64,000 nucleotides of DNA from Proteiniphilum sp. X52 (GTDB lineage: Bacteria; Bacteroidota; Bacteroidia; Bacteroidales; Dysgonomonadaceae): positions 62,001 to 126,000 of the forward strand of contig NZ_RDSD01000007.1 of NCBI RefSeq assembly GCF_003712195.1, given 5' to 3'. The first letter of the stretch is position 1. Each line of letters begins with the position of its first letter. The position numbers and the translations under genes were made by a program. A model generated the notes under the pieces. It saw only the letters and a program-made list of their open reading frames with translations. It was not told where the DNA came from and ran no database searches. Below are positions 1 to 64,000 of this stretch, piece after piece.

Positions 1-1
1 A

Positions 2-1003
2 AATAATGAAGAAAAATTTTTATTAAAATATTTTCTTCGGCGCATTCATAACAACGAAACCACTCAAAAGGAGAAAAATGTCATAGAATTATTAAAGCAG
101 TCTTATGAGCCGGCTCGGGGAACGAGAAGGCTAACCGACAAGGAGTTAAAGCAAGCTATCACAAGGAACCGGAGAGAAATCATGAAAAGGATCGGGTCCC
201 CCCGATATTCCAAAGGAAAGACTATACGGCGGATTCCTCTATTTATAGGAAGCAGCGCCGCCGCAATAGCCTTGCTTCTTATCTTATTGACATTCCCGTT
301 CACCAAAGATACCTCTCTTACAGGCACAACAGCAATATCGTCGGAATTTCCCGCGATTGAGAAACAATTCACAACCGGCAACGATATGAAAAAGATCGTA
401 CTGGCCGACGGCTCTACCATTTTCCTCAATCAGGGGACGACTATCAGCCTGCGACAGGGAAAATTCAACGCTCATACCCGTGAAATATGGCTGGATGAGG
501 GAGAAGCATTCTTCGATGTAAAAAAAGAGGCAAGCCGGCCGTTTATCGTTCATACTCCCAATGGGATCCGTACACAGGTATTAGGCACTTCTTTCAATAT
601 AAGGGCGTATGCCCAACTCGAAGAACAGGTGATCTCGGTCAATACGGGCCGTGTACAGGTATACGATGAAAAAGAGAATAAAATCATCCTGGATCCGGAT
701 TATAAAGTCTCTGTCAAAAACGGGAATAACGAGTTTGTAGGTGGTAAAACAGATGCCGGAAACATGGCCGCATGGCGGTCGGGAACCATCATGCTGGAAC
801 AGGCGACCATCAGGGAAGTGGCTTTCAGGCTGAAACAGACATTTAATATTACCCTGATCTACGATCATGCTGTGAATGACAACCAAAGGATAGTGACATC
901 ATTCACTTTAAACACGCCACAGGAAGAAATACTTACCACAATATGTAAATTATATAATGTGCATTATAAGAGAAATAATAACAGAGTTGAATTGATTAAA
1001 TAA
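2..1003 (+). CDS. FecR-family anti-sigma factor (5' partial)
   Basis: Membrane-spanning regulator that normally holds an ECF sigma factor and relays the state of a TonB-dependent receptor. The first ATG in the frame is at 182, but the frame is open without a stop from base 2. The upstream residues (EEKFLLKYFLRR... TDKELKQAI) look like the cytoplasmic N-terminal domain of FecR proteins, so the true start lies outside the window. From 182 there is one membrane segment (about residues 18-40), a FecR domain (LADGSTIFLNQGT, then GEAFFDV and LGTSFNI), and a C-terminal DUF4974-like region (QATIREVAFRLKQTF). It ends 9 bp before the SusC gene, the usual order sigma-fecR-susC-susD. The sigma gene is probably just off the left edge. 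Confidence 0.93.
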   Translation, partial: NNEEKFLLKYFLRRIHNNETTQKEKNVIELLKQSYEPARGTRRLTDKELKQAITRNRREIMKRIGSPRYSKGKTIRRIPLFIGSSAAAIALLLILLTFPFTKDTSLTGTTAISSEFPAIEKQFTTGNDMKKIVLADGSTIFLNQGTTISLRQGKFNAHTREIWLDEGEAFFDVKKEASRPFIVHTPNGIRTQVLGTSFNIRAYAQLEEQVISVNTGRVQVYDEKENKIILDPDYKVSVKNGNNEFVGGKTDAGNMAAWRSGTIMLEQATIREVAFRLKQTFNITLIYDHAVNDNQRIVTSFTLNTPQEEILTTICKLYNVHYKRNNNRVELIK

Positions 1004-1012
1004 GAAAAAATT

Positions 1013-4000
1013 ATGGGAATTAAAATGGATGGAATGCGCAGGATCACTCTCTCAGTCGCCCTATTATGCTGGGTGGGCCTTGGGAGTTTGTCCGCTACCG
1101 TGCAGAATGCAAGTAGTTTTCCTGCCGAGTCGATGATACACAGGTTGGAGCGACTCAATGAAATTGGAAAGACTACAGGGCAATCCGTGTCATACAACGC
1201 TACCGAGATTCAGAATGAAGAAGCTCCCGCATTTGATGCTGAAACCAACAATATGGAAGAGTGGTTGTACAAATCACTGAGCGAATCGGAATTCACATAT
1301 GAGAAGAGGAATAATAACCATTACCTCGTTGTTCGAAACAAGCAGGCGGAGCCTGAACCGGAACAAACACAGCCGGTGTCGGTTCTCTCCGGACGTGTGA
1401 CGGACATGCAAAACGAGCCTCTTATCGGCGTAAATATTGTGGAAAAAGGGACTTCCAACGGGACCGTGACCGATATAGAGGGGCGGTACTCTTTATCGGT
1501 TCCTGCCGATGCGGTGATCTTGTTTTCTTATATTGGATACACTGCCCGAGAAATACCTCGTGACGGGCGGAGCACGATAGACGTCGTATTGAATGAAGAT
1601 TCCGAATTGCTCGATGAAGTGGTTGTGGTTGGCTATGGTACACAACGCAAAGTTAATTTGACGGGGTCTGTAGGTGTGATCTCATCTGAAGACCTGATAA
1701 AGAGACCGATAGCCAATGTGTCTACCGGTTTACAGGGACTTGTTCCGGGGATGACTGTTACAGCCAATGCAAACGGAGGATTACCGGGGCAATCCAATGC
1801 TACTATACAAATCCGGGGTGTTGGCTCAAGAGGCAACAATAATCCCCTTGTATTGATCGATGGCGCGGAAGGAGATATGAACATCATCAATCCGAATGAT
1901 ATCGAAAGCATCTCAGTATTAAAGGATGCTGCTTCTGCAGCCATCTATGGGAACAGGGCCGCCAACGGAGTTATCCTGATTACCACAAAAAACATATCGG
2001 GGAACGAACGCGCGCCACGTATCAGCATTGACACATATTATGCCGTGCAAACACCCACCAAGCTCCCCAAAATGGCTGACAGCCCTACATTCATGGCATG
2101 GGAAAATGAGGCTCAGGCAAATGTGGGAGGCATTCAGAATTATACACCGGAGGATATTCAGAAAGCCATTGACGGAACAGATCCCAACTATTATGCTAAC
2201 ACCAATTGGATTGACGCAACATTCTTATCGTCAGCTCCGCAATACAACCTGAATGCCAGTGTCGACGGCAAAGCACGAAATATGGGGTACCTGCTTTCTT
2301 ACGGCTATCTGAATCAGGATGGTTTGACCGTGGGCAAATCTACACATACAAACCGGCACAATATCAGGTTAAAACTCAATACAAGAGTAGCCAACCGTTT
2401 CGACATTACAGCGAATATGGGCTATATTGACCGCCAATTCTCTGCACCTAATGCGTCTTTCGACCTTACCGGAGGTGCGTTGTATAACGCTATGCGGACA
2501 AGACCCACCGTACCAGTACGTTTTACTGATGGTCGATGGGGTTACGGGGGCGGACAAACCAATCAGGTGGCTTATCTTACCGACGGAGGTGGACAGCAGT
2601 TTTCCTCACAGGAATTTACGGGCAATTTCTCTGTAAAGATGGATATTCTCGAAGGATGGACGGCTTCTGCCAATTATATTACACGCCAGTCAAACAGTTT
2701 CAGGAACCTGTTAAGTAAGACTATCCATTTCTATTATCCGGAAACGAACGATATATGGTACACAACGAACACCCCTAACTCAATAGAAAACAAAGATTAT
2801 CGGACCCTTAGTCAAACCCTGTTCGCGCAAACCGATTATAAATTAAATATCGGCGATCACTCTCTCAACGCGATGCTTGGGTTTCAACAGGAATGGCAGA
2901 GAGCCGACCAGTTCAATGCTCTCAGAAGAAACCTGATCACGGAAAAAGACCCAATCCTTGACTTTGGTTCACCTGATTCTCAAGCTAACAGCGCAACCGC
3001 GAACCATTGGGCAATGCGTTCCGGATTTGGACGGATCAATTACAATTTCAAGGAACGTTATTTATTGGAAGCCAACCTGCGGTATGATCTTACCTCCCGC
3101 TTCATCAAAAGGAACAGGGCGGAATGGTTTCCTTCATTCTCGGGGGCGTGGCGTATTTCCGAAGAAGAGTTTATGAGCTCTACAAAGGATTATCTAGATC
3201 AATTGAAAGTCCGTGCCTCATGGGGTATATTGGGGAACCAATTCTCGACCGGATCCGACAATTACCCATACATGTCCCGTATCGCCAGTGTCACTGTTCC
3301 CACCATAGGAGGTGTGGCCAACGACGGGTACGCCGAAACCTATATCGGCAATCCCAATCTGTTATGGGAAATGCTGCATACAACCAATATCGGGATTGAC
3401 GCCAACTTCTTGAACAACCGTTTATCTTTTACCGGAGATTACTATATACGTAAAACCCGGCGAATGATATACCAGAGAGAGTTGCCCGCCGTAGGTGGAT
3501 TTCCTTCGGTCATGGATGAAAACGGAGGAGAAATGCAAAACAAAGGCTGGGAACTTGAGATTGGCTGGCAAGACCGTATAGGAACCGATTTCACCTACGG
3601 AGCCACATTTATGCTGGCAGATGTGAAAAATAAAATCACCGAATGGGAAGGTGCCATTATCGGATCTGATAATATCACTATGGTCGGTTATCCCGATAAG
3701 GCTCTTTACGGATTGGTTGCCGACGGAATTGCCGTGCCCACCGATTTTGAAAAATACAATCCTGTCTCAGGGAAATATGAAAATCCGAAATTCCCCATCA
3801 TGTCGGGAGACGCCGGATTGGTACAACCAGGTGATATAAAGTATAAGGACCTGGATGGTGACGGTGTCATTGATCTTGATAATGACCGGAAAGTGGTAGG
3901 TAGTTCCATTCCCCGCTGTACTTACTCTTTTAAAGGGAACATGGGGTACAAGGGATTCGATCTCAGCTTCCTGTTTCAGGGAGTAGGAAAAGTAGACGGA

Positions 4001-4393
4001 TATATTTACGGGCCTGCCCGCCATGCGTTCACCGATCAGTCAACCTATCCACAATGGTTCCATGCCGATCGGTATCAGTCATCCAATCCCAATCCCAATG
4101 CAGCTTATCCGCGTTTCACATACAATCAGAACTACAACCAGCGCTTTTCTACTTTCTGGATGGAAAATGCCGCCTATCTCCGGTTAAAGAATTTACAATT
4201 AGGATATACGCTTCCTACCAAACTAACTCAGAAAATCAATGTCGATCGGTGCCGGATATATACATCTGCAGACAATTTACTCACGCTTACAAATTATTTT
4301 TCTTCGGCCGATCCCGAAAGACCAGTGCAGGGCGGAGGAAACTATCCGCAAATCAAGACATTTGTGTTCGGTGTGAATATAACACTTCACTAA
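1013..4393 (+). CDS. SusC/RagA-family TonB-linked outer membrane protein
   Basis: Outer-membrane transporter that imports a ligand captured by its SusD partner, powered by TonB. At 1126 aa it has the usual family length. Order seen: signal peptide (about 1-30), an STN domain (about 40-105), a carboxypeptidase-regulatory-like domain (GRVTDMQNEPLIGVNIVEKG, about 128-200), a TonB box with EVVVVGYG, a plug domain with the LVLIDGAEGD and ILKDAASAAIYG-type segments, and a beta-barrel ending FVFGVNITLH. The STN domain marks a transducer that signals to the FecR encoded 9 bp upstream, so the locus is probably self-inducing. ATG 1013 is used; a second in-frame ATG at 1025 is possible. The substrate cannot be told from the sequence. 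Confidence 0.96.
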   Translation: MGIKMDGMRRITLSVALLCWVGLGSLSATVQNASSFPAESMIHRLERLNEIGKTTGQSVSYNATEIQNEEAPAFDAETNNMEEWLYKSLSESEFTYEKRNNNHYLVVRNKQAEPEPEQTQPVSVLSGRVTDMQNEPLIGVNIVEKGTSNGTVTDIEGRYSLSVPADAVILFSYIGYTAREIPRDGRSTIDVVLNEDSELLDEVVVVGYGTQRKVNLTGSVGVISSEDLIKRPIANVSTGLQGLVPGMTVTANANGGLPGQSNATIQIRGVGSRGNNNPLVLIDGAEGDMNIINPNDIESISVLKDAASAAIYGNRAANGVILITTKNISGNERAPRISIDTYYAVQTPTKLPKMADSPTFMAWENEAQANVGGIQNYTPEDIQKAIDGTDPNYYANTNWIDATFLSSAPQYNLNASVDGKARNMGYLLSYGYLNQDGLTVGKSTHTNRHNIRLKLNTRVANRFDITANMGYIDRQFSAPNASFDLTGGALYNAMRTRPTVPVRFTDGRWGYGGGQTNQVAYLTDGGGQQFSSQEFTGNFSVKMDILEGWTASANYITRQSNSFRNLLSKTIHFYYPETNDIWYTTNTPNSIENKDYRTLSQTLFAQTDYKLNIGDHSLNAMLGFQQEWQRADQFNALRRNLITEKDPILDFGSPDSQANSATANHWAMRSGFGRINYNFKERYLLEANLRYDLTSRFIKRNRAEWFPSFSGAWRISEEEFMSSTKDYLDQLKVRASWGILGNQFSTGSDNYPYMSRIASVTVPTIGGVANDGYAETYIGNPNLLWEMLHTTNIGIDANFLNNRLSFTGDYYIRKTRRMIYQRELPAVGGFPSVMDENGGEMQNKGWELEIGWQDRIGTDFTYGATFMLADVKNKITEWEGAIIGSDNITMVGYPDKALYGLVADGIAVPTDFEKYNPVSGKYENPKFPIMSGDAGLVQPGDIKYKDLDGDGVIDLDNDRKVVGSSIPRCTYSFKGNMGYKGFDLSFLFQGVGKVDGYIYGPARHAFTDQSTYPQWFHADRYQSSNPNPNAAYPRFTYNQNYNQRFSTFWMENAAYLRLKNLQLGYTLPTKLTQKINVDRCRIYTSADNLLTLTNYFSSADPERPVQGGGNYPQIKTFVFGVNITLH

Positions 4394-4555
4394 ACCAAAT
4401 AAACCTCAATATGGAATAAGCATAAATCAATTTGATGATGTTACAATGTGACAATTCGGTAATTATCAATAGACAAATAAATCGTTAAATTAATTATTCG
4501 TTCGGGTTCTATACACCATAATGAAAAAATAATGAAAAAATAAAATGAATATCGT

Positions 4556-6331
4556 ATGAAAAAGAATACATTATTAATACTGGTTCTATTCCCGTTTCTT
4601 TTTTCCTGTAACGACAGTTTTCTGGAAAGAGCTCCTTTGGATGAACTCTCTGACGAAAACTTCTGGGAATCGGAACTACAGGTAAAGAATGCCGCTAATG
4701 CCTGTTATTGGGCTTTGTCAGGAAAGGACTTGCCCATCAACATGTCGGAAGGGCTGAGTGACAATGCTCCCTGGTATACGATGAGTGGGTGGCGACAAGT
4801 TGGTAGTGGATTGTACGGATCCGATTTCAGTACGTTGAATACCCGTTTCCGGGATTCTTACAAGCAGCTAAGAAGATGTAACCACTTCCTTAAAAATTAC
4901 ACGAGAGCTACCACGGTAGATCCCGCAATATTAGAGAGTTATGCCGGGGAAGTCCGTTTTCTAAGGGCTTTCATCTATTTCTATCTTACCAGTTTCTGGG
5001 GAGATGTTCCTTTTGTGACAGAACCTGTAAATGCTGGAGATGACGCCATGATGGCTCCTCGGACATCGAGGGAAACCATCGTCGACTTTATGTTGGATGA
5101 GTTAAAAGAAGCAGCCGAAAGTTTACCCCCACATATCAACCCTGCAACTACCGACTTCGGGCGTATCTCTGGTGCCGCAGCAAAGGCATTTGAGTCGCGT
5201 GTGGCATTACAAAACAAACGCTGGGAAAGAGCAAGGGATGCCGCCAAAGAATTGATGCCCGGCGGGCGATTCGCCTATCATCAACTTTATTCCACAGGTC
5301 GTCCGAACCAGGACTATTTTGATCTGTTTACGTTTATAGGAAGGGCCTCCAGAAATGCGAACAACAAAGAAGCCATTTTGTCGTATGTATATAATTTTGA
5401 ACTCTCCAACCCAACCCGGCATAATTTAAGTAGGGAACTACAGGTACCCGATCAGATCATTCGTTTCAATCCGACAAAATCTCTTGTCGACAGCTACTTG
5501 TGTATTGACGGATTACCGATCGACAAATCGCCATTATATAAAGGAAACGGCACCTATACACCGGCCTACAGCGCTTACGACAGTGTATTTGTAAACCGTG
5601 ATCCAAGACTCAAACAATCCATCGTATATCCCGGCTACGACAAATGGTACGGAAAAGTGGACGGTAGAGGCACAACCAATCCTGACGAAAACGCTTCCAG
5701 AACGAACATTTTCAGATCTCCCAAATTCAATAACGACGGTAGAGGTGCCGTAACTAACACAGGATATTACTGCCTGAAATATTGTGAGCCTTCAAGAGTT
5801 TCGATTTACAATCAGGATGATAATGATATTATTCTCATTCGTTACGGAGAAGTACTTCTGAATTATGCGGAGGCTATGTATAATCTGGGGAGCCTTAATC
5901 AAAGCGTAATAGACGAAACCATCAATCTCCTTAGAGACAGAGTGGGTATGAAAAAAATGGTACTGAGCGAACTGGATGCCAATGGCTTGGATCTGAAAAC
6001 GGAATTACAACGTGAACGCCGTGTGGAACTTTTCATGGAAGGGCATCGCTGGTTCGATCTGGTAAGATGGGAACAAGGATATGAATTGGGAGTGGACAAA
6101 TCTCAAACTCCAGAGCGGCAGGAAATGGGAATTTTGAAAGGTATCCGCAAGGATTATGCCTATGATCAGTCAGTATTTACATCCAGCAAGAAATTCGACA
6201 AGAATGGATTTCTTATTTTTGATGATTCCCGTGTTTTTGAAAATCCTAAAAATTACCTATTCTCCCTTCCCTACAGACAAATGGAACTGAATCCGAATCT
6301 GCGGCCAAATAACCCTGGATGGGAGGACTAA
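4556..6331 (+). CDS. SusD/RagB-family surface lipoprotein
   Basis: Lid and substrate-binding partner of the SusC transporter, anchored to the outer leaflet by lipid. 591 aa. The N-terminus has a lipoprotein signal with the acylated Cys at residue 18 (FLFSC), then ERAPLDELSDENFW, a typical SusD start. The middle contains the SusD-like segment RFLRAFIYFYL, and the C-terminal RagB/SusD domain carries RERRVELFMEGHRWFDLVRW. It follows SusC after 162 bp of AT-rich DNA with no gene, and probably shares its transcript. The downstream genes start 23 and 9 bp after each preceding stop, so one operon is likely. Confidence 0.96.
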   Translation: MKKNTLLILVLFPFLFSCNDSFLERAPLDELSDENFWESELQVKNAANACYWALSGKDLPINMSEGLSDNAPWYTMSGWRQVGSGLYGSDFSTLNTRFRDSYKQLRRCNHFLKNYTRATTVDPAILESYAGEVRFLRAFIYFYLTSFWGDVPFVTEPVNAGDDAMMAPRTSRETIVDFMLDELKEAAESLPPHINPATTDFGRISGAAAKAFESRVALQNKRWERARDAAKELMPGGRFAYHQLYSTGRPNQDYFDLFTFIGRASRNANNKEAILSYVYNFELSNPTRHNLSRELQVPDQIIRFNPTKSLVDSYLCIDGLPIDKSPLYKGNGTYTPAYSAYDSVFVNRDPRLKQSIVYPGYDKWYGKVDGRGTTNPDENASRTNIFRSPKFNNDGRGAVTNTGYYCLKYCEPSRVSIYNQDDNDIILIRYGEVLLNYAEAMYNLGSLNQSVIDETINLLRDRVGMKKMVLSELDANGLDLKTELQRERRVELFMEGHRWFDLVRWEQGYELGVDKSQTPERQEMGILKGIRKDYAYDQSVFTSSKKFDKNGFLIFDDSRVFENPKNYLFSLPYRQMELNPNLRPNNPGWED

Positions 6332-6354
6332 TCAAACAAAAATAGCACTCGATA

Positions 6355-7128
6355 ATGAATAAATTAAAATATATAGTGTGTTCCTTATTGTTATTACTAG
6401 CATCTGGGACATTGACATCGCAAACCACTATCCGGGTATTGAACATCAATACCCGCATGTCCGGACAAATGGTCGGATACAATGCTGCCCCCTTTGCAGA
6501 TTATATTGAACAGTATAACCCTGATTTCGTGATGTTACAGGAAATAGATTACAAAACAGCACGAAACGGATTCCGTGATTTTACGACGGAACTGGCAGCG
6601 GAAACTGGATATTTTTCAGCTTTTGGACGCGCAATCGCATATTCCCAGGGAGAATATGGAGTAGCCATCCTCTCCAAATACCCTATTGAAAAAATATCCA
6701 ATACACAACTGACCGGCAACGCCAGCGAAATGAAAGAAATGCGCACTGTCTTGTTTATTGATGTAATCCTACCCGATACAGGTGAGAAAATACGTATGGC
6801 AGTAACCCACCTGGATCACTCGACCGACGGTGTAAGACAATCTATGGTGCAGCAATTGAATGGGGCTATCGGAAGTTCTTTTCCCACTTTACTGGCAGGT
6901 GATTTCAACGCATTTCCCAGTGAGACGGCAATAAGTACCGGGATGGCATCATGGAAAAGGGTATGTAATAATTTCGCTACATTTCCGGCTTCCAATCCGT
7001 CCCGTAAGATAGATTACATCTTCGCCCAACCAACCGATAAATGGAATGTAAAATCATACCAGGTATTATCCAATAGCGCGGCAATAACAGACCATTGTGC
7101 CCTGTTAGCAGAGGTTGAACTTCAATAA
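6355..7128 (+). CDS. Exported endonuclease/exonuclease/phosphatase (EEP) family hydrolase
   Basis: Metal-dependent phosphoesterase of the EEP (DNase I / inositol phosphatase / sphingomyelinase) fold. The N-terminal signal (about 1-22, cut near TSQ) puts it in the periplasm or at the surface. The EEP motifs are intact: N30/N32 in LNINTR, catalytic Glu63 in MLQEID, His152 in VTHLDH, Asp183 and Asn185 in AGDFNAF, Asp220 in KIDYIF, and the terminal Asp246-His247 pair in ITDHCAL. 257 aa, a compact single domain. It starts 23 bp after SusD. As the only recognisable enzyme in the SusCD locus it suggests a phosphate-ester substrate (nucleic acid, phospholipid headgroup or sugar phosphate); which one is not visible. 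Confidence 0.9.
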   Translation: MNKLKYIVCSLLLLLASGTLTSQTTIRVLNINTRMSGQMVGYNAAPFADYIEQYNPDFVMLQEIDYKTARNGFRDFTTELAAETGYFSAFGRAIAYSQGEYGVAILSKYPIEKISNTQLTGNASEMKEMRTVLFIDVILPDTGEKIRMAVTHLDHSTDGVRQSMVQQLNGAIGSSFPTLLAGDFNAFPSETAISTGMASWKRVCNNFATFPASNPSRKIDYIFAQPTDKWNVKSYQVLSNSAAITDHCALLAEVELQ

Positions 7129-7137
7129 GGAAATGTT

Positions 7138-7905
7138 ATGAAGAAACAAATCAATTTATACCTGATTGCATCATTCTTCTGTTTTCTAATATCCGGTTGC
7201 TCAGGAAACGATAATGAAGAGCCGGAGCCCGGGACAGAATGGGATAAAACGCGAACGGCAAGAGTGTCGTTTGTTTCCGATTTAACGGGAAATAATCCTT
7301 TTACTGCCCACAATTACAATGCAGTGAGTTCGGCAATAAAAGGAAACGACAGCCATGTTGTTATACTGGACAGGGCCAATGTAACTTATGGAACGCCACG
7401 GATTAACCCGGGAGCCAATATTGCCGTTTTAGCTGAACGATTTCCTATTTTCGTTCCTGTTTCAACAACAGAAACGGAATACAGAGGGAGCGTTCTATTA
7501 TATGAGAAACCTGTCCCAGAAATGGAACAAACAATTGTCGCAGATGCATGCAGAATGATACCGATTACTGTTGAAATTAAGCAAGGTCTTACAGTTCGTA
7601 CGGCGCTCCTCTCTTTTGACTCCGAAAATCAGATATCAGTTTCTGCGAACCTTTTCAGATCGGCCCAAACATCTTCGACCTTGGTGACCGGTACGATCAG
7701 GAGAAACCTCGTGCCTACTCTGGAATCCCTAATTTCCACACTGACCGACGGCACATATACACTGGAAATAATAGAGAATTCCGCCAAGAATAGTGAATAT
7801 GCTATTTATCTGTTCGGCTCCATGAAATGGAAGTTCCGGGATTTCACCGAGGGGTCGGTCAGCGGAAATATAAAACACTTTCTGTTACAGGTGGAGTTCC
7901 TATAA
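7138..7905 (+). CDS. Lipoprotein with a degenerate, catalytically dead EEP-like domain
   Basis: Not a family I recognised at first sight. It has a lipoprotein signal with Cys21 (LISGC) and starts 9 bp after the EEP hydrolase. Aligned by eye, the two proteins match over most of their length: HVVILDR against FVMLQE, LAERFPIFVPV against LAAETGYFSAF, VRTALLSFDS against IRMAVTHLDH, STLVTGTIRR against PTLLAGDFNA, and NIKHFLLQVEFL against the ITDHCALLAEVEL region. The catalytic positions are lost: Glu to Arg79, His to Ser159, Asp and Asn to Thr186 and Arg188, Asp220 to Ile223 and the last Asp to Lys246. Only the final His remains. I infer a non-enzymatic binding paralogue at the cell surface. Confidence 0.85.
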   Translation: MKKQINLYLIASFFCFLISGCSGNDNEEPEPGTEWDKTRTARVSFVSDLTGNNPFTAHNYNAVSSAIKGNDSHVVILDRANVTYGTPRINPGANIAVLAERFPIFVPVSTTETEYRGSVLLYEKPVPEMEQTIVADACRMIPITVEIKQGLTVRTALLSFDSENQISVSANLFRSAQTSSTLVTGTIRRNLVPTLESLISTLTDGTYTLEIIENSAKNSEYAIYLFGSMKWKFRDFTEGSVSGNIKHFLLQVEFL

Positions 7906-7996
7906 TGTAAAAACCATCAATAGGATAATACAAATCGGATCATGGTTATCCAAGCCTTACAATAGTAGAATATAAACAATTTAAAAACAAACATAT

Positions 7997-9547
7997 ATGA
8001 AAAGGTGTAAACAGATAATTTATACGCTATTGGCATTGAGTCTGGCTATATTTGCCACCTGTAGCGATGGGGAGGTCGCTGTGGATTATACCGACGATAA
8101 TGCTTACCCGCCGCCGGCAGTAAATATTACCTCTCCCACATCATTGGAAGAAGCCTTATTCCAACAAACCCAGCGGGTGACAGGGAGTATTGAATCCCGC
8201 AATGGATTACGCGACATCTATATTACATTGCTCAAAGGCAATGCTGATGTGGGATATGAAGAAATAAGCAGAAATAACAGGGTCTTTCAAATACTCGATA
8301 GTTTTCCCCATGAATTGGATTTCTCTCTGAATATATCTCTCTCCGATGCGTCGACAACAGCGATAGGCGTATTTGCTACCGATATTTATACAAAAACCAC
8401 CATTACTCCTATCGTGATAGAAAAACTCAAAGGAATACCGCCAAGGGTTACTCTCAACCCATCGGAAATCGACCAGATTGAACTTAATGAGTCCCTAACT
8501 ATCGAAGGAACCGCTTCATCCGCCGAAGATCTGGCATCCATTACCTATGCATTGGTTAGGAAAACCCCTTATCTGGAACTGTCTACACCCGGGATAATTG
8601 AAGTTGGTTCCTCTGAAACAGAGAAGAGCTTCAGTTTCGATATCACGGTGGACGATGAGAGGGCAGATGCTATCAGTGTGGTTGTGACCGATAAAGAGGG
8701 ATTTAAAACAACGGCGTATACAGACATCAAATCAATCACCGGCATACCGGAAGGCAGGGCGTTTATATTTGAGGATTTTGAAATGGCTCCTGAATGGGAA
8801 ATTATGTCTAACGCCGGAGTAATCCCTACACAGCCTTACCTGTTCTCAATAGAAGGAATTCAAGTAGGTAATCAGATAAAAAATGTAGTGACACTGAAAG
8901 AAGCAGTGGATGCTCCTTCCGGAAGTATTGACTTTGCTTTTGTCAATATCTGGAGAAATTCCAGTCGGGTACCGGTTGGCAGCAGGGGCTTCGCATACGT
9001 CAGTGCTGCTCGTTTAAGTGGAGGCCCGGTAGGACGACAGGTTGATACGGATTGGCTCGGCGGCATGACAAAAAATGCCATTGGATTTAGAATCCTTTCC
9101 CAGGAAGAAGCTGCGACCCTTGATCTGGATAATTTCTTTGAAACAACCACCGGAAACTGGGAAACATTCGAAGCTTTATCCGCTTTGGATAGTTATGTTA
9201 CTCCTGCTATGGCCAACAATGATGCCAATAGAGTATTGAGACAGCGGACTAATGCCGGAGCCAGCGGAAATTGCAGCCTGGAAATCACCTCCGGTACATA
9301 CATTGCTTTCAGACGGGTAGTTAAAGGATCGGAGGATAAACTGGGTATCATGAAAGTTATTGAGGCCGCGGACGACACGGATGCAACCGATAATGACGGT
9401 TGCAAGATAGCCGATCCAATCACCGGAGGTACTACTCCCGGAGCCTCTGCCCATTACACAGGCCCTAATCTGCCGGGATTTGTATACGAAGGAGTAACCA
9501 AACTCTACGGCAGAACCACTAAATTGAAAATAATTGTACAGCAATAA
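7997..9547 (+). CDS. Large surface lipoprotein, probable ligand-binding protein of the SusCD locus
   Basis: 516 aa, family not recognised. The N-terminus is a lipoprotein signal with Cys22 (FATC). The next 220 residues look like two beta-sandwich (Ig-like) repeats: each begins with a short proline-containing linker (PPPAVNITSPTS; PPRVTLNPSEI) and then has alternating beta strands such as VTGSIESRNGLRDIYITL and LTIEGTASSAEDLASITYAL. The C-terminal half (from about GRAFIFEDFE) resembles a jelly-roll ligand-binding domain, but I cannot name it. Position as last gene of the locus and lipid anchor match the role of surface glycan-binding proteins in other SusCD loci; the ligand is unknown. A 91-bp gap precedes it. 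Confidence 0.85.
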   Translation: MKRCKQIIYTLLALSLAIFATCSDGEVAVDYTDDNAYPPPAVNITSPTSLEEALFQQTQRVTGSIESRNGLRDIYITLLKGNADVGYEEISRNNRVFQILDSFPHELDFSLNISLSDASTTAIGVFATDIYTKTTITPIVIEKLKGIPPRVTLNPSEIDQIELNESLTIEGTASSAEDLASITYALVRKTPYLELSTPGIIEVGSSETEKSFSFDITVDDERADAISVVVTDKEGFKTTAYTDIKSITGIPEGRAFIFEDFEMAPEWEIMSNAGVIPTQPYLFSIEGIQVGNQIKNVVTLKEAVDAPSGSIDFAFVNIWRNSSRVPVGSRGFAYVSAARLSGGPVGRQVDTDWLGGMTKNAIGFRILSQEEAATLDLDNFFETTTGNWETFEALSALDSYVTPAMANNDANRVLRQRTNAGASGNCSLEITSGTYIAFRRVVKGSEDKLGIMKVIEAADDTDATDNDGCKIADPITGGTTPGASAHYTGPNLPGFVYEGVTKLYGRTTKLKIIVQQ

Positions 9548-9614
9548 TGCAATGTTATAGATAACATATTGTTCCCGAAAAGCTATCAATTCAAAACAGC
9601 AGGAATAATATTGA

Positions 9615-9653
9615 AATAAACCTCAAGAGTTTTTCTAACTTTTGGGGTTTATT
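9615..9653. terminator. Hairpin between converging genes
   Basis: Arms 9615-9626 and 9642-9653 pair over 12 bp (AATAAACC core, one G-T wobble). There is no strong T tract. It lies between the end of the + strand SusCD locus and the end of the - strand histidine kinase, so a two-way terminator is likely. Confidence 0.5.
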
Positions 9654-9751
9654 GATATCCGCACGATTACTTTATTATGAGCCCCCTCCCCCGTCGAATA
9701 CATTATACAACTTGCACAGGTTTACTTAATCCGAATAATTACTTTTTAGGT

Positions 9752-11509
9752 TTATCTCATGAGTTTCGGAAAAGTCATCAGGAAGTGCAGTCCTCCATCG
9801 GGACGGTTCTTTGCCCCAATGCTCCCCTTATGGAATAATACGGCATTCTTTACGAGGGAAAGTCCCAGTCCCGAGCCGCCGGTCTTACGGGTTCTCCCCT
9901 CGTTCACCCGGTAAAAGCGTTCGAAGATACGTACAAGGTGTTTTTCATCAACACCGATACCGGTATCGTAAAATTCAAAGAAGTAAGTATTCTCATTTTC
10001 GTTATAGCAACGCACCACGATATCGATATTTTCCCCGCCATAGGAGATGGCATTTTCGATCAGATTCCGGAAGATGGAATAGAGGAGCGTACGGCTACCG
10101 TAGATCACCACGGTATCGTTTACATTCACCAGGAAATTATCCTTATTCTCCTTCAGCTTGTCAGCCAGATCATTCGACAACTCGTTCAACAACTCACTCA
10201 TCCGCACCTGTTCCAGTTCGAACCGGTCGGGTACCTCTTCGATCTTGGTCAGCATACTGATATCCTGTATCAATTCCGAAAGGCGGATAGTCTGTGTATA
10301 AGCCCTGTCGAGAAATCCACCAATACGTTCACTGTTGTCCCCATCATAATCATAAAGATTGAGAATGGTTTCCAGATAACCGCGGATACTGGTGACCGGG
10401 GTACGTAACTCATGCGCTATATTATTGGTCATTTCCTGCTTGAGCAGACGTGTTTTCTCCGATTTGGTGATATCACTGATATAAAATTCGAAACTCTCAT
10501 CCTCGAAAATGATGATCCGCACATTGAATTGTCTGCCGCTCTTCTCAATCCGTTTCGAGAACATGTTTCCTTCCCTCGGATGCACATCGATAAAATCGAC
10601 AAACTCTCCAAAAACAGGATCATCGAAAAGCAGTTCGGGCTCCAATGTGGGATTGTCGAGAATAATATTCAGGAACTGCAGGAAATGGGAATTGGCATAG
10701 ATCTCTCTCCGATCTTTTGAAAAAATGGCGATTCCCTCTTCGGAAAGTTGAAAATGCTGCAGCAGTTTCTCACGCTCAGCCGCCAATTTACGTCGATTTT
10801 CCTGCAACAGGTTGTAGTTTTCCACTATATCGGCACTCACCTCTCCCACCTCATCATCGGCAAAAACAAAACTGGCCGGTATCTTGACATCATTTCTCAG
10901 GTTCATCGAAAATTCTCTTAACTCTCTCAACGATCTGGAAAATCGGTTGGAGAAATAGAGCATCATCAATATACACGCCACGAAAAAGAGAAGGATATAG
11001 ATGATAAACGAACTTCCGGAATTGATAAATGATTGCAGTTGCACATTATACGGAACCGCCAACCGGATAAAACAACCTTCATCGTATTTTTTTGAATAAT
11101 AGAGATATTTGATATTATCACTATCCGATACACGGATATTCGACCCATGTCCGAAACTAATCGATTTCCGTACTTCGGGACGTCTCAGATGGTTCTCCAT
11201 CTTGCCAACATCCAAAAAGTTGTCATAGAGCACTCGTCCCTCCCGGTTTATAATGGTAAAACGCGCTTCAGAGGGCATATAGCGTAACAGTTCCCCCATC
11301 CGCTCCGGCTCCTTTTGCACATCAATGCCATTCTGGTTGAGATACCGGCACACAATATCGGCATTATTCTCAAGTGTACGTTCCAGACTGAGTGTGCGTT
11401 CCGTTTTGAACTGTTGCTGTTCAAAAAGGATAACCCCCACAGTGAAAAGCCCTATCATCACTGAGAAGTCAAGTAAGATACGAGTTTTAAAAGATACTTT
11501 TCGTCTCAT
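9752..11509 (-). CDS. PhoR-like membrane sensor histidine kinase
   Basis: Inner-membrane sensor kinase, 585 aa. Two membrane segments (about 9-29 and 167-186) bracket a periplasmic domain of about 135 residues. They are followed by a short linker, a PAS-like domain (about 245-350), and the kinase core: phospho-acceptor His366 in NNIAHELRTP, N-box NLIENAIS, G1 DTGIGV, F-box region IFERFYRV and G2 GGSGLGLSL. It should autophosphorylate on His366 and pass the phosphate to Asp52 of the response regulator encoded 117 bp upstream on the same strand. The pair has the architecture of PhoR/PhoB, but whether it senses phosphate is not shown by sequence. Confidence 0.93.
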   Translation of the reverse strand: MRRKVSFKTRILLDFSVMIGLFTVGVILFEQQQFKTERTLSLERTLENNADIVCRYLNQNGIDVQKEPERMGELLRYMPSEARFTIINREGRVLYDNFLDVGKMENHLRRPEVRKSISFGHGSNIRVSDSDNIKYLYYSKKYDEGCFIRLAVPYNVQLQSFINSGSSFIIYILLFFVACILMMLYFSNRFSRSLRELREFSMNLRNDVKIPASFVFADDEVGEVSADIVENYNLLQENRRKLAAEREKLLQHFQLSEEGIAIFSKDRREIYANSHFLQFLNIILDNPTLEPELLFDDPVFGEFVDFIDVHPREGNMFSKRIEKSGRQFNVRIIIFEDESFEFYISDITKSEKTRLLKQEMTNNIAHELRTPVTSIRGYLETILNLYDYDGDNSERIGGFLDRAYTQTIRLSELIQDISMLTKIEEVPDRFELEQVRMSELLNELSNDLADKLKENKDNFLVNVNDTVVIYGSRTLLYSIFRNLIENAISYGGENIDIVVRCYNENENTYFFEFYDTGIGVDEKHLVRIFERFYRVNEGRTRKTGGSGLGLSLVKNAVLFHKGSIGAKNRPDGGLHFLMTFPKLMR

Positions 11510-11533
11510 ACGACTAAAAATTAGAGCCGGGAC

Positions 11534-11575
11534 AAATTACCAATTACAAATTACAAATTACTAATTACTAATTAT
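11534..11575. repeat. Heptamer array, 6 units
   Basis: Six consecutive 7-bp units (AAATTAC, CAATTAC, AAATTAC, AAATTAC, TAATTAC, TAATTAT) with no slippage, between the response regulator and the kinase gene. It is one of five arrays in the window that share the 7-bp period but not the unit sequence. Confidence 0.85.
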
Positions 11576-11626
11576 CCAAATTGATATTGGGACATTCGCA
11601 CATGGGTTAATTATCAAATCATTGAA

Positions 11627-12328
11627 TCAGTCTTCTTTAGCGTCGACATTCAGATAATACCCGAATCCGGAGCGGTTTACAATAATACCCGCGTAATCTC
11701 CCAGCTTCTTTCTCAGGCGGGTGATATGCACGTCGACAGTACGGTCGAGCACAAACTCGTTCTCACTCCATACGCTGTTGAGTATTTCGGCACGGGTAAG
11801 CAGGTTAGGCGACGTCCGTGCCAGCAGAGAAAGGATTTCAAACTCTTTTTTAGTGAGTGACACCTCATTTCCGTCGACGGTCACACGGTTGCCCTGCAGA
11901 TCAATATTCAATCTTTTATAGCTCCAGTCGGTCGGCACAGCCTCGGCCGGCGCCATTTTAGCGAGCGCGCTACGTTTGAGCAATGCTTTTACACGGACAA
12001 GCACTTCTTTCACCGAGAATGGTTTGGCTATATAATCATCTCCCCCCAATGAAAATCCGGTGAGCATATCGTTCTCCGTATTCTTGGCCGTCAGGAAAAC
12101 AATCGGCACGAAATTTCCCGATTTTCGTAATTTCTCGGCCACTTTGAACCCGGAGATTCCACCCATCATCACATCAAGGATAACAACCCCATGCCCCCCA
12201 GTGATCATCTCCAATGCGTCCTCTCCTGAATGGGCTACATCTACGATATATCCCTCGTTCTCCAGATTGAATTGCAGGATATCGCAGATGTCCTTTTCGT
12301 CGTCAACGATTAAAATTCTATCTATCAT
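11627..12328 (-). CDS. OmpR/PhoB-family response regulator
   Basis: DNA-binding response regulator, 233 aa. The receiver domain (1-120) has the acidic pair DDE at 9-11, phospho-acceptor Asp52 (VILDVMMGG), Thr80 (VFLTAK) and Lys102 (YIAKPFS). The C-terminal winged-helix domain (about 130-230) contains the family segments LTKKEFEILSLLA and RTVDVHITRLRKKLG. It is the first gene of the two-component operon, with the kinase downstream. Three 11-bp direct repeats lie 101-133 bp upstream of its start, spaced as expected for a dimer or multimer of this family, so autoregulation is plausible. ATG 12328 follows an AGGAG Shine-Dalgarno-like stretch. Confidence 0.94.
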   Translation of the reverse strand: MIDRILIVDDEKDICDILQFNLENEGYIVDVAHSGEDALEMITGGHGVVILDVMMGGISGFKVAEKLRKSGNFVPIVFLTAKNTENDMLTGFSLGGDDYIAKPFSVKEVLVRVKALLKRSALAKMAPAEAVPTDWSYKRLNIDLQGNRVTVDGNEVSLTKKEFEILSLLARTSPNLLTRAEILNSVWSENEFVLDRTVDVHITRLRKKLGDYAGIIVNRSGFGYYLNVDAKED

Positions 12329-12428
12329 CTGTCTTCATCTCCTGATTTTTCACCGGCTGCCGGTTTTTTGATGTTACGATTATCCCCGCACCAGATCAGA
12401 AGGCGGTTTTATCTGTGTCGGTACAATT

Positions 12429-12461
12429 TCCGAAATCAACTGGAAATCGTCTGGAAATCGT
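12429..12461 (-). promoter_or_regulatory. Three 11-bp direct repeats upstream of the response regulator
   Basis: On the + strand CTGGAAATCGT occurs twice in perfect tandem (12440-12450, 12451-12461), preceded in phase by TCCGAAATCAA (12429-12439). The core GAAATC recurs every 11 bp. PhoB/OmpR-type regulators bind tandem 11-bp direct repeats, so this is a candidate autoregulatory operator. Confidence 0.55.
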
Positions 12462-12498
12462 CGCATCAATAAAATTGTCCTCCTGCGGATATTTTGCA

Positions 12499-12506
12499 CA
12501 AAAATA
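12499..12506 (-). promoter_or_regulatory. Candidate -7 element, two-component operon
   Basis: TATTTTTG on the - strand fits the Bacteroidetes -7 consensus TAnnTTTG. No TTTG is found at the best spacing upstream, so the call is tentative. It would give a 5' leader of about 160 nt containing the 11-bp repeats. Confidence 0.3.
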
Positions 12507-12656
12507 CGACATGGATGTGACAATGCCGTCACAAAAATGTTACAAAATTATTAAGATTGCAGTTCAGGGATTCGCCGCTTGACTGCGAAACTTGTTTGAG
12601 TCTTGGTGAGGCGCGAAGGAAAAACACAAAGTCAAATAAATTTTGTTCCGCGCTTA

Positions 12657-12672
12657 CTTAACGAAAACGTTC
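12657..12672 (+). repeat. Dispersed motif CTTAACGAAAACGTTC, copy 1
   Basis: A 16-bp motif with short inverted arms AACG/CGTT that recurs, exactly or nearly, at 19024, 38966, 54640 and 61714, always between genes and usually just before a start. Here the -7 element of queC begins two bases after it. A CAAA-AT-rich-TTTGT stretch lies about 20 bp upstream, as in the copies at 38966 and 54640. Confidence 0.6.
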
Positions 12673-12673
12673 G

Positions 12674-12681
12674 TACCTTTG
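12674..12681 (+). promoter_or_regulatory. -7 element of the queC-queF promoter
   Basis: TACCTTTG matches TAnnTTTG. It lies 65 bp before the queC ATG. The nearest TTTTG upstream (12641-12645) is about 28 nt away, farther than the usual 19, so the -33 part is weak. Transcription would start near 12688, within or just before the first leader hairpin. Confidence 0.45.
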
Positions 12682-12686
12682 CAATG

Positions 12687-12725
12687 AAAAGCAACGCTTT
12701 TCCGTGTAGCTTAGGTACCACCTAA
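12687..12725 (+). other. Two small hairpins in the queC leader
   Basis: Perfect 6-bp stems with 3-nt loops: AAAAGC/GCTTTT (12687-12692, 12696-12701) and TTAGGT/ACCTAA (12711-12716, 12720-12725), the second followed by an A-rich stretch to the ATG at 12739. PreQ1 riboswitches are small and precede queuosine genes, but I could not fit the preQ1-I consensus pseudoknot here, so the function is open. Confidence 0.35.
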
Positions 12726-12738
12726 AAAACAAAGAACA

Positions 12739-13413
12739 ATGAAAGATTACCAAGAACAGGATGCCCTTGTGCTCTTCTCGGGCGGACAGGACTCCACGAC
12801 CTGCCTCTATTGGGCAAAACGACAATTCAGAAACACCTACGCGCTCTGTTTCATCTACGGACAGCGTCACTCCCAGGAAGTGGAAAATGCGCGACGGATC
12901 GCTGACATGGCCCGCACTCCGTTTCAAGTATTGGATGCGGGTATCATCTCCCGATTGGCACCGAATTCACTGACCGATTTCTCCGTGGAGATGGATGAAG
13001 GGAAACCGGCCGGCTCTTACCCTAATACTTTTGTTCCGGGCAGAAACCTGTTGTTCCTCACTTTTGCGGCCACCCTCGCCTATGCACAGGGAGTCAAACA
13101 TTTAGTGACAGGGGTGTCAGAAGCCGATTACAGCGGTTATCCCGATTGTCGCGACACTTTCATCCGCTCAGCCAATGCCACACTCAACCTGGCGATGGAT
13201 AACCAGTTTGTGATCCATACGCCGCTTATGTGGCGCAATAAGAAAGAGGTATGGCGATTGGCTGATGAGCTGGATGTTTTCGACATTGTAAAAAATGAAA
13301 CCCTTACCTGCTATAACGGAATTCTGGCCGAAGGATGCGGTCATTGTCCCGCTTGCCGGTTACGGAACAAGGGTTTACAGGAATATTTGGCAGAACGGGG
13401 AAACAACCTGTGA
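12739..13413 (+). CDS. queC: 7-cyano-7-deazaguanine synthase QueC
   Basis: Cytosolic enzyme that converts 7-carboxy-7-deazaguanine to preQ0 with ATP and ammonia, in the queuosine tRNA-modification pathway. The N-terminal PP-loop ATP-binding motif SGGQDS is at 14-19. Four Cys near the C-terminus (191, 200, 203, 206; CGHCPAC) form the family zinc site. Length 224 aa is typical. It is followed after 81 bp by queF, the next step of the pathway, so the two are probably co-transcribed from the promoter at 12674. Confidence 0.96.
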
Positions 13414-13494
13414 TTACCTGGAAGGATATACACTGCCGACCCTAAATCCTATCTTTTTAAATTACATTCGATTTTTCGAGAAACAACAACGGTT

Positions 13495-13974
13495 ATGCAA
13501 CACAAAGGACTCAGCCACCTGGGTGGCAAGACAGAATACAAGCAAGATTACGCGCCGGAAATGCTGGAAGCATTCGACAATAAACATCCGGAAAACGACT
13601 ATTGGGTTACATTCGACTGCCCGGAATTCACCAGCCTCTGTCCTATCACAGGCCAACCCGATTTTGCCATCATCCGCATCGACTACATACCCGACATAAA
13701 AATGGTGGAAAGCAAAAGCCTCAAGCTCTATCTTTTCAGTTTCCGCAATCACGGCGCCTTTCATGAAGATTGTGTGAACATCATCATGAAAGACCTGATC
13801 CGGTTGATGGATCCCAAATATATTGAGGTGAGAGGTATCTTCACTCCCCGTGGAGGCATCAGTATCTATCCGTATGCCAATTACGGGCGGAAGGGTACCA
13901 AGTACGAAAAACTAGCCGAAGAGCGACTTTTTAATTATTCGTTTCCGGTTCGTAATAGCGTACCCAGTCGATAA
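13495..13974 (+). CDS. queF: NADPH-dependent preQ0 reductase QueF
   Basis: Reduces the nitrile of preQ0 to the amine preQ1. Short single-domain (type I) form, 159 aa. The catalytic Cys49 and Asp56 are in [10 protein letters not shown], and the NADPH-binding QueF motif ESKSLKLY is at 72-79. ATG 13495 is followed by [13 protein letters not shown], a normal family start. Its last 44 bp overlap the 3' end of the converging GH16-like gene (13931 onward). The final 10 or so residues, which lie in the overlap, do not look conserved to me. Confidence 0.95.
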
Positions 13975-14719
13975 ACATATCTACCGGCAATTCAGTAGAG
14001 TCAGCATCTTTATTGAGCCGGATCCCAATAAACAGATCAAGATCCATGTCATTGAAGGGGAACTGTCCCGGCATATCAGTCAAGATACGCGGGTATTTTT
14101 TAGTACGGTTGTTATCCACAAAAAACACGATACTGTCGGGATAGGTCTCCACTCCATAAGTGTGGAATTGATTGGGATTTACGCCGACCAAGGCGCTGGA
14201 AGGCGGATTATCCGGCATCCCCTCCGTGGTGGTATATCGTGAGGTGATTGACTGGTAGATGAACTCGTCATGACCATACCGCTCCATGATATCGATAGCG
14301 ATATTTGCGGTTCCATCCGAAGGGAGCAATGAAATGAACGGCACAGCTCCTGCTACCGGATTCATGCGAGCCCTTACTTCAACCCTGCCCAGACTGTTCT
14401 TTTTCACCCCTTGCCGTCTTATACCTCCCGTGAGGAACGGTATCTCCGCGCCATCCGCCACATTCTCCACCCCCCGGAGTACAAGTAGTCCGTCTTCCAA
14501 GACATAGAGCGCCTCGTTGTCACTCATATGGCGGCTCAAGGGTTGTTTCCCTCTGGGTATCTTCGACCAGGCATCCAGTCCGGTTTTACCATCAAAATCA
14601 TCCTCCCAAGCCAGCGCCCATCCTTTTCTGAACTTATCCGGATCACTTTTTTGTCCCGTACAAGCGACGAATCCGGCCGCGAGTGCTAAAATCGCTACTA
14701 AGATCGTGTTACGTGTCAT
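13931..14719 (-). CDS. GH16-like lipoprotein lacking the catalytic nucleophile
   Basis: Looks like a family 16 glycoside hydrolase (laminarinase/agarase fold), 262 aa. It has a lipoprotein signal with Cys20 (GFVAC), a WEDDFDG start typical of GH16, GGIRRQG... GRVEVRARM before the active site, and a C-terminal [12 protein letters not shown] strand. GH16 enzymes use ExDxxE; here the segment is [11 protein letters not shown], with Ala141 where the nucleophile Glu belongs, while Asp143 and the acid/base Glu146 remain. The codon reads GCT, so this is not a reading ambiguity. I infer either a binding protein or an enzyme with altered chemistry. It is transcribed alone toward queF. Confidence 0.82.
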
Positions 14720-14855
14720 TTTTCTTTTTTCTTTTCTCTTTTTTTAATTTCAAGGCACAAACTTAGGTATAATCCTTTTCATATGGTTTATCCGGCCACA
14801 ATATAAGTGTTAATCATTCAAAAAGTCTGTAAAGCGCCCTTTGTCCTTTATCCTT

Positions 14856-14960
14856 CATTCTTCATTCTTCACTCTTCATTCTTCACTCTTCATTCTTCAC
14901 TCTTCATTCTTCATTCTTCATTCTTCACTCTTCATTCTTCACTCTTCATTCTTCACTCTT
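14856..14960. repeat. Heptamer array, 15 units
   Basis: Fifteen uninterrupted 7-bp units mixing CATTCTT and CACTCTT, filling much of the 293-bp gap between the tilS stop and the GH16-like start (14720-15012). On the strand of these genes it reads as repeated AAGAATG/AAGAGTG. No ORF or clear terminator was seen in the rest of the gap. Confidence 0.9.
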
Positions 14961-15012
14961 AATATTATAGATGCAAAAACGAGAAAAAGGTTGCATCAAT
15001 CCTGAAAAATTT

Positions 15013-16350
15013 TCACTTTTTTTGAATTGCATGGTCATGATCTATCATTTCCGCTATAAATACGTCCCCGCTTTCTTCCGTCACCTTATAACGTTCATCG
15101 GGACGTTCTCCCACGATCCATACGATCTCATCCCCCGAAAGCAGTATCCATGCGTTTTCTTTCTCCTTGAGGTTGTATTTACGGTCGGTGAAATAATCAC
15201 TCACTTTCTTCCTGCCCTTCATCCCGAAAGGGATAAACCAGTCACCCTCTTTCCACCTCCTCAATATCAGAGGAAACAACAACTTGCCGGCATCGGCATA
15301 CAAAAAGCGCCGGTCTTTCTCTATGGTGAGAGGCATCTTTTCTTTCCGGATTTTCAGATGAAGGGGTTCGATGATCTCTTCCGTCCGCGAATCGATATAA
15401 ACAGCCTCTTCTCCGGCACCAGCATCCGCTATCCGGTCGAGGATAAAAAAATCACGATCCTTTATCAAACGATAAGCCTTTGAATGGAAAACTTTTCCGG
15501 GAGCGCTCTCCATACCAAGGTAAATATCATCGATAACCGGCGCGCCAAAACCCAGGGGTGAGAGAATTTCAAACAGTACCGACCGGGGCGAGGGGGTCTT
15601 GCGAAGCATTGCGATATCGATTTTATCTTCGCGGAACAGTTCCCTTATCATGTCCCGCATAGAAGCAGCGTAAATCTTTTCCGCTTCGGAAAGGTTACGG
15701 CAAGTACGCCAAATAGCATCTTTCACCGACGGATTCAGTTTCTCGAGTTGAGGAATAATATTCAACCTGAGCGAATTCCGCAGATAAATATCGTCATCGT
15801 TAGTGCTGTCGAACACGTAAGGCATATCCCGCCCAATGATATATTCTTCAATCTGGGCACGTGTCACACACAGGAGGGGGCGCACCACATGCCTGTTTCT
15901 GGGCATGATGCCTGTCAACCCTTTGATGCCGGTACCCCGGATCAGGTTCAGCAAGACAGTTTCCACCGAATCGTCCTTGTGATGCGCTACGGCCACAGCC
16001 TCTGCATCATACTGGCGGCGGATAATTTCAAACCAGTGGTAACGCAACTCCCGAGCCGCCATTTCAATGGATATCTTTTTGTCGCCCGCATATTGGGTAG
16101 TATCGAAATCGATGGATGTAAAGGGTATGTCGATGCCTTTGCACCACCTTTTCACAAATTCCGCGTCACGGTTTGATTCCTCGCCGCGCAAATGGAAATT
16201 ACAATGAGCGGCCACACACTGATATCCCAGCAAGGTAAGCAGATCGAGCAGCACCATCGAATCCATCCCGCCGCTCAACCCCACCACCACTGTGGCGTCG
16301 GGCGTCAGTAGTTTCTCTTTTTCAATGAATCTGTGTACCCTGTCGATCAT
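15013..16350 (-). CDS. tilS: tRNA(Ile)-lysidine synthetase TilS
   Basis: Modifies C34 of the CAU-anticodon tRNA-Ile to lysidine so that it reads AUA codons; essential in most bacteria. 445 aa. The PP-loop SGGMDS is at 25-30, followed by AAHCNFHLRGEESNRDAEFV and HHKDDSVETVLLNLIRGTG, both typical of TilS. The C-terminal substrate-binding domain contains LPLILRRWKEGDWFIPFGM and ends in a KVSDYF segment. ATG 16350 is close to the -7 element at 16374. It diverges from pheS with a 147-bp gap. Confidence 0.96.
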   Translation of the reverse strand: MIDRVHRFIEKEKLLTPDATVVVGLSGGMDSMVLLDLLTLLGYQCVAAHCNFHLRGEESNRDAEFVKRWCKGIDIPFTSIDFDTTQYAGDKKISIEMAARELRYHWFEIIRRQYDAEAVAVAHHKDDSVETVLLNLIRGTGIKGLTGIMPRNRHVVRPLLCVTRAQIEEYIIGRDMPYVFDSTNDDDIYLRNSLRLNIIPQLEKLNPSVKDAIWRTCRNLSEAEKIYAASMRDMIRELFREDKIDIAMLRKTPSPRSVLFEILSPLGFGAPVIDDIYLGMESAPGKVFHSKAYRLIKDRDFFILDRIADAGAGEEAVYIDSRTEEIIEPLHLKIRKEKMPLTIEKDRRFLYADAGKLLFPLILRRWKEGDWFIPFGMKGRKKVSDYFTDRKYNLKEKENAWILLSGDEIVWIVGERPDERYKVTEESGDVFIAEMIDHDHAIQKK

Positions 16351-16373
16351 TTTCCTGAAAATGGTTTATCCGG

Positions 16374-16381
16374 CAAAATTA
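16374..16381 (-). promoter_or_regulatory. Candidate -7 element of tilS
   Basis: TAATTTTG on the - strand, 24 bp upstream of the tilS start; matches TAnnTTTG. The -33 element is not clear. Confidence 0.35.
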
Positions 16382-16457
16382 CTAATTTAACCTTTATCCT
16401 ATTGCCATTTCAAACAAATCTTTCACTGAAAACTGGCGTAAATAGTAATAAAATGTC

Positions 16458-16465
16458 TATTTTTG
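16458..16465 (+). promoter_or_regulatory. Candidate -7 element of pheS
   Basis: TATTTTTG, 33 bp before the ATG at 16498. It supports that ATG as the start, because the open frame reaching back to 16333 would begin upstream of the promoter. Confidence 0.45.
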
Positions 16466-16497
16466 TAGTGTATAACAGGTTTATAAGATTCAACAGA

Positions 16498-17517
16498 ATG
16501 ATAGAAAAGATAGAAGCTCTGCTCTCTGAAATAAAGCAATTGACGGTCTCTTCCCCGGAACAGGCAGAGACGGCACGTGTAAAATACCTGGGTAAAAAGG
16601 GGAGCATATCTTCCCTGATGGATGATTTTCGCACTGTTCCCCCGCAACAGAAACGCGAAGTAGGTATGCGGCTGAATGAGCTGAAACAGAAAGCGACCGA
16701 AAAAATAGAATTATTGAGGAAGCAATTCGAAAACAGCGGTGCGGCCAACAGTGATATTGACCTGTCGCGCACGGCTTATCCCATACCTTTGGGCACACGT
16801 CATCCTCTTTCGATCGTCAAAGAGGAGATTTGTGATATCTTCAAACGGCTCGGTTTTTCCATTGCCGAAGGTCCGGAGGTGGAGGATGACTGGCATGTGT
16901 TTTCATCTTTGAATTTCGCAGACGATCATCCCGCGCGCGACATGCAGGACACCTTCTTCATTCAGAGCGATCCACAAGTCGTATTGCGTACACACACCTC
17001 TTCCGTACAGACCCGTGTGATGGAAAAGTCAGATCCCCCGATCCGGATCATCTGCCCGGGACGCGTGTACAGGAACGAGGCGATCTCCTACCGTGCCCAC
17101 TGCTTCTTCCATCAGGTGGAGGCGCTTTATATCGATAAGGATGTGTCGTTTGCCGATCTGAAGCAAGCGCTGCTTTTCTTTGCCAGGGAGATGTTCGGAG
17201 AGCAAACAAAAATACGGTTGCGTCCCTCCTATTTCCCCTTTACCGAACCCAGCGCGGAGATGGATATCTCCTGTAATATCTGCGGTGGGAAGGGCTGCCC
17301 GTTCTGTAAAAACACCGGATGGGTGGAGATACTGGGATGTGGCATGGTAGATCCCAACGTGCTCGAAAACTGCGGTATCGACAGTAAAGTCTATTCCGGT
17401 TACGCGTTGGGGATGGGGATTGAACGCATCACCAATCTCAAATATCAGGTGAAAGACCTGAGGATGTTCTCTGAGAATGACGTCCGCTTTTTGGAACAAT
17501 TTCAATCAGCCCACTGA
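16498..17517 (+). CDS. pheS: Phenylalanyl-tRNA synthetase alpha subunit
   Basis: Catalytic subunit of the alpha2-beta2 enzyme that charges tRNA-Phe. 339 aa from ATG 16498, the standard length. The frame is open to 16333, but the extra 55 residues are not family-like and precede the promoter. It has the N-terminal coiled-coil tRNA-binding arm (1-90), class II motifs with FFHQVEALYID and SYFPFTEPSAEMD, the Cys-rich insert CNICGGKGCPFCKNTGW, and motif 3 GYALGMGIERITNLKY. The beta subunit gene is not adjacent, which is common in Bacteroidales. Confidence 0.96.
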   Translation: MIEKIEALLSEIKQLTVSSPEQAETARVKYLGKKGSISSLMDDFRTVPPQQKREVGMRLNELKQKATEKIELLRKQFENSGAANSDIDLSRTAYPIPLGTRHPLSIVKEEICDIFKRLGFSIAEGPEVEDDWHVFSSLNFADDHPARDMQDTFFIQSDPQVVLRTHTSSVQTRVMEKSDPPIRIICPGRVYRNEAISYRAHCFFHQVEALYIDKDVSFADLKQALLFFAREMFGEQTKIRLRPSYFPFTEPSAEMDISCNICGGKGCPFCKNTGWVEILGCGMVDPNVLENCGIDSKVYSGYALGMGIERITNLKYQVKDLRMFSENDVRFLEQFQSAH

Positions 17518-17735
17518 CCCGTGCCACGCACGTTATTCGGCTTACGCGGTTGTTCACTTCTTGTTATTCACTCAACTTCCGCAAGTGACATGATTGCAAC
17601 TAAAGCGGAGACTTTTAGTGCATACATTTCAAACTTACATGCGAAACTTGATTATTAACAACAGCCGGAGGTTTTCGATAAATGCGCGCATGGTGAAAAC
17701 GAGTTTTTCACTCTAGCGGGCGAAGAAAAGATCTA

Positions 17736-17849
17736 AGAAACTGTTTTGAATTTTACGAGTAATTATTTCACGCTTATTTTTCCACTCTTTCATATGATTA
17801 TTTTATTTTTTATTTCGATATATGGATCAAAAAATTCAAAACAGTTTCT
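17736..17849. mobile_element. MITE-like element, copy 1 (114 bp)
   Basis: Bounded by perfect 19-bp terminal inverted repeats, AGAAACTGTTTTGAATTTT (17736-17754) and its complement (17831-17849). The first 62 bp match copy 2 at 26368 with one mismatch; the interiors then differ. There is no coding capacity. It lies in the 400-bp gap between pheS and the DUF4831 gene (17518-17917), which holds nothing else I could identify. A flanking TA may be the target duplication, but this is not certain. Confidence 0.65.
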
Positions 17850-17917
17850 AAATTGACGGAGTAAATTTGAACAACTACTGAATAACAATCGAACAACAAT
17901 TGCATAACTATTGAACA

Positions 17918-18997
17918 ATGATGAGAGTAAAATATTTGATTCTGGCGTCTTTTCTTACGATCGCCTTCGGTGTATCCGCACAGAAGACAACCCGGGTAAA
18001 TGCTATCAAGGCCAATAACTACGGTGTCATTTATTCATTGCCAAAGACCTCGTTCGAGGTAACGTTATTAGTGAAGAAAACGACTTACCGGAAAGGGGAG
18101 TTCTACCCCTACGCACAACGTTACCTGGGGATAGAAAACCCTGTCACTGAGGACAAAATTGTGCACACATTGGAAGATATCTCCATAATGAATAAGGGGA
18201 TAGCCGACAAGAATAACTCTTTTATGGTAGCATTCCGTGCCAACTCGTTAGAACCTTTCGTCCATCTCCGGGAAGACGGAGTGATCGTCACCATCAATGC
18301 TGATCCCGATCCTGAGGCTACCCAGGCTTTAGCAATTCCCGAAGGAAAGGTCCCGTCGGGTAATCCGCGCAACTATCTTTCCCAGGAAGCCCTGATGGCC
18401 GGCTCTACGGCAAAGCAGGCCGAGTTGGTGGCCCGGCAGATATTCGGGCTACGCGCCAGCAGAACAGACATATTGACCGGAGAAGCGGAAAACATGCCTC
18501 CTGACGGGAATGCATACAAGGTAGTGATGGATGAAATCAATCTGCAGGAGAAAACACTGACGGAGTTATTTGCAGGCAGCGAAAAGGTCGAGTACTTTAC
18601 TCACAGCTATACGGTTGTTCCCGATGAGAGAGATATTGATCGCAGGGTGATAGGCCGTTTTTCCGAGAAACTGGGACCTGTGGATGCAGATAACCTTGCC
18701 GGAGAACCCATTTACCTCTCTCTGGTGAATAAAACCCCAAAGGTGGAGATGCCATTATCCGAGCGCGATTTGAAACGATTAGAAAATAAACTCAGTGACG
18801 GGATTGTCTACAATGTTCCGGGAAAAGCCACCTTGACCATTGAATTCAAAAACACGACACTGGCAAACAAAGAGGTAGACGTGGCACAATACGGTACCCA
18901 GGATGTCCTTGTAAGGAGGATGTTCGACAACGCCAAGCAGCCGATCAAAGTATATTTCTACCCGGAGTTAGGTGCTATCAAGCAGATTATTCAATAG
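17918..18997 (+). CDS. DUF4831 family exported protein
   Basis: 359 aa with an N-terminal signal peptide (cut after GVSAQ, about residue 22). I recognise the DUF4831 family found in Bacteroidetes: YSLPKTSFEV near the start of the mature chain and the GEFYPYAQRYLGI segment. Its function is unknown. It is mostly predicted beta structure with no catalytic motif I can see. It is followed 81 bp later by the DUF3298 lipoprotein on the same strand. Function cannot be assigned from context. Confidence 0.85.
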   Translation: MMRVKYLILASFLTIAFGVSAQKTTRVNAIKANNYGVIYSLPKTSFEVTLLVKKTTYRKGEFYPYAQRYLGIENPVTEDKIVHTLEDISIMNKGIADKNNSFMVAFRANSLEPFVHLREDGVIVTINADPDPEATQALAIPEGKVPSGNPRNYLSQEALMAGSTAKQAELVARQIFGLRASRTDILTGEAENMPPDGNAYKVVMDEINLQEKTLTELFAGSEKVEYFTHSYTVVPDERDIDRRVIGRFSEKLGPVDADNLAGEPIYLSLVNKTPKVEMPLSERDLKRLENKLSDGIVYNVPGKATLTIEFKNTTLANKEVDVAQYGTQDVLVRRMFDNAKQPIKVYFYPELGAIKQIIQ

Positions 18998-19023
18998 AGG
19001 TGAGTCGTTTTGAGTCGCCCGCG

Positions 19024-19040
19024 CTCAACGAAAACGTTCA
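19024..19040 (+). repeat. Dispersed AACGAAAACGTTCA motif, copy 2
   Basis: CTCAACGAAAACGTTCA, 39 bp before the DUF3298 start, immediately after a partial copy of the other dispersed repeat (GAGTCGCC at about 19012). The two families meet here and again at 54507-54656. Confidence 0.6.
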
Positions 19041-19078
19041 ATAAATCTGTATATAATTAAAGACTAAAACTGAATTTT

Positions 19079-19948
19079 ATGACAATCAAGACTAAATCGG
19101 CCTTATCTGTGACTATTATTTTTCTTTCCCTCGGATTGGGATTATTTACCAACTGTACCGGAAGAGGAGGTGAAAAATCATCCAGGATAGATTTTGACAG
19201 TATTGTGGTGGCACGGCATATCCCGCTGTTGCAGGAGAACGATACCACCCTGCCCTATGCGGATGTGAATATTTCTTATACTTACCCTGTGAAATTCAGG
19301 GATAGTGAAAGCTTGGCGCGTCTACGACAAATATTCCAGGGGACATTCTTCGGCGACAGCAATTACGACTCTTTCTCTCCACAAGAATCGGTAGATCAAT
19401 ATCTTAAGGATTACACAGACCGGTATCAATCATTGTCGAACCACTATTACGAAGACAAAGCACGCATAGAAGGAAAGATGCCCTCATGGTACTGGTACAT
19501 CATGAATAACAGCAATAAAATACTGTTCCAACACGATTCGCTGTTGAGTTATGCCGTCGAGTACAGTGACTATGAGGGAGGCGCGCATGGCTCCTACCGG
19601 ATCACCTATACCAATGTCGACCTGAATGAGCTGGTCACCCTCACGGAAGAGGATCTGTTCGTGCCGGGCTATTTCAAGCCGCTTACGGAAAAAATTGTGG
19701 CCCAGTTGATGAGGAATTACGACGCGGATGTCCCTGACTCCCTTCTCATGAGGGGGTTCTTCACGCTTGAAGATATTGTGCCTAACAACAACTTCTGGCT
19801 CGATGCCGAAAATATTCATTACTCCTACAACCAGTATGAGATCGCTCCTTATGCTATGGGAGTTATTGATGTATCGCTACCCTATACCCAACTGTCGGAT
19901 ATATTATTGCCGGATGGTGCTATTTCAAAGTATTTTCTGAAAAAATAA
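19079..19948 (+). CDS. DUF3298 lipoprotein, paralogue A
   Basis: 289 aa. The N-terminal signal has a lipoprotein-like Cys (LFTNC, about residue 22). The C-terminal two thirds fit DUF3298 (RsiV/PdaC-like): YEGGAHGSYRITYTNVDL and then LTEEDLF and the closing IAPYAMGVIDVSLPYTQLSD segment. Its role in Bacteroidetes is unknown; related domains in RsiV bind lysozyme, but that cannot be transferred on this evidence. A second member lies at 48531-49436 with the same signal-spacer-domain plan, though the GGAHG-like motif there is GGAASYDSYRNYV. Confidence 0.85.
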   Translation: MTIKTKSALSVTIIFLSLGLGLFTNCTGRGGEKSSRIDFDSIVVARHIPLLQENDTTLPYADVNISYTYPVKFRDSESLARLRQIFQGTFFGDSNYDSFSPQESVDQYLKDYTDRYQSLSNHYYEDKARIEGKMPSWYWYIMNNSNKILFQHDSLLSYAVEYSDYEGGAHGSYRITYTNVDLNELVTLTEEDLFVPGYFKPLTEKIVAQLMRNYDADVPDSLLMRGFFTLEDIVPNNNFWLDAENIHYSYNQYEIAPYAMGVIDVSLPYTQLSDILLPDGAISKYFLKK

Positions 19949-20006
19949 ACTGGAGATTTTTCCCTGATTTCACTTATACTTCTCATTGAACATGATAATA
20001 TTGATA

Positions 20007-20033
20007 AGGGTGCATCACAATGCGGTGCACCCT
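20007..20033 (+). terminator. Terminator after the DUF3298 gene
   Basis: Perfect 8-bp stem AGGGTGCA/TGCACCCT (20007-20014, 20026-20033) followed by CCCTTTA. It separates the + strand DUF3298 gene from the converging YceI gene. Confidence 0.6.
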
Positions 20034-20131
20034 CCCTTTAGATACTTCCCTGTTCTGAAATAATCTCAAATCTTCAATTCTGGGACTTGATTTTCCATTT
20101 TTCAGATATTCAGTTCCACTTTATTCAGGAA

Positions 20132-20701
20132 TCAATTGCTCTTGAATTCAAGGAAAAGGGTAATAAATACCTCTTTGCCGATAGCTGCCCCGTCAGGGTC
20201 AAAAGCGATGTTGTAATCCAGGCGGTTGATCTGGTGCTTGGCGGTAAAACCGACCACCTCCGTTCCGTCTTCCCCTTTCACGGCGCCACCGTAGACCACG
20301 TCAAAGGTGACATCTTTGGCAACATCCTTGATCTGGAGCTTACCATGTAACTTGTAGTTGTTGTCTTCCACCTTTTCGATACCCGTACTTTCAAATGACA
20401 TGATAGGGAACCGTTCCACTTCAAAAAAATCAGCGCTCCGTAAATGGTCGTCACGCATGGGTATGCCGGTATTGATACTTTCCACCTCCACATTGAAAAA
20501 GACCCTTGCCGACTCCAACTGGCCCGGACTACCAATAATGGCACCGTCGAATTGGTCGAATCGGCCCTGGACAAACGTGATACCGTTATGTTTCACCTTG
20601 AAATTCACCGAAGCGTGTGCCGGATCCACTTTATAATTGGATTGCGCCATTACGCCAAAACAGGCGGTAAAGATGATCGAAAAAAATAATCCTCTCTTCA
20701 T
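20132..20701 (-). CDS. YceI-family periplasmic lipocalin-like protein
   Basis: 189 aa with a signal peptide cut after GVMAQ (about residue 20). The YceI signature is clear: YKVDPAHASVNFKVKH at the mature start, FEVERFPIMSFEST and LQIKDVAKDVTFDV in the middle, and a closing FITLFLEFKSN strand. YceI proteins form a beta-barrel that binds isoprenoid or fatty amide ligands in the periplasm; the ligand here is unknown. It is transcribed alone. The 301-bp region upstream (20702-21002) belongs to the sufB leader on the other strand. Confidence 0.92.
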   Translation of the reverse strand: MKRGLFFSIIFTACFGVMAQSNYKVDPAHASVNFKVKHNGITFVQGRFDQFDGAIIGSPGQLESARVFFNVEVESINTGIPMRDDHLRSADFFEVERFPIMSFESTGIEKVEDNNYKLHGKLQIKDVAKDVTFDVVYGGAVKGEDGTEVVGFTAKHQINRLDYNIAFDPDGAAIGKEVFITLFLEFKSN

Positions 20702-20845
20702 ACGTTATTTTTAAATCCTCCATGATACTCCTACCGCTCGCGGCGGGGGTATTCATTGAATTGATATACTGATTAACATACGGAAAGGAATGATTGTTCA
20801 ATCTTTACCCAGGTGACCCATTCAAAGGAATTGGAGAAAAACCAC

Positions 20846-20853
20846 TATCTTTG
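20846..20853 (+). promoter_or_regulatory. -7 element upstream of sufB
   Basis: TATCTTTG, exact TAnnTTTG. It implies a 5' leader of about 145 nt before sufB, unusually long for this window. No clear -33 TTTG at 19 nt. Confidence 0.4.
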
Positions 20854-20867
20854 TACAACAAAAGCGT

Positions 20868-20946
20868 CGGCTGGGTTGTTAGTAAAAGCCGGAGGCTTTG
20901 TCTCCCGTGATGAATCGGGCCTGACCGGCCGGAAATGGGCTTTTTT
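20868..20946 (+). other. Structured sufB leader with alternative hairpins and T6 tract
   Basis: The segment AAAAGCC at 20884-20890 can pair three ways: upstream with CGGCT (20868-20872, using AGCCG 20887-20891), locally with GGCTTT (20894-20899), or downstream with GGGCTTTT (20937-20944), which runs into TTTTTT (20941-20946). CCCG/CGGG and CCGGCCGG add further stems between. This is what a transcription attenuator looks like. I could not match it to a known riboswitch. Confidence 0.45.
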
Positions 20947-21002
20947 CGTCACCCTGTTCGTTTATCGCGGGAAAAGTCCAATACAAATAAATATAATGAG
21001 TT

Positions 21003-22454
21003 ATGCAGGAATTAGACCAAGATCAAATATTAAGCGAGTTAACTACTCAGGATTATAAATTCGGTTTCACCACCGATGTGGAAACTGAAGTGATTGAGAA
21101 AGGACTGAATGAGGATGTCATCCGGTTGATTTCGGCAAAGAAGGGGGAACCTGACTGGTTGCTCGAATTCCGGTTGAAATCTTATCGCCACTGGTTGACG
21201 ATGGAAATGCCGGATTGGCCGCATCTGAAAATCCCCGAGATCGATTATCAGGACATCATCTATTATGCCGATCCCACCAAGAAGAAAAGTCCGAAAAGCC
21301 TGGACGAGGTGGATCCGGAATTATTGAGGACTTTTGAACGTCTGGGAATCCCGCTTGAAGAACAGAAGCAGCTTACAGGTGTCGCGGTAGACGCCGTGAT
21401 GGATAGTGTTTCCATCAAAACCACTTTCAAGGAGGTGCTTGCCGAGAAAGGGATTATCTTCTGCTCGTTCAGTGAAGCGGTAAGGCATCACCCTGATCTG
21501 GTAAGGAAATATTTGGGAACGGTTGTCCCCTATAAGGATAACTATTATGCAGCGCTGAACTCAGCCGTGTTCAGTGACGGTTCATTCGTATATATTCCGG
21601 AAGGTGTGCGCTGTCCGATGGAACTTTCCACCTACTTCCGTATCAACGCGGCCAATACCGGCCAGTTTGAACGCACACTTATCGTGGCAGAAAACAATGC
21701 TTACGTGAGCTACCTGGAAGGGTGTACCGCTCCCATCCGTGACGAGAACCAATTGCATGCGGCGATCGTGGAAATCATCGCTCTCGATCATGCCGAAGTG
21801 AAGTACTCCACGGTACAGAACTGGTACCCGGGCGATAAAGAAGGAAAAGGGGGTGTCTATAATTTCGTCACCAAGCGGGGTATTTGTAAAGGGATCCACT
21901 CCAAAATCGCTTGGACACAGGTGGAGACCGGATCGGCCATCACATGGAAATACCCCTCCTGTATTCTGGCGGGAGACTACTCGGTAGGTGAATTTTACTC
22001 CGTCGCGGTGACCAACCACTATCAACAGGCCGACACCGGCACCAAGATGATCCATATAGGGAAAAACACCCGCAGCCGCATCGTCTCCAAAGGGATCTCC
22101 GCGGGCAATAGCCAGAACAGCTACCGGGGATTGGTGAAGGTAACCCAAAAAGCGGAAAACGCGCGTAACCACTCGCAATGCGACAGCCTGCTGCTGACCG
22201 ACCATTGTGGGGCACACACTTTCCCTTACACCGATATCCACAATCCTACGGCGGTACTTGAGCATGAGGCGACCACCTCCAAGATCAGTGAAGACCAGAT
22301 TTTCTACTGTAACCAACGCGGTTTAGGGGAAGAAGAAGCCATCGGGCTGATCGTAAACGGATATGTGAAGGAAGTGGTGAATAAGCTGCCAATGGAATTT
22401 GCCGTGGAGGCGCAAAAATTACTTCAGATCAGTCTGGAAGGAAGCGTCGGATAG
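21003..22454 (+). CDS. sufB: Fe-S cluster assembly scaffold SufB
   Basis: SufB forms the SufBC2D scaffold on which Fe-S clusters are built in the cytosol. 483 aa, normal length. Family segments seen: [58 protein letters not shown] and the C-terminal [19 protein letters not shown] with FAVEAQKLL. The start used is ATG 21003 (MQELDQDQI). Oddly, no sufC or sufD follows: the next gene is ung on the opposite strand 34 bp away. In most Bacteroidetes I know of, sufB, sufC and sufD are adjacent. Confidence 0.95.
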
Positions 22455-22488
22455 CTCCTTGACAGGTTATCCGACACCCTCCCCGACC

Positions 22489-23151
22489 CTACCAGTGGAT
22501 CGGCTCCATGTTATGAGCCGAAAGGTATTCATTGGCTTTGCTAAAGTGCTTATTACCAAAGAATCCCCGGTGGGCTGACAGTGGCGAAGGGTGCGGCGAC
22601 TTGAGCACAAGATGCCTGTTCGTGTCGATATTTGCCCCTTTTCGCTGGGCATAAGCCCCCCAAAGGATAAAAACCAGATGATCGCGCTTTTCAGCCAAAC
22701 ACCTGATGGCGGCATCGGTGAATTCTTCCCATCCTCTTCCCTGGTGTGATCCCGCCCGATGCGCCCGCACCGTCAGGGTGGCATTCAGCAGAAGCACTCC
22801 CTGTTCCGCCCACCTCGTCAGATTTCCGGAGCGGGGCGCGGGGATTCCCAAATCATCCTCTATCTCCTTGAAGATATTAACCAATGAAGGGGGGATCTGT
22901 ACTCCATCGTTCACGGAGAAGCACAACCCATGCGCCTGTCCCGGCTCATGATAGGGATCCTGTCCCACTATCACCACCTTCACCTTGTCGAAGGGACAAC
23001 TGTTGAATGCGTTGAAAATCAGCCTTGCCGGCGGATATACGGTTTTGGCCATATACTCTTCCCGCACGAAATGGGTCAATGTGCTGAAATAAGGTTTTTC
23101 AAACTCCTGCTGAAGGTGCACCTTCCAGCTTTCCTCTATTTTTACATCCAT
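22489..23151 (-). CDS. ung: Uracil-DNA glycosylase
   Basis: Removes uracil from DNA in base-excision repair. Family 1 UDG: the water-activating loop GQDPYH with GQAHGLCFSV after it, and the Leu-intercalation loop HPSPLSAHRGFFG. The ORF opens at 23262, but the 37 extra residues are not UDG-like; ATG 23151 gives MDVKIEESWKVHL and 220 aa, the usual length. It converges on sufB with a gap of 34 bp. Confidence 0.95.
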   Translation of the reverse strand: MDVKIEESWKVHLQQEFEKPYFSTLTHFVREEYMAKTVYPPARLIFNAFNSCPFDKVKVVIVGQDPYHEPGQAHGLCFSVNDGVQIPPSLVNIFKEIEDDLGIPAPRSGNLTRWAEQGVLLLNATLTVRAHRAGSHQGRGWEEFTDAAIRCLAEKRDHLVFILWGAYAQRKGANIDTNRHLVLKSPHPSPLSAHRGFFGNKHFSKANEYLSAHNMEPIHW

Positions 23152-23278
23152 ATGCTGTTTTTTGATTGACTTGAGTGATCTCGCCCATTCCGTTTGTATC
23201 AGAATGAGAGTGCTAAGGTAATAAGAATTTAAAAGTAAAGAAAAGGGAATGGAAGAATACAACCAAGAGGGGAAGCCA

Positions 23279-24316
23279 TCAGATAAGGAAAACGCCCTGT
23301 CTTCTGGCTTCGTCTTTCATTTCACGCGGCCAGAGACTGGCCTGGATCTCTCCGATATGTGCTTTGCGAAGATAATACATACACAGCCTGGATTGTCCTA
23401 TCCCCCCCCCGATGGACAGGGGTAATTCCCCATTCATCAATCGTCGATGGAAATAGAGCGACAGGCGGTCTTCCTTGCCGCACAACGCCAATTGCCGTTT
23501 CAGCGCCACAGGGTCCACACGGATACCCATGGAAGATAACTCTACCGACTTCGCCAACACCGGGTTCCAGACCAGCAGATCACCGTTTAACCCTAAATAG
23601 CCGTCACTGTTCGGGGTACTCCAGTCATCGTAATCGGGCGCCCGTCCGTCATGCGGTTCCCCGCCGGACAATGGCGCGCCAATACCTAACACAAAGACAG
23701 CGCCATACTCCCGTGTGACAGCATCTTCCCTCTGTTTGGCGTCCAAGCCCGGATATTTCCGCAATAACTCTTCGGAATGAATGAATGATATCTGGGAGGG
23801 CAGTTGTGGTTTTATCACGGGAAATAACTCATACACAAGATACTCGGTGCGGAGCATGGCGGCATAGATCCGTCTGACCACCTGCTTCAGGAACTCTATT
23901 GTCCTGTCTTTCTCTCCGATAACTAATTCCCAGTCCCATTGATCCACATAGAGCGAGTGAAGATTGTCCAATTCCTCGTCGGCACGGATGGCATTCATAT
24001 CGGTATATATGCCAAAACCCTCCTCTATCTCGTAATCGGCCAGCGTCAACCGTTTCCACTTTGCCAGCGAATGCACTATTTCCGCACTCCGGTCACCCAT
24101 ATCTTTGATCGGAAACCGTACCGGCCGCTCCACACCATTCAGGTCGTCATTAATACCCGTTCCACTCTCCACGAACAGAGGCGCGGTGACACGACGAAGC
24201 CGCAATTCGGATGAGAGGTTGACCTGAAAAAAATCTTTGATATTCTTAATTCCCAGTTCCGTCTGCTTCAGGTTCAGAAGCGGTGCGTAACCGGCAGGAA
24301 TTTGCAGTTTTGACAT
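23279..24316 (-). CDS. asnA: Aspartate-ammonia ligase AsnA
   Basis: Ammonia-dependent asparagine synthetase, class II aaRS-like fold. 345 aa from ATG 24316 (MSKLQIPAGYAPL). The open frame reaches 24391, but a full-consensus promoter at 24349-24379 lies inside that extension, so the shorter start is right. Family segments: VERPVRFPIKDM, DMNAIRADEELDNLHSLYVD, QWDWE, and the C-terminal ELPLSIGGGIGQSRLCMY. It is transcribed toward ung with a 127-bp spacing; probably its own unit. Confidence 0.95.
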   Translation of the reverse strand: MSKLQIPAGYAPLLNLKQTELGIKNIKDFFQVNLSSELRLRRVTAPLFVESGTGINDDLNGVERPVRFPIKDMGDRSAEIVHSLAKWKRLTLADYEIEEGFGIYTDMNAIRADEELDNLHSLYVDQWDWELVIGEKDRTIEFLKQVVRRIYAAMLRTEYLVYELFPVIKPQLPSQISFIHSEELLRKYPGLDAKQREDAVTREYGAVFVLGIGAPLSGGEPHDGRAPDYDDWSTPNSDGYLGLNGDLLVWNPVLAKSVELSSMGIRVDPVALKRQLALCGKEDRLSLYFHRRLMNGELPLSIGGGIGQSRLCMYYLRKAHIGEIQASLWPREMKDEARRQGVFLI

Positions 24317-24348
24317 ATTACTTGAATGTGATTTCGATTTTGAATCCA

Positions 24349-24379
24349 CAAAGATATGATTTTTATTCATTTTGTCAAA
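24349..24379 (-). promoter_or_regulatory. asnA promoter, full Bacteroidetes consensus
   Basis: On the - strand, TTTG (24379-24376), a 19-nt spacer and TATCTTTG (24356-24349). It is one of the clearest promoters in the window and sits 33 bp before the asnA ATG. Confidence 0.65.
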
Positions 24380-24452
24380 TAAAAACCGCATAAAAACATC
24401 ATTATGACAGATTTCCGGTTAAAAAGGGAGCAATTATCACAAAAATCACCCG

Positions 24453-25364
24453 TTAAACAATCATTTTCCCCACAATATCTTTTACCGAGGCGATATGATG
24501 CCGCGCGAGATAGTCGTGAATACCCTCCACCATCTTCACCGATGCCGTCGGGTCGATAAAATTGTATGTGCCCACCTGTACTGCCGTGGCACCTGCCAGA
24601 ATGAATTCTATGGCATCCTGCCAGTTACATATCCCTCCCATTCCGATGACAGGGATCTTCACGGCATGGAACACTTCCCATACCATGCGGACGGCAATCG
24701 GCTTGATACAAGGGCCTGAGAGTCCTCCCGTGATGGTGGAAAGTTTCGGTCTTCTGCTCTCCACATCAATAGCCATCCCCAGGAAGGTGTTGACAAGCGA
24801 TACGGCATCCGCTCCCTCGTCCTCGACGCCACGGGCAATTTCAGTGACATCGGTCACGTTGGGTGATAACTTCACAATCAACGTCTTGGGAAATACTTTA
24901 CGCACTTCCCTTGTGACCTGTGCTGCCGATTGACAGGAAGTACCAAATGCCATGCCGCCTTCCTTCACATTAGGACAGGAGATATTCAGCTCAATAGCCG
25001 GCATCTTGTCAAGATCCGCCAGTTTTTCCGCACAAGCGACATAATCCTCCACAGTAGATCCCGAGACATTCACGATCATATGGGTATCGTAGTCCTTTAT
25101 GACGGGGTAGAGGTGCTCCACAAAATAATCTACCCCTTTGTTCTGAAGGCCGACCGCGTTGAGCATTCCGGACGCCGTTTCAGCCATTCTGGGATAATCG
25201 TTCCCCTGCCGGGGAGCAAGAGTGGTACCCTTCACGAAAATGCCTCCCAGGCGTCCCAAATCAATGAAATCGGCATATTCCGTGCCGTATCCGAATGTGC
25301 CGGAAGCGGTCATCACCGGGTTTTTCAGTCTTAAATCTCCTATATATACTTCTAATCCAGTCAT
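24453..25364 (-). CDS. pyrD: Dihydroorotate dehydrogenase B, catalytic subunit
   Basis: FMN enzyme of pyrimidine synthesis that oxidises dihydroorotate to orotate. 303 aa, class 1B. Seen: [13 protein letters not shown] at the start, [13 protein letters not shown] with the catalytic Cys typical of class 1, [13 protein letters not shown], and the C-terminal FMN phosphate site [19 protein letters not shown] and VQVGTYNF. Class 1B enzymes pass electrons to PyrK, whose gene is 92 bp upstream on the same strand. A dispersed 22-bp repeat lies in the spacer. Confidence 0.96.
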
Positions 25365-25386
25365 ATTAGTTTGATTTTCACTATTT

Positions 25387-25408
25387 GAGTCGCCTTCGCT
25401 CCTCGATT
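25387..25408 (+). repeat. Dispersed 22-bp repeat, pyrD-pyrK spacer copy
   Basis: Begins GAGTCGCCTTCGC and ends CCTCGATT. Other copies are at 47859-47880 and three in tandem at 54507-54586. The flank continues with similarity (cATGgCATA, then CATTCAACTTA) up to the pyrK stop codon, as it does at the rsmG stop near 47910, so the repeat unit may be about 75 bp. Confidence 0.7.
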
Positions 25409-25456
25409 TTCACTTCCGGTCATGGCATACCCTCGCAGCTCCTTTGGTCATTCAAC

Positions 25457-26224
25457 TTACCAAAATAGTTCTTTAATGTTAAAAACAGGTCCTTCCGTAC
25501 AGGTGCAGATATTTCCCCGGACTGTTTTCTCCACACAGCAGAGGCAGGCGCCAAAACCACATGCCATCAGATTCTCGAGTGAAGCCTCGCATTCGATGCC
25601 ATGCTCATGGGCATAGTTTGCCACGGCGACCATCATTGGTTTCGGACCGCAGGTATAAATAAAATCATATTTTTTTTCTTTCAGCACGGAATGATGGGTG
25701 ACAAACCCTTTCTCGCCGAACGAACCGTCTTCGGTAGTACAATAGAGCCTACCGTACCGTTCGAAATCGGTCCGTTGCAGGATATCTTTTGCCGATCGTC
25801 CGCCTAACAGAAATTCGGGCTCGATACCGCCCTCTTTGATTTTCTTACCCAGAAAAAGCATCGGGGCAGTCCCCACTCCTCCGCCTATCAACAGGTATTT
25901 GCCATTCCTTTCAGGCAGGGTAAACGAGTTGCCGAGCGGATAGATCAGGTTCATAATCTCTCCTTGATGAATGCTACAGATCTTCTCCGTCCCTTCACCT
26001 ATTTTCCGGATCAAAAGCCATATCTCGTTTTTTTCCTTATCGACAAAATTGACCGATATGGGCCTCCTTAAAAAGACATGGGGTGAATTATCGACCAGTA
26101 TCTGCACAAACTGTCCGGGTTGCATCTCAGGCAATATTTCGTTGCCAGAAGGTGCTACCTTTATCAGATGATTCTGGTCGTTCAGGGCTTCGTTGGAGCG
26201 AACGGTAAAATCAAGTAGTTGCAT
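25457..26224 (-). CDS. pyrK: Dihydroorotate dehydrogenase electron transfer subunit PyrK
   Basis: FAD and [2Fe-2S] subunit that links PyrD to NAD. 255 aa. The N-terminal FAD domain carries FLRRPISVNF; the NAD domain has LLIGGGVGTAPMLFLGK; the C-terminal Cys cluster is MACGFGACLCCVEKT with a further Cys in ICTCTEGPVF, which gives the four iron ligands. It is the first gene of a pyrK-pyrD pair, with pyrD 92 bp downstream. Confidence 0.95.
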   Translation of the reverse strand: MQLLDFTVRSNEALNDQNHLIKVAPSGNEILPEMQPGQFVQILVDNSPHVFLRRPISVNFVDKEKNEIWLLIRKIGEGTEKICSIHQGEIMNLIYPLGNSFTLPERNGKYLLIGGGVGTAPMLFLGKKIKEGGIEPEFLLGGRSAKDILQRTDFERYGRLYCTTEDGSFGEKGFVTHHSVLKEKKYDFIYTCGPKPMMVAVANYAHEHGIECEASLENLMACGFGACLCCVEKTVRGNICTCTEGPVFNIKELFW

Positions 26225-26367
26225 GTGAATTGTTTAATCCTTTCTCTAAATCCATAACATCAAAAGTGATCCTTCCACTGACACGACGGATAGGGACACC
26301 CCTTACTCGGGATAATTTCCTTTATTAAGCACAAAAATACATCTTAATTTTCATACAACAATATTTA

Positions 26368-26548
26368 GAAACTGTTTTGAATTTTACGAGTAATTATTTC
26401 ACCCTTATTTTTCCACTCTTTCATATTCTTTTTCGCGCCTTTGAACTTTCATTTCTTTTAAGTGGCCCGCCACATTTCAATCAATGAAAATCCAAATCCA
26501 TCAAAAAATGGCTGAAAAACAATGGATGAAAAATTCAAAACAGCTTCT
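26368..26548. mobile_element. MITE-like element, copy 2 (181 bp)
   Basis: Left end AGAAACTGTTTTGAATTTT (26368-26386) and right end 26530-26548 are inverted repeats with one mismatch. The first 62 bp are the same as copy 1 at 17736 apart from one base. The interior is longer and unrelated. It sits in the 424-bp gap between pyrK and the methyltransferase gene (26225-26648), which otherwise holds only the hairpin at 26590. Confidence 0.65.
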
Positions 26549-26589
26549 TATTTTCAACGCCAAGGCTGTATGACAATTGATAACATTTG

Positions 26590-26623
26590 ACCCCCAAAAG
26601 TCAAACGAAAAACTTTTGGGGGT
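26590..26623 (-). terminator. Strong hairpin after the methyltransferase gene
   Basis: Perfect 12-bp stem (26590-26601 with 26612-26623; core CCCCCAAAAG/CTTTTGGGGG) 26 bp past the stop of the - strand methyltransferase gene. No long T tract follows. Terminator is the simplest reading. Confidence 0.55.
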
Positions 26624-26648
26624 GGTCACAATTACTTTTATAAACCGG

Positions 26649-27182
26649 TTATTCTCTTTCCGGAACTATCCAGAGGAAAACAGATTTACCATCCACCGAA
26701 ATTTGTCCATCCGGTTTCCAGTCACCCATACCAAAAGCATGAGAAACCACGCGGCTACCGGGCTTCATCTCAGACAGAATCTTCGGCATCAACTTCAGAT
26801 TCACATCCGGCAGCAGATAAAGTGTCAACACCGAAGCTTTACTGAAGTCAAAATCAAAAAGATTGCCCTCATGGAATGTCACCTTGTCTTCCACGGCTGC
26901 CTCCCGGGCATTTTCATTGGCCTCTTTAATCCTTTCCGGATTAAGGTCTACTCCAATCCCGGTGGCACCGTATTTCTTTGCCGCAGTGATTACAATGCGG
27001 CCATCTCCGCATCCCAGATCGTAAACCACATCTCCCTTGCCCACATTGGCAAGGTCGAGCATACCATCCACCACATTCTGTGGTGTGGGTACGTAAGGCA
27101 CATCCAGCTCAATTTGTTGCGCGTTCAGCCGCATTGCGCCGCACAGGAATAGCAATGTGATGAGATAATTCATTGATTTCAT
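26649..27182 (-). CDS. Exported class I SAM-dependent methyltransferase-like protein
   Basis: 177 aa. The fold is class I methyltransferase: YVPTPQNVVDGMLDLA, motif I VVYDLGCGDGRIVI, acidic Asp in GIGVDLNPERI, and VLTLYLLPDVNLKLMP. Unusually it begins with a convincing signal peptide (MKSMNYLITLLFLCGAM, cut near LNAQ), which would place a SAM-binding fold outside the cytoplasm. Substrate unknown. It lies 45 bp downstream of an amino-acid permease gene on the same strand, so the two are probably co-transcribed. Confidence 0.88.
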   Translation of the reverse strand: MKSMNYLITLLFLCGAMRLNAQQIELDVPYVPTPQNVVDGMLDLANVGKGDVVYDLGCGDGRIVITAAKKYGATGIGVDLNPERIKEANENAREAAVEDKVTFHEGNLFDFDFSKASVLTLYLLPDVNLKLMPKILSEMKPGSRVVSHAFGMGDWKPDGQISVDGKSVFLWIVPERE

Positions 27183-27227
27183 AGGTTTTGACTTTTAAAA
27201 TTTCACATATCAGGGCGTTTCCGCCTT

Positions 27228-28565
27228 TTATTTTTGAAAGAAAGAGACGCCCCATCCGACCCATAAGACGGCTACTCCCACCAGCGCGCCTGTTCCGGTG
27301 ACAGAAAGGCTGGAATAGAGCATATAGGCACAAAGGGCGACGAACAGAAAGGGGATAACCGGGTATAACGGTACCTTAAAAGGGCGCGGAACATCCGGAT
27401 GTTTTTTCCTCAGGACGAACAGGCTCACACCGGTACAAAGAAAGAAGAACCAAAAGACGGGTGCGGTAAAATCGACCATAGCTTCAAAACCGTTGCGGGT
27501 AAACGCGCCAAAAACGATCAGTACCACAGCGATCACTCCCTGCGATATCAATGCATTGACAGGTGATGATTTTTCTTTGTTCCATTTTCCCAGGAATGCC
27601 AGAGGAGAGAAATCCTTTCCCAACGCATAGTTGGATCTGGCCCCTGTAAAGATGGTCGTGTTAAGAGAGGTAAGGGCAAAAAGGGAGACCAGCAGGCCGA
27701 TCAATATCACCCCCTTTTCACCCAGCGTAGCCCGCATCATATCCACTGCCACCGCCTCTGAAGCTGCCATTGCGCTTAACCCCAGCACATTCAAAAAGGC
27801 AAGATTCATCAGCAGATAGATCAGCGTGACAATTAAAACACTGACAATCAGCACGAGCGCCATCTTCCGACTGCCGGTCTTCAATTCGGCGGAAATGTAT
27901 GCCGCTTCATTCCAACCGCCGAATGTCAACAGTACAAAGATAAGCGCGAGACCTGTCGATGCGTTGGATGAGATACCGGTATCCACAGACGGCGTTGGGG
28001 AGGGCACCGCTGTGGTTGGTTCTACTAAAAATCCGGTCAGGACAATGATCAGAATCCCGACAATCTGTAATGCCATGAATAGCTTCTGGAAACCTGTACC
28101 AAAACGGATGCCCAATATATTCACCAATGTGAGGGAAACGACAATGCCCGCGGCGTAAAAGGCGGAAGAATAGGCTCCCAAGGGGAGAACTTCGGCCAGG
28201 TAGTCACCCGCGATATAGGCCAGCAGGGCAATGGATCCTGTTTGCGTGACCGTAACGCGGGACCAGGCAAACAAAAAAGAGAATCTCTTTCCAAAGGCGG
28301 TTTTCAGAAAGTGATAATCGCCGCCGGCATTGGGGAAAACTGAACTCAGTTCGGAGTAACAAAGGGCGCCGGTCAGAGAAATGGCACCTCCCAGTAACCA
28401 CGCGGCAACAAACCAGTATTGATCGGGGGAGTTGGCCGCGACGACCGAAGGAGTCCGGAAAATTCCCGCACCAATCACAATTCCCACAATAAGGACTATA
28501 GCATCAATCAGTCGCAACGCGGGTGCTGGCGCGGCCAGGTCTGTAAGTCGATCTTTTTCTTTCAT
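27228..28565 (-). CDS. APC-family amino acid permease
   Basis: Inner-membrane transporter with about 12 membrane segments, 445 aa from ATG 28565 (MKEKDRLTDL). The frame is open to 28634, but the extra 23 residues are hydrophilic and unlike the family. TM1 carries IGAGIFRTPSVVA with the GIF-type motif that binds the substrate alpha-carboxylate in APC transporters; TM2 is followed by CYSELSSVFPNAGGDYHFL, also typical. LAT-like or YhdG-like; the amino acid cannot be named. It is the first gene of a likely two-gene unit with the exported methyltransferase. Confidence 0.9.
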   Translation of the reverse strand: MKEKDRLTDLAAPAPALRLIDAIVLIVGIVIGAGIFRTPSVVAANSPDQYWFVAAWLLGGAISLTGALCYSELSSVFPNAGGDYHFLKTAFGKRFSFLFAWSRVTVTQTGSIALLAYIAGDYLAEVLPLGAYSSAFYAAGIVVSLTLVNILGIRFGTGFQKLFMALQIVGILIIVLTGFLVEPTTAVPSPTPSVDTGISSNASTGLALIFVLLTFGGWNEAAYISAELKTGSRKMALVLIVSVLIVTLIYLLMNLAFLNVLGLSAMAASEAVAVDMMRATLGEKGVILIGLLVSLFALTSLNTTIFTGARSNYALGKDFSPLAFLGKWNKEKSSPVNALISQGVIAVVLIVFGAFTRNGFEAMVDFTAPVFWFFFLCTGVSLFVLRKKHPDVPRPFKVPLYPVIPFLFVALCAYMLYSSLSVTGTGALVGVAVLWVGWGVSFFQK

Positions 28566-28829
28566 CGGGCAACACATTGTAAAGTATGTCCGGTGGTTAC
28601 ATAAACGAAAGGCTTCCTGCACATGCCCTGTCAAAAACAGGAAACGGTTCGCCTTTCTTCATCGAGAGCAATATGCCCAGTATACAAATACCGGAAAATC
28701 AAAGATATGAATATTCACAGCAAAGAAAAGTATCCTTTTTAAATGTTTAACTTTTTTATGAAGCAATTTCGAAAAGAAACTACGAGTCTATTTGTCTTCT
28801 CATCCTATTCCATTAAAGGACAGATATCC

Positions 28830-29285
28830 CTATTTCAGATGAGGTCCGAAAACCTCAAAAGTGTTGTCATCGTAATAGATAATTATCTGTGTAATTTTTC
28901 GATCATTGCTTTTTAAAGGCGCAACAGGTTTGTTTTCTGATGATTGATTCCCATTATCAACCTGTTTAAACCCTATTTCTTTCGATTTTTCGATAGTTTC
29001 CGGCACTATGGCCGCATTCCGTCCATCCTGGTTGAATAAATCCGGCCCGGCCAAAGGAGAGGTAGCATTCAATCCTTCTTTGTACATATTGCCGGTACCA
29101 TTGATCAGCCATTCGGTGTTGATATAGTTCATTTCACTCAGGATCTTCGTGACAACATCGAGGCTGGGGTTATTTCTACCATTGAGGATATGAGAAATGA
29201 TAGCCCGGTTGATCTGTAACCTGTCTGCAAATTTTGCAGGTGTCAGGTTTTCTTTTTCCATGATCAGTTTGATACGATCCTTCAT
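28830..29285 (-). CDS. XRE-type helix-turn-helix regulator
   Basis: 151 aa. The N-terminal HTH_3 domain (1-65) reads LTPAKFADRLQINRAIISHILNGRNNPS..., then a low-complexity linker and a short C-terminal beta segment (ITQIIIYYDDNTFEVFG). This plan is common for small Bacteroidetes regulators of unknown target. It diverges from the glutathione peroxidase gene across an 834-bp AT-rich gap that holds a perfect inverted repeat at 29391-29435, about 105 bp upstream of its start and a candidate operator. Confidence 0.9.
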   Translation of the reverse strand: MKDRIKLIMEKENLTPAKFADRLQINRAIISHILNGRNNPSLDVVTKILSEMNYINTEWLINGTGNMYKEGLNATSPLAGPDLFNQDGRNAAIVPETIEKSKEIGFKQVDNGNQSSENKPVAPLKSNDRKITQIIIYYDDNTFEVFGPHLK

Positions 29286-29347
29286 ACAATCATCTTTTAG
29301 GTATTATTAAAACGATGGCAGTTTATTTTATCACAAAATCAACGATA

Positions 29348-29355
29348 CAAATGTA
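29348..29355 (-). promoter_or_regulatory. Candidate -7 element of the HTH regulator
   Basis: TACATTTG on the - strand, 63 bp before the start, embedded in the small palindrome ATAC-AAAT-GTAT. The nearest TTTG on this strand (29373-29370) is 14 nt upstream, shorter than usual. Confidence 0.35.
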
Positions 29356-29390
29356 TAACAAATCATTCACAAATGAAAATTGTTTTGCGA

Positions 29391-29435
29391 TATAATTGTA
29401 AATTACAAATGTTCATGCAACAGTTTACAATTATA
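29391..29435. promoter_or_regulatory. Perfect 12-bp inverted repeat, candidate operator
   Basis: TATAATTGTAAA (29391-29402) and its exact complement TTTACAATTATA (29424-29435), 21-nt spacer. It lies upstream of the HTH gene, close to its -7 element. Autoregulation by the HTH protein is a fair guess. Confidence 0.5.
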
Positions 29436-29756
29436 CTCCAACAATGAATTGATTCTTGAAACACCCAGAGAAAGAATTAAACTATTTATTCATTTTATAT
29501 TTATAATAAACTCATATTTATATATATAATCATAAAATTATTTTTGTTTTTAACATTAATATGAGCTGAATGGCTGCATATTGCGAACGCATCTATTTTT
29601 TAAGTTCATGAATCATTCATAATTATCTTTTTCATAGGCACATATCTTGATTATATAATCCAACATTGAATAGTTAATCCTCAAAATATAGAAATGTAAT
29701 CGCAATTTAGTTATGAACAATCTATGAAACGAACAAATGTTCCGGTCATCGTTATT

Positions 29757-29764
29757 TACTTTTG
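29757..29764 (+). promoter_or_regulatory. -7-like element in the long HTH-gpx gap
   Basis: TACTTTTG matches TAnnTTTG but lies 356 bp before the glutathione peroxidase ATG. It could drive a long leader or a small RNA. The rest of the gap (29286-30119) is AT-rich, without an ORF, and also holds the palindrome at 29918 and an 8-bp CCGTACGG palindrome near 29862. Confidence 0.25.
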
Positions 29765-29917
29765 TAAACCACACCTGATCATTCACAGTACACAATTGTT
29801 TGTTAAAAATTATTATCTGCTGAATTCACAAAGCTATTTTCCGTGAGAATCGTATAAATCCGTACGGAATTGCGGCAAAAGGCAAAAGGGACTGCTCCTG
29901 GATACTTTAAAATTGTA

Positions 29918-29938
29918 TATCTATTTGACAAATAGATA
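29918..29938. promoter_or_regulatory. 21-bp perfect palindrome
   Basis: TATCTATTTG-A-CAAATAGATA, two perfect 10-bp arms around one base, 182 bp before the glutathione peroxidase start. It has the shape of a dimer-binding operator. Outer bases ATTG and CAAT extend the symmetry with a small interruption. Confidence 0.5.
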
Positions 29939-30119
29939 ATTCAATCCTATTTTTCGTGTATATAATTTACTTCTGAAAAAAATATTGAAAGGGATGAACT
30001 GTTTGGTGTCCATCCTTGTTTAATAATGGGGTAATATCGATAAATAAACACGGAAAAAAAACTTATTTGACTATAGCGAGCATAGAAAATGTCCAATGTA
30101 ATTATTCAACAGATCGAAC

Positions 30120-30743
30120 ATGCAATTCTCTACCACAAAATTTTGGATCGTCTTAATATTAACTTTTACCGCTATACACTGTAACGCTCAGGGAAGACAA
30201 AACAAAACCCTGCAAACAGCGGAAAACGCGGGAAATAATCAGCGTATGGAAGCGAGAAAAACGTCACACGATTTCACCGTAAAGGACATAGATGGGAACG
30301 ATTTCAGCCTGGCCTCCCTGAAAGGGAAAAAAGTGCTGGTGGTAAATGTAGCTTCAAAATGCGGACTGACTCCCCAATATGAACAACTGCAGGAGCTTTA
30401 TGAGAAATACCGCCATCTGAATTTTGTAATTATCGGTTTTCCGGCCAACAATTTTATGGGACAGGAACCGGGTTCCAATCTTGAAATCAAAGAATTTTGC
30501 ACCGTCAATTACGGCGTGACCTTTCCCATGATGGAAAAGATCAGTGTGAAAGGTAAGGATCAGGCACCTTTGTACCAGTGGCTTACGAAGAAATCAGAGA
30601 ATGGAGTGATGGATCAAGAGGTAACTTGGAATTTTCAGAAGTTCTTGATCGATGAAGAGGGACATCTGGTGGATGTGGTGATGCCGAAGGAAAGCCCTAT
30701 GAGCGACAAGATACTGAATTGGATCACCGGCAGTCAGGATTAG
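30120..30743 (+). CDS. Exported glutathione peroxidase-family protein
   Basis: Thiol peroxidase of the GPx fold, Cys type. 207 aa, including an N-terminal signal (cut near HCNAQ; the Cys21 could also be a lipobox). The catalytic tetrad is visible: Cys81 in ASKCGLTPQY, Gln115 in FPANNFMGQEPG, and Trp170-Asn171 in VTWNFQKF. Bacterial GPx enzymes usually use thioredoxin-like donors rather than glutathione. The signal puts it in the periplasm, a likely defence against peroxides or lipid peroxides in an anaerobe. Its stop codon overlaps the holA stop. Confidence 0.93.
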   Translation: MQFSTTKFWIVLILTFTAIHCNAQGRQNKTLQTAENAGNNQRMEARKTSHDFTVKDIDGNDFSLASLKGKKVLVVNVASKCGLTPQYEQLQELYEKYRHLNFVIIGFPANNFMGQEPGSNLEIKEFCTVNYGVTFPMMEKISVKGKDQAPLYQWLTKKSENGVMDQEVTWNFQKFLIDEEGHLVDVVMPKESPMSDKILNWITGSQD

Positions 30744-31762
30744 TGCATAATCCTGTATACCAGCTCTTTTAATAGGTCTCCCTGCGAAGCCGACACATTA
30801 TCCACACCTTTCGAGCGGGCGTCGAATGTACGCAGGTCTGAAATGATTTCCATCACTTTTTGAGCGGTGTAGTTATGCAGGCCTGTCATATAATCACGCG
30901 CAAAATAGGCTGACCTCATATTCAGTGCGTTCATAATGCTTTGTTCATCTTTACGCGGCAACCAGAAGCATTCCAGCAGATTACTGAAATAATTGAACAA
31001 CACGGCGATGGTGGCCATCATCGGGTTCTCTTTTGGATTCTTGTCGAAGTAATCCACGATCCGGTTGGCTGCCACTACATTTTTGGAGATAATGGCTTTT
31101 TGTAGTTCAAAATTGTTGTAATCCTTACTGATACCCACATTTTTCTCTATCAATGCGGATGTAATACGCCGTTCCCCTTCGGGAAGGGAGACCTCCAATT
31201 TCTGAAGCTGAGGGATTAACTTGCTGATGTCGTTTCCCACAAAATCAGTCAGCATCTGTGCCGACTTTTCATCGATAGCTATTCCTTTCTCTTTCAGCCA
31301 GGACTGGATAAATGCCGGTATCTGGTTTTCATACAATTTCTTGGATTCAAATAGCTCCCCCGTTTTAAGTATGCTTTTCACTATCCCTTTCCGCTTATCG
31401 ACCGTGCCGTGCTTATAATTGATTACCAGGATAGTGGAAGGCATCGGATTCTTGGCATAGAGATCGAGCAAGTCGAATTTGTCGAGATTCTGGGCCTCTT
31501 TCACAATAATAAGCTGATACTCGGCCATCATGGGGAAACGGCGTGCCGAGGAGATGATAAGGTTGACATCGGTATCCACTCCGTAGAAAGTAAGCATATT
31601 GAAATCTTTCTCCGTTTCAGTCAGTACCGTATCGCACAGCAAATCGGTCAGCACATCTATGAAATAGGATTCATCCCCCATAAAGAGATAAATCGGTTTG
31701 AACCGACGTTGCAGAATAGCGTTGCGAATAGCATGAAAAGATGATTGTGTGGATGCAGCCAT
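30740..31762 (-). CDS. holA: DNA polymerase III delta subunit HolA
   Basis: Clamp-loader subunit that opens the beta clamp. 340 aa. N-terminal FKPIYLFMGDESYFIDVLTD is the degenerate Walker region of delta; MPSTILVINYKHGTVDKRKGI and SWLKEKGIAIDEKSAQML are typical of Bacteroidetes HolA. The C-terminus carries the collar-domain segment MRSAYFARDYM. Its TAA stop shares bases with the converging gpx TAG stop (overlap 30740-30743). Confidence 0.93.
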   Translation of the reverse strand: MAASTQSSFHAIRNAILQRRFKPIYLFMGDESYFIDVLTDLLCDTVLTETEKDFNMLTFYGVDTDVNLIISSARRFPMMAEYQLIIVKEAQNLDKFDLLDLYAKNPMPSTILVINYKHGTVDKRKGIVKSILKTGELFESKKLYENQIPAFIQSWLKEKGIAIDEKSAQMLTDFVGNDISKLIPQLQKLEVSLPEGERRITSALIEKNVGISKDYNNFELQKAIISKNVVAANRIVDYFDKNPKENPMMATIAVLFNYFSNLLECFWLPRKDEQSIMNALNMRSAYFARDYMTGLHNYTAQKVMEIISDLRTFDARSKGVDNVSASQGDLLKELVYRIMH

Positions 31763-31793
31763 TGGTTGATGTGATGAATATGCTAATTGGTGT

Positions 31794-31919
31794 AACTCTT
31801 AACTCTTAACTCTTAACTCTTAACTCTTAACTCTTAACTCTTAACTCTTAACTCTTAACTCTTAACTCTTCATTCTTCATTCTTCATTCTTCATTCTTCA
31901 TTCTTCATTCTTCATTCTT
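31794..31919. repeat. Heptamer array, 18 units in two blocks
   Basis: Eleven perfect AACTCTT units (31794-31870) run without any phase break into seven perfect CATTCTT units (31871-31919): 126 bp, 18 units, no point changes. It fills the gap between holA and amn. It is the longest and purest of the five 7-bp arrays. Confidence 0.95.
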
Positions 31920-31935
31920 CATTAGCCGCTCATTA

Positions 31936-32712
31936 TTACCAGTCGAAGCGCAAATGTTTGATGGTAGAGCCTCTGTTCATAATGGATGAAAGCGATTTGA
32001 TCCCTATTTTCACATGCTCTTCCACAAAATTCTCGGTAATATGCTGGTCGCTCTTTTCGGTTTTCACACCGGTAGAGATCAGCGGCTGGTCAGACACGAG
32101 CAGTAGTGCTCCCGTAGGGATGCGATTCGCGAAGCCGCAGGTAAAAAGGGTAGCCGTTTCCATATCTACCGCCATGGCACGTATCTGCCTCAGGTAATTC
32201 TTAAAATCATCGTCATATTCCCACACGCGGCGATTGGTGGTATAGACCGTACCTGTCCAGTAGTCACGGTGAAAGTCCCGCACATTGGAAGAAACCGCCC
32301 TCAGGAGGCTGAACGCCGGTAGAGAGGGCACTTCGGGCGGGAAATAGTCATTTGATGTGCCTTCGCCACGAATAGCGGCTATAGGCAGAATATAATCACC
32401 CAGTTCGCTCCTCGACTTCAATGCGCCGCATTTTCCCAGGAAGAGCACTGCCGAAGGCGATACCGCGCTCAGCAGATCCATGATGGTGGCGGCATTGGCA
32501 CTACCCATCCCGAAATTGATGATGGTGATACCGTTGGCAGAGGCATTGGGCATATTGGCGTCTAAACCGACTATGGGAGCATTGAAATGATCGGCGAAAA
32601 TCTCGACATACTTTTGAAAGTTAGTCAACAAAACAAATTTGGTGAATTCGTCAAGTGACCTTTTCGTATATCTGGGGAGCCAATTCTCCACAATTTCCTG
32701 TTTTGTTTTCAT
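31936..32712 (-). CDS. amn: AMP nucleosidase
   Basis: Hydrolyses AMP to adenine and ribose 5-phosphate. 258 aa: the short form common in Bacteroidetes, without the N-terminal regulatory domain of the E. coli enzyme. Phosphorylase-fold segments: INFGMGSANAATIMDLL, VLFLGKCGALK, AVDMETATLFTCGFA with the purine-binding Met-Glu, and LLLVSDQPL with the Asp that protonates the base. It diverges from the HsdR-N-like gene. The -7 element at 32767 is 55 bp upstream. Confidence 0.94.
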   Translation of the reverse strand: MKTKQEIVENWLPRYTKRSLDEFTKFVLLTNFQKYVEIFADHFNAPIVGLDANMPNASANGITIINFGMGSANAATIMDLLSAVSPSAVLFLGKCGALKSRSELGDYILPIAAIRGEGTSNDYFPPEVPSLPAFSLLRAVSSNVRDFHRDYWTGTVYTTNRRVWEYDDDFKNYLRQIRAMAVDMETATLFTCGFANRIPTGALLLVSDQPLISTGVKTEKSDQHITENFVEEHVKIGIKSLSSIMNRGSTIKHLRFDW

Positions 32713-32732
32713 ACCATCTCACATAAAAAAGG

Positions 32733-32740
32733 TAATTTTG
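32733..32740 (+). promoter_or_regulatory. Candidate -7 element of the HsdR-N-like gene
   Basis: TAATTTTG, 37 bp before the ATG at 32778. TTTG at 32702-32705 is 27 nt upstream, too far for a good -33. Confidence 0.3.
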
Positions 32741-32766
32741 TGCGGGCTATGCCGTTATTCTGCAAA

Positions 32767-32774
32767 CAAAGATA
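32767..32774 (-). promoter_or_regulatory. -7 element of amn
   Basis: TATCTTTG on the - strand, exact consensus. It almost touches the start of the divergent HsdR-N-like gene at 32778, so the two promoters are interleaved. Confidence 0.4.
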
Positions 32775-32777
32775 CAA

Positions 32778-33230
32778 ATGTGCGATTTAAATTTGCCATC
32801 TTTCGATACAAAAATCCGTAAAAAGGGCGAGGGACTGGAGATCTTCGATCCTTTACGGAAAAAATATGTGAGGTTGACTCCTGAAGAGTGGGTACGCCAG
32901 CATTTTGTCCAGTATCTGATCTCTGAGAAACAATTTCCCGGCTCGCTGATAGCCAACGAGGCGGGAATCAAACTGAACTCGCTTTCAAAAAGATGTGACA
33001 CGGTGGTCTACAACCGTAAGCTTGAACCCCTAATGATCGTGGAATACAAAAGGCCGGACGTAATCATAACACAAGAGGTATTCGACCAGATCACACGATA
33101 CAACAGCGTATTAAAAGTTCCCTATATCGTTGTGTCGAATGGGTTAGTACACCATTGTTGCCACATGGACTATGAACAGCGGTCTTATCGGTACCTTACA
33201 GAAATCCCCACTTACCAGGAATTAAAGTGA
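32778..33230 (+). CDS. Stand-alone type I restriction R-subunit N-terminal domain protein
   Basis: 150 aa consisting only of an HSDR_N_2-like nuclease domain. The PD-(D/E)XK core is complete: Asp74 in RCDTVVYN, then Glu89 and Lys91 in MIVEYKRP, 14 residues apart. There is no helicase, specificity subunit or methyltransferase gene nearby, so it is not a restriction system. Close relatives are, to my knowledge, frequent single genes in Bacteroidetes near holA and amn; their job is unknown. A DNA repair or recombination nuclease is conceivable. The stop codon is the first bases of a heptamer array. Confidence 0.9.
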   Translation: MCDLNLPSFDTKIRKKGEGLEIFDPLRKKYVRLTPEEWVRQHFVQYLISEKQFPGSLIANEAGIKLNSLSKRCDTVVYNRKLEPLMIVEYKRPDVIITQEVFDQITRYNSVLKVPYIVVSNGLVHHCCHMDYEQRSYRYLTEIPTYQELK

Positions 33231-33261
33231 AGAATGAAGAATGAAGAGTGAAAAGTGAAGA
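33227..33261. repeat. Heptamer array, 5 units, overlapping a stop codon
   Basis: Units GTGAAGA, ATGAAGA, ATGAAGA, GTGAAAA, GTGAAGA. The first unit overlaps the AAG-TGA end of the HsdR-N-like gene. Same family as the arrays at 14856 and 31871, read on the other strand. Confidence 0.8.
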
Positions 33262-33278
33262 AAATCCACCTTCGCCGA

Positions 33279-34115
33279 TCAATAACTCTCTTCTACCGAA
33301 GGAAAATCGCTTGATTTGACATCGCTTATGTATTGCTGGACAGCAGCGGTGATCTCATCAAAGAGATTGGCGTAGCGGCGCAGGAAACGGGGTGAGAAAC
33401 CTTTATTCAATCCCAGCATATCATGCATCACCAGTACCTGCCCGTCCACTTGAGCCCCTGCTCCAATCCCTATGGTCGGGATAGCCAGTTCGGCCGTGAC
33501 TTTGCCTGCCAGTCCTGCCGGAATTTTCTCCAACACGATGGAGCAGCATCCTATTTCCTGTAAGAGACGGGCATCCTCCATCAGCTTGGCGGCTTCCTCT
33601 TCTTCTTTGGCGCGTACGGCATAGGTTCCGTATTTGTTAATCGATTGCGGCATCAGCCCCAGGTGACCCATTACCGGAATACCGGCATTCAGGATGGCCT
33701 TGATCGATTCAAGGATCTCTTTCCCTCCCTCCAACTTCAGGCAATCGACCTGCGTCTCCTTCATGATCTTCACCGCGTTGCCAACCGCCTGGTAAGGATC
33801 TCCCTGATAACTGCCGAAAGGCATATCCACGACTACCATTGCCCGCTTTACCGCGTTCATCACCGACTTTCCATGATAAATCATCTGCTCTACCGTCATC
33901 GGCAAGGTGGTAACGTTTCCCGCCATCACGTTAGAAGCCGAATCCCCTACCAAGATCACATCCACACCGGCCTGATCGATCACTGATGCCATGGAATAGT
34001 CATAGGCTGTGAGCATCGATATTTTTTCGCCCTGTTGCTTCATCTCCCGCAAACGGTATGTAGTTACTTTCTTTTGGTTGGAAGTGGTAAGATACCCTTT
34101 TTTATCTTCTGACAT
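33279..34115 (-). CDS. panB: 3-methyl-2-oxobutanoate hydroxymethyltransferase PanB
   Basis: First committed step of pantothenate synthesis: adds a hydroxymethyl group from methylene-tetrahydrofolate to ketoisovalerate. 278 aa, (beta/alpha)8 fold. Seen: [19 protein letters not shown] with metal-binding region [24 protein letters not shown] with a metal Asp, CLKLEGGKE, and [11 protein letters not shown]. The last third has [23 protein letters not shown]. It ends near the heptamer array at 33227. Confidence 0.96.
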
Positions 34116-34165
34116 CTTTACAGTTTTAATGGTTTACTTGAAAATGAGCCTCACGTTTTCTATGG

Positions 34166-34173
34166 CAAAGGTA
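34166..34173 (-). promoter_or_regulatory. -7 element of panB
   Basis: TACCTTTG on the - strand, 51 bp upstream of the panB start; no clear -33. Confidence 0.4.
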
Positions 34174-34250
34174 GTGCTTTTACAGATTCTTTTCACATTT
34201 TCCACCTGTTTTCAAAATGTGCGGATCCATCCATGCTTTTAACCTGCGAC

Positions 34251-34281
34251 AAAAAAAGCCGAGACTGAATATTGTCCCGGC
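34251..34281 (-). terminator. Rho-independent terminator of the FadL-like gene
   Basis: On the - strand GCCGGGAC (34281-34274), an 8-nt loop, GTCTCGGC (34265-34258) and then seven T (34257-34251). It starts 27 bp after the stop at 34308. This is the best terminator in the window. Confidence 0.85.
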
Positions 34282-34307
34282 CTCTTTTGACAGAAATTCA
34301 TTATTTA

Positions 34308-35885
34308 TTAAAACCTGTACCCTAAAGTAAGCAATCCTCTGATAGAATTGTTTTTCAGGGAGAAGGGAGCCGCATCCACTTCAAGCGCGTCATTGATATA
34401 ATAGTTGGGGAAAGGATAGAGATCGTCTTTTTGCGTTTTATAGACAATCGCCATATCAAGATAGAAATTCCTGTTGAAACGGTATCCCAATCCTCCGGTA
34501 AAGTAATGAGTGTCGCCTTCTATACGGTGTATAGTATTTGAACCGGCAATGAGCGCATCACCGAGTCTCACCAGATCAGCATCATAAGGGTTTTGCATCC
34601 ATGCATATCCCAACCGGCCGGAGAATTGGGGAGTAATACGGTATTCCATCCCCGCTTTCACGGTCGATGCCATCTTGTGATCCTTCGAAATGATTTCGTT
34701 ATCGCCATCATACCAGGCAGGATCGTTCGAAGAGTTGGAAGGAAGCTTCAATTTCATCTTACTGTAATCCACCAATTCATAATCCAGGCTGGCAATAAAA
34801 TTATTACCCAAGACGGTTGCCACGCTGGCTACTATCTTTCCGGGGGTCTTCAAATCGTAATCGTTATAAAAGTTGGCTGAATGGATACCCCCTTCTTCAT
34901 AACCCACGTCATAAGAGGGGAGATATGATTCGATATTTTCCAGCATTTCGGCCTGATAAGTCTCCGACAAGGCATACCAGGTAGGTGTATGCCAAGCCAG
35001 GCCGAACCGCAAAGAGTGCACCGGCCGGTAGATCGCTCCCACCTTGGCACCCACTCCCGCACCTTTGACAGTCATCCAATTGTTCAAGGTGTATCCACCA
35101 TCGTTAAAATCTTCATCAAAACGCGAATCGAGACTATAAAATATGTCCTTGATAGAAAGCGACACACCGAGGTTCAGCACATGATTGATAGTAGTTCCCA
35201 CGGTGAAATCATAATTATCTATATAACCTCTTTCACGCGTGTCGATCCCGGCGAACGCTCTCTCTCCCTTCATATTCAACGGAATAAGATTTCTCCCACC
35301 CTGATCGGGATTAAGAAGGAACGCATTACGTCCAAGCACCGGCAACCATGGCTGTGACAAGAACGGGTCATACTCATTTTCAATCCATTTCAGGTCATCC
35401 GGACTCTTGATAATCCCATCATTCAATTTTCCCTGGTAGTCATTGTAAATATAATCGAGCAGGGTACCCCGGGAGTCTCCCCTCGCTGAAACCTTTTTAT
35501 CGAACGATTTCAACTTATTGTAAGAGAATCCGAAGTTGATCAGCGGCATCACGTCGTTTCTCAACGGGAAGTAACCCACAAATCCGATATTATCTATGTT
35601 GAAATCGGTTCTATTGGCTTTCTGGTCTCCCACAACCGAACCCTCTTTCATCAGATTCATCGTACCCGTCACTTCGGAGCTACGGTACACTGCTATGCCG
35701 GCAGGATTAACGGAGACACCGGTCATGTCGCCCCCCAAGGCGCCGAAGGCTCCCCCCATCGACATAGCGCGGGCGGTCCCGTGGAGATCTTCCCGTGAAA
35801 ATCGCAAGGCGTCGATCTCACTCTGGGCAAACAGGGGTGCCGTGAACACGAATAATGAAAAAAGAATATAAGTGATCTTCTTCAT
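34308..35885 (-). CDS. OmpP1/FadL-family outer membrane transport protein
   Basis: 525 aa outer-membrane beta-barrel with a signal peptide cut after PLFAQ (about residue 21). Features of the FadL group: the N-terminal plug SREDLHGTARAMSMGGAFGA followed by GDMTGVSVNPAGIAVYR, many alternating barrel strands, and a C-terminal strand ending in an aromatic (LLTLGYRF). Such proteins carry hydrophobic compounds across the outer membrane; the ligand here is unknown. It starts 30 bp after the Trp/Tyr-rich protein gene, so they probably share a transcript that ends at the terminator at 34251. Confidence 0.93.
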   Translation of the reverse strand: MKKITYILFSLFVFTAPLFAQSEIDALRFSREDLHGTARAMSMGGAFGALGGDMTGVSVNPAGIAVYRSSEVTGTMNLMKEGSVVGDQKANRTDFNIDNIGFVGYFPLRNDVMPLINFGFSYNKLKSFDKKVSARGDSRGTLLDYIYNDYQGKLNDGIIKSPDDLKWIENEYDPFLSQPWLPVLGRNAFLLNPDQGGRNLIPLNMKGERAFAGIDTRERGYIDNYDFTVGTTINHVLNLGVSLSIKDIFYSLDSRFDEDFNDGGYTLNNWMTVKGAGVGAKVGAIYRPVHSLRFGLAWHTPTWYALSETYQAEMLENIESYLPSYDVGYEEGGIHSANFYNDYDLKTPGKIVASVATVLGNNFIASLDYELVDYSKMKLKLPSNSSNDPAWYDGDNEIISKDHKMASTVKAGMEYRITPQFSGRLGYAWMQNPYDADLVRLGDALIAGSNTIHRIEGDTHYFTGGLGYRFNRNFYLDMAIVYKTQKDDLYPFPNYYINDALEVDAAPFSLKNNSIRGLLTLGYRF

Positions 35886-35915
35886 AATGATTTAGCATTT
35901 AATTATTTCACCATT

Positions 35916-37271
35916 TTATCTGCGACCTCCACTACGTCCGCTACTTCCACTACTCCCACTGGAACTGCGCCCGCTACTGCTACCGCCTCCAAAGGAACCG
36001 GAAGAAGAACTGCTCCTGCTGGGCGTGGAATAGGTGGAAGAACTCCGGGTCGTCGAACTGCTTGTCGACGGGGTTGAATAGTTGTCATTGCTCCGGCTGG
36101 GAGTGCTTTGATAAGAGGAACGCGACGGTGTTGTCGTACTTCTTTGATAAGTCGAACTGCTTCTTGAAGGAGTAACCGCATTTCTTTCGTAACTCCTCGA
36201 TGAGCTTCGGCCGCTGTTATATGTATCTGACGAGCGGGTAGATTGGGTATTCCGGTCGATCGAACTTGACCTGGAGCCGGTAGTAGCCGAACGGTTGATT
36301 ACCTGTCCATTTCTGGAATCATATACTCTGCCTGAGCTATCGACGATTCTTGTTCTTGGAGTAGTAGCGTTGCTTCTGCCCACGCCGGCGCTACTTCTTC
36401 CGGAAACCGCACTTCTAGAAGATGCGGTCGTAGTATTTCTTCCTGACACAGCGCTACGGGTACCACTTCTTGACGACCTGCCCGAGACATTTGCCATTGA
36501 GGCATTTCTATTGGTCGCGGCACTCCCTCTGTAAGTACCGGTACTTCTTCCGGTACGGTTATGGGTCAGGCTGCTGTAATATCCGTCATAAAAGCCGTGA
36601 TGGTAACCGCCGCCCCAATATCCGCCATAATACCAGGGATCATACCAACCGCCATAATACCACGGTGAGTACCATCTGCTGTAGTACCACGGGCTATGCC
36701 AGCCGTAATACCAGGGTGAGTACCATCTGCTATAATACCAGGGACTACCCCAGCCGTACCAGCCGCCATAACCATAATACCAGGGATCGTACCATGGGTC
36801 ATACCAAGGATAATAAGAGGAACCCCATCCCATACCATAGTATATATGGGTATTCCATCCGCGGTGGTTATAATTCCGATAGAGATCATCGCCCACATAG
36901 ACAATCACCTCATCCGCGCCGGTGATCTTGATGCTCGATTCCGGATCATGGAACCGGACGATCCGGTCGGTGTATGCATACTCTTCATAATTATCCTGAT
37001 CCTGTTCATCGACAGTATCGGTTGCTAACACGTTGCCGCGACCTCGACGATTATACTCATCGATATCCCTGCCGTTGGCCCTCACTTCCATGCGCGACGC
37101 GTCACCCTGCACGATCACCACTTTTTTCTTTTGCGGTTCTTCGGCTTTCTTCTGAACCGTTACCGGTTCTTTTTGAGTAGGATCAGCATAAATATCATCC
37201 CATTCCTGGGCGAAACCGAACAATGGTACAGCAACCAGCAAAACCGTTAGTAAGTTTTTTATAGTTTTCAT
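35916..37271 (-). CDS. Exported Trp/Tyr/Pro repeat protein with Ser/Arg-rich tail
   Basis: 451 aa, no family recognised. Signal peptide cut after GFAQ (about 22). Three parts: an acidic/basic region (23-135) with a small beta segment IKITGADEVIVYVGDD; a very aromatic repeat (about 140-235) built on SPWYYSRWYSPWYYG, YDPWYY and GGYWGGGY units; and a 215-residue tail almost made of Ser, Thr, Arg, Gly and Asn with SGRSSRSG and TPSRSS repeats. The tail should be disordered and strongly basic. It may be a cell-surface or matrix-like protein. It is upstream of, and spaced 30 bp from, the FadL-like gene. Confidence 0.85.
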   Translation of the reverse strand: MKTIKNLLTVLLVAVPLFGFAQEWDDIYADPTQKEPVTVQKKAEEPQKKKVVIVQGDASRMEVRANGRDIDEYNRRGRGNVLATDTVDEQDQDNYEEYAYTDRIVRFHDPESSIKITGADEVIVYVGDDLYRNYNHRGWNTHIYYGMGWGSSYYPWYDPWYDPWYYGYGGWYGWGSPWYYSRWYSPWYYGWHSPWYYSRWYSPWYYGGWYDPWYYGGYWGGGYHHGFYDGYYSSLTHNRTGRSTGTYRGSAATNRNASMANVSGRSSRSGTRSAVSGRNTTTASSRSAVSGRSSAGVGRSNATTPRTRIVDSSGRVYDSRNGQVINRSATTGSRSSSIDRNTQSTRSSDTYNSGRSSSRSYERNAVTPSRSSSTYQRSTTTPSRSSYQSTPSRSNDNYSTPSTSSSTTRSSSTYSTPSRSSSSSGSFGGGSSSGRSSSGSSGSSGRSGGRR

Positions 37272-37404
37272 CGTTTCTCCCTCTTTATATTTGTTTGTAA
37301 ATAATTTTATCTGTCATCATCTATGACTCAGAAACTTCGGAAAAGTTTAAAAACAGGTGCGCTCAAATAAGTCTATTCGGTCCCTTCCGAAGCACACTGA
37401 TACA

Positions 37405-37412
37405 CAAATATA
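37405..37412 (-). promoter_or_regulatory. -7-like element upstream of the aromatic repeat protein
   Basis: TATATTTG on the - strand, 134 bp before the start at 37271; no -33 at correct spacing. Weak. Confidence 0.25.
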
Positions 37413-37493
37413 GCAAATGTCTCGCAATAAAGATGTATACGGTAAAAAAACGCTGCACCCGTTTAGGTTAAAAAAACAAAACTGCCAGTTTGA

Positions 37494-38252
37494 TCAGACT
37501 GATATTTCCAAACCATCATATGCCAGAAAGACCTGTGGCGGGAGTTCCTCCTCCACTTTGGCATGGGTGCCGATTTCATGGCTCATATGTGTCAGATAAG
37601 CGGTTTTCGGTTTTATCTTGTCTATCATTTTCAATGCCTGATCCAAAGTTTGGTGTGAAATATGTTCTGTTTTCCTGAGTGCGCTCACCACCAGCGTATC
37701 CACATCTTCCAGTTTCCTCAGTTCAGTTTCCTCCATCGACTTCATATCAGTCAGGTATGCGAAATTCCGTATCCGGAATCCCAGGATAGGCAAGTTGTAA
37801 TGCATGACCCGGATAGGGGTCACAGTAACTGTTCCTATCTGAAAATCCTTGTCGGCACTGATCGGCCTGACGGTAAGGTTGGGCACTCCACTGTATTTAT
37901 ATTCCGCAAAACAGTAGGGTAATCTCTCTCTGAGAGCCTTCTCCAGACGTCGCTCCATATAGAGGTCCACCGGCCCGAAAACGGAGAACGGACGTAAATC
38001 ATCAATTCCTCCCACGTGATCATAATGCTCATGCGTGAGGAGGATCCCATCTATTTTTTCGAGCGGGAAGGGTAGCATCTGCTGTCTGAAGTCGGGTGAG
38101 CAGTCGATCATCAGCATTTTGTGATCAATCTCGATCCTCACCGATGTGCGGAGTCGCCTGTCCCTCGGGTCAGCTGAATGGCAGACTTCACATCCGCATC
38201 CGATTTGCGGGACACCGGTGGAGGTACCCGTACCCAGAAATCTCACTTTCAT
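37494..38252 (-). CDS. PhnP-like metallo-beta-lactamase-fold hydrolase
   Basis: Cytosolic MBL-fold phosphodiesterase-like enzyme, 252 aa. Start KVRFLGTGTSTGVPQIGCGC matches the PhnP/RNase Z-like group; three Cys (19, 21, 24) may hold a structural zinc as in PhnP. The catalytic metal site THEHYDHVGG gives His74, His76, Asp78 and His79, and a later His is in YLTHMSHEIGTH. It could be a cyclic phosphate phosphodiesterase; no phn genes are nearby. The terminator at 38267 separates it from the SPOR gene upstream. Confidence 0.9.
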   Translation of the reverse strand: MKVRFLGTGTSTGVPQIGCGCEVCHSADPRDRRLRTSVRIEIDHKMLMIDCSPDFRQQMLPFPLEKIDGILLTHEHYDHVGGIDDLRPFSVFGPVDLYMERRLEKALRERLPYCFAEYKYSGVPNLTVRPISADKDFQIGTVTVTPIRVMHYNLPILGFRIRNFAYLTDMKSMEETELRKLEDVDTLVVSALRKTEHISHQTLDQALKMIDKIKPKTAYLTHMSHEIGTHAKVEEELPPQVFLAYDGLEISV

Positions 38253-38266
38253 ATGACAAGTTTAAG

Positions 38267-38299
38267 AAAAAAGCCGCCTCATTCTCTGAAATGGGCAGC
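38267..38299 (-). terminator. Terminator of the SPOR lipoprotein gene
   Basis: On the - strand GCTGCCCAT (38299-38291) pairs with ATGAGGCGGC (38282-38273, one bulged A), followed by six T (38272-38267). It starts 68 bp after the SPOR stop at 38367. Confidence 0.7.
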
Positions 38300-38366
38300 T
38301 TTCGGTTTGTATATTATATCAATTCAATACAAAGCAGGAGTGAATATAAAGTGTAAAGCCAAAAGA

Positions 38367-38879
38367 TCAATATTCTCTTTCCAAAATCCAAAGATCGTTG
38401 AAAGGCACTCCGTAGGTTCTTTTCAGGTATTCCGTATCTCCTTTGGCCGAGTAAGCGCGGTATATCTCATCGCGTCTGGCTGCCGCTTGTGCCTTGTCAT
38501 CATAGCTGGCAACGATCACGCGGTACATCCCTTGTTCATTCTGTGCCAGGATTACCGAATGTCCTTCATTCTCCATGCGATTTTTCAATGACTCGGCGTT
38601 CAACTTCACACTCAGTGAGGCGATCACCACACTAAATTTCTTCAATCCCGCGGCATCGGTCGGATAAACCGGTTCCACCTTCTCTTTTCTTACCGAAACC
38701 TCTACAGGAGGAAGGGGACTGGCATCTTTTACCACTGTGGTGGGCTGAGACGCAGTTTGTTGCATTTCTCTTTCTTTGGCTGCTTCATACACTTGTTTAT
38801 AAGCGCTTTGCTTGGGTTTGCAGGATACCCCGAGAAGCAGCAGGGTTACTAAAACCAATGCGTAATGGATTTTTTTCAT
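38367..38879 (-). CDS. SPOR-domain lipoprotein
   Basis: 170 aa from ATG 38879 (MKKIHYALVL); the frame is open nine codons further, but that extension would spoil the signal peptide. Lipoprotein signal with Cys near residue 20 (LLGVSC). A Pro/Val-rich linker leads to a C-terminal SPOR domain: KKFSVVIASLSVKLNAESLKNRM and YRVIVASYDDKAQAAARRDEI. SPOR domains bind denuded septal peptidoglycan, so it probably acts in the periplasm at division sites or the cell wall. The end WILEREY is typical of Bacteroidetes members. Confidence 0.92.
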   Translation of the reverse strand: MKKIHYALVLVTLLLLGVSCKPKQSAYKQVYEAAKEREMQQTASQPTTVVKDASPLPPVEVSVRKEKVEPVYPTDAAGLKKFSVVIASLSVKLNAESLKNRMENEGHSVILAQNEQGMYRVIVASYDDKAQAAARRDEIYRAYSAKGDTEYLKRTYGVPFNDLWILEREY

Positions 38880-38965
38880 GCCTGTTCGCTTTATTAAATT
38901 GTTCAATTACCTTTAGACTATTTCTGTGATCGCATAATCAAAGCAAACTTTGTTTCCGCCGTTGC

Positions 38966-38982
38966 TTAACGAAATAGTTCAT
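38966..38982 (+). repeat. Dispersed AACGAAAACGTTCA motif, copy 3
   Basis: CTTAACGAAATAGTTCA with the same upstream context as the copies at 12657 and 54640 (CAAA...TTTGT about 20 bp before). It is in the gap between the divergent SPOR promoter region and the DUF4382 3' end. Confidence 0.5.
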
Positions 38983-39038
38983 TTCTCAAATCAACTCGCT
39001 ATTCGTGTATAATTTTGTATTATCACGAAATCTTGCAA

Positions 39039-39046
39039 CAAAGATA
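39039..39046 (-). promoter_or_regulatory. Candidate -7 element of the SPOR gene
   Basis: TATCTTTG on the - strand, but 160 bp before the start; the dispersed motif copy 3 would lie in the leader. Confidence 0.3.
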
Positions 39047-39094
39047 ATAAAGATGCCTATGATTGCACCTTTGTCTGTGTGAAAATAAATTAAA

Positions 39095-39940
39095 TCACTC
39101 CCCTGACAGACGCTTTAACCGGATCGGTTTGGTAGGGATGTTGAAGGTCTCTCCCTGTTTAACGGTGACGACGACTACCGTATCGCTGAAGTTCGCCTGC
39201 GGATCGGGAACAAAGTGTACTTCCCAATCGCCCTCTTTTAACCCCATAAACTGGAACATGAGCATTTGGTCGCCGAGATTTTCCCTCTCGGGAAGGGAGA
39301 GAAAAGTATCCTTTTCCTGTATGACTTTCACGTATGGATTGGCTTCAAGAGGGGCCACATACCCCCGCAATTTTCCACCAAAGACCTCGGGAAAAGCTCT
39401 TGCCACCGGATAGAGATAATTGTCACCCTTTTCCGTCTTCACCACGGAAAGGGCGGCATTGAGGTCGATCACCATACTGGAGATAGTGTTGAGCCGCATT
39501 TCCATTTTCACAGCATCAATAATCACTCCTTCTTCCAGTTCAGAGGGGATATGCAACGGTATGATCGAGTCGGTATTGGTTCTTAGCAGATTGTCATTTC
39601 CAAATACCAATTTGATTTGCTGTAATTCCGTACCTGCGGGGACATATTGATCTACCAATTGCACTGTTTTCCCATTCCTTAGCTTAAGAACATCATATCT
39701 GCTTCCGGAAAACTTAAGGGAGACCCACTTCCCTTCCTGACTGGCAGTATCCACCAGAAAAACTGACACCTCCCTGATATCCACGTAAAATTCCTTTATT
39801 ACCAGTGAAGCAGCATCCGTCAATTTGAGACGCAGGCGGGAAGCATTGGCGCTGGGATCGTCACTCTCACATGCCTGCCATGAAAATGAAAATAAAAGCA
39901 CTGTGGTGAGCAGAATATATCGAAAAGGCCTGTGGCGCAT
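39095..39940 (-). CDS. DUF4382 lipoprotein
   Basis: 281 aa with a lipoprotein signal (SWQAC, Cys24). The DUF4382 domain follows: RLRLKLTDAASLVIKEFYVDIREVSVF... then LLRLRNGKTVQLVDQYVPAGTELQQIKLVFG. These are beta-sandwich surface proteins of unknown role, common in marine and gut Bacteroidetes. The C-terminal half looks like another carboxypeptidase-regulatory-like sandwich (DWEVHFVPDPQANFSDT). The promoter at 39974-40007 fits. Confidence 0.88.
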   Translation of the reverse strand: MRHRPFRYILLTTVLLFSFSWQACESDDPSANASRLRLKLTDAASLVIKEFYVDIREVSVFLVDTASQEGKWVSLKFSGSRYDVLKLRNGKTVQLVDQYVPAGTELQQIKLVFGNDNLLRTNTDSIIPLHIPSELEEGVIIDAVKMEMRLNTISSMVIDLNAALSVVKTEKGDNYLYPVARAFPEVFGGKLRGYVAPLEANPYVKVIQEKDTFLSLPERENLGDQMLMFQFMGLKEGDWEVHFVPDPQANFSDTVVVVTVKQGETFNIPTKPIRLKRLSGE

Positions 39941-39973
39941 ATTGTCAACTCCTTTTTAATGATACTTGAACCA

Positions 39974-40007
39974 CAAAATTACACAAATCCCCATCCCGAG
40001 GCCACAA
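39974..40007 (-). promoter_or_regulatory. DUF4382 promoter
   Basis: On the - strand TTTG (40007-40004), a 22-nt spacer and TAATTTTG (39981-39974), 34 bp before the start. Confidence 0.45.
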
Positions 40008-40112
40008 AAAACAATTAATTTTCATGAATTTCCCAAAAACAAATCTTTTTCATATCTGTTATATGAATGGGGAAAGTGGAAAAGTGGGAATCTAAAAGTG
40101 AAAGTAAATATT

Positions 40113-40254
40113 AGAACCAAGATTCAAGAGCCAAGAACCAAGACTTTTAAATTTCTTCACTTTCCAGTTCCAAGTTCTAAATTCTAAATTCTAAATTCTA
40201 AATTTCAAGTTCTAAGTTCTAAGTTCTAAGTTCCAAGTTCCAAGTTCCAAGTTC
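40113..40254. repeat. Heptamer arrays, 4 plus 12 units
   Basis: Four units of AGAACCA type (40113-40140), then, after 30 bp, twelve in-phase units drifting from CAAGTTC through TAAATTC and TAAGTTC back to CAAGTTC (40171-40254). They take up most of the 323-bp gap (39941-40263) upstream of the lipoprotein gene, leaving room for the DUF4382 promoter only. The ribosome binding site of the next gene must sit within the last 10 bp. Confidence 0.85.
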
Positions 40255-40263
40255 AACAATCTT

Positions 40264-40866
40264 ATGAAGAAAACTGACACATTCCTCTTTTTTATTTCTT
40301 TTCTGGTGATTTTTTTTATGACGGCATGCGATCAACAGCGTAAAAAGAATGACGGGAACAACGTTTCCCAATCTGAAACCGAGAATTCAAGTATTCCACC
40401 GCAGCAATCCCCCGAAGAATTGTTCGACCGCCTGTTGGCTTCCTTCGGCGACGATTGGATGGAAAGGGAAGCCGATCCCACTCTCTATCCGGAATATTAC
40501 GGTGGGGCTTTTATCAATAACAACGGCATGTTTGTGGTTGCGGTAACCGGCAACCGGGAGGAACACAAAAAACGTCTGTCGGAGATCCTCGGAACGGACA
40601 ACTTTAAGGTGGAGACCGTAGAATATTCCTACCGCCAGATGATGCGGGTGATGGATCGTATCGACGCTTTTCTGATGAACAACACTATCCCTGAAGATCA
40701 TCCACTGATGAGCCGTTTTGCCGGTGCCTATCCCGACGTGATGGAAAATCGGGTGAAAGTGCTCCTCACGAAAGTTGACGATACAACCATCCGGCTGTTC
40801 CAGAAAGACGTGGTGAACTCTCCCCTGGTGATTTTCGAACAGGGAAATCTGCCGGATTTAATGTGA
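40264..40866 (+). CDS. Lipoprotein of unknown function
   Basis: 200 aa, family not recognised. Lipoprotein signal with Cys22 (FFMTAC), then a charged, disordered linker (23-50) and a compact domain with FDRLLASFGDDWMEREADPT, FVVAVTGNREEHKKRLSEIL and VKVLLTKVDDTTIRLFQ. The alternating pattern suggests an alpha/beta fold. It stands between a heptamer array and the M16 peptidase gene on the same strand (190 bp apart), which has its own promoter. Confidence 0.8.
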   Translation: MKKTDTFLFFISFLVIFFMTACDQQRKKNDGNNVSQSETENSSIPPQQSPEELFDRLLASFGDDWMEREADPTLYPEYYGGAFINNNGMFVVAVTGNREEHKKRLSEILGTDNFKVETVEYSYRQMMRVMDRIDAFLMNNTIPEDHPLMSRFAGAYPDVMENRVKVLLTKVDDTTIRLFQKDVVNSPLVIFEQGNLPDLM

Positions 40867-40972
40867 AAAAGTATAGCCTGAAAATTTCAGCAACATCAAA
40901 ACAATCAGATCGATCTCCTATATAACTGTCTTTTTATTTCGTAATATTTATACATTCAGCAAAAACTTCATC

Positions 40973-40980
40973 TATCTTTG
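40973..40980 (+). promoter_or_regulatory. -7 element of the M16 peptidase gene
   Basis: TATCTTTG, exact, 76 bp upstream of the ATG at 41057; -33 unclear. Confidence 0.4.
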
Positions 40981-41056
40981 TACGACACAATCGTATTTCT
41001 TTCAAAAAATAACAGGGAAGAAAATCTATTAGAGAATTCATTAAAAATTTAAGCCA

Positions 41057-43972
41057 ATGAAAAAATCAGCAAAACTCTTCGCGTCGGTTGTTGCGCTTTT
41101 TTTCGCTACAACTCTTTTGGCGCAGAACGTATCGTACAGCTACGAAAGCGTTCCCAATGATCCGATCAACACGCGTATTTATACGCTGGACAACGGACTG
41201 AAAGTGTATATGAGTGTGAACCGGGAAACACCTCGCATACAAACCTTTATTGCTGTCCGCGTAGGGGGTAAAAATGACCCTGCCGAGACAACCGGGCTGG
41301 CACATTATTTTGAACATCTCATGTTTAAAGGAACCGATAAATTCGGCACACTGGATTATGAGAGGGAAAAGCCGCTGCTCGACGAAATCGAACGTCTCTT
41401 CGAAGTATATCGCAACACCACGGATGAAGATGCACGTAGAGCTATTTACCAGCAGATAGACAGTGTTTCGTACGAAGCGTCGAAACTGGCTATTCCCAAC
41501 GAGTATGATAAACTGATGTCGGCTATCGGGGCCACGGGAACCAATGCCTACACCGGTTTCGACATGACCGTCTACACAGACGACATTCCATCGAACCAGG
41601 TGGAGAACTGGGCGAAGATACAGGCGGAACGTTTTCAGAACAGTGTGATCCGGGGATTCCATACCGAGCTCGAAACCGTGTATGAAGAGAAAAACATGTC
41701 GCTCACGCAAGACGGTCGCAAAGTCTATGAAAAAATGCTGGCCACGCTCTTTCCCCACCACCCCTATGGCACCCAAACAGTGCTGGGGTCGCAGGAGCAC
41801 TTGAAAAATCCTTCCATCACCAACATCAAGGAGTATTACAAAACCTATTATGTACCCAATAATATGGCTGTCTGCCTTGCCGGTGATTTCGATCCTGATG
41901 AGATGATCAGGATCATCGACACCCATTTCGGCGGCATGAAACCCAACAGGAACCTGCCACCTCTGCCTGTCACTCATGCACAAGAAGCTACGGAACCGGT
42001 CTCGGTTGAAGTGCTCGGCTTGGAAGCGGCCAACGTTTCGCTGGGTTGGCGCTTCCCCGGATCGGCAAGCCAGGAGAAAGACCTGCTCGACATCATCAGC
42101 CTGATCATGAACAACGGACAGGCAGGCCTTGTCGACCTGAACCTGATCCAGCAACAAAAAGTGCTCTCGGCTTATGCCGGGCTTTACAGCATGAGCGATT
42201 ACTGCGCATTCGTCATGGGTGCCCATCCCAAACAGGGACAAACGCTGGAGGAAGCCCGCGATTTACTGTTAGGACAGATCGATAAACTGAAGAAGGGGGA
42301 ATTTTCGGAAGAACTTATCTCCGCATCGGTCAACAACCTGAAATTAAGCCAGATGCGACGGATAGAGAGTAATGCGGGGCGTGCCAACTGGTTCGTGAGC
42401 ACTTTTATCAACCGACTGGACTGGAAAGACCAAGTCGACCGTTTAGACCGCCTCGCACGGATCACAAAACAAGATGTGGTTAATTTTGCCAATGCCTATT
42501 TTAAAGAGAATTACGCTGTGATCTACAAACGCGAAGGCAAGGATCCCAACGAGCTGAAGATCGCCAAGCCGCAGATCACCCCTATCGTGATGAACCGCGA
42601 TGCCCGCAGTCAATTCCTACTCGGGGTACAACAGTCGGAAGTGAAACCCATCGAACCGGTATTTCTCGATTTTGAAAAAGACCTGAAGAAGCTGGAAGCC
42701 AGATCAGATATCCCCGTACTGTATAAACAAAATGTGAACAACGGCCTTTTCAGCCTGATCTATGTCTTCGACATGGGGAATAATACCGATAAAGCCATCG
42801 GTACGGCGTTCGAATACATGAGATATCTCGGCACTTCGACCAAATCGCCCGAAGAGATCAAAACGGCATTTTACAACCTGGCATGTTCTTTCGGAGTATA
42901 TCCCGGCAGTGAACGGGTATATGTTATGCTCAGCGGTTTGGCTGAAAACATGAACCAAGCGTTGGACCTCTTTGAAGAACTGCTGGCCGACGCCCAGGTG
43001 AATCCCGAGGCCTATGCCAACCTGACTGAAGATATCCTTAAAAAGCGTAACGATGCAAAACTGAATCAGGGTCAGAACTTCAACAAATTATTGCACTACG
43101 CCATCTGGGGGCCGGATTCACCCGACAAGAATGTCCTTTCCGAGGCAGAGCTCAATACCATGGATCCCGAAGAACTGGTGGCAAGGATCAGGCGACTCAA
43201 TCATTTTGAACATCGCATCCTCTATTACGGGCCGGACAGCGAGAGCCAATTCCTTAGCACTCTCGATAAATTGCACCGTGTTCCCGATACCCTGACTCCC
43301 GTACCGAAAGACGACCGCTTCAAACAGGAGCCGATAAGGGAGAAGAAGGTATACCTCGCCAAATACGACGCCAAACAGATATATATGGCAATGGTGGCCA
43401 ATGACGGGATTGTATACGATCCGGCCATCGAGCCTATCCGGGAGATGTACAATGAATACTTCAGCGGCAACATGAACTCCATTGTATTTCAGGAGATGCG
43501 GGAATCGCGCGGCCTTGCCTATTCGGCCTATGCCTACCTGATGTCTCCCTCGAAACTGAATCGCCCCTATATCTTACGGGCTTTTATTGCCACGCAGAAC
43601 GATAAGATGGACGATGCGCTGAAAGCATTCCACCAGATACTGGATGAGATGCCCGAATCGGAAAATGCCTTTAATCTGGCAAAAGAGGGCCTGATCACCC
43701 GGCTGCGTACCGATCGCATCACCAAGGAAAATATACTCTGGGCTTATGTCAACGCGCAGGATCTCGGATTAAATACCGACAGGCGGAAAGAACTATATCA
43801 ACAAGCACAAAGCATGACACTGTCCAATGTGAAAGCATTCCAGGAAAAATGGGTCAAGAACCGCACCTATGCTTACTGCATCCTGGGCAACGAGGAAGAA
43901 CTCGACCTGCAACAACTCGAGACCTATGGTCCTCTCATACGGCTCTCACAGGAGGATATTTTCGGCTTTTGA
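41057..43972 (+). CDS. M16-family zinc metallopeptidase (pitrilysin-like)
   Basis: 971 aa, two tandem M16 halves as in single-chain members, with a signal peptide (cut near LLAQ, residue 23). The inverted zinc motif HxxEH is HYFEHLMFKGT with His83, Glu86 and His87; the third ligand Glu comes from HTELETVYEEKNM. The second half is inactive as usual, and carries the RESRGLAYSAYAYL substrate-binding Arg-Tyr segment. It would degrade peptides in the periplasm or at the surface. A single gene, ended by the hairpin at 44008. Confidence 0.95.
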   Translation: MKKSAKLFASVVALFFATTLLAQNVSYSYESVPNDPINTRIYTLDNGLKVYMSVNRETPRIQTFIAVRVGGKNDPAETTGLAHYFEHLMFKGTDKFGTLDYEREKPLLDEIERLFEVYRNTTDEDARRAIYQQIDSVSYEASKLAIPNEYDKLMSAIGATGTNAYTGFDMTVYTDDIPSNQVENWAKIQAERFQNSVIRGFHTELETVYEEKNMSLTQDGRKVYEKMLATLFPHHPYGTQTVLGSQEHLKNPSITNIKEYYKTYYVPNNMAVCLAGDFDPDEMIRIIDTHFGGMKPNRNLPPLPVTHAQEATEPVSVEVLGLEAANVSLGWRFPGSASQEKDLLDIISLIMNNGQAGLVDLNLIQQQKVLSAYAGLYSMSDYCAFVMGAHPKQGQTLEEARDLLLGQIDKLKKGEFSEELISASVNNLKLSQMRRIESNAGRANWFVSTFINRLDWKDQVDRLDRLARITKQDVVNFANAYFKENYAVIYKREGKDPNELKIAKPQITPIVMNRDARSQFLLGVQQSEVKPIEPVFLDFEKDLKKLEARSDIPVLYKQNVNNGLFSLIYVFDMGNNTDKAIGTAFEYMRYLGTSTKSPEEIKTAFYNLACSFGVYPGSERVYVMLSGLAENMNQALDLFEELLADAQVNPEAYANLTEDILKKRNDAKLNQGQNFNKLLHYAIWGPDSPDKNVLSEAELNTMDPEELVARIRRLNHFEHRILYYGPDSESQFLSTLDKLHRVPDTLTPVPKDDRFKQEPIREKKVYLAKYDAKQIYMAMVANDGIVYDPAIEPIREMYNEYFSGNMNSIVFQEMRESRGLAYSAYAYLMSPSKLNRPYILRAFIATQNDKMDDALKAFHQILDEMPESENAFNLAKEGLITRLRTDRITKENILWAYVNAQDLGLNTDRRKELYQQAQSMTLSNVKAFQEKWVKNRTYAYCILGNEEELDLQQLETYGPLIRLSQEDIFGF

Positions 43973-44007
43973 CATACCGCCACGGTTTACGTGCAGATAA
44001 AACAGGA

Positions 44008-44027
44008 GGCTGTCCCTACGGGCAGCC
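44008..44027. terminator. Hairpin between M16 and gcvP genes
   Basis: 8-bp stem GGCTGTCC/GGGCAGCC (one wobble) in the 141-bp gap between the converging M16 peptidase and gcvP. A TTTT run follows on the - strand. Confidence 0.5.
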
Positions 44028-44113
44028 CCTTCTGTCTTCGGGTTTATGACAAAGTGTTGACAAAGCGGCCGGGTATCATGGAGGGACAATTTTCACTTCT
44101 CGCTGCAAGATAT

Positions 44114-46966
44114 TCATTGCCGACAGAGACAAGAGACCAGATTCCGGTCGCCATAGGCATTGTCCACACGGGCTACATTGACCCAGAACTTGTTGTCGGC
44201 CACGAACGGCAGCGGGTAAGCAGCTTTACTACGAGGATAAGCATGCTTCCACTCGTCGGCAGTGATCTCATATTGGGGGTGCGGCGCATTCACCAGCACA
44301 TTATCCTGCGCCGGGTATTCACCCCGCGAAACCTCTATGATCTCTTCGTGGATCTGGTTCATCACTTCCACAAAACGATCCAGTTCGGCCAAACTTTCAC
44401 TTTCCGTGGGTTCCACCATAAGCGTGCCATGCACTGGGAAAGAGAGCGTGGGGGCGTGGTAACCGTAGTCAATCAAGCGTTTGGCAATATCGGTTTCGGT
44501 GATGCCCGACACCTCCTTCAGGCCGCGGCACTCAAGAATCAGCTCATGCCCCACCCTGCCTCTGGCACCCCGATATACAATACCGTAAGAGTCCTTCAGC
44601 TTCTCCGCCACATAATTCGCGTTAAGGATAGCGGCTTCAGTAGCTTCTTTCAGACCTTCAGCTCCCATCATACGGATATAGGCATAGGTGATTTCTGTCA
44701 CGCCCGCACTACCGTAAGCTGCACCCGAAACAGTGTTCTTGTCGGTCGACATAGTCACCGGATGTCCGGGCAGGAAAGGCACAAGGTGTTCGGCCACGCA
44801 GATAGGCCCCACACCGGGTCCTCCTCCTCCATGCGGAATGGCGAATGTTTTATGCAGGTTGAGATGGCACACATCGGCACCGATAGTGCCGGGATTGGTC
44901 AATCCCACCTGCGCGTTCATATTGGCGCCGTCCATATAAACCTGTCCGCCCGCTTCGTGGATCAGACGGCACATCTCCCTGATTTCCGTCTCGAAGATGC
45001 CATGCGTCGACGGATAGGTGATCATATAGGCTGCCAGGTCGTTTTTGTACTGATCTACTTTGGCCCGCAGATCATCCATATCCACATTGCCGTTGGCATC
45101 GCTGGCAACCGTCACCGGCTTAAATCCGGCCTGTACCGCGCTGGCGGGATTGGTTCCATGCGCCGACGCGGGGATCAGCACCACCTTGCGATGTCCTTCG
45201 CCATTGCTTTCGAGATAGCCGGCAATGGTGATCAGTCCGGCATATTCACCTGCCGCTCCCGAATTGGGTTGAAGGCTGGTGGCGGCGAATCCTGTGATCT
45301 GAGCCAGCATCTCTTCCAGTTCACTGATCATCTGCGTATATCCTGCCACCTGTTCCAACGGTGCGAAGGGATGGATGCGCTGAAAGCCGGCAAGTCCCAA
45401 CGGCAACAATTCAGAGGCCGCATTCAGCTTCATGGTACATGAGCCGAGTGAGATCATGGAATGTGCCAGCGAGATATCTTTCCGTTCGAGCCGCTTGATA
45501 TAACGCATCAGTTCCGTCTCGGTGTGATAACTGTTGAAAGTGGGATGAGCAAGGAAATCAGATTTCCTGAGTTGTGACTCTTTCAAGGTGCTCTTCGCGG
45601 GTAACTCTTCGAGCAGGTAAACCTTCGAACTGCCTGCCGCCATCGCGAATGCTGCCAGCAGTTCATGTACCCGGTAAGGATTGGTAGTTTCATCGATACT
45701 GATCCCTACCTCGCCACTTTCGAAGTAACGCAGGTTGATACTGCGTATTTCGGCATTATCACGGATATCCTGTACCGATATGCCCTCGGGCAGACGGATC
45801 TTGAGCGTGTCAAAATAGCTGCTGTTCAATTGCTTATAACCCATCTCCTTCAATTCCTCACTTACATGGGAGGCGATGGAGTGAATGCGGCGGGCAATAT
45901 TTTTGAGACCTTCCGGTCCATGGTAGACGGCGTAGAAGGAAGACATAGTAGCCAGCAAAGCCTGCGCCGTACAGATGTTGGAAGTGGCTTTTTCACGTTT
46001 GATATGTTGTTCGCGCGTCTGTAGCGCCATGCGAAGCGCCTCCCTGCCGTAGGCATCTTTGGAGATGCCGATGATACGCCCGGGCATGAAGCGTTTGTAC
46101 TCATCGCGGGTGGCAAAGAACGCGGCGGACGGCCCCCCGTAAAACATGGGGATACCGAAACGCTGGCTGCTTCCGAAAGCTATGTCGGCACCCCATTCAC
46201 CCGGAGGGACAAGCAATGTGAGCGCCATCAGATCGGTGGCCACAGCCACCTTGCACTCAACCTTGCACGCCCTTTCAGTGAAGTCGGTATAATCCTCCAC
46301 ATTTCCGTCGCTATTGGGATATTGAATGATAGCGCCAAAAAAGGGTTTATCGAAAGTGACAGTTTTATAATCACCGACAACCACCTCTATTCCCGCATAA
46401 TACATCCGCGTCTTAAGCACTGCTAATGTTTGAGGAAAGATGTTCTCATCCACAAACAGCGTTTCCACCCCGTTTTTCACCTGCTCACGGCCGCGCAACC
46501 CGTACATCATCGTGGCTGCTTCGGCAGCGGCGGTCGCTTCATCCAACAGCGAACTGTTAGCCAGCGGCAATGCGGTAAGTTCGCTTACTACCGTTTGAAA
46601 GTTAAGCAGTGCCTCCAGCCGTCCCTGCGATATCTCAGCCTGATAGGGTGTATAAGAGGTGTACCATACCGGATTTTCAAACACGTTCCGGTAAATCACC
46701 GCGGGAGTGACGGTATCATACCAACCCATACCGATATAAGAAGTGTGGATCTGATTCAGCGATGCAATATGAGCAATCTCTTCAGCATACTCGTGTTCCG
46801 ACAATGCCCTGGGTAAAGAAAGAGGTTCCGTCAAACGGATATCTGAAGGGATTGTCTGATCGATGAGTTCATCCATTGACGAGAGGTCGATGGCTTCGAG
46901 CATTTTCTGTTTATCGGCCTCGGTAATACCGATATGCCGGTTTTTAAATTGTTCCATTTTTATCAT
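44114..46966 (-). CDS. gcvP: Glycine dehydrogenase (decarboxylating), P-protein
   Basis: PLP enzyme of the glycine cleavage system: decarboxylates glycine and passes the aminomethyl group to lipoyl-GcvH. 950 aa, the single-chain (fused alpha-beta) form. N-terminal FKNRHIGITEADKQKML, then SYIGMGWYDTVTPAVI; in the second half the PLP lysine in HLNLHKTFAIPHGGGGPG and SAHGTNPASA. GcvT and GcvH are not adjacent. The start may be ATG 46966 or, three codons later, 46957. A large ORF on the other strand is only its shadow. Confidence 0.97.
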   Translation of the reverse strand: MIKMEQFKNRHIGITEADKQKMLEAIDLSSMDELIDQTIPSDIRLTEPLSLPRALSEHEYAEEIAHIASLNQIHTSYIGMGWYDTVTPAVIYRNVFENPVWYTSYTPYQAEISQGRLEALLNFQTVVSELTALPLANSSLLDEATAAAEAATMMYGLRGREQVKNGVETLFVDENIFPQTLAVLKTRMYYAGIEVVVGDYKTVTFDKPFFGAIIQYPNSDGNVEDYTDFTERACKVECKVAVATDLMALTLLVPPGEWGADIAFGSSQRFGIPMFYGGPSAAFFATRDEYKRFMPGRIIGISKDAYGREALRMALQTREQHIKREKATSNICTAQALLATMSSFYAVYHGPEGLKNIARRIHSIASHVSEELKEMGYKQLNSSYFDTLKIRLPEGISVQDIRDNAEIRSINLRYFESGEVGISIDETTNPYRVHELLAAFAMAAGSSKVYLLEELPAKSTLKESQLRKSDFLAHPTFNSYHTETELMRYIKRLERKDISLAHSMISLGSCTMKLNAASELLPLGLAGFQRIHPFAPLEQVAGYTQMISELEEMLAQITGFAATSLQPNSGAAGEYAGLITIAGYLESNGEGHRKVVLIPASAHGTNPASAVQAGFKPVTVASDANGNVDMDDLRAKVDQYKNDLAAYMITYPSTHGIFETEIREMCRLIHEAGGQVYMDGANMNAQVGLTNPGTIGADVCHLNLHKTFAIPHGGGGPGVGPICVAEHLVPFLPGHPVTMSTDKNTVSGAAYGSAGVTEITYAYIRMMGAEGLKEATEAAILNANYVAEKLKDSYGIVYRGARGRVGHELILECRGLKEVSGITETDIAKRLIDYGYHAPTLSFPVHGTLMVEPTESESLAELDRFVEVMNQIHEEIIEVSRGEYPAQDNVLVNAPHPQYEITADEWKHAYPRSKAAYPLPFVADNKFWVNVARVDNAYGDRNLVSCLCRQ

Positions 46967-47080
46967 AACACGCGCTAAGGGTAAATTTCTTATTATTAAT
47001 CTTTTTTCTCTTCAGGACACGTGAAAAAATTGCACGTGAAAAAATCGGCCGGGGGATAATTGCCTCCACCGCCTATATTT

Positions 47081-47728
47081 TTATTTCCCGACGAAAGGGT
47101 TATTCTTTTTTTCAAATCCGATGGTGGTGGCAGGGCCGTGTCCGGAATAGACCAACGTACTGTCGGGAAGGGTAAACATCTTGGTTTCAATACTGTTTAC
47201 CAGATCCTCGTAGCTTCCCCGCGGCAGGTCTGTCCTTCCCACGCCGGCATAAAAGAGCAGGTCGCCGCTGAAAACACAACCCTCCGCTTCGTGATAGAAT
47301 ACCACACTGCCGGGCGAATGTCCGGGAGTATGAAACACTTTGAGCGATTGGTTCCCGAAAGTGATCATATCGCCTTGGTTCAAATAATTACCGATCTCCG
47401 GCCTGAAATCGGCGTTACCGCCCGGCAACCCGAACAGCTGCATCTGTGCCGCTATATCCTCCAACAGGAAGAGGTCGTCGCGATGGCATTGCACCTTAAG
47501 CCCGAATTCAGAGGCGAGCAGATTGATCCCAAATATATGATCAAAATGCAGATGAGTATTCAACAGATGCCTCACCTTAAAGTTATTGTCGATCAAATAA
47601 CTGAGTAACAACTCTTTTTCATCGGGATAAAAAGAGGCGGGGTCAATTACGACACACTCCCTGGTCTCGTCAGACAACACGTATGTGTTTACTCCCAACG
47701 GATTGAATTCAAATGTTTTTATATTCAT
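47081..47728 (-). CDS. MBL-fold hydrolase, glyoxalase II-like
   Basis: 215 aa single-domain metallo-beta-lactamase fold. THLHFDH at 58-64 gives His59, His61, Asp63 and His64; further ligands are in FHTPGHSPGSVVFY and the Asp of VFSGDLLFYAGVGRTD; the last His is in VYSGHGPATTIG. It is about 40 residues shorter than classical glyoxalase II and has no substrate domain, so thioester hydrolase is a guess; the substrate is unknown. It probably follows rsmG and the DUF3298 gene in a - strand cluster. Confidence 0.9.
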   Translation of the reverse strand: MNIKTFEFNPLGVNTYVLSDETRECVVIDPASFYPDEKELLLSYLIDNNFKVRHLLNTHLHFDHIFGINLLASEFGLKVQCHRDDLFLLEDIAAQMQLFGLPGGNADFRPEIGNYLNQGDMITFGNQSLKVFHTPGHSPGSVVFYHEAEGCVFSGDLLFYAGVGRTDLPRGSYEDLVNSIETKMFTLPDSTLVYSGHGPATTIGFEKKNNPFVGK

Positions 47729-47858
47729 CTTGCCACATTCTTATAGGGAAAGAATCCATACCTTTTCCCGTGGTATTTTCATTTAGCACAAAAATAACGC
47801 TTTCTTTTGGATTTACAGAAAATAGGGAGGAATCATTCTATATTACATTCGTCGTTTT

Positions 47859-47880
47859 GAGTCGCCTTCACTCCCCGATT
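47859..47880 (+). repeat. Dispersed 22-bp repeat, rsmG 3' copy
   Basis: Same unit as 25387 with three changes (begins GAGTCGCCTTCAC). 28 bp on, CAATTCAACTTAACG runs into the rsmG stop codon, matching the flank of the pyrK copy. Confidence 0.65.
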
Positions 47881-47907
47881 GTTAATTTCCACATGCCAAA
47901 GTGCAAT

Positions 47908-48531
47908 TCAACTTAACGGGACATACACCAGTTTTTTTGTCTGGAAGAAGGGTTCGGAGAAGTAATCCGACAAAGAAACCAACTCGGCGACCCGTCGGAA
48001 AGGATGCAACTCCGCCGTAAGGTCTCCCCCTTTCAGGCAGATAAGTCCATTAGGCAAGGCGTTCATCTGTTCCGAGGAAATATTTTTACTTGCGATCCTG
48101 ACCAGTTGGGGCAGCGGCATCACCGCCCGGCTGACAATAAAATGGAATTTCCTTTTTTCAGCCTCCACACGCGCGTGCACTGCTTCTATATTCTTCAACC
48201 CCACCGCGTCGGAGATCTCTTTCGCAACCATCACTTTCTTGCCGACACTGTCAAGCAGCACAAACCGCACATCAGGGAAAAAAATGGCCAGCGGGATACC
48301 CGGAAATCCACCTCCCGTGCCCACATCCATAATGGTGGTACCCGGAGTAAAGCGGACATACCGTGCAATAGCCAGAGAGTGCAGCACGTGATGCGGATAG
48401 AGATTATGGATATCCTTCCGGGAGATCACATTGATTTTGGCATTCCAGCCGGCATAGAGATCGGACAGTGCTTCGAACTGCTGCTTCTGCTGAGCGGTAA
48501 GCGACGGAAAATAGGTTTCAATGCTCTTCAC
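47908..48531 (-). CDS. rsmG: 16S rRNA (guanine-N7) methyltransferase RsmG
   Basis: Methylates G527 of 16S rRNA. 207 aa. SAM site IMDVGTGGGFPGIPLAIFFP; preceded by YAGWNAKINVISRKDIHNLYPHHVLHS, a family hallmark. The start is GTG at 48531, read from the - strand; the preceding DUF3298 gene stops with TAG at 48533-48531, so the two share one base (TAGTG). This overlap suggests translational coupling. The end VYVPLS is encoded in the flank of the dispersed repeat. Confidence 0.95.
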   Translation of the reverse strand: MKSIETYFPSLTAQQKQQFEALSDLYAGWNAKINVISRKDIHNLYPHHVLHSLAIARYVRFTPGTTIMDVGTGGGFPGIPLAIFFPDVRFVLLDSVGKKVMVAKEISDAVGLKNIEAVHARVEAEKRKFHFIVSRAVMPLPQLVRIASKNISSEQMNALPNGLICLKGGDLTAELHPFRRVAELVSLSDYFSEPFFQTKKLVYVPLS

Positions 48532-49436
48532 TATAAATCGGCTAATTTAACGGCAATACTGTTTTCCCTCAACAGGGGGAATATCATCTCGTAAGGGATA
48601 AAGACCTGCGGCGCGTCCAATTGGTAAGCCGAATATTCACCCTTGTTATAGGTATAAACAATCCCTTTATCGGTCAGTAAAAAGTTCTGGTTAGGCACAA
48701 TCTCACGCACGCCGAAGAAACCGAGATCTTCCAGTTCTTCCACGCTTTCTGCGCCACTCTGTTGCAGTAGAGACGCGATAATAAGACGCTGAAGAGCGGT
48801 ATCGTATCCGGCATTAAAGATATCATTCTCGGTGACTTGTCTGCCTGTATTCAGGTTCAACACATAATTGCGGTAGGAGTCGTAAGATGCCGCCCCACCC
48901 TTGTTATTGGATTGTTTCACCTGGAACGCGAGGACTCCGTGATAATTGTACACAATGGAATCGGAGAGACTTTCATAGTAGGAATAGAAAAAAGCTTGGG
49001 TATAATGCTCACTGTCGGCGACATCGACACCTGTGATGAGATTGTTAAGTTCACGGATTTCATCCGCACTTTCCCGGTATGTTTGTGCATCGGCGGTGTA
49101 GTTTTCGATGTAATTCCGCACATAAGCCTGTATGGCATCAGGCGGCGCCAAAGTATCATACGGCGCACCGAACGTATTGCGGATAAAGAATTGCTGTAAC
49201 ATGTCAAGATTCATTTTACCGCTGCTGACGGGATAAATGAAATCCACCTCTATGTTACAATAAGGATTTGCCGTATCCCCGTCGAGATGGTGCCGGGCAA
49301 CCAGGTTGACAGTATCGAAGTCAACGTCATTCTCCGCTCTGAACATGCTCCTGCCTCCCTGCTGGTTGCAGGAGATGAAAAACAGCAATGCCACCAGGGA
49401 TGGCAAGACAGCCCACATTCTATGATACATCCCCAT
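48531..49436 (-). CDS. DUF3298 lipoprotein, paralogue B
   Basis: 301 aa from ATG 49436 (MGMYHRMWAVL); the open frame begins at 49505, but only the inner start gives a good lipoprotein signal (LLFFISC). It resembles the DUF3298 protein at 19079: NLVARHHLDGDTANPYCNIEVDFIYPV against VVARHIPLL...YADVNISYTYPV, and VREIVPNQNFLLTDKGIVYTYNKGEYSAY against LEDIVPNNNFWLDAENIHYSYNQYEIAPY. The two are clear paralogues, about one third identical by eye. Its stop overlaps the rsmG start. Confidence 0.87.
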   Translation of the reverse strand: MGMYHRMWAVLPSLVALLFFISCNQQGGRSMFRAENDVDFDTVNLVARHHLDGDTANPYCNIEVDFIYPVSSGKMNLDMLQQFFIRNTFGAPYDTLAPPDAIQAYVRNYIENYTADAQTYRESADEIRELNNLITGVDVADSEHYTQAFFYSYYESLSDSIVYNYHGVLAFQVKQSNNKGGAASYDSYRNYVLNLNTGRQVTENDIFNAGYDTALQRLIIASLLQQSGAESVEELEDLGFFGVREIVPNQNFLLTDKGIVYTYNKGEYSAYQLDAPQVFIPYEMIFPLLRENSIAVKLADL

Positions 49437-49520
49437 AACGAAAGACTTTAAAATAACAGGCACAAAAATACATATTTTATCGGGAATAGCCTTGCCGTCT
49501 TCCACTTTTTACAAATAGAT

Positions 49521-49545
49521 GAGGATACGGTCAACCCGCATCCTC
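49521..49545 (-). terminator. Hairpin after cydB
   Basis: Stem GAGGAT-CGG/CCG-ATCCTC (49521-49530 with 49536-49545, one mismatched pair) 43 bp past the cydB stop. The T tract after it is poor. Confidence 0.5.
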
Positions 49546-49587
49546 GTTTATCGGTCAGAAATTCGTCAATCCTGGGAATTTCGACTA

Positions 49588-50742
49588 TCAATAAGTGTGT
49601 CCGTCGGATTCCAGATCGTCCAGGCTCAGTTTCTTTTTCTCCAGCGCTCTCCATGCATAGAATATGTAGGCAATCACGAAGGGCACGAGGAGCGAAACTA
49701 TCGCCATGGCCGAAAGCGTAAAATAGCTCGATGAGGAGTTTTGCAGGGTGAGTGAACTCTGCGGATCCACCAAGGAAGGATAATAGGCGGTATTGTTATA
49801 ACCGGCTACGAGCAGGAGCATGGTCACGGTCGCAATAGTACCCGCGCCGGCGAACCAGATTCCTTTTTTAAAGCCCGCATTGAAAACCGTATTGAAAATA
49901 CCATACAAAACGGCCAATACTCCCAGCACAAAGAGTACCAGTATCATCGGCATATCGATGAAATTATGAAGGTATTTCATCTTTTCCATATATATCACTT
50001 TTGTTTCAGGATTCACCGCATAGCCTTCAGCGACCAGCGTCCAGATCAAAAAGACGAGGAAGAAAACCACAAAAGGTATTCCGTTATACAGGGTAAATTT
50101 ACGGGATCTGTTTTCGAGCACCTCGTGATCGAGCCGGTTCACAAAGAAGAGGCTTGCCAGGGTACGGGCAAGGAAGAGTATCGCCAAGCCGAGACTCAGA
50201 TTTCTCACATTTGCCAACAACTCAAGCCCGTGGAGCGGGTTCTGCCACTGGCTGATGGTAAAGCCTGAAGCCCCCAGCCCGGCAATATTCCCTTTGGCGA
50301 CAGTAAATTCCGATCCGGTAAAAAAAGAGGCTACCACCACGCCCAACAGGAAGGTAGCCAGCACACCATTGAGAAACAGGAACGCGCGATAGGTTTTCGG
50401 ACCGAAAATATTCCCCGGCTTGGACTGGTATTCGTAGGATATGGCTTGCAATACAAAACAGAACAGCAAAATCATCCATGCCCAGTAAGCTCCCCCGAAG
50501 CTGGTCGAGTAAAACAGGGGAAACGACGCAAAGAAGGCGCCTCCGAAAACAACCAGCGTGGTAAAGGTATATTCCCATTTGCGTCCGAGCGCGTTGACAA
50601 GAAGTTTCTTCTCATCTTCTTTCCTCGCGAGAGAGTTCAACATGGACTGACCCCCCTGCACAAAAAGCAGGAACACCAGTATTCCGCCAAGAAGCGACAT
50701 TACAAGCCACCAGTATTTCTGTAGAAAGTCGTAAGTTATCAT
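49588..50742 (-). CDS. cydB: Cytochrome bd quinol oxidase subunit II
   Basis: Membrane subunit that pairs with CydA in the high-affinity terminal oxidase. 384 aa, about eight or nine membrane segments. N-terminal YDFLQKYWWLVMSLLGGILVFLLFVQGGQ matches Bacteroidetes CydB; later segments include the TM pairs around LLLVAGYNNTAYYPS, where the quinol oxidase family has a conserved Asn-Tyr-Pro stretch. It follows cydA after 37 bp, so the two are one operon. In an anaerobe it allows respiration or removal of traces of oxygen. Confidence 0.95.
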   Translation of the reverse strand: MITYDFLQKYWWLVMSLLGGILVFLLFVQGGQSMLNSLARKEDEKKLLVNALGRKWEYTFTTLVVFGGAFFASFPLFYSTSFGGAYWAWMILLFCFVLQAISYEYQSKPGNIFGPKTYRAFLFLNGVLATFLLGVVVASFFTGSEFTVAKGNIAGLGASGFTISQWQNPLHGLELLANVRNLSLGLAILFLARTLASLFFVNRLDHEVLENRSRKFTLYNGIPFVVFFLVFLIWTLVAEGYAVNPETKVIYMEKMKYLHNFIDMPMILVLFVLGVLAVLYGIFNTVFNAGFKKGIWFAGAGTIATVTMLLLVAGYNNTAYYPSLVDPQSSLTLQNSSSSYFTLSAMAIVSLLVPFVIAYIFYAWRALEKKKLSLDDLESDGHTY

Positions 50743-50779
50743 TATTTTTTTCTTTTTGTCTGTTTAACCATGTATAAGA

Positions 50780-52342
50780 TCAGGTTTCTTCTCCGGCAAC
50801 AGTATCCGGCCCTTTTTTGATCTGTTTTACCATAATGGCCACCTCCGCGATCAACATTCCCGTAAACAATACCGTGAAAATGACAAACGTAGTGACAATA
50901 TTGCCGGCGGATATCGCGGATGCAGCCATCTCTACCGGGAGAATATCCTGGATAGTCCATGGCTGTCGTCCCACTTCAGCCACTATCCATCCTGCCTGAC
51001 CGGCGATAATGGGCAAGGGTATGCTCCACAGGGCCCCATATAGCAGCCATTTCGTGTCGCGCAAATCTTTTTTATAAATGAAATAGAGCACTATTGCAAA
51101 AAATAAAATAGAATAGAACCCTATTATCACCATAATGCGGAAACTATAGAAAGTAAGGGGCACGTCCGGGATCAGCTCTTCCCCGGTTTCAAGATAACCG
51201 TAGCCGAAATGTGCGTAATTTTCCTTAAGGATGGCTTCGTGATTGGCGGCATCGGCGTCGCGTCCTTCCGCCTTTGCCGTCTGGTAATCGGCCAGCGCCT
51301 GGATGGCAATCTTCCCGCGGGCTTTCCTCTCTTCAAAGGAGAGGGCGGTGGCGCCGTCATGAAGCGTATAACCTCCATTCACAAGGTCCATGATTCCCGG
51401 CACGAACGCGTTCATGTTCCTGTATCCCAGGAACGACAACAGTTTGGGTATCTCCAGCTTAAAGACAAAGGGATCCACGTCATCGTCATGGACCTGTTTG
51501 GCCGGGTTCAGCATCCCTATCGCCACCAATCCGGCACCCTCTTTACCTTCATAGAAGCCTTCCATTGCAGCCAGTTTCATGGGTTGTTTCTGTGACACCT
51601 GATAGGCCGAACCGTCACCGGTAACCGCCAGCATCACAAAAGCAACCAGCCCTATTATGGCAGCGACCTTTACACTTTTCAGGGCAAAATCGATATGTCT
51701 CCTTTTCAGCAGGTACCAGGCAGAGACACCCACCACGAAACCGGCTGCGATAGCCCAGCTGGAATAGATGGCATGCAGGAATTTATTATATGCCACAGGG
51801 GAAAGCACCACAGCCCAGAAATCGACCATTTCATTCCGTACCGTCTCGGGGTTGAACTCCATCCCGACGGGGTATTGCATCCAGGCGTTGGCGACCAGGA
51901 TCCAGAAGGCAGATAAAGTAGCACCGGCAAACACCAACCAGGTAGAGGCAAGGTGCGCTTTCTTGCTCACCCTGTTCCATCCGAAAAACATGATGGAAAT
52001 AAATGTGGCTTCCAAAAAAAATGCAACGATCCCTTCAATGGCGAGGGGAGCACCGAAAATATCACCCACGAACCAACTGTAGTTCGACCAGTTGGTGCCG
52101 AACTGAAACTCCAGGATAATACCTGTGGCGACACCGATCACGAAATTGATACCGAAGATCTTTTGCCAGAACTTGGTGACATTTTTCCATTTTACATCTC
52201 CCGTCCTCACGTACATGGTTTCCATGAGGGCCATAATAAGCGCCAGCCCAATAGTGAGCGGGACAAATATCCAGTGATAGCCGGCAGTGAGAGCAAATTG
52301 TGCCCTCGACCAATTGACTGTAGACACACTTAACAGATCCAT
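50780..52342 (-). CDS. cydA: Cytochrome bd quinol oxidase subunit I
   Basis: Heme-bearing catalytic subunit, 520 aa. The start NWSRAQFALTAGYHWIFVPLTIG aligns with the family and holds the heme b595 His in YHWIF. FGINFVIGVATGIILEFQFGTNWSNY and GAPLAIEGIVAFFLEATF carry the conserved Glu residues. GRQPW at the C-terminal side is the family signature. The periplasmic Q-loop (about 250-400) is long. Order DUF3467-cydA-cydB, with spacings of 77 and 37 bp. Confidence 0.97.
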   Translation of the reverse strand: MDLLSVSTVNWSRAQFALTAGYHWIFVPLTIGLALIMALMETMYVRTGDVKWKNVTKFWQKIFGINFVIGVATGIILEFQFGTNWSNYSWFVGDIFGAPLAIEGIVAFFLEATFISIMFFGWNRVSKKAHLASTWLVFAGATLSAFWILVANAWMQYPVGMEFNPETVRNEMVDFWAVVLSPVAYNKFLHAIYSSWAIAAGFVVGVSAWYLLKRRHIDFALKSVKVAAIIGLVAFVMLAVTGDGSAYQVSQKQPMKLAAMEGFYEGKEGAGLVAIGMLNPAKQVHDDDVDPFVFKLEIPKLLSFLGYRNMNAFVPGIMDLVNGGYTLHDGATALSFEERKARGKIAIQALADYQTAKAEGRDADAANHEAILKENYAHFGYGYLETGEELIPDVPLTFYSFRIMVIIGFYSILFFAIVLYFIYKKDLRDTKWLLYGALWSIPLPIIAGQAGWIVAEVGRQPWTIQDILPVEMAASAISAGNIVTTFVIFTVLFTGMLIAEVAIMVKQIKKGPDTVAGEET

Positions 52343-52419
52343 AAATTTTGAATATTTAATCTTGGTTATTCCATTGACAGCGCCTGCTGGTAGCGTTCAC
52401 CACACAGCGCCATACGCAC

Positions 52420-52728
52420 CTACGCCTGCCCTATCCCCCCTATGGGTGGCAGAAAACCGGGATCGTTCTGCATCCTGATCGCCCCATTCTGCTGTTCAAA
52501 TTTATCGATATTATCTTTCAACGCCATCAGCAACCGCTTCGCATGCTCAGGCGTGAGTATGATTCTCGATTTGACTTTCGCCTTGGGCACGCCCGGGACA
52601 ATACGGACAAAATCCACAACGAATTCCGATGAGGAATGCGATATGATTGCCAGGTTGGAGTAAATCCCCTGTGCGATTTCATCACTCAATTCTATCTGTA
52701 TTTCGTTGTTCTTATTGAAATTTTCCAT
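52420..52728 (-). CDS. DUF3467 protein
   Basis: 102 aa, cytosolic. The whole protein is one DUF3467 domain: IQIELSDEIAQGIYSNLAIISHSSSEFVVDF... then ILTPEHAKRLLMALKDNI. The fold is probably a small beta-sandwich plus helix; the function is unknown. It sits 77 bp upstream of cydA on the same strand and may be transcribed with it. That linkage may be accidental. Confidence 0.9.
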   Translation of the reverse strand: MENFNKNNEIQIELSDEIAQGIYSNLAIISHSSSEFVVDFVRIVPGVPKAKVKSRIILTPEHAKRLLMALKDNIDKFEQQNGAIRMQNDPGFLPPIGGIGQA

Positions 52729-53029
52729 TGTTTGACTGTGAATTTAATAACTCCGGCACATAATATCACCGTTTGGATACGTAGAAATGCAGTGTATGCC
52801 TGATTATCAAACAAACAGCGCTTTTCTTTTTATCAGGCATGAAAAATCCCGGTGAACTATTAAAATAGTTTAAACAAAGAAAACTAATTTTCTCCAATCT
52901 ACAAAAGAAAAGAAGAAAATTCTTTGCTTTTTGCATTCTCCGTTCATCAACTACCGATGAGCCAAATGTCACAGTCAAGAATCAGCGGACTAATTTTCTA
53001 TTTTCCGGGGAGAAGATATTCTGTATCGC
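52729..53029. other. Intergenic region with an inverted repeat
   Basis: 301 bp between ald and DUF3467, no ORF. The only structure seen is a perfect 9-bp inverted repeat ATGCCTGAT (52796-52804) and ATCAGGCAT (52832-52840) with a 27-nt spacer; without a T tract it could be a weak terminator for ald or an operator. Confidence 0.4.
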
Positions 53030-54139
53030 TTACAATTCCCATGGAGTGTAAGGCAAATCCAGCGAGTCGGCCACATTTTTAAACACTACGTCCCCTTTTA
53101 CGATATTCAATCCGTGGCGTAAATCCTGATATTGCCTGCAAGCTCCCTCCCATCCCATCTCAACCAGCTTTACCACATAAGGCAGCGTGGCATTGGTAAG
53201 CGCGCGTGTGGAGGTGACAGGAACGGCTCCGGGCATATTGGCGACACAATAGTGAACAATGCCATCCACCTCAAAAACTGGATCGGCATGTGTGGTAGGA
53301 TGTGTAGTTTCGAAACATCCGCCCTGATCTACGGAAACATCCACCATTACCGTGCCTGGCTCCATTTCTTTGAGCATTTCCCGCCTAATCAGGTGCGGAG
53401 CCCTGGCACCTACCAATAAGGTGGCACCGATCACCAAGTCGGCCGTTTTGATCGATTCGGCAATGGACATCTTTGTGGAGTAAAGGGTATCTACGTTTCG
53501 AGGAAGAATTTCCGACAAATACCGAAGACGGTTCAGATTAATATCGAGTAGTTTTATGTTTGCTCCCAGTCCGGCAGCCATCAGGGCGGCATTATGTCCG
53601 ACCACTCCACCACCGATGACCACTACTTCGGCCGGTTTCACGCCAGGCACGCCCCCCAGCAGAATCCCCTTGCCTCCTTGGGGTTTTTCCAGATATTTGG
53701 CACCTTCCTGGACAGATAAACGGCCGGCCACCTCACTCATGGGCGTGAGCAACGGCAGCGACCCGTCTTTGTCATTCATTACCGTTTCATAGGCTATGCA
53801 GACAGCTCCGCTCGAAATCATGGCTTCAGTGAGTTTTTTGTCGGACGCAAAGTGGAAATAGGTAAATACCACCTGATCCTTTTTTATCAGATGATATTCG
53901 CTTTCTATCGGTTCTTTCACTTTCACGATCACATCCGCAATCTCATACACATCTTCAATACGGTCAAGGATGACAGCTCCGGCTTTCACATAGCTCTCAT
54001 CCGACAGGTTACTTTTGACGCCGGCACCTTTCTGCACGTAAACTTTATGTCCACGACCGGTAAGTTCCAATACACCACCGGGTGTCATGGCCACTCTTCC
54101 TTCTTTTACTTTAATTTCTTTGGGTATTCCTACGATCAT
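53030..54139 (-). CDS. ald: Alanine dehydrogenase
   Basis: NAD-dependent interconversion of L-alanine and pyruvate with ammonia. 369 aa. N-terminal [22 protein letters not shown] is the pyruvate-binding signature; the active-site His and Lys fall in [11 protein letters not shown] and IVKVKEP. The Rossmann domain has [22 protein letters not shown], and [20 protein letters not shown] closes the site. Single gene. No promoter recognised upstream. Confidence 0.97.
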
Positions 54140-54266
54140 AATAATAAAATTATATGTTGTTGCAAGATAATTGCAATGGTATTATTGTCAGTGATCTGTT
54201 GTAATATGATCGTTTCACATGACTAAAATTATTTATTTCTATTTCATGAGGCTTTTTCTACGCTCA

Positions 54267-54294
54267 ACATTGTCAAAAGAAGTTTTGACAATGT
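54267..54294. terminator. Perfect 12-bp hairpin upstream of ald and fba
   Basis: ACATTGTCAAAA (54267-54278), loop GAAG, TTTTGACAATGT (54283-54294). The genes on both sides diverge away, so a terminator has no obvious gene to end; an operator or end of a lost element is equally possible. It lies in the 758-bp gap 54140-54897. Confidence 0.35.
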
Positions 54295-54506
54295 ATTCCC
54301 TTATCGAAAAAGTACAATGGTGTCATATGAAAATTGAGCGAAGCGAAATCGCCGGCTTCCATTAAAAATCTTCACTGGAGGCAACTCGCTTTAGTCATGA
54401 TCTTTGGTGAAACCATATTCGTGCTCGGCTCATATGATTATTCTATTGTTTTATTCCGGTATATGGAACCTTCGATGTTCAAAATATTCACTAAAGTTAG
54501 ATATTT

Positions 54507-54586
54507 GAGTCGCCTTCGCGCCTCGATTGCTAATTGAGTCGCCTTCGCACCTCGATTGCTAATTGAGTCGCCTTCGCGCCTCGATT
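54507..54586 (+). repeat. Three tandem copies of the dispersed 22-bp repeat
   Basis: Copies at 54507-54528, 54536-54557 and 54565-54586, an exact 29-bp period with GCTAATT as the 7-bp spacer both times. The third copy continues into a 70-bp tail like those at pyrK and rsmG. No gene was found in the surrounding 758 bp; the spacers are identical, so this is not a CRISPR. Confidence 0.85.
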
Positions 54587-54639
54587 TTCAATTCCTCGCT
54601 ATGGCATAGTCCAAACAAGTTTGTCCTTTGCTCATTTAG

Positions 54640-54656
54640 CTTAACGGAAATATTCA
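54640..54656 (+). repeat. Dispersed AACGAAAACGTTCA motif, copy 4
   Basis: CTTAACGGAAATATTCA, three changes from the main form, with CAAACAAGTTTGT 17-29 bp upstream. It directly follows the tail of the 22-bp repeat array, showing that the two families belong to one larger unit here. Confidence 0.5.
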
Positions 54657-54844
54657 TTCCCTCCGGGTGTGTGATGATCATTGTAAACATGTCGGTTTCA
54701 TATGTGCAAAAATAAAAAGAAAAAATAAATCCACAATTTATTCAAACAGATTTATGAATGGGCCGATTTGTCTTTTTTCACGGTTCGATAATCATTTTTA
54801 ATGACTCTTTCGCATAAAAATTTCTTTCATTACGGATTATATCG

Positions 54845-54852
54845 TATTTTTG
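54845..54852 (+). promoter_or_regulatory. -7 element of fba
   Basis: TATTTTTG, 45 bp upstream of the fba ATG; a TTTC instead of TTTG stands near -33. Confidence 0.4.
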
Positions 54853-54897
54853 TGACAATAATTCAGATTTTTCAATCTATAATAATAATTTAGAACA

Positions 54898-55890
54898 ATG
54901 GTAAGTTATAAAGAATTGGGTCTTGTAAACTCAAGAGAGTTGTTTAAGAAAGCAATAGAGGGCGGCTATGCTATTCCTGCTTTCAATTTCAACAACATGG
55001 AACAACTTCAGGCCATTATTTCGGCCTGCGTTGAAACAAAGTCACCTGTGATCCTTCAGGTATCCAGCGGCGCACGTAAATACGCCAATCAGACATTATT
55101 GCGTTATATGGCTCAGGGAGCGGTGCAATATGCAAAAGAACTGGGTTACGAAATTCCCATCGTACTCCACCTTGATCATGGCGACAGCTTTGAGCTTTGC
55201 AAGGATTGTATAGAGAGCGGTTTCTCTTCTGTGATGATCGACGGATCGCATCTTCCTTACGAAGAAAACATCGCACTGACAAAGAAAGTGGTTGAGTATG
55301 CTCATCAACACGACGTCACTGTGGAAGGAGAACTCGGCATATTGGCAGGTATTGAAGACGATGTACAGGCGGAACACCACACCTATACCGAACCCGATGA
55401 GGTGGTGGATTTCGTGACACGTACCGGCGTTGATTCCTTGGCTATCTCCATAGGCACTTCACACGGTGCTTTCAAGTTCACTCCCGAACAATGTACCCGC
55501 AACGAACAGGGCGTATTGGTTCCTCCCCCATTGCGCTTCGATATTCTGGAAGAAATTGAAAAACGAATCCCCGGATTCCCCATCGTTCTCCACGGATCTT
55601 CTTCCGTTCCCCAGCAATATGTGGAGATTATCAACAAATACGGAGGTAAACTGGATGATTCAATCGGTATCCCCGAAGAACAATTGCGCAAAGCTGCCAA
55701 ATCGGCTGTTTGCAAGATCAATATCGACTCCGACGGACGTTTGGCCATGACTGCGGCCATACGTGAAGTATTCGCCAACAAACCGGCTGAATTCGACCCG
55801 CGTAAATACCTGGGTCCGGCACGTGAAGAGTTGAAGAAACTGTATATGCACAAAACAGAAAAGGTATTGGGTAGCGCCGGAAGAGCGTGA
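54898..55890 (+). CDS. fba: Class II fructose-bisphosphate aldolase
   Basis: Zinc-dependent glycolytic aldolase, 330 aa. AIPAFNFNNMEQLQAIISAC is the class II start; zinc and catalytic residues are in VLHLDHGDSFELC, VEGELGILAGIEDD and VLHGSSSVPQ; the third zinc His is within ISIGTSHGAFKF. The C-terminal part holds KINIDSDGRLAMTAAIREVF with the phosphate-binding Asn-Asp. Single gene between its promoter at 54845 and the terminator at 55915. Confidence 0.97.
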   Translation: MVSYKELGLVNSRELFKKAIEGGYAIPAFNFNNMEQLQAIISACVETKSPVILQVSSGARKYANQTLLRYMAQGAVQYAKELGYEIPIVLHLDHGDSFELCKDCIESGFSSVMIDGSHLPYEENIALTKKVVEYAHQHDVTVEGELGILAGIEDDVQAEHHTYTEPDEVVDFVTRTGVDSLAISIGTSHGAFKFTPEQCTRNEQGVLVPPPLRFDILEEIEKRIPGFPIVLHGSSSVPQQYVEIINKYGGKLDDSIGIPEEQLRKAAKSAVCKINIDSDGRLAMTAAIREVFANKPAEFDPRKYLGPAREELKKLYMHKTEKVLGSAGRA

Positions 55891-55914
55891 CCATACAAAA
55901 ATAACATATTTTGG

Positions 55915-55950
55915 AAAGAGGGTGAATCCAATGCGACTTTACCCTCTTTT
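55915..55950 (+). terminator. fba terminator
   Basis: Perfect 9-bp stem AAAGAGGGT/ACCCTCTTT (55915-55923, 55941-55949), 24 bp after the fba stop, with an extra T. It may also stop malQ transcripts from the other side. Confidence 0.7.
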
Positions 55951-56064
55951 CTATATTATTTGCGTTTCGCAAGCTTTTCTGTTTGGCATTAACGCTCGAT
56001 TCCCGCCGCTTTTGCCACCCATCGTCCGCCACCTTATCACCTTCCCATCTTCCCACCTTTCATG

Positions 56065-58734
56065 TTACCTCCGGGAAAGCGCCCGCATTTTTTCATTGAA
56101 ACCGGTCTTCCTGAGCAGATCCTCCAGAGAGATATGCATCCTGTAGCGCCAGTAGTGTTCGGGATTTGCCGGCACATTGATCCGCTCACGGGAAATATCG
56201 GGGTTACGGAGTTCTTCATCAAGCGACAGCCAGTCCTGTAACGGCAGGATCACCCACATGGCCGAGGAGCGGAGATGATGTTCAATGATCTGCCGGCAGA
56301 TACTCATATCACACTCTGCCGGAGCAACTCCTTCGCGGTGTAACACTTCGTTGTAATAGCGTTGTGTGACTTCCCGGTTTTCAGTCCACCATAAACGTAG
56401 GGGCGACATGTCGTGGGTGGAGGTAGTACATACCGACAGATAGGGCAATTGCCGCAGGTCGGTGAAAGTGACGTATGGATCTTTGGGCATCCGTTCGATC
56501 TGCAGGCTCAACATCTGCAATTCATGCATCACCGACGGCACACAGTCGGGAACCATCCCTAAATCCTCTCCACAGACCATCATCCTGGTGGAGGAAATAA
56601 GTACTGGTAATTTCTTCATTGCCTCTTCACGCCAGAAATAGTTGTGCCGGTGATAATAAAATTCGTCATACAGGCGGTTAAACGCCTCCTTCACATGCGT
56701 GTCAAGATAGCGATACGAATGTGTATATTGCGCCGTAATACGGGGATGATACCGGTGATGATCTTGGGGATCACGTACGAAGAGCACCTCCGCACATAGC
56801 GACATAAGCCCGTCGCAGATCCTGCGGCTCTTATCATCTTTTTTATTATCAAACAGTTGCTTTACTTTCCTCTGGGTGTCGCAGTGCGATTTCAATTGAA
56901 ATCGCTGCCATCCTGTTGGCTCAAGATACTCCCTCTTCACCTCGTCGGCATGTTCCGCAAAGATATCCGGCAAAAAGTGCTCATGAATGAACGGTTTTAC
57001 CATCCGCTCCTCATCAAAGGGGATTCCCGCGCGATGGATCTCTTCCACCCAGAAAGGCAATGCCGGCCTGAAGTGGCCAAGTGATCCCTGTACGGCCTCA
57101 AGGGGTATTTCCCAGATACGGAAAAAACCCAGGATATGGTCTATCCTGTAGGCATCGAAATAATCAGCCATCTTGCGAAAACGGTTTACCCACCAGGCAT
57201 ATCCATCCTTTTCCATCATCTGCCAGTTGTAAGTGGGAAAGCCCCAGTTCTGGCCGAAGAAGGAAAAATCGTCGGGCGGCGCGCCGCTTTGGGTATCCAT
57301 ATGATAAAGCTCGGGAGCCACCCACGCATCTATGCTGTTACGGCTGATACCGATGGGGATATCTCCTTTGAGAGCTACTCCCCTTTCATTGGCATATTCT
57401 TTCACGCCGGAGAATTGCTGATGAAGCAGGTATTGCAGGAAAGCCCAGAATCGCGTTTCCTCCTTTGCCTCGGTATCGGCATCGATCATCTTCTTCAACA
57501 GCTCTTCGTCATAAACGGCATATTCACCCCACTCCCTGAAATCGGCGCTGCCATATTTATCACGCAGGAAACAGTAACATGCATAGGGAAAAAGCCATGA
57601 TTCGTTTTTCTGCCGGAAAGCAATAAACTCTTCCGACGCAAGTACCTTCTCCCCTTCTTGGTGATAGAGCTCCCGGCCATAGCGGGTTTTTAAAGAGAGT
57701 GCCTTTTCATAGTCCAGTTCGGGCAGGCTGTTCAGTTCTCCCGCTTCTTTCAGGAAAGCGCGCTGATTTTTCTTCACTTTCAGCGGATAGTCGTTGCATC
57801 CCAGATATATGGGATGGAGGGCATAGGCCGATATAGCGCTATAGGGATATGAGTCGCGCCAGGTTTTAGTGGCTGTGGTATCGTTCACAGGCAACAATTG
57901 GATCAACTGCTGATGGGTGACTGCTGCCCAGTCGACCATCTTGCGGAGATCGGCAAAATCACCCACTCCGAAGCTTTCATCCGTTCTCAGGGAGAAAACC
58001 GGAATGGCCGTCCCCGTTCCCCGATAGGCAAAACTCTGGTAATGAAAGTGCAAAGCCATTTCCACAAGCACCCGGTTTCCTTTATGCGCTGCCTCTGCCG
58101 TCAAAACACGATTTCCGCCATCTTCCCAGTGCACCGCCTCACCACTATTCTTATCTATGATCACAAACTTATACTCACTCTTTGCAGGTAGTTTTTTCGC
58201 GTCGAGTGTTATCTGCCACTCTCCTTGGTCAAGATAAGAGAGTGGTTTGGCCAACTTCAGATCCCAACGCCCCAGCTCCTCACATTCACCGCTGATCATC
58301 AGCATCTGATCGCCCGCCACATAAGGACAGATCACATTCAACAAAACAGTCTGAGAATGATACTTCGTAGGGAGAGGAGTTGCTTTATGCCGGAAAACAG
58401 TATCGGTAAAGACCGTGGAGTATAAATAGGAATGGTACGACTTGTTCTTCCAAAGATCGTTAATAATAAACTCTTTCCGGCCTTTTGTAACGTGAAGTCT
58501 GCGGTTATTTCCCCATTCACGGCGAACGGTGTGTCGGCCTTTCCTGATGAAATAGTAATAATCCACATCGGTCGTTTCTCCAATACTCACAGTCGCCGAC
58601 CAATTGTCGCCATCGGCGGCAAGAGGGACCGCCTGATCTTCATTCAAGTTTCCCAGTTCCGGCGTGGTCCCGCAAAGACAGACCTGCTCTCCCCAGGCAG
58701 TATGATAATTGATTGTAAATGTAAGGTGTGCCAT
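56065..58734 (-). CDS. malQ: 4-alpha-glucanotransferase MalQ with tandem CBM20 modules
   Basis: Disproportionates malto-oligosaccharides in glycogen and maltose use. 889 aa from ATG 58734 (MAHLTFTINYHTAWGE); the frame is open 34 residues further, but that part looks unrelated and covers the promoter. Two N-terminal starch-binding CBM20 domains (about 1-110 and 130-240) precede the GH77 catalytic domain: nucleophile Asp in FDAYRIDHILGFFRIWEIP, acid/base Glu in MVCGEDLGMVP, and STHDMSPLRLW at the end. This plant-DPE2-like layout is normal for Bacteroidales MalQ. Confidence 0.96.
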   Translation of the reverse strand: MAHLTFTINYHTAWGEQVCLCGTTPELGNLNEDQAVPLAADGDNWSATVSIGETTDVDYYYFIRKGRHTVRREWGNNRRLHVTKGRKEFIINDLWKNKSYHSYLYSTVFTDTVFRHKATPLPTKYHSQTVLLNVICPYVAGDQMLMISGECEELGRWDLKLAKPLSYLDQGEWQITLDAKKLPAKSEYKFVIIDKNSGEAVHWEDGGNRVLTAEAAHKGNRVLVEMALHFHYQSFAYRGTGTAIPVFSLRTDESFGVGDFADLRKMVDWAAVTHQQLIQLLPVNDTTATKTWRDSYPYSAISAYALHPIYLGCNDYPLKVKKNQRAFLKEAGELNSLPELDYEKALSLKTRYGRELYHQEGEKVLASEEFIAFRQKNESWLFPYACYCFLRDKYGSADFREWGEYAVYDEELLKKMIDADTEAKEETRFWAFLQYLLHQQFSGVKEYANERGVALKGDIPIGISRNSIDAWVAPELYHMDTQSGAPPDDFSFFGQNWGFPTYNWQMMEKDGYAWWVNRFRKMADYFDAYRIDHILGFFRIWEIPLEAVQGSLGHFRPALPFWVEEIHRAGIPFDEERMVKPFIHEHFLPDIFAEHADEVKREYLEPTGWQRFQLKSHCDTQRKVKQLFDNKKDDKSRRICDGLMSLCAEVLFVRDPQDHHRYHPRITAQYTHSYRYLDTHVKEAFNRLYDEFYYHRHNYFWREEAMKKLPVLISSTRMMVCGEDLGMVPDCVPSVMHELQMLSLQIERMPKDPYVTFTDLRQLPYLSVCTTSTHDMSPLRLWWTENREVTQRYYNEVLHREGVAPAECDMSICRQIIEHHLRSSAMWVILPLQDWLSLDEELRNPDISRERINVPANPEHYWRYRMHISLEDLLRKTGFNEKMRALSRR

Positions 58735-58769
58735 TAGGTAATATCTATTCACTATGTATGGTTGACAAA

Positions 58770-58777
58770 CAAAGCTA
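58770..58777 (-). promoter_or_regulatory. -7 element of malQ
   Basis: TAGCTTTG on the - strand, 36 bp before ATG 58734; supports that start. Confidence 0.4.
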
Positions 58778-58857
58778 CAATGTTTCATGAACGGGCCGGC
58801 TAAAAAACGGATCTTTTTATCCGGATTCCCGTGCAATCGTTTGCGGGACGCTAAGGG

Positions 58858-60528
58858 TCAGAGGAAGAGAAGGATCAGCAACTGGGCTGTGATCACCCTA
58901 AGAAACATCGTAAGGGGGTAGACAGTAGCATAACTCACCGCGGGCATATCATTCCCTGCCGTGGTGTTGGCATAGGACAATGCAGGAGGATCAGTCATAC
59001 TCCCCGCAATCAATCCCATCAACGTGAAATAGTTCAGTTTATATACTTTCCGACCAATGACACCTATAATCAGGAGGGGTACAACGGTAATGATCACTCC
59101 ATAGCCCACCCATTTGTATCCGCCATTGATCACGGTGTCGACAAAATTCTCTCCGGCGCCGAGTCCCACACAGGCAAGGAACAGGGCAATACCTATTTCC
59201 CTCAACATCAGATTGGCGCTCATGGTCGTATAAGTCACAAGCTTATACTTCGGACCGAATTTACTGATCAGGATAGCCACAATCAGCGGTCCACCTGCCA
59301 GTCCCAGTTTTACCGGTTGGGGAACGCCCGGGATCATGAAGGGAATGCTTCCCAGGAGTACCCCCAATCCAATACCTATAAAAATAGAGATAAGGTTAGG
59401 TTCCCTAAGGCGTTTCAACGAGTTGCCAAGGAACTTTTCAATGTTGGCGATGGCTTCTTCAGAGCCCACGACCGTCACCCGGTCGCCCAACTGCAACTGG
59501 AGCCTGGAGTCGGCAATCAGGTCGACCCCTGCGCGATTCACCCGGGTAATGTTAATGCCGAACAGATTCCGCAATTTCAGACTGCCTATGGAGCGTCCGT
59601 TAATTGCCGGCTTGGTAATCGATATTCTCCGTGAAACCAGTTGTGAATCCAATTTATTCCATTCTCCCCTGTCCATGTCAATACGCTGTCCGATCAAGGC
59701 TTCAATCACATCAATATTCTTCAGGTTGGAGACTACCAATACCCTGTCGTTCTCTTCGAGTACCGTCTCTGTCTGGGGAACATCCAGCATGCCTGTCCTT
59801 GCATGTAATACCCTCGATATGACAAACTCTTTGTCGATCAACCGCTTCACTTGCCGGATATTTTTCCCGAAGATAGAGGGATTGATCACCTGCAATGAAA
59901 ACATGTGTGCTTCGGTCATCCGGGAGGCATCATTATTGTCCAGGGTGCTGTTCTCTTTGGCAAAATTGATCTTGAATATATATCTGAAAAAAACGATACT
60001 CATGATGATTCCCACTACTCCCAGGGGATAGGCAACCGCGTAAGCCGTAGCGATAGTGGGATCGGTGGATCCCGTTACATCGGTATAGGTTTGTTGCGCA
60101 GCCCCTAATCCCGGGGTATTGGTGACCGCCCCCGACAATATGCCTACCATAGTGGCGATGGGCAATCCGGTTACTAAATGGATAACATAGGTGATAAATA
60201 CTCCCAGCAGCACCACACCCGATGCGAGCATATTGAGAGTGACCCCTCCCTGTTTAAACGATGAAAAGAAGCTGGGACCCACCTGCATCCCTATGGAGTA
60301 GATAAACAGAATCAGTCCGAATTCCTTCAGGAAATGAAGCACATTTTCATCGATCTGCAGGCCGATATGCCCGAGAAATATACCGAAAAAAAGTATCCAC
60401 GTCGTGCCGAGCGAAATACCGAAAATCTTTATCCTGCCCAGTAACAATCCCACCGAAATCACCAATGCCATCACCAGTATTGAATGCGCAATACCCGTTC
60501 CGGCAACTAACTCTATCAACCACTCCAT
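58858..60528 (-). CDS. AspT/YidE-family putative transporter
   Basis: 556 aa inner-membrane protein. Two blocks of five or six membrane segments (about 1-190 and 375-556) flank two RCK_C (TrkA-C) domains: [19 protein letters not shown]... and [20 protein letters not shown]. Family segments [18 protein letters not shown] and [17 protein letters not shown] in the first block, and [19 protein letters not shown] in the second. AspT itself exchanges aspartate and alanine; the substrate of YidE/YbjL members is not known. Full-consensus promoter at 60583. It is followed by malQ 123 bp on. Confidence 0.93.
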
Positions 60529-60582
60529 AATTTTAATAACCTAAAAAACCGTTAAATGTATTCGTCTTTTTGAAAATCAGTA

Positions 60583-60613
60583 CAAAAGTAGCGCTTATTT
60601 TATTGAAAACAAA
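60583..60613 (-). promoter_or_regulatory. Transporter promoter, full Bacteroidetes consensus
   Basis: On the - strand TTTG (60613-60610), 19-nt spacer, TACTTTTG (60590-60583), 55 bp before the start. The -33 part lies inside the 3' end of prmA. Confidence 0.6.
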
Positions 60614-61439
60614 ATATGGCCGCAACCCACCGGTCTATTTCGGAAAAGTGTCCGTAAGTGAGTCGCTGTGCTTCAGCAGCAGCACGGATAGCGGGAATAT
60701 CTTCTTTATAAAAACCACTCATCATCAACACTCCATTTCTATTCAACACCCGCGTATAAGCCGGTATATCCCGCAGGAGAATATTCCGGTTGATATTGGC
60801 CAGGATCACATCATACCTTTCCTCGCCGAGCAATTCCGCTCCGCCCTGTAACAGGTGAATGTTGCCGATACCATTCAACCGCGCGTTTTCCATGGCATTA
60901 CGGTATGCCCATTCATCTATGTCGATGGCAGTTACCGGCCCAGCGCCCCTCATGGATGCCAGGATAGCCAGTACCGCCGTACCACAGCCCATATCGAGAA
61001 GAGATTTCCCTTGCAGATCCATCTTCAACAGTTCTCTCATCATCAACTCGGTGGTTTGGTGATGACCTGTGCCGAATGACATTTTGGGATCTATCAATAT
61101 AGAGTATCTGAACTCACCCCCGATCTTGTGGAATGAACTGTGAATGCATAACCGATCATCAATCACGACGGGTTGAAAGTAATTCTTCTCCCACTCCTCG
61201 TTCCAGTTCTTGTCTTCCATTTCACTGTGTGAATAAGTGATCTCCGCTGCCAGCGGAAAGTCGGATAGAAGTTGATCTACTTTTTCCAGTGACAGTACCG
61301 GTAAAGGGATATAAGCCTCCAGCCCCGTTTCAGTCCGGACAAACGACTCGAACCCGATCTCACCCAACTGGGCCGAGAGCACATCGGTCAACACCTCCGT
61401 ATTGGGTTCGCAATTGAATTGTAACTGTATATATCGCAT
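60600..61439 (-). CDS. prmA: Ribosomal protein L11 methyltransferase PrmA
   Basis: Trimethylates ribosomal protein L11. 279 aa. N-terminal substrate-recognition domain MRYIQLQFNCEPNTEVLTDV; SAM domain with DPKMSFGTGHHQTTELM, motif I SLLDMGCGTAVLAILASMRG, AIDIDEWAYRNAMENARLN and VILANINRNILL. Short relative to E. coli (293 aa) but typical for Bacteroidetes. It ends 71 bp before the transporter start. Confidence 0.96.
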   Translation of the reverse strand: MRYIQLQFNCEPNTEVLTDVLSAQLGEIGFESFVRTETGLEAYIPLPVLSLEKVDQLLSDFPLAAEITYSHSEMEDKNWNEEWEKNYFQPVVIDDRLCIHSSFHKIGGEFRYSILIDPKMSFGTGHHQTTELMMRELLKMDLQGKSLLDMGCGTAVLAILASMRGAGPVTAIDIDEWAYRNAMENARLNGIGNIHLLQGGAELLGEERYDVILANINRNILLRDIPAYTRVLNRNGVLMMSGFYKEDIPAIRAAAEAQRLTYGHFSEIDRWVAAIFCFQ

Positions 61440-61461
61440 GATGATTATTCAAAAATAAAGG

Positions 61462-61469
61462 CAAAGGTA
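61462..61469 (-). promoter_or_regulatory. -7 element of prmA
   Basis: TACCTTTG on the - strand, 23 bp before the prmA start. Confidence 0.4.
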
Positions 61470-61713
61470 GTCAACTATTTCGACAAGTAATTATGAACAA
61501 CAGACAAACTTGTTTGAACTTTATGGTGGCACAAAAAAATGTAAAAATCATTTTGCTTTAGAGGACCATTTGTTTATTTGTGTTACAAATGAAGTTGATT
61601 TTGTCGATAAGAACCGGAACTTACCTTTTTTTGTCCTATTTTTATTCTCTCAAAAAAATTTAGTCGTTCTTTCGTGATAACATAATCCGGACAAATTCGT
61701 CTTCTGTATATCA

Positions 61714-61730
61714 CTTGACGAAGACGTTCA
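61714..61730 (+). repeat. Dispersed AACGAAAACGTTCA motif, copy 5
   Basis: CTTGACGAAGACGTTCA, 27 bp before the TPR protein ATG. It is the only clear feature in the + strand half of the 317-bp gap 61440-61756; the other half holds the prmA promoter. Confidence 0.5.
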
Positions 61731-61756
61731 ATTATTATTTATTAGACTACACAATA

Positions 61757-62842
61757 ATGAAAAGGACCATATTATTTATCATTTTATTGATTGCTTCCTC
61801 CCCGCTGTTTCTTTCATACGGGCAGAATGCCAAAGCGGAGGAGTTGATCCGGGAAGGCGTTGAATTACATGATGAAGGGAAGTTCAAGGAAGCTATTGAG
61901 AAATATAATAAGGCACTCACCATCGATCCCAAATCGATACAAGCAACTTATGAGCTATCATTATCCTACCTGGCATTGCAGGATTACTTGAACGCGTCAA
62001 AATACAGCACACAGGTAATCAACTCTGGCTACAAACCATTGTCTTCCGGTGCATACGCGGTAAAAAGCGAGGCATTGGCGGGGTTGGACAAGGTGGATGA
62101 AGCCATCGCCCTACTTCAGGAAGGTTTGATAAAAAACGGGGATGAATTCCTGTTGCATTTCAACTTGGCACTGAATTATTATAAAAGGGGGGATATCGAC
62201 AAAACGCTGAAACATGTGAAAAAAGCCATCGACCTGGATAAATCCCATAGTGGCGCCTTTTTACTGAATGCGTATGCACTTAATGATAGCGGTTTATGGG
62301 TACAAAGCATATTGTCATTCCAGATGTTTCTCCTGCTTGAACCGGACAGTAAACGGTCGAAGAGCGCTTTCGAGGAAATGTTGAACATCATGCGCGTTAA
62401 AACGGCTGAAGGGCCTGTGCAGAGGTCATTCATCCAGCAACAGATGACGCGTAATAAACCTGATACCAGCCCCCCGTCCGCCAAAATTCCTCCATTGAGT
62501 ATTGAAGAGGGATTGAATCGCAATTTTGTATACCATGCTATTACTACTACGCTCGATTCACTGAAAAACTCACCTGAAGAAAAAAATGACTTCATCCTTT
62601 TCAAAACAGTCAACAAAGAGATTATGAATGTACTCACCCGGGAGAGCAAAGGCACTAAAGAGGGCGTTTTCTGGACGTTTTATATTCCCTTCTTCTCTCA
62701 TATTGCAAGATCTGACTATTACGATACCTTCTGCCGCTATATCAGTGTATCCTACTTTCCCGAATCCATGGAATGGTGGCAACAAAATCCGGGCGATGCT
62801 ATAGATTTTGTGATCTGGTTTGAAAAAGGGGACGAGGATTAA
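61757..62842 (+). CDS. Exported TPR-repeat protein
   Basis: 361 aa from ATG 61757 (MKRTILFIIL); the frame begins at 61715, but the inner start gives a proper signal peptide (cut near SYGQ). Residues about 25-205 hold four or five TPR units, for example AEELIREGVELHDEGKFKEAIEKYNKALTID and EFLLHFNLALNYYKRGDIDKTLKHVKKAIDLD. The C-terminal 150 residues have no family I know; FWTFYIPFFSHIARSDYYDTFC suggests a separate alpha domain. It likely serves as a periplasmic scaffold. It is 55 bp upstream of the sigma factor gene, which has its own -7 element. Confidence 0.9.
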   Translation: MKRTILFIILLIASSPLFLSYGQNAKAEELIREGVELHDEGKFKEAIEKYNKALTIDPKSIQATYELSLSYLALQDYLNASKYSTQVINSGYKPLSSGAYAVKSEALAGLDKVDEAIALLQEGLIKNGDEFLLHFNLALNYYKRGDIDKTLKHVKKAIDLDKSHSGAFLLNAYALNDSGLWVQSILSFQMFLLLEPDSKRSKSAFEEMLNIMRVKTAEGPVQRSFIQQQMTRNKPDTSPPSAKIPPLSIEEGLNRNFVYHAITTTLDSLKNSPEEKNDFILFKTVNKEIMNVLTRESKGTKEGVFWTFYIPFFSHIARSDYYDTFCRYISVSYFPESMEWWQQNPGDAIDFVIWFEKGDED

Positions 62843-62865
62843 TGGAAAAGTCAATAAAAATCGTT

Positions 62866-62873
62866 TACCTTTG
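62866..62873 (+). promoter_or_regulatory. -7 element of the ECF sigma gene
   Basis: TACCTTTG, 24 bp upstream of ATG 62898; the -33 region is AT-rich without a clear TTTG. Confidence 0.45.
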
Positions 62874-62897
62874 CGTTGAATTCCACATATCAAGGAA

Positions 62898-63443
62898 ATG
62901 AATAACGAGGAACAATTACTGGAAGAATTGCGTGATCCGCGAACAAGTCGAAAAGGATTTGCCAGGCTTGTTTCCGAATACAGTGAAAGACTCTATTGGC
63001 AGATACGAAAGATGGTGATTTCACATGATGATGCCAATGACATTTTACAGGATGTATTCGTCAAAGCCTGGATGAATCTTGAGAACTTCAGGGGTGAGGC
63101 CAAACTGACCACCTGGCTCTACCGTATTGCCATTAATGAAAGTATCACCTTCCTCAATAAGAAACGGAGTCAAAATCATATCGCTGTAGATGACGACAAT
63201 TCGTTTCTGCTGAATACATTGGAGAGCGACCCCTATTTTGACGGCGACGAGGCACAAAAACTTCTTCAGAAAGCCATTCTTACCCTTCCGGAAAAGCAGC
63301 GTCTGGTCTTTCATATGAAATACTCCGAAGAGATGAAATATGAAGATATATCCGACATATTGGGTACTTCGGTGGGAGCACTCAAAGCTTCTTACCATCA
63401 TGCGGTAAAAAAAATTGAAAAATTTTTAAGTGAACCGCATTAA
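62898..63443 (+). CDS. ECF-type RNA polymerase sigma factor
   Basis: 181 aa. Region 2 (about 20-90): FARLVSEYSERLYWQIRKMV, DDANDILQDVFVKAWMNL and TWLYRIAINESITFLNKKR. Region 4 (about 120-175): LPEKQRLVFHMKYSEEMKYEDIS and LGTSVGALKASYHHAVKKIEKFL. There is no C-terminal extension. It is followed by a one-membrane-segment protein and an exported protein, which suggests a membrane-stress regulon rather than a SusCD one, since no FecR is next to it. Confidence 0.94.
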   Translation: MNNEEQLLEELRDPRTSRKGFARLVSEYSERLYWQIRKMVISHDDANDILQDVFVKAWMNLENFRGEAKLTTWLYRIAINESITFLNKKRSQNHIAVDDDNSFLLNTLESDPYFDGDEAQKLLQKAILTLPEKQRLVFHMKYSEEMKYEDISDILGTSVGALKASYHHAVKKIEKFLSEPH

Positions 63444-63496
63444 ACTTTTATCGATTCATTAAGTCTATTCAACAGAGCAGCGCAAAAATAAGAGGT

Positions 63497-63904
63497 ATGG
63501 AGACAAAAATTAACAAATTAAAAGAAATAGATAAGACTGAAAATCCCTTTAAAGTTCCCGAAAATTATTTCGCGCAATTCAATGAAGAAATAATGAATCG
63601 ACTGCCGGAAAAGGAGATAGCAGCCCCGGAACCGGTTTCATTATGGGACAGAGCTAAGCCGTGGGTCTATCTGGCTGCCATGTTCCTCGGGCTTTACATC
63701 ACCATTCATTTTCTGATGAAAACCCCGGGGAATGATAATCTGGCTGAAAACCAGGTCGCGAATCCACAAACACTCTCGGGTGCACCCGGTAATTACTGGT
63801 CTACCGTACAGATAACCGAAGAGGAATTCTATCAATATCTCGAAGAGCAGTTGATCGAAGACAGCTACTTCGATTATATGTATCATCAGTATTATTTGAA
63901 CTGA
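63497..63904 (+). CDS. Probable membrane anti-sigma partner
   Basis: 135 aa. N-terminal cytoplasmic part with NPFKVPENYFAQFNEEIMNRL, a motif often seen in Bacteroidetes proteins encoded right after ECF sigma genes, then one membrane segment (about 56-73, WVYLAAMFLGLYITIHF) and a 60-residue acidic outer part ending FDYMYHQYYLN. It starts 53 bp after the sigma factor stop. No zinc (ZAS) motif. Anti-sigma role is inferred from position and topology. Confidence 0.8.
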   Translation: METKINKLKEIDKTENPFKVPENYFAQFNEEIMNRLPEKEIAAPEPVSLWDRAKPWVYLAAMFLGLYITIHFLMKTPGNDNLAENQVANPQTLSGAPGNYWSTVQITEEEFYQYLEEQLIEDSYFDYMYHQYYLN

Positions 63905-63941
63905 AAAAAGTATCATACATCATTTAAAAACAAATTTTGTA

Positions 63942-64000
63942 ATGAGAAGAAGTGTTATTTTGCTTTTGTGTTTGCTTACACTACCTGTTAACTTTCTAAT
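63942..64000 (+). CDS. Exported protein, 3' truncated by the window
   Basis: ATG 63942 opens a frame MRRSVILLLCLLTLPVNFL that runs off the window: a basic start and a hydrophobic core, as in a signal peptide. It is 37 bp after the putative anti-sigma gene and likely the third gene of the sigma operon. Its family cannot be told. Confidence 0.6.
   Translation, partial: MRRSVILLLCLLTLPVNFL

Follow-up and report, generated by a model that had tools for sequence, protein, structure and literature searches.

A 255-aa lipoprotein encoded in a SusCD operon of Proteiniphilum sp. X52 is read here as a pseudoenzyme derived from the EEP family that now serves as an accessory ligand-binding lipoprotein of the SusCD uptake complex, a reading to which we give a probability of about 0.5. 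The gene of this protein, called pseudo-EEP below, directly follows that of a live EEP-family hydrolase (EEP-A) in the window, i.e. the whole 64,000-nucleotide stretch of DNA that was analysed. The fold of pseudo-EEP, the loss of its catalytic residues, its linkage to EEP-A and the purifying selection acting on it are all supported by computation.

Operon layout and predicted folds

All genes of the operon lie on the forward strand. A FecR-type anti-sigma factor at its head (182-1003; PF04773, 9.8e-17; FecR_C, 2e-8) is followed by a SusC-type TonB-dependent transporter with Plug, beta-barrel and CarbopepD_reg_2 domains (1013-4393), a SusD/RagB lipoprotein (4556-6331; PF07980, 2.3e-48), the exported EEP-A of 257 aa (6355-7128; PF03372, 4e-20) and pseudo-EEP (7138-7905), which has a lipobox by reading (LISGC21) and a predicted EEP fold. 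Next comes a gene for what reads as a lipoprotein in the SusE position (7997-9547), for which no curated family match over the cut-off was found in Pfam. An open reading frame and Pfam scan returned the coordinates, the lengths of 257 and 255 aa and the gene order SusC-SusD-EEP-lipoprotein just as the original prediction gave them.

Beside the operon, positions 9752-12739 encode a sensor kinase and a response regulator, PhoR/PhoB-like by reading, with a queC-like gene directly after them. Between these, P. acetatigenes (L012, 15073-19725) has phoU (PF01895) and pst-like genes (by reading). Across the 96 contigs of the window's genome, PhoU matched only as two weak stretches within one 699-aa frame; a strong two-domain PhoU is additionally present in G014 and G021.

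EEP-A retains an intact catalytic set (N32, E63, H152, D183, N185, D220, D246 and H247), the roles of these eight positions being those that we take to hold for the EEP family, and among 22 EEPs from the pair loci the set is kept in 176 of 176 alignment cells. Its AF2 model has a pLDDT of 86, and the first solved structures listed by Foldseek against the PDB are nocturnin (6mal, 2.7e-16) and a Bacteroides EEP (3g6s, 4.2e-16). By reading, the signal peptide of the window's enzyme is a plain one with no lipobox, and the enzyme is probably periplasmic. The original prediction had contrasted a lipid-anchored dead copy with a live enzyme lacking an anchor; this describes the window correctly and does not extend to the whole family, as the EEP-A orthologues of L012, L017 and L029 carry a Cys whose surroundings resemble a lipobox (by reading).

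The relationship between the two proteins had been proposed from an alignment made by eye, which needed proof because neither BLASTP nor the family databases showed any similarity. Pseudo-EEP has no Pfam or NCBIfam match up to E 1, PF03372 and the SusE/SusF domain included; BLASTP against EEP-A aligned nothing but fragments 9-15 residues long, with E-values of at least 7.4; and a sequence search of the PDB returned a single unrelated match (E 0.49). In a profile comparison (hhalign) of the mature regions of 15 lipoproteins and 22 EEPs, however, the probability was 80.6 and the P-value 1.3e-5, with a score of 43.1 as against a maximum of 22.0 for 200 column-shuffled EEP profiles and 17.4 for a reversed profile. 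The local alignment covers 103 columns (51-153); four rows had been cut at an earlier Cys and keep a few signal-peptide residues, which lie outside this range. The probability falls in smaller comparisons, to 16 for the ten near lipoproteins alone, 17 for the three most distant ones alone and 24 for a first comparison of ten lipoproteins with fourteen EEPs, signal peptides included. Against EEP-A alone it is 60, and 48 against EEP-B alone (a second EEP type, described below); as possible sources of the dead copy, these two types gave hhalign scores of 37.9 and 35.5, respectively.

Structure prediction leads to the same family. An AF2 model of pseudo-EEP from nine sequences has a pLDDT of 84 and a pTM of 0.79, the five models ranging from 84.0 to 62.2 with two at only 62. 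Foldseek found 89 PDB matches at E up to 0.001, and all 50 of those listed are EEPs, among them 4ruw (the best, E 2.7e-9), 3teb, 3mpr and TDP2 of several animals. The TM-scores by query of these 50 are moderate (0.48-0.60) and their identities 8-13%. The strand order and the motif positions are colinear with those of the live enzyme. The structural check thus yielded the EEP fold and no other, and the claim that the two proteins align over most of their length is borne out by the profile score together with the predicted fold. By prediction, then, the lipoprotein is an EEP-fold protein, as AF2, Foldseek and the profile comparison support.

Occurrence of the pair, residue loss and selection

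The lipoprotein was found in 11 of the 101 genomes of the window's family (Dysgonomonadaceae), in three of 15 genera. A scan of genome contigs gave eight loci, three in Proteiniphilum, three in Dysgonomonas, one in a Porphyromonadaceae MAG and one in a strain labelled Parabacteroides. A scan of viral contigs gave no relative. A profile search matched six of 393 genomes in the order sample, three of which were accepted (G000, G451 and G464), four of 395 in the phylum sample and two of 395 in the class sample, the only accepted one in the latter two being the window's own genome; these searches scored up to six candidates per genome, so that members may be missed. The G464 protein as query against 199 genomes of its own family added G878. 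In total, 16 loci from 15 genomes were accepted: those of the 11 family genomes, L014, G451, two in G464 (L021 and L025/L029) and G878. The pseudo-EEP family is therefore rare.

Seven weak hits from the order, phylum and class samples (L022, L023, L024, L026, L027, L028 and L047; E 6e-5 to 8e-4) were judged to be chance matches. They match only the first 108 profile positions, that is the signal peptide, the lipobox and little beyond, and no EEP is present among the open reading frames of at least 150 aa (120 aa for L047) in the 3-kb stretches read. They are left out of all counts; with them, an EEP would adjoin in 16 of 23 loci. The accepted distant hits match further along the profile (L020 at 93-260, L021 at 156-257, L025/L029 at 9-208), and their acceptance was not blind, as match range and neighbours were seen together.

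In all 16 accepted loci an EEP gene lies immediately upstream of pseudo-EEP, so that the pair, which might have been confined to one genome, recurs in 15. A second EEP, EEP-B, follows immediately downstream in seven of the 16 (L013, L018, L019, L010/L043, L020/L041, L029/L040 and L030/L042), and there pseudo-EEP lies between two live EEPs. A lipoprotein gene occupies the SusE position in 13 of the 16 loci, directly or after EEP-B, as read from the open reading frame lists; this is a count of gene place. The reverse search, with EEP-A as query and a cut at E 1e-40, found an EEP of 58-100% identity in 10 of the 101 family genomes, and in all ten the dead copy lies next to it. The remaining pair carrier of the family, G107, falls below the cut with an EEP-A only 35% identical to the window's. 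Four further matches, at 37-39% identity, are EEP-B types by reading, two of them in the pair operon (G068 and G065). The other two occur alone (L058, 1495-2343; L060, 1486-2277), with neither pseudo-EEP nor SusCD genes in the 3.7 kb read.

When the lipoprotein profile is aligned globally with that of the EEPs (hhalign -glob), N32, E63, H152, D183, N185 and D220 of the enzyme correspond to S47, R79, S159, T186, R188 and I223 of the lipoprotein. The last motif, Asp246-His247, can be placed in three registers, on G243-N244 (hhalign), N244-I245 (gapless tail) or K246-H247 (original prediction). Depending on which of these is taken, the enzyme's residue is kept in one, three or two, respectively, of 120 cells in 15 pseudo-EEPs (the window and the other accepted loci, with G014 left out as nearly identical to L012); the cells concerned are Asn188 of L013, Asp244 of L019 and L010, and His247 of the window. 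The window's protein accordingly keeps no catalytic residue, or one His in a single register. The replacements first proposed are thus right for R79, S159, T186/R188 and I223; Asn32, which had been passed over, is lost as well (Ser47), and K246 depends on the register. The one remaining His that had been described is no family trait, since in the K246-H247 register it occurs in one of 15 rows, the window's own.

Several of the replacements recur. The Asn32 column holds Ser in 13 of the 15 pseudo-EEPs, the Glu63 column Arg or Lys in 12 (Asn or Ser in three), the His152 column Ser in nine, the Asp183 column Thr in 12, the Asn185 column Arg or Lys in 11 (Asn, Ser or Ala in four) and the Asp220 column Ile, Val or Leu in all 15. 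Taken together, the alignments support a dead EEP that is predicted to be free of metal ligands, and Arg or Lys at the Glu63 and Asn185 columns is as expected for an anion pocket that works without metal.

Pseudo-EEP has a dN/dS of 0.20 at a dS of 0.16 (window versus L012) and of 0.11 at a dS of 1.03 (mature L019 versus L010), values that indicate a selected protein, while EEP-A gives 0.13 and 0.056 for the same pairs; pseudo-EEP is thus under purifying selection, somewhat looser than that on EEP-A. With the N244-I245 register, 227 of 20,000 random eight-column sets are as conserved as the eight columns of the former catalytic set when 15 rows are used, and 943 of 20,000 with the near ten. Conservation of the former active site thus exceeds that of most random sets, though modestly.

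Cell location, ligand and function

The lipobox Cys21 is invariant in alignments of ten (A3) and twelve (A7) rows, and pseudo-EEP is encoded in a SusCD operon, two genes downstream of SusD in the window. PMC5080379 describes acidic export signals on surface lipoproteins of Sus-like systems, with the motif K-(D/E)2 or Q-A-(D/E)2. In 14 of 15 rows, three to five of the 15 residues counted after the Cys are acidic; for four rows the count began at an earlier Cys. Surface exposure of pseudo-EEP is only suggested by these features, because the strict motif is absent from the window's lipoprotein (by reading) and the stretch counted in L030 contains no acidic residue.

Hints of a ligand come from neighbouring genes. 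The operon is directly followed in three loci of two families by NAGLU (GH89) genes (L018, 13218-15422; L040, 3461-9282, with two; L042, 4539-7894), accompanied in L040 by a sulfatase that also matches SGSH_C and followed in L042 by a DUF5009 gene, HGSNAT-like by reading, whose match is below the cut-off. In another genus of the window's family (L038, 5745-8673), PI-PLC X, alkaline phosphatase and GDPD genes come directly after the pair. Glycerate kinase is encoded near the operon in L018 (15548-16693), L019 (18729-19874) and L043 (17359-18504), as a fragment in L040 (2757-3377), and also beside the lone EEP-B of L058 (207-1349). The frame of the L040 fragment runs into a permease-like remnant (by reading). 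A search of 14 pair carriers and one other genome found any NAGLU in three of the 15 and any glycerate kinase in six. Where a pair carrier has a glycerate kinase, it lies within 10 kb of pseudo-EEP in four of five (G065, G075, G084 and G464), which are not all independent cases, G075 and G084 being alike in gene order; the G878 gene is on another contig. Family searches of the window's own genome matched neither NAGLU nor glycerate kinase. Additionally, the PGAP2IP domain PF23226 scores over its cut-off in all three EEP-A proteins scanned, in none of one EEP-B and in neither of two further EEPs encoded by the window's genome, though one of these matches below the cut-off; it is a hint only, because PF03372 scores higher in every EEP matched.

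A GPI-anchor substrate was considered from the PI-PLC, alkaline phosphatase and GDPD genes of L038, NAGLU, DUF5009 and PF23226, which hint at it; teichoic-acid, heparan-like and glycerate-containing substrates would also fit parts of the data. Overall, NAGLU, PI-PLC, GDPD and glycerate kinase as neighbours hint at a phosphorylated glycoconjugate and fix no one substrate.

The proposed mechanism starts from an EEP (DNase I-like) domain that would have lost its metal- and phosphate-activating residues and become a binding lipoprotein; surface exposure, binding, ligand class, place of hydrolysis and regulation are the parts that we infer. The lipid anchor would keep pseudo-EEP in the outer membrane, probably facing outward. 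Its former cleft, with Ser for Asn32 and mostly Arg or Lys for Glu63 and Asn185, could hold the head group of a phosphorylated glycan or glycolipid, neither using metal nor cutting it. The ligand would then be imported by SusC/SusD, and EEP-A, with EEP-B where present, would hydrolyse the phosphoester, probably in the periplasm, while FecR, with a sigma factor encoded outside the window, might report the transport event. The original idea, that a phosphoester is captured at the cell surface to serve the enzyme or SusD, is plausible; of the two, a role in SusCD import is the better fit, because the window's EEP-A, with its plain signal peptide, is probably periplasmic. Some EEP-A orthologues may be lipoproteins too, which would allow a complex of enzyme and pseudoenzyme instead.

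Such a complex leads to the main rival, to which we give appreciably less weight than to a ligand-binding role: pseudo-EEP might be a subunit or allosteric partner that forms a heterodimer with EEP-A and tethers, activates or otherwise regulates it, and would then bind no substrate for uptake. The adjacency of EEP-A in every accepted locus, the co-occurrence in all ten family genomes with a close EEP-A and the position between two live EEPs in seven loci speak for it, as does the window's enzyme, which has no lipobox and could be tethered by a lipoprotein partner. Adjacency, however, would also be expected of a binding lipoprotein encoded in the operon, and EEP-B types are also found without pseudo-EEP in the stretches read around L058 and L060.

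Two further explanations seem improbable. Pseudo-EEP could have kept or gained another catalytic activity through residues of the cleft (e.g. D78/N81, S159 or W231-R234), and six non-canonical residues (S47, N81, S159, W231, K232 and R234) are indeed invariant in a nine-row alignment (A5), but S159 and K232 are lost in distant members. Moreover, no EEP lacking the Asn/Glu/Asp/His set is known to us to be active. Alternatively, its part in the SusCD complex could be that of a spacer or assembly factor that binds no ligand; a spacer role has been proposed for another PUL lipoprotein family, DUF1735 (PMC11216935), yet a mere spacer would not need the above-average conservation towards which the former active-site columns tend, modest as this effect is. 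That pseudo-EEP is no EEP relative and its fold match a generic alpha/beta sandwich is very unlikely: low identity to the listed solved EEPs and empty sequence searches would fit this, but every listed Foldseek match is an EEP, the profile score is about twice that of the best of 200 decoys, and strands and motifs are colinear with the live enzyme.

An accessory ligand-binding lipoprotein remains the preferred reading. A more specific version of it is tentative at best, namely that a killed EEP has given rise to a new class of phosphate-recognising surface lipoprotein, in which the fixed charge of Arg/Lys replaces Mg2+ and holds the phosphoester that the live partner later cuts, within a dedicated SusCD pathway for phosphodiester glycolipids (e.g. 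inositol- or glycerol-phosphate glycans). In this we take the Asn position, Arg or Lys in pseudo-EEP, to be phosphate-contacting and the Glu position to be a metal ligand.

Relation to known systems

Live Bacteroides EEPs are already known from PDB entry titles. Solved examples are 3g6s (BVU_0621), 3mpr and 4c1r (Bt3783, a mannosyl-6-phosphatase by its entry title, which presumably belongs to a mannan locus); their fold is common to both proteins of the pair and their catalytic set is kept by EEP-A, whereas pseudo-EEP lacks the set and is a lipoprotein. Surface glycan-binding proteins (SGBPs) in the SusE/SusF position are likewise lipoproteins encoded after SusC and SusD, in a FecR-headed operon, but pseudo-EEP differs from them in its predicted EEP fold and in matching no Pfam family. 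An SGBP with an EEP fold was not found in a limited search of open-licence papers. Among the papers listed by further searches of this kind (SusCD with EEP, pseudoenzymes, GPI and teichoic acid), none describes the dead-EEP/SusCD arrangement, and what would be new here is a dead, lipid-anchored EEP in a SusCD operon.

Further parallels lie in two other settings. According to PMC3128124, the surface lipoproteins of a Sus-like system can join SusC in a single complex: the Gpd complex of Capnocytophaga canimorsus comprises SusC, SusD, a single enzyme and additional lipoproteins that are proposed to be glycan binders, all of which co-purified with the SusC homologue. The pair operon has a similar composition, but the Gpd enzyme is an endo-beta-N-acetylglucosaminidase, and its two further lipoproteins resemble lectin or galactose-binding folds rather than the enzyme (PMC3128124). 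Pseudoenzyme/enzyme pairs in general, as outlined in PMC11266112, place an inactive homologue beside an active one, often as binder, scaffold or regulator; the present pair differs in its EEP family, its SusCD setting and the lipid anchor of the dead copy.

SusCD loci are mostly interpreted from the glycoside hydrolases that they encode; here phosphoesterases stand at the core of the locus. It also has a conserved dead copy, whose likely ligand may be guessed from the live twin. If the proposed binding is true, pseudo-EEP would mark out those SusCD systems whose imports are phosphorylated glycans or lipid head groups, and would provide a clear case of an enzyme turned receptor within one operon.
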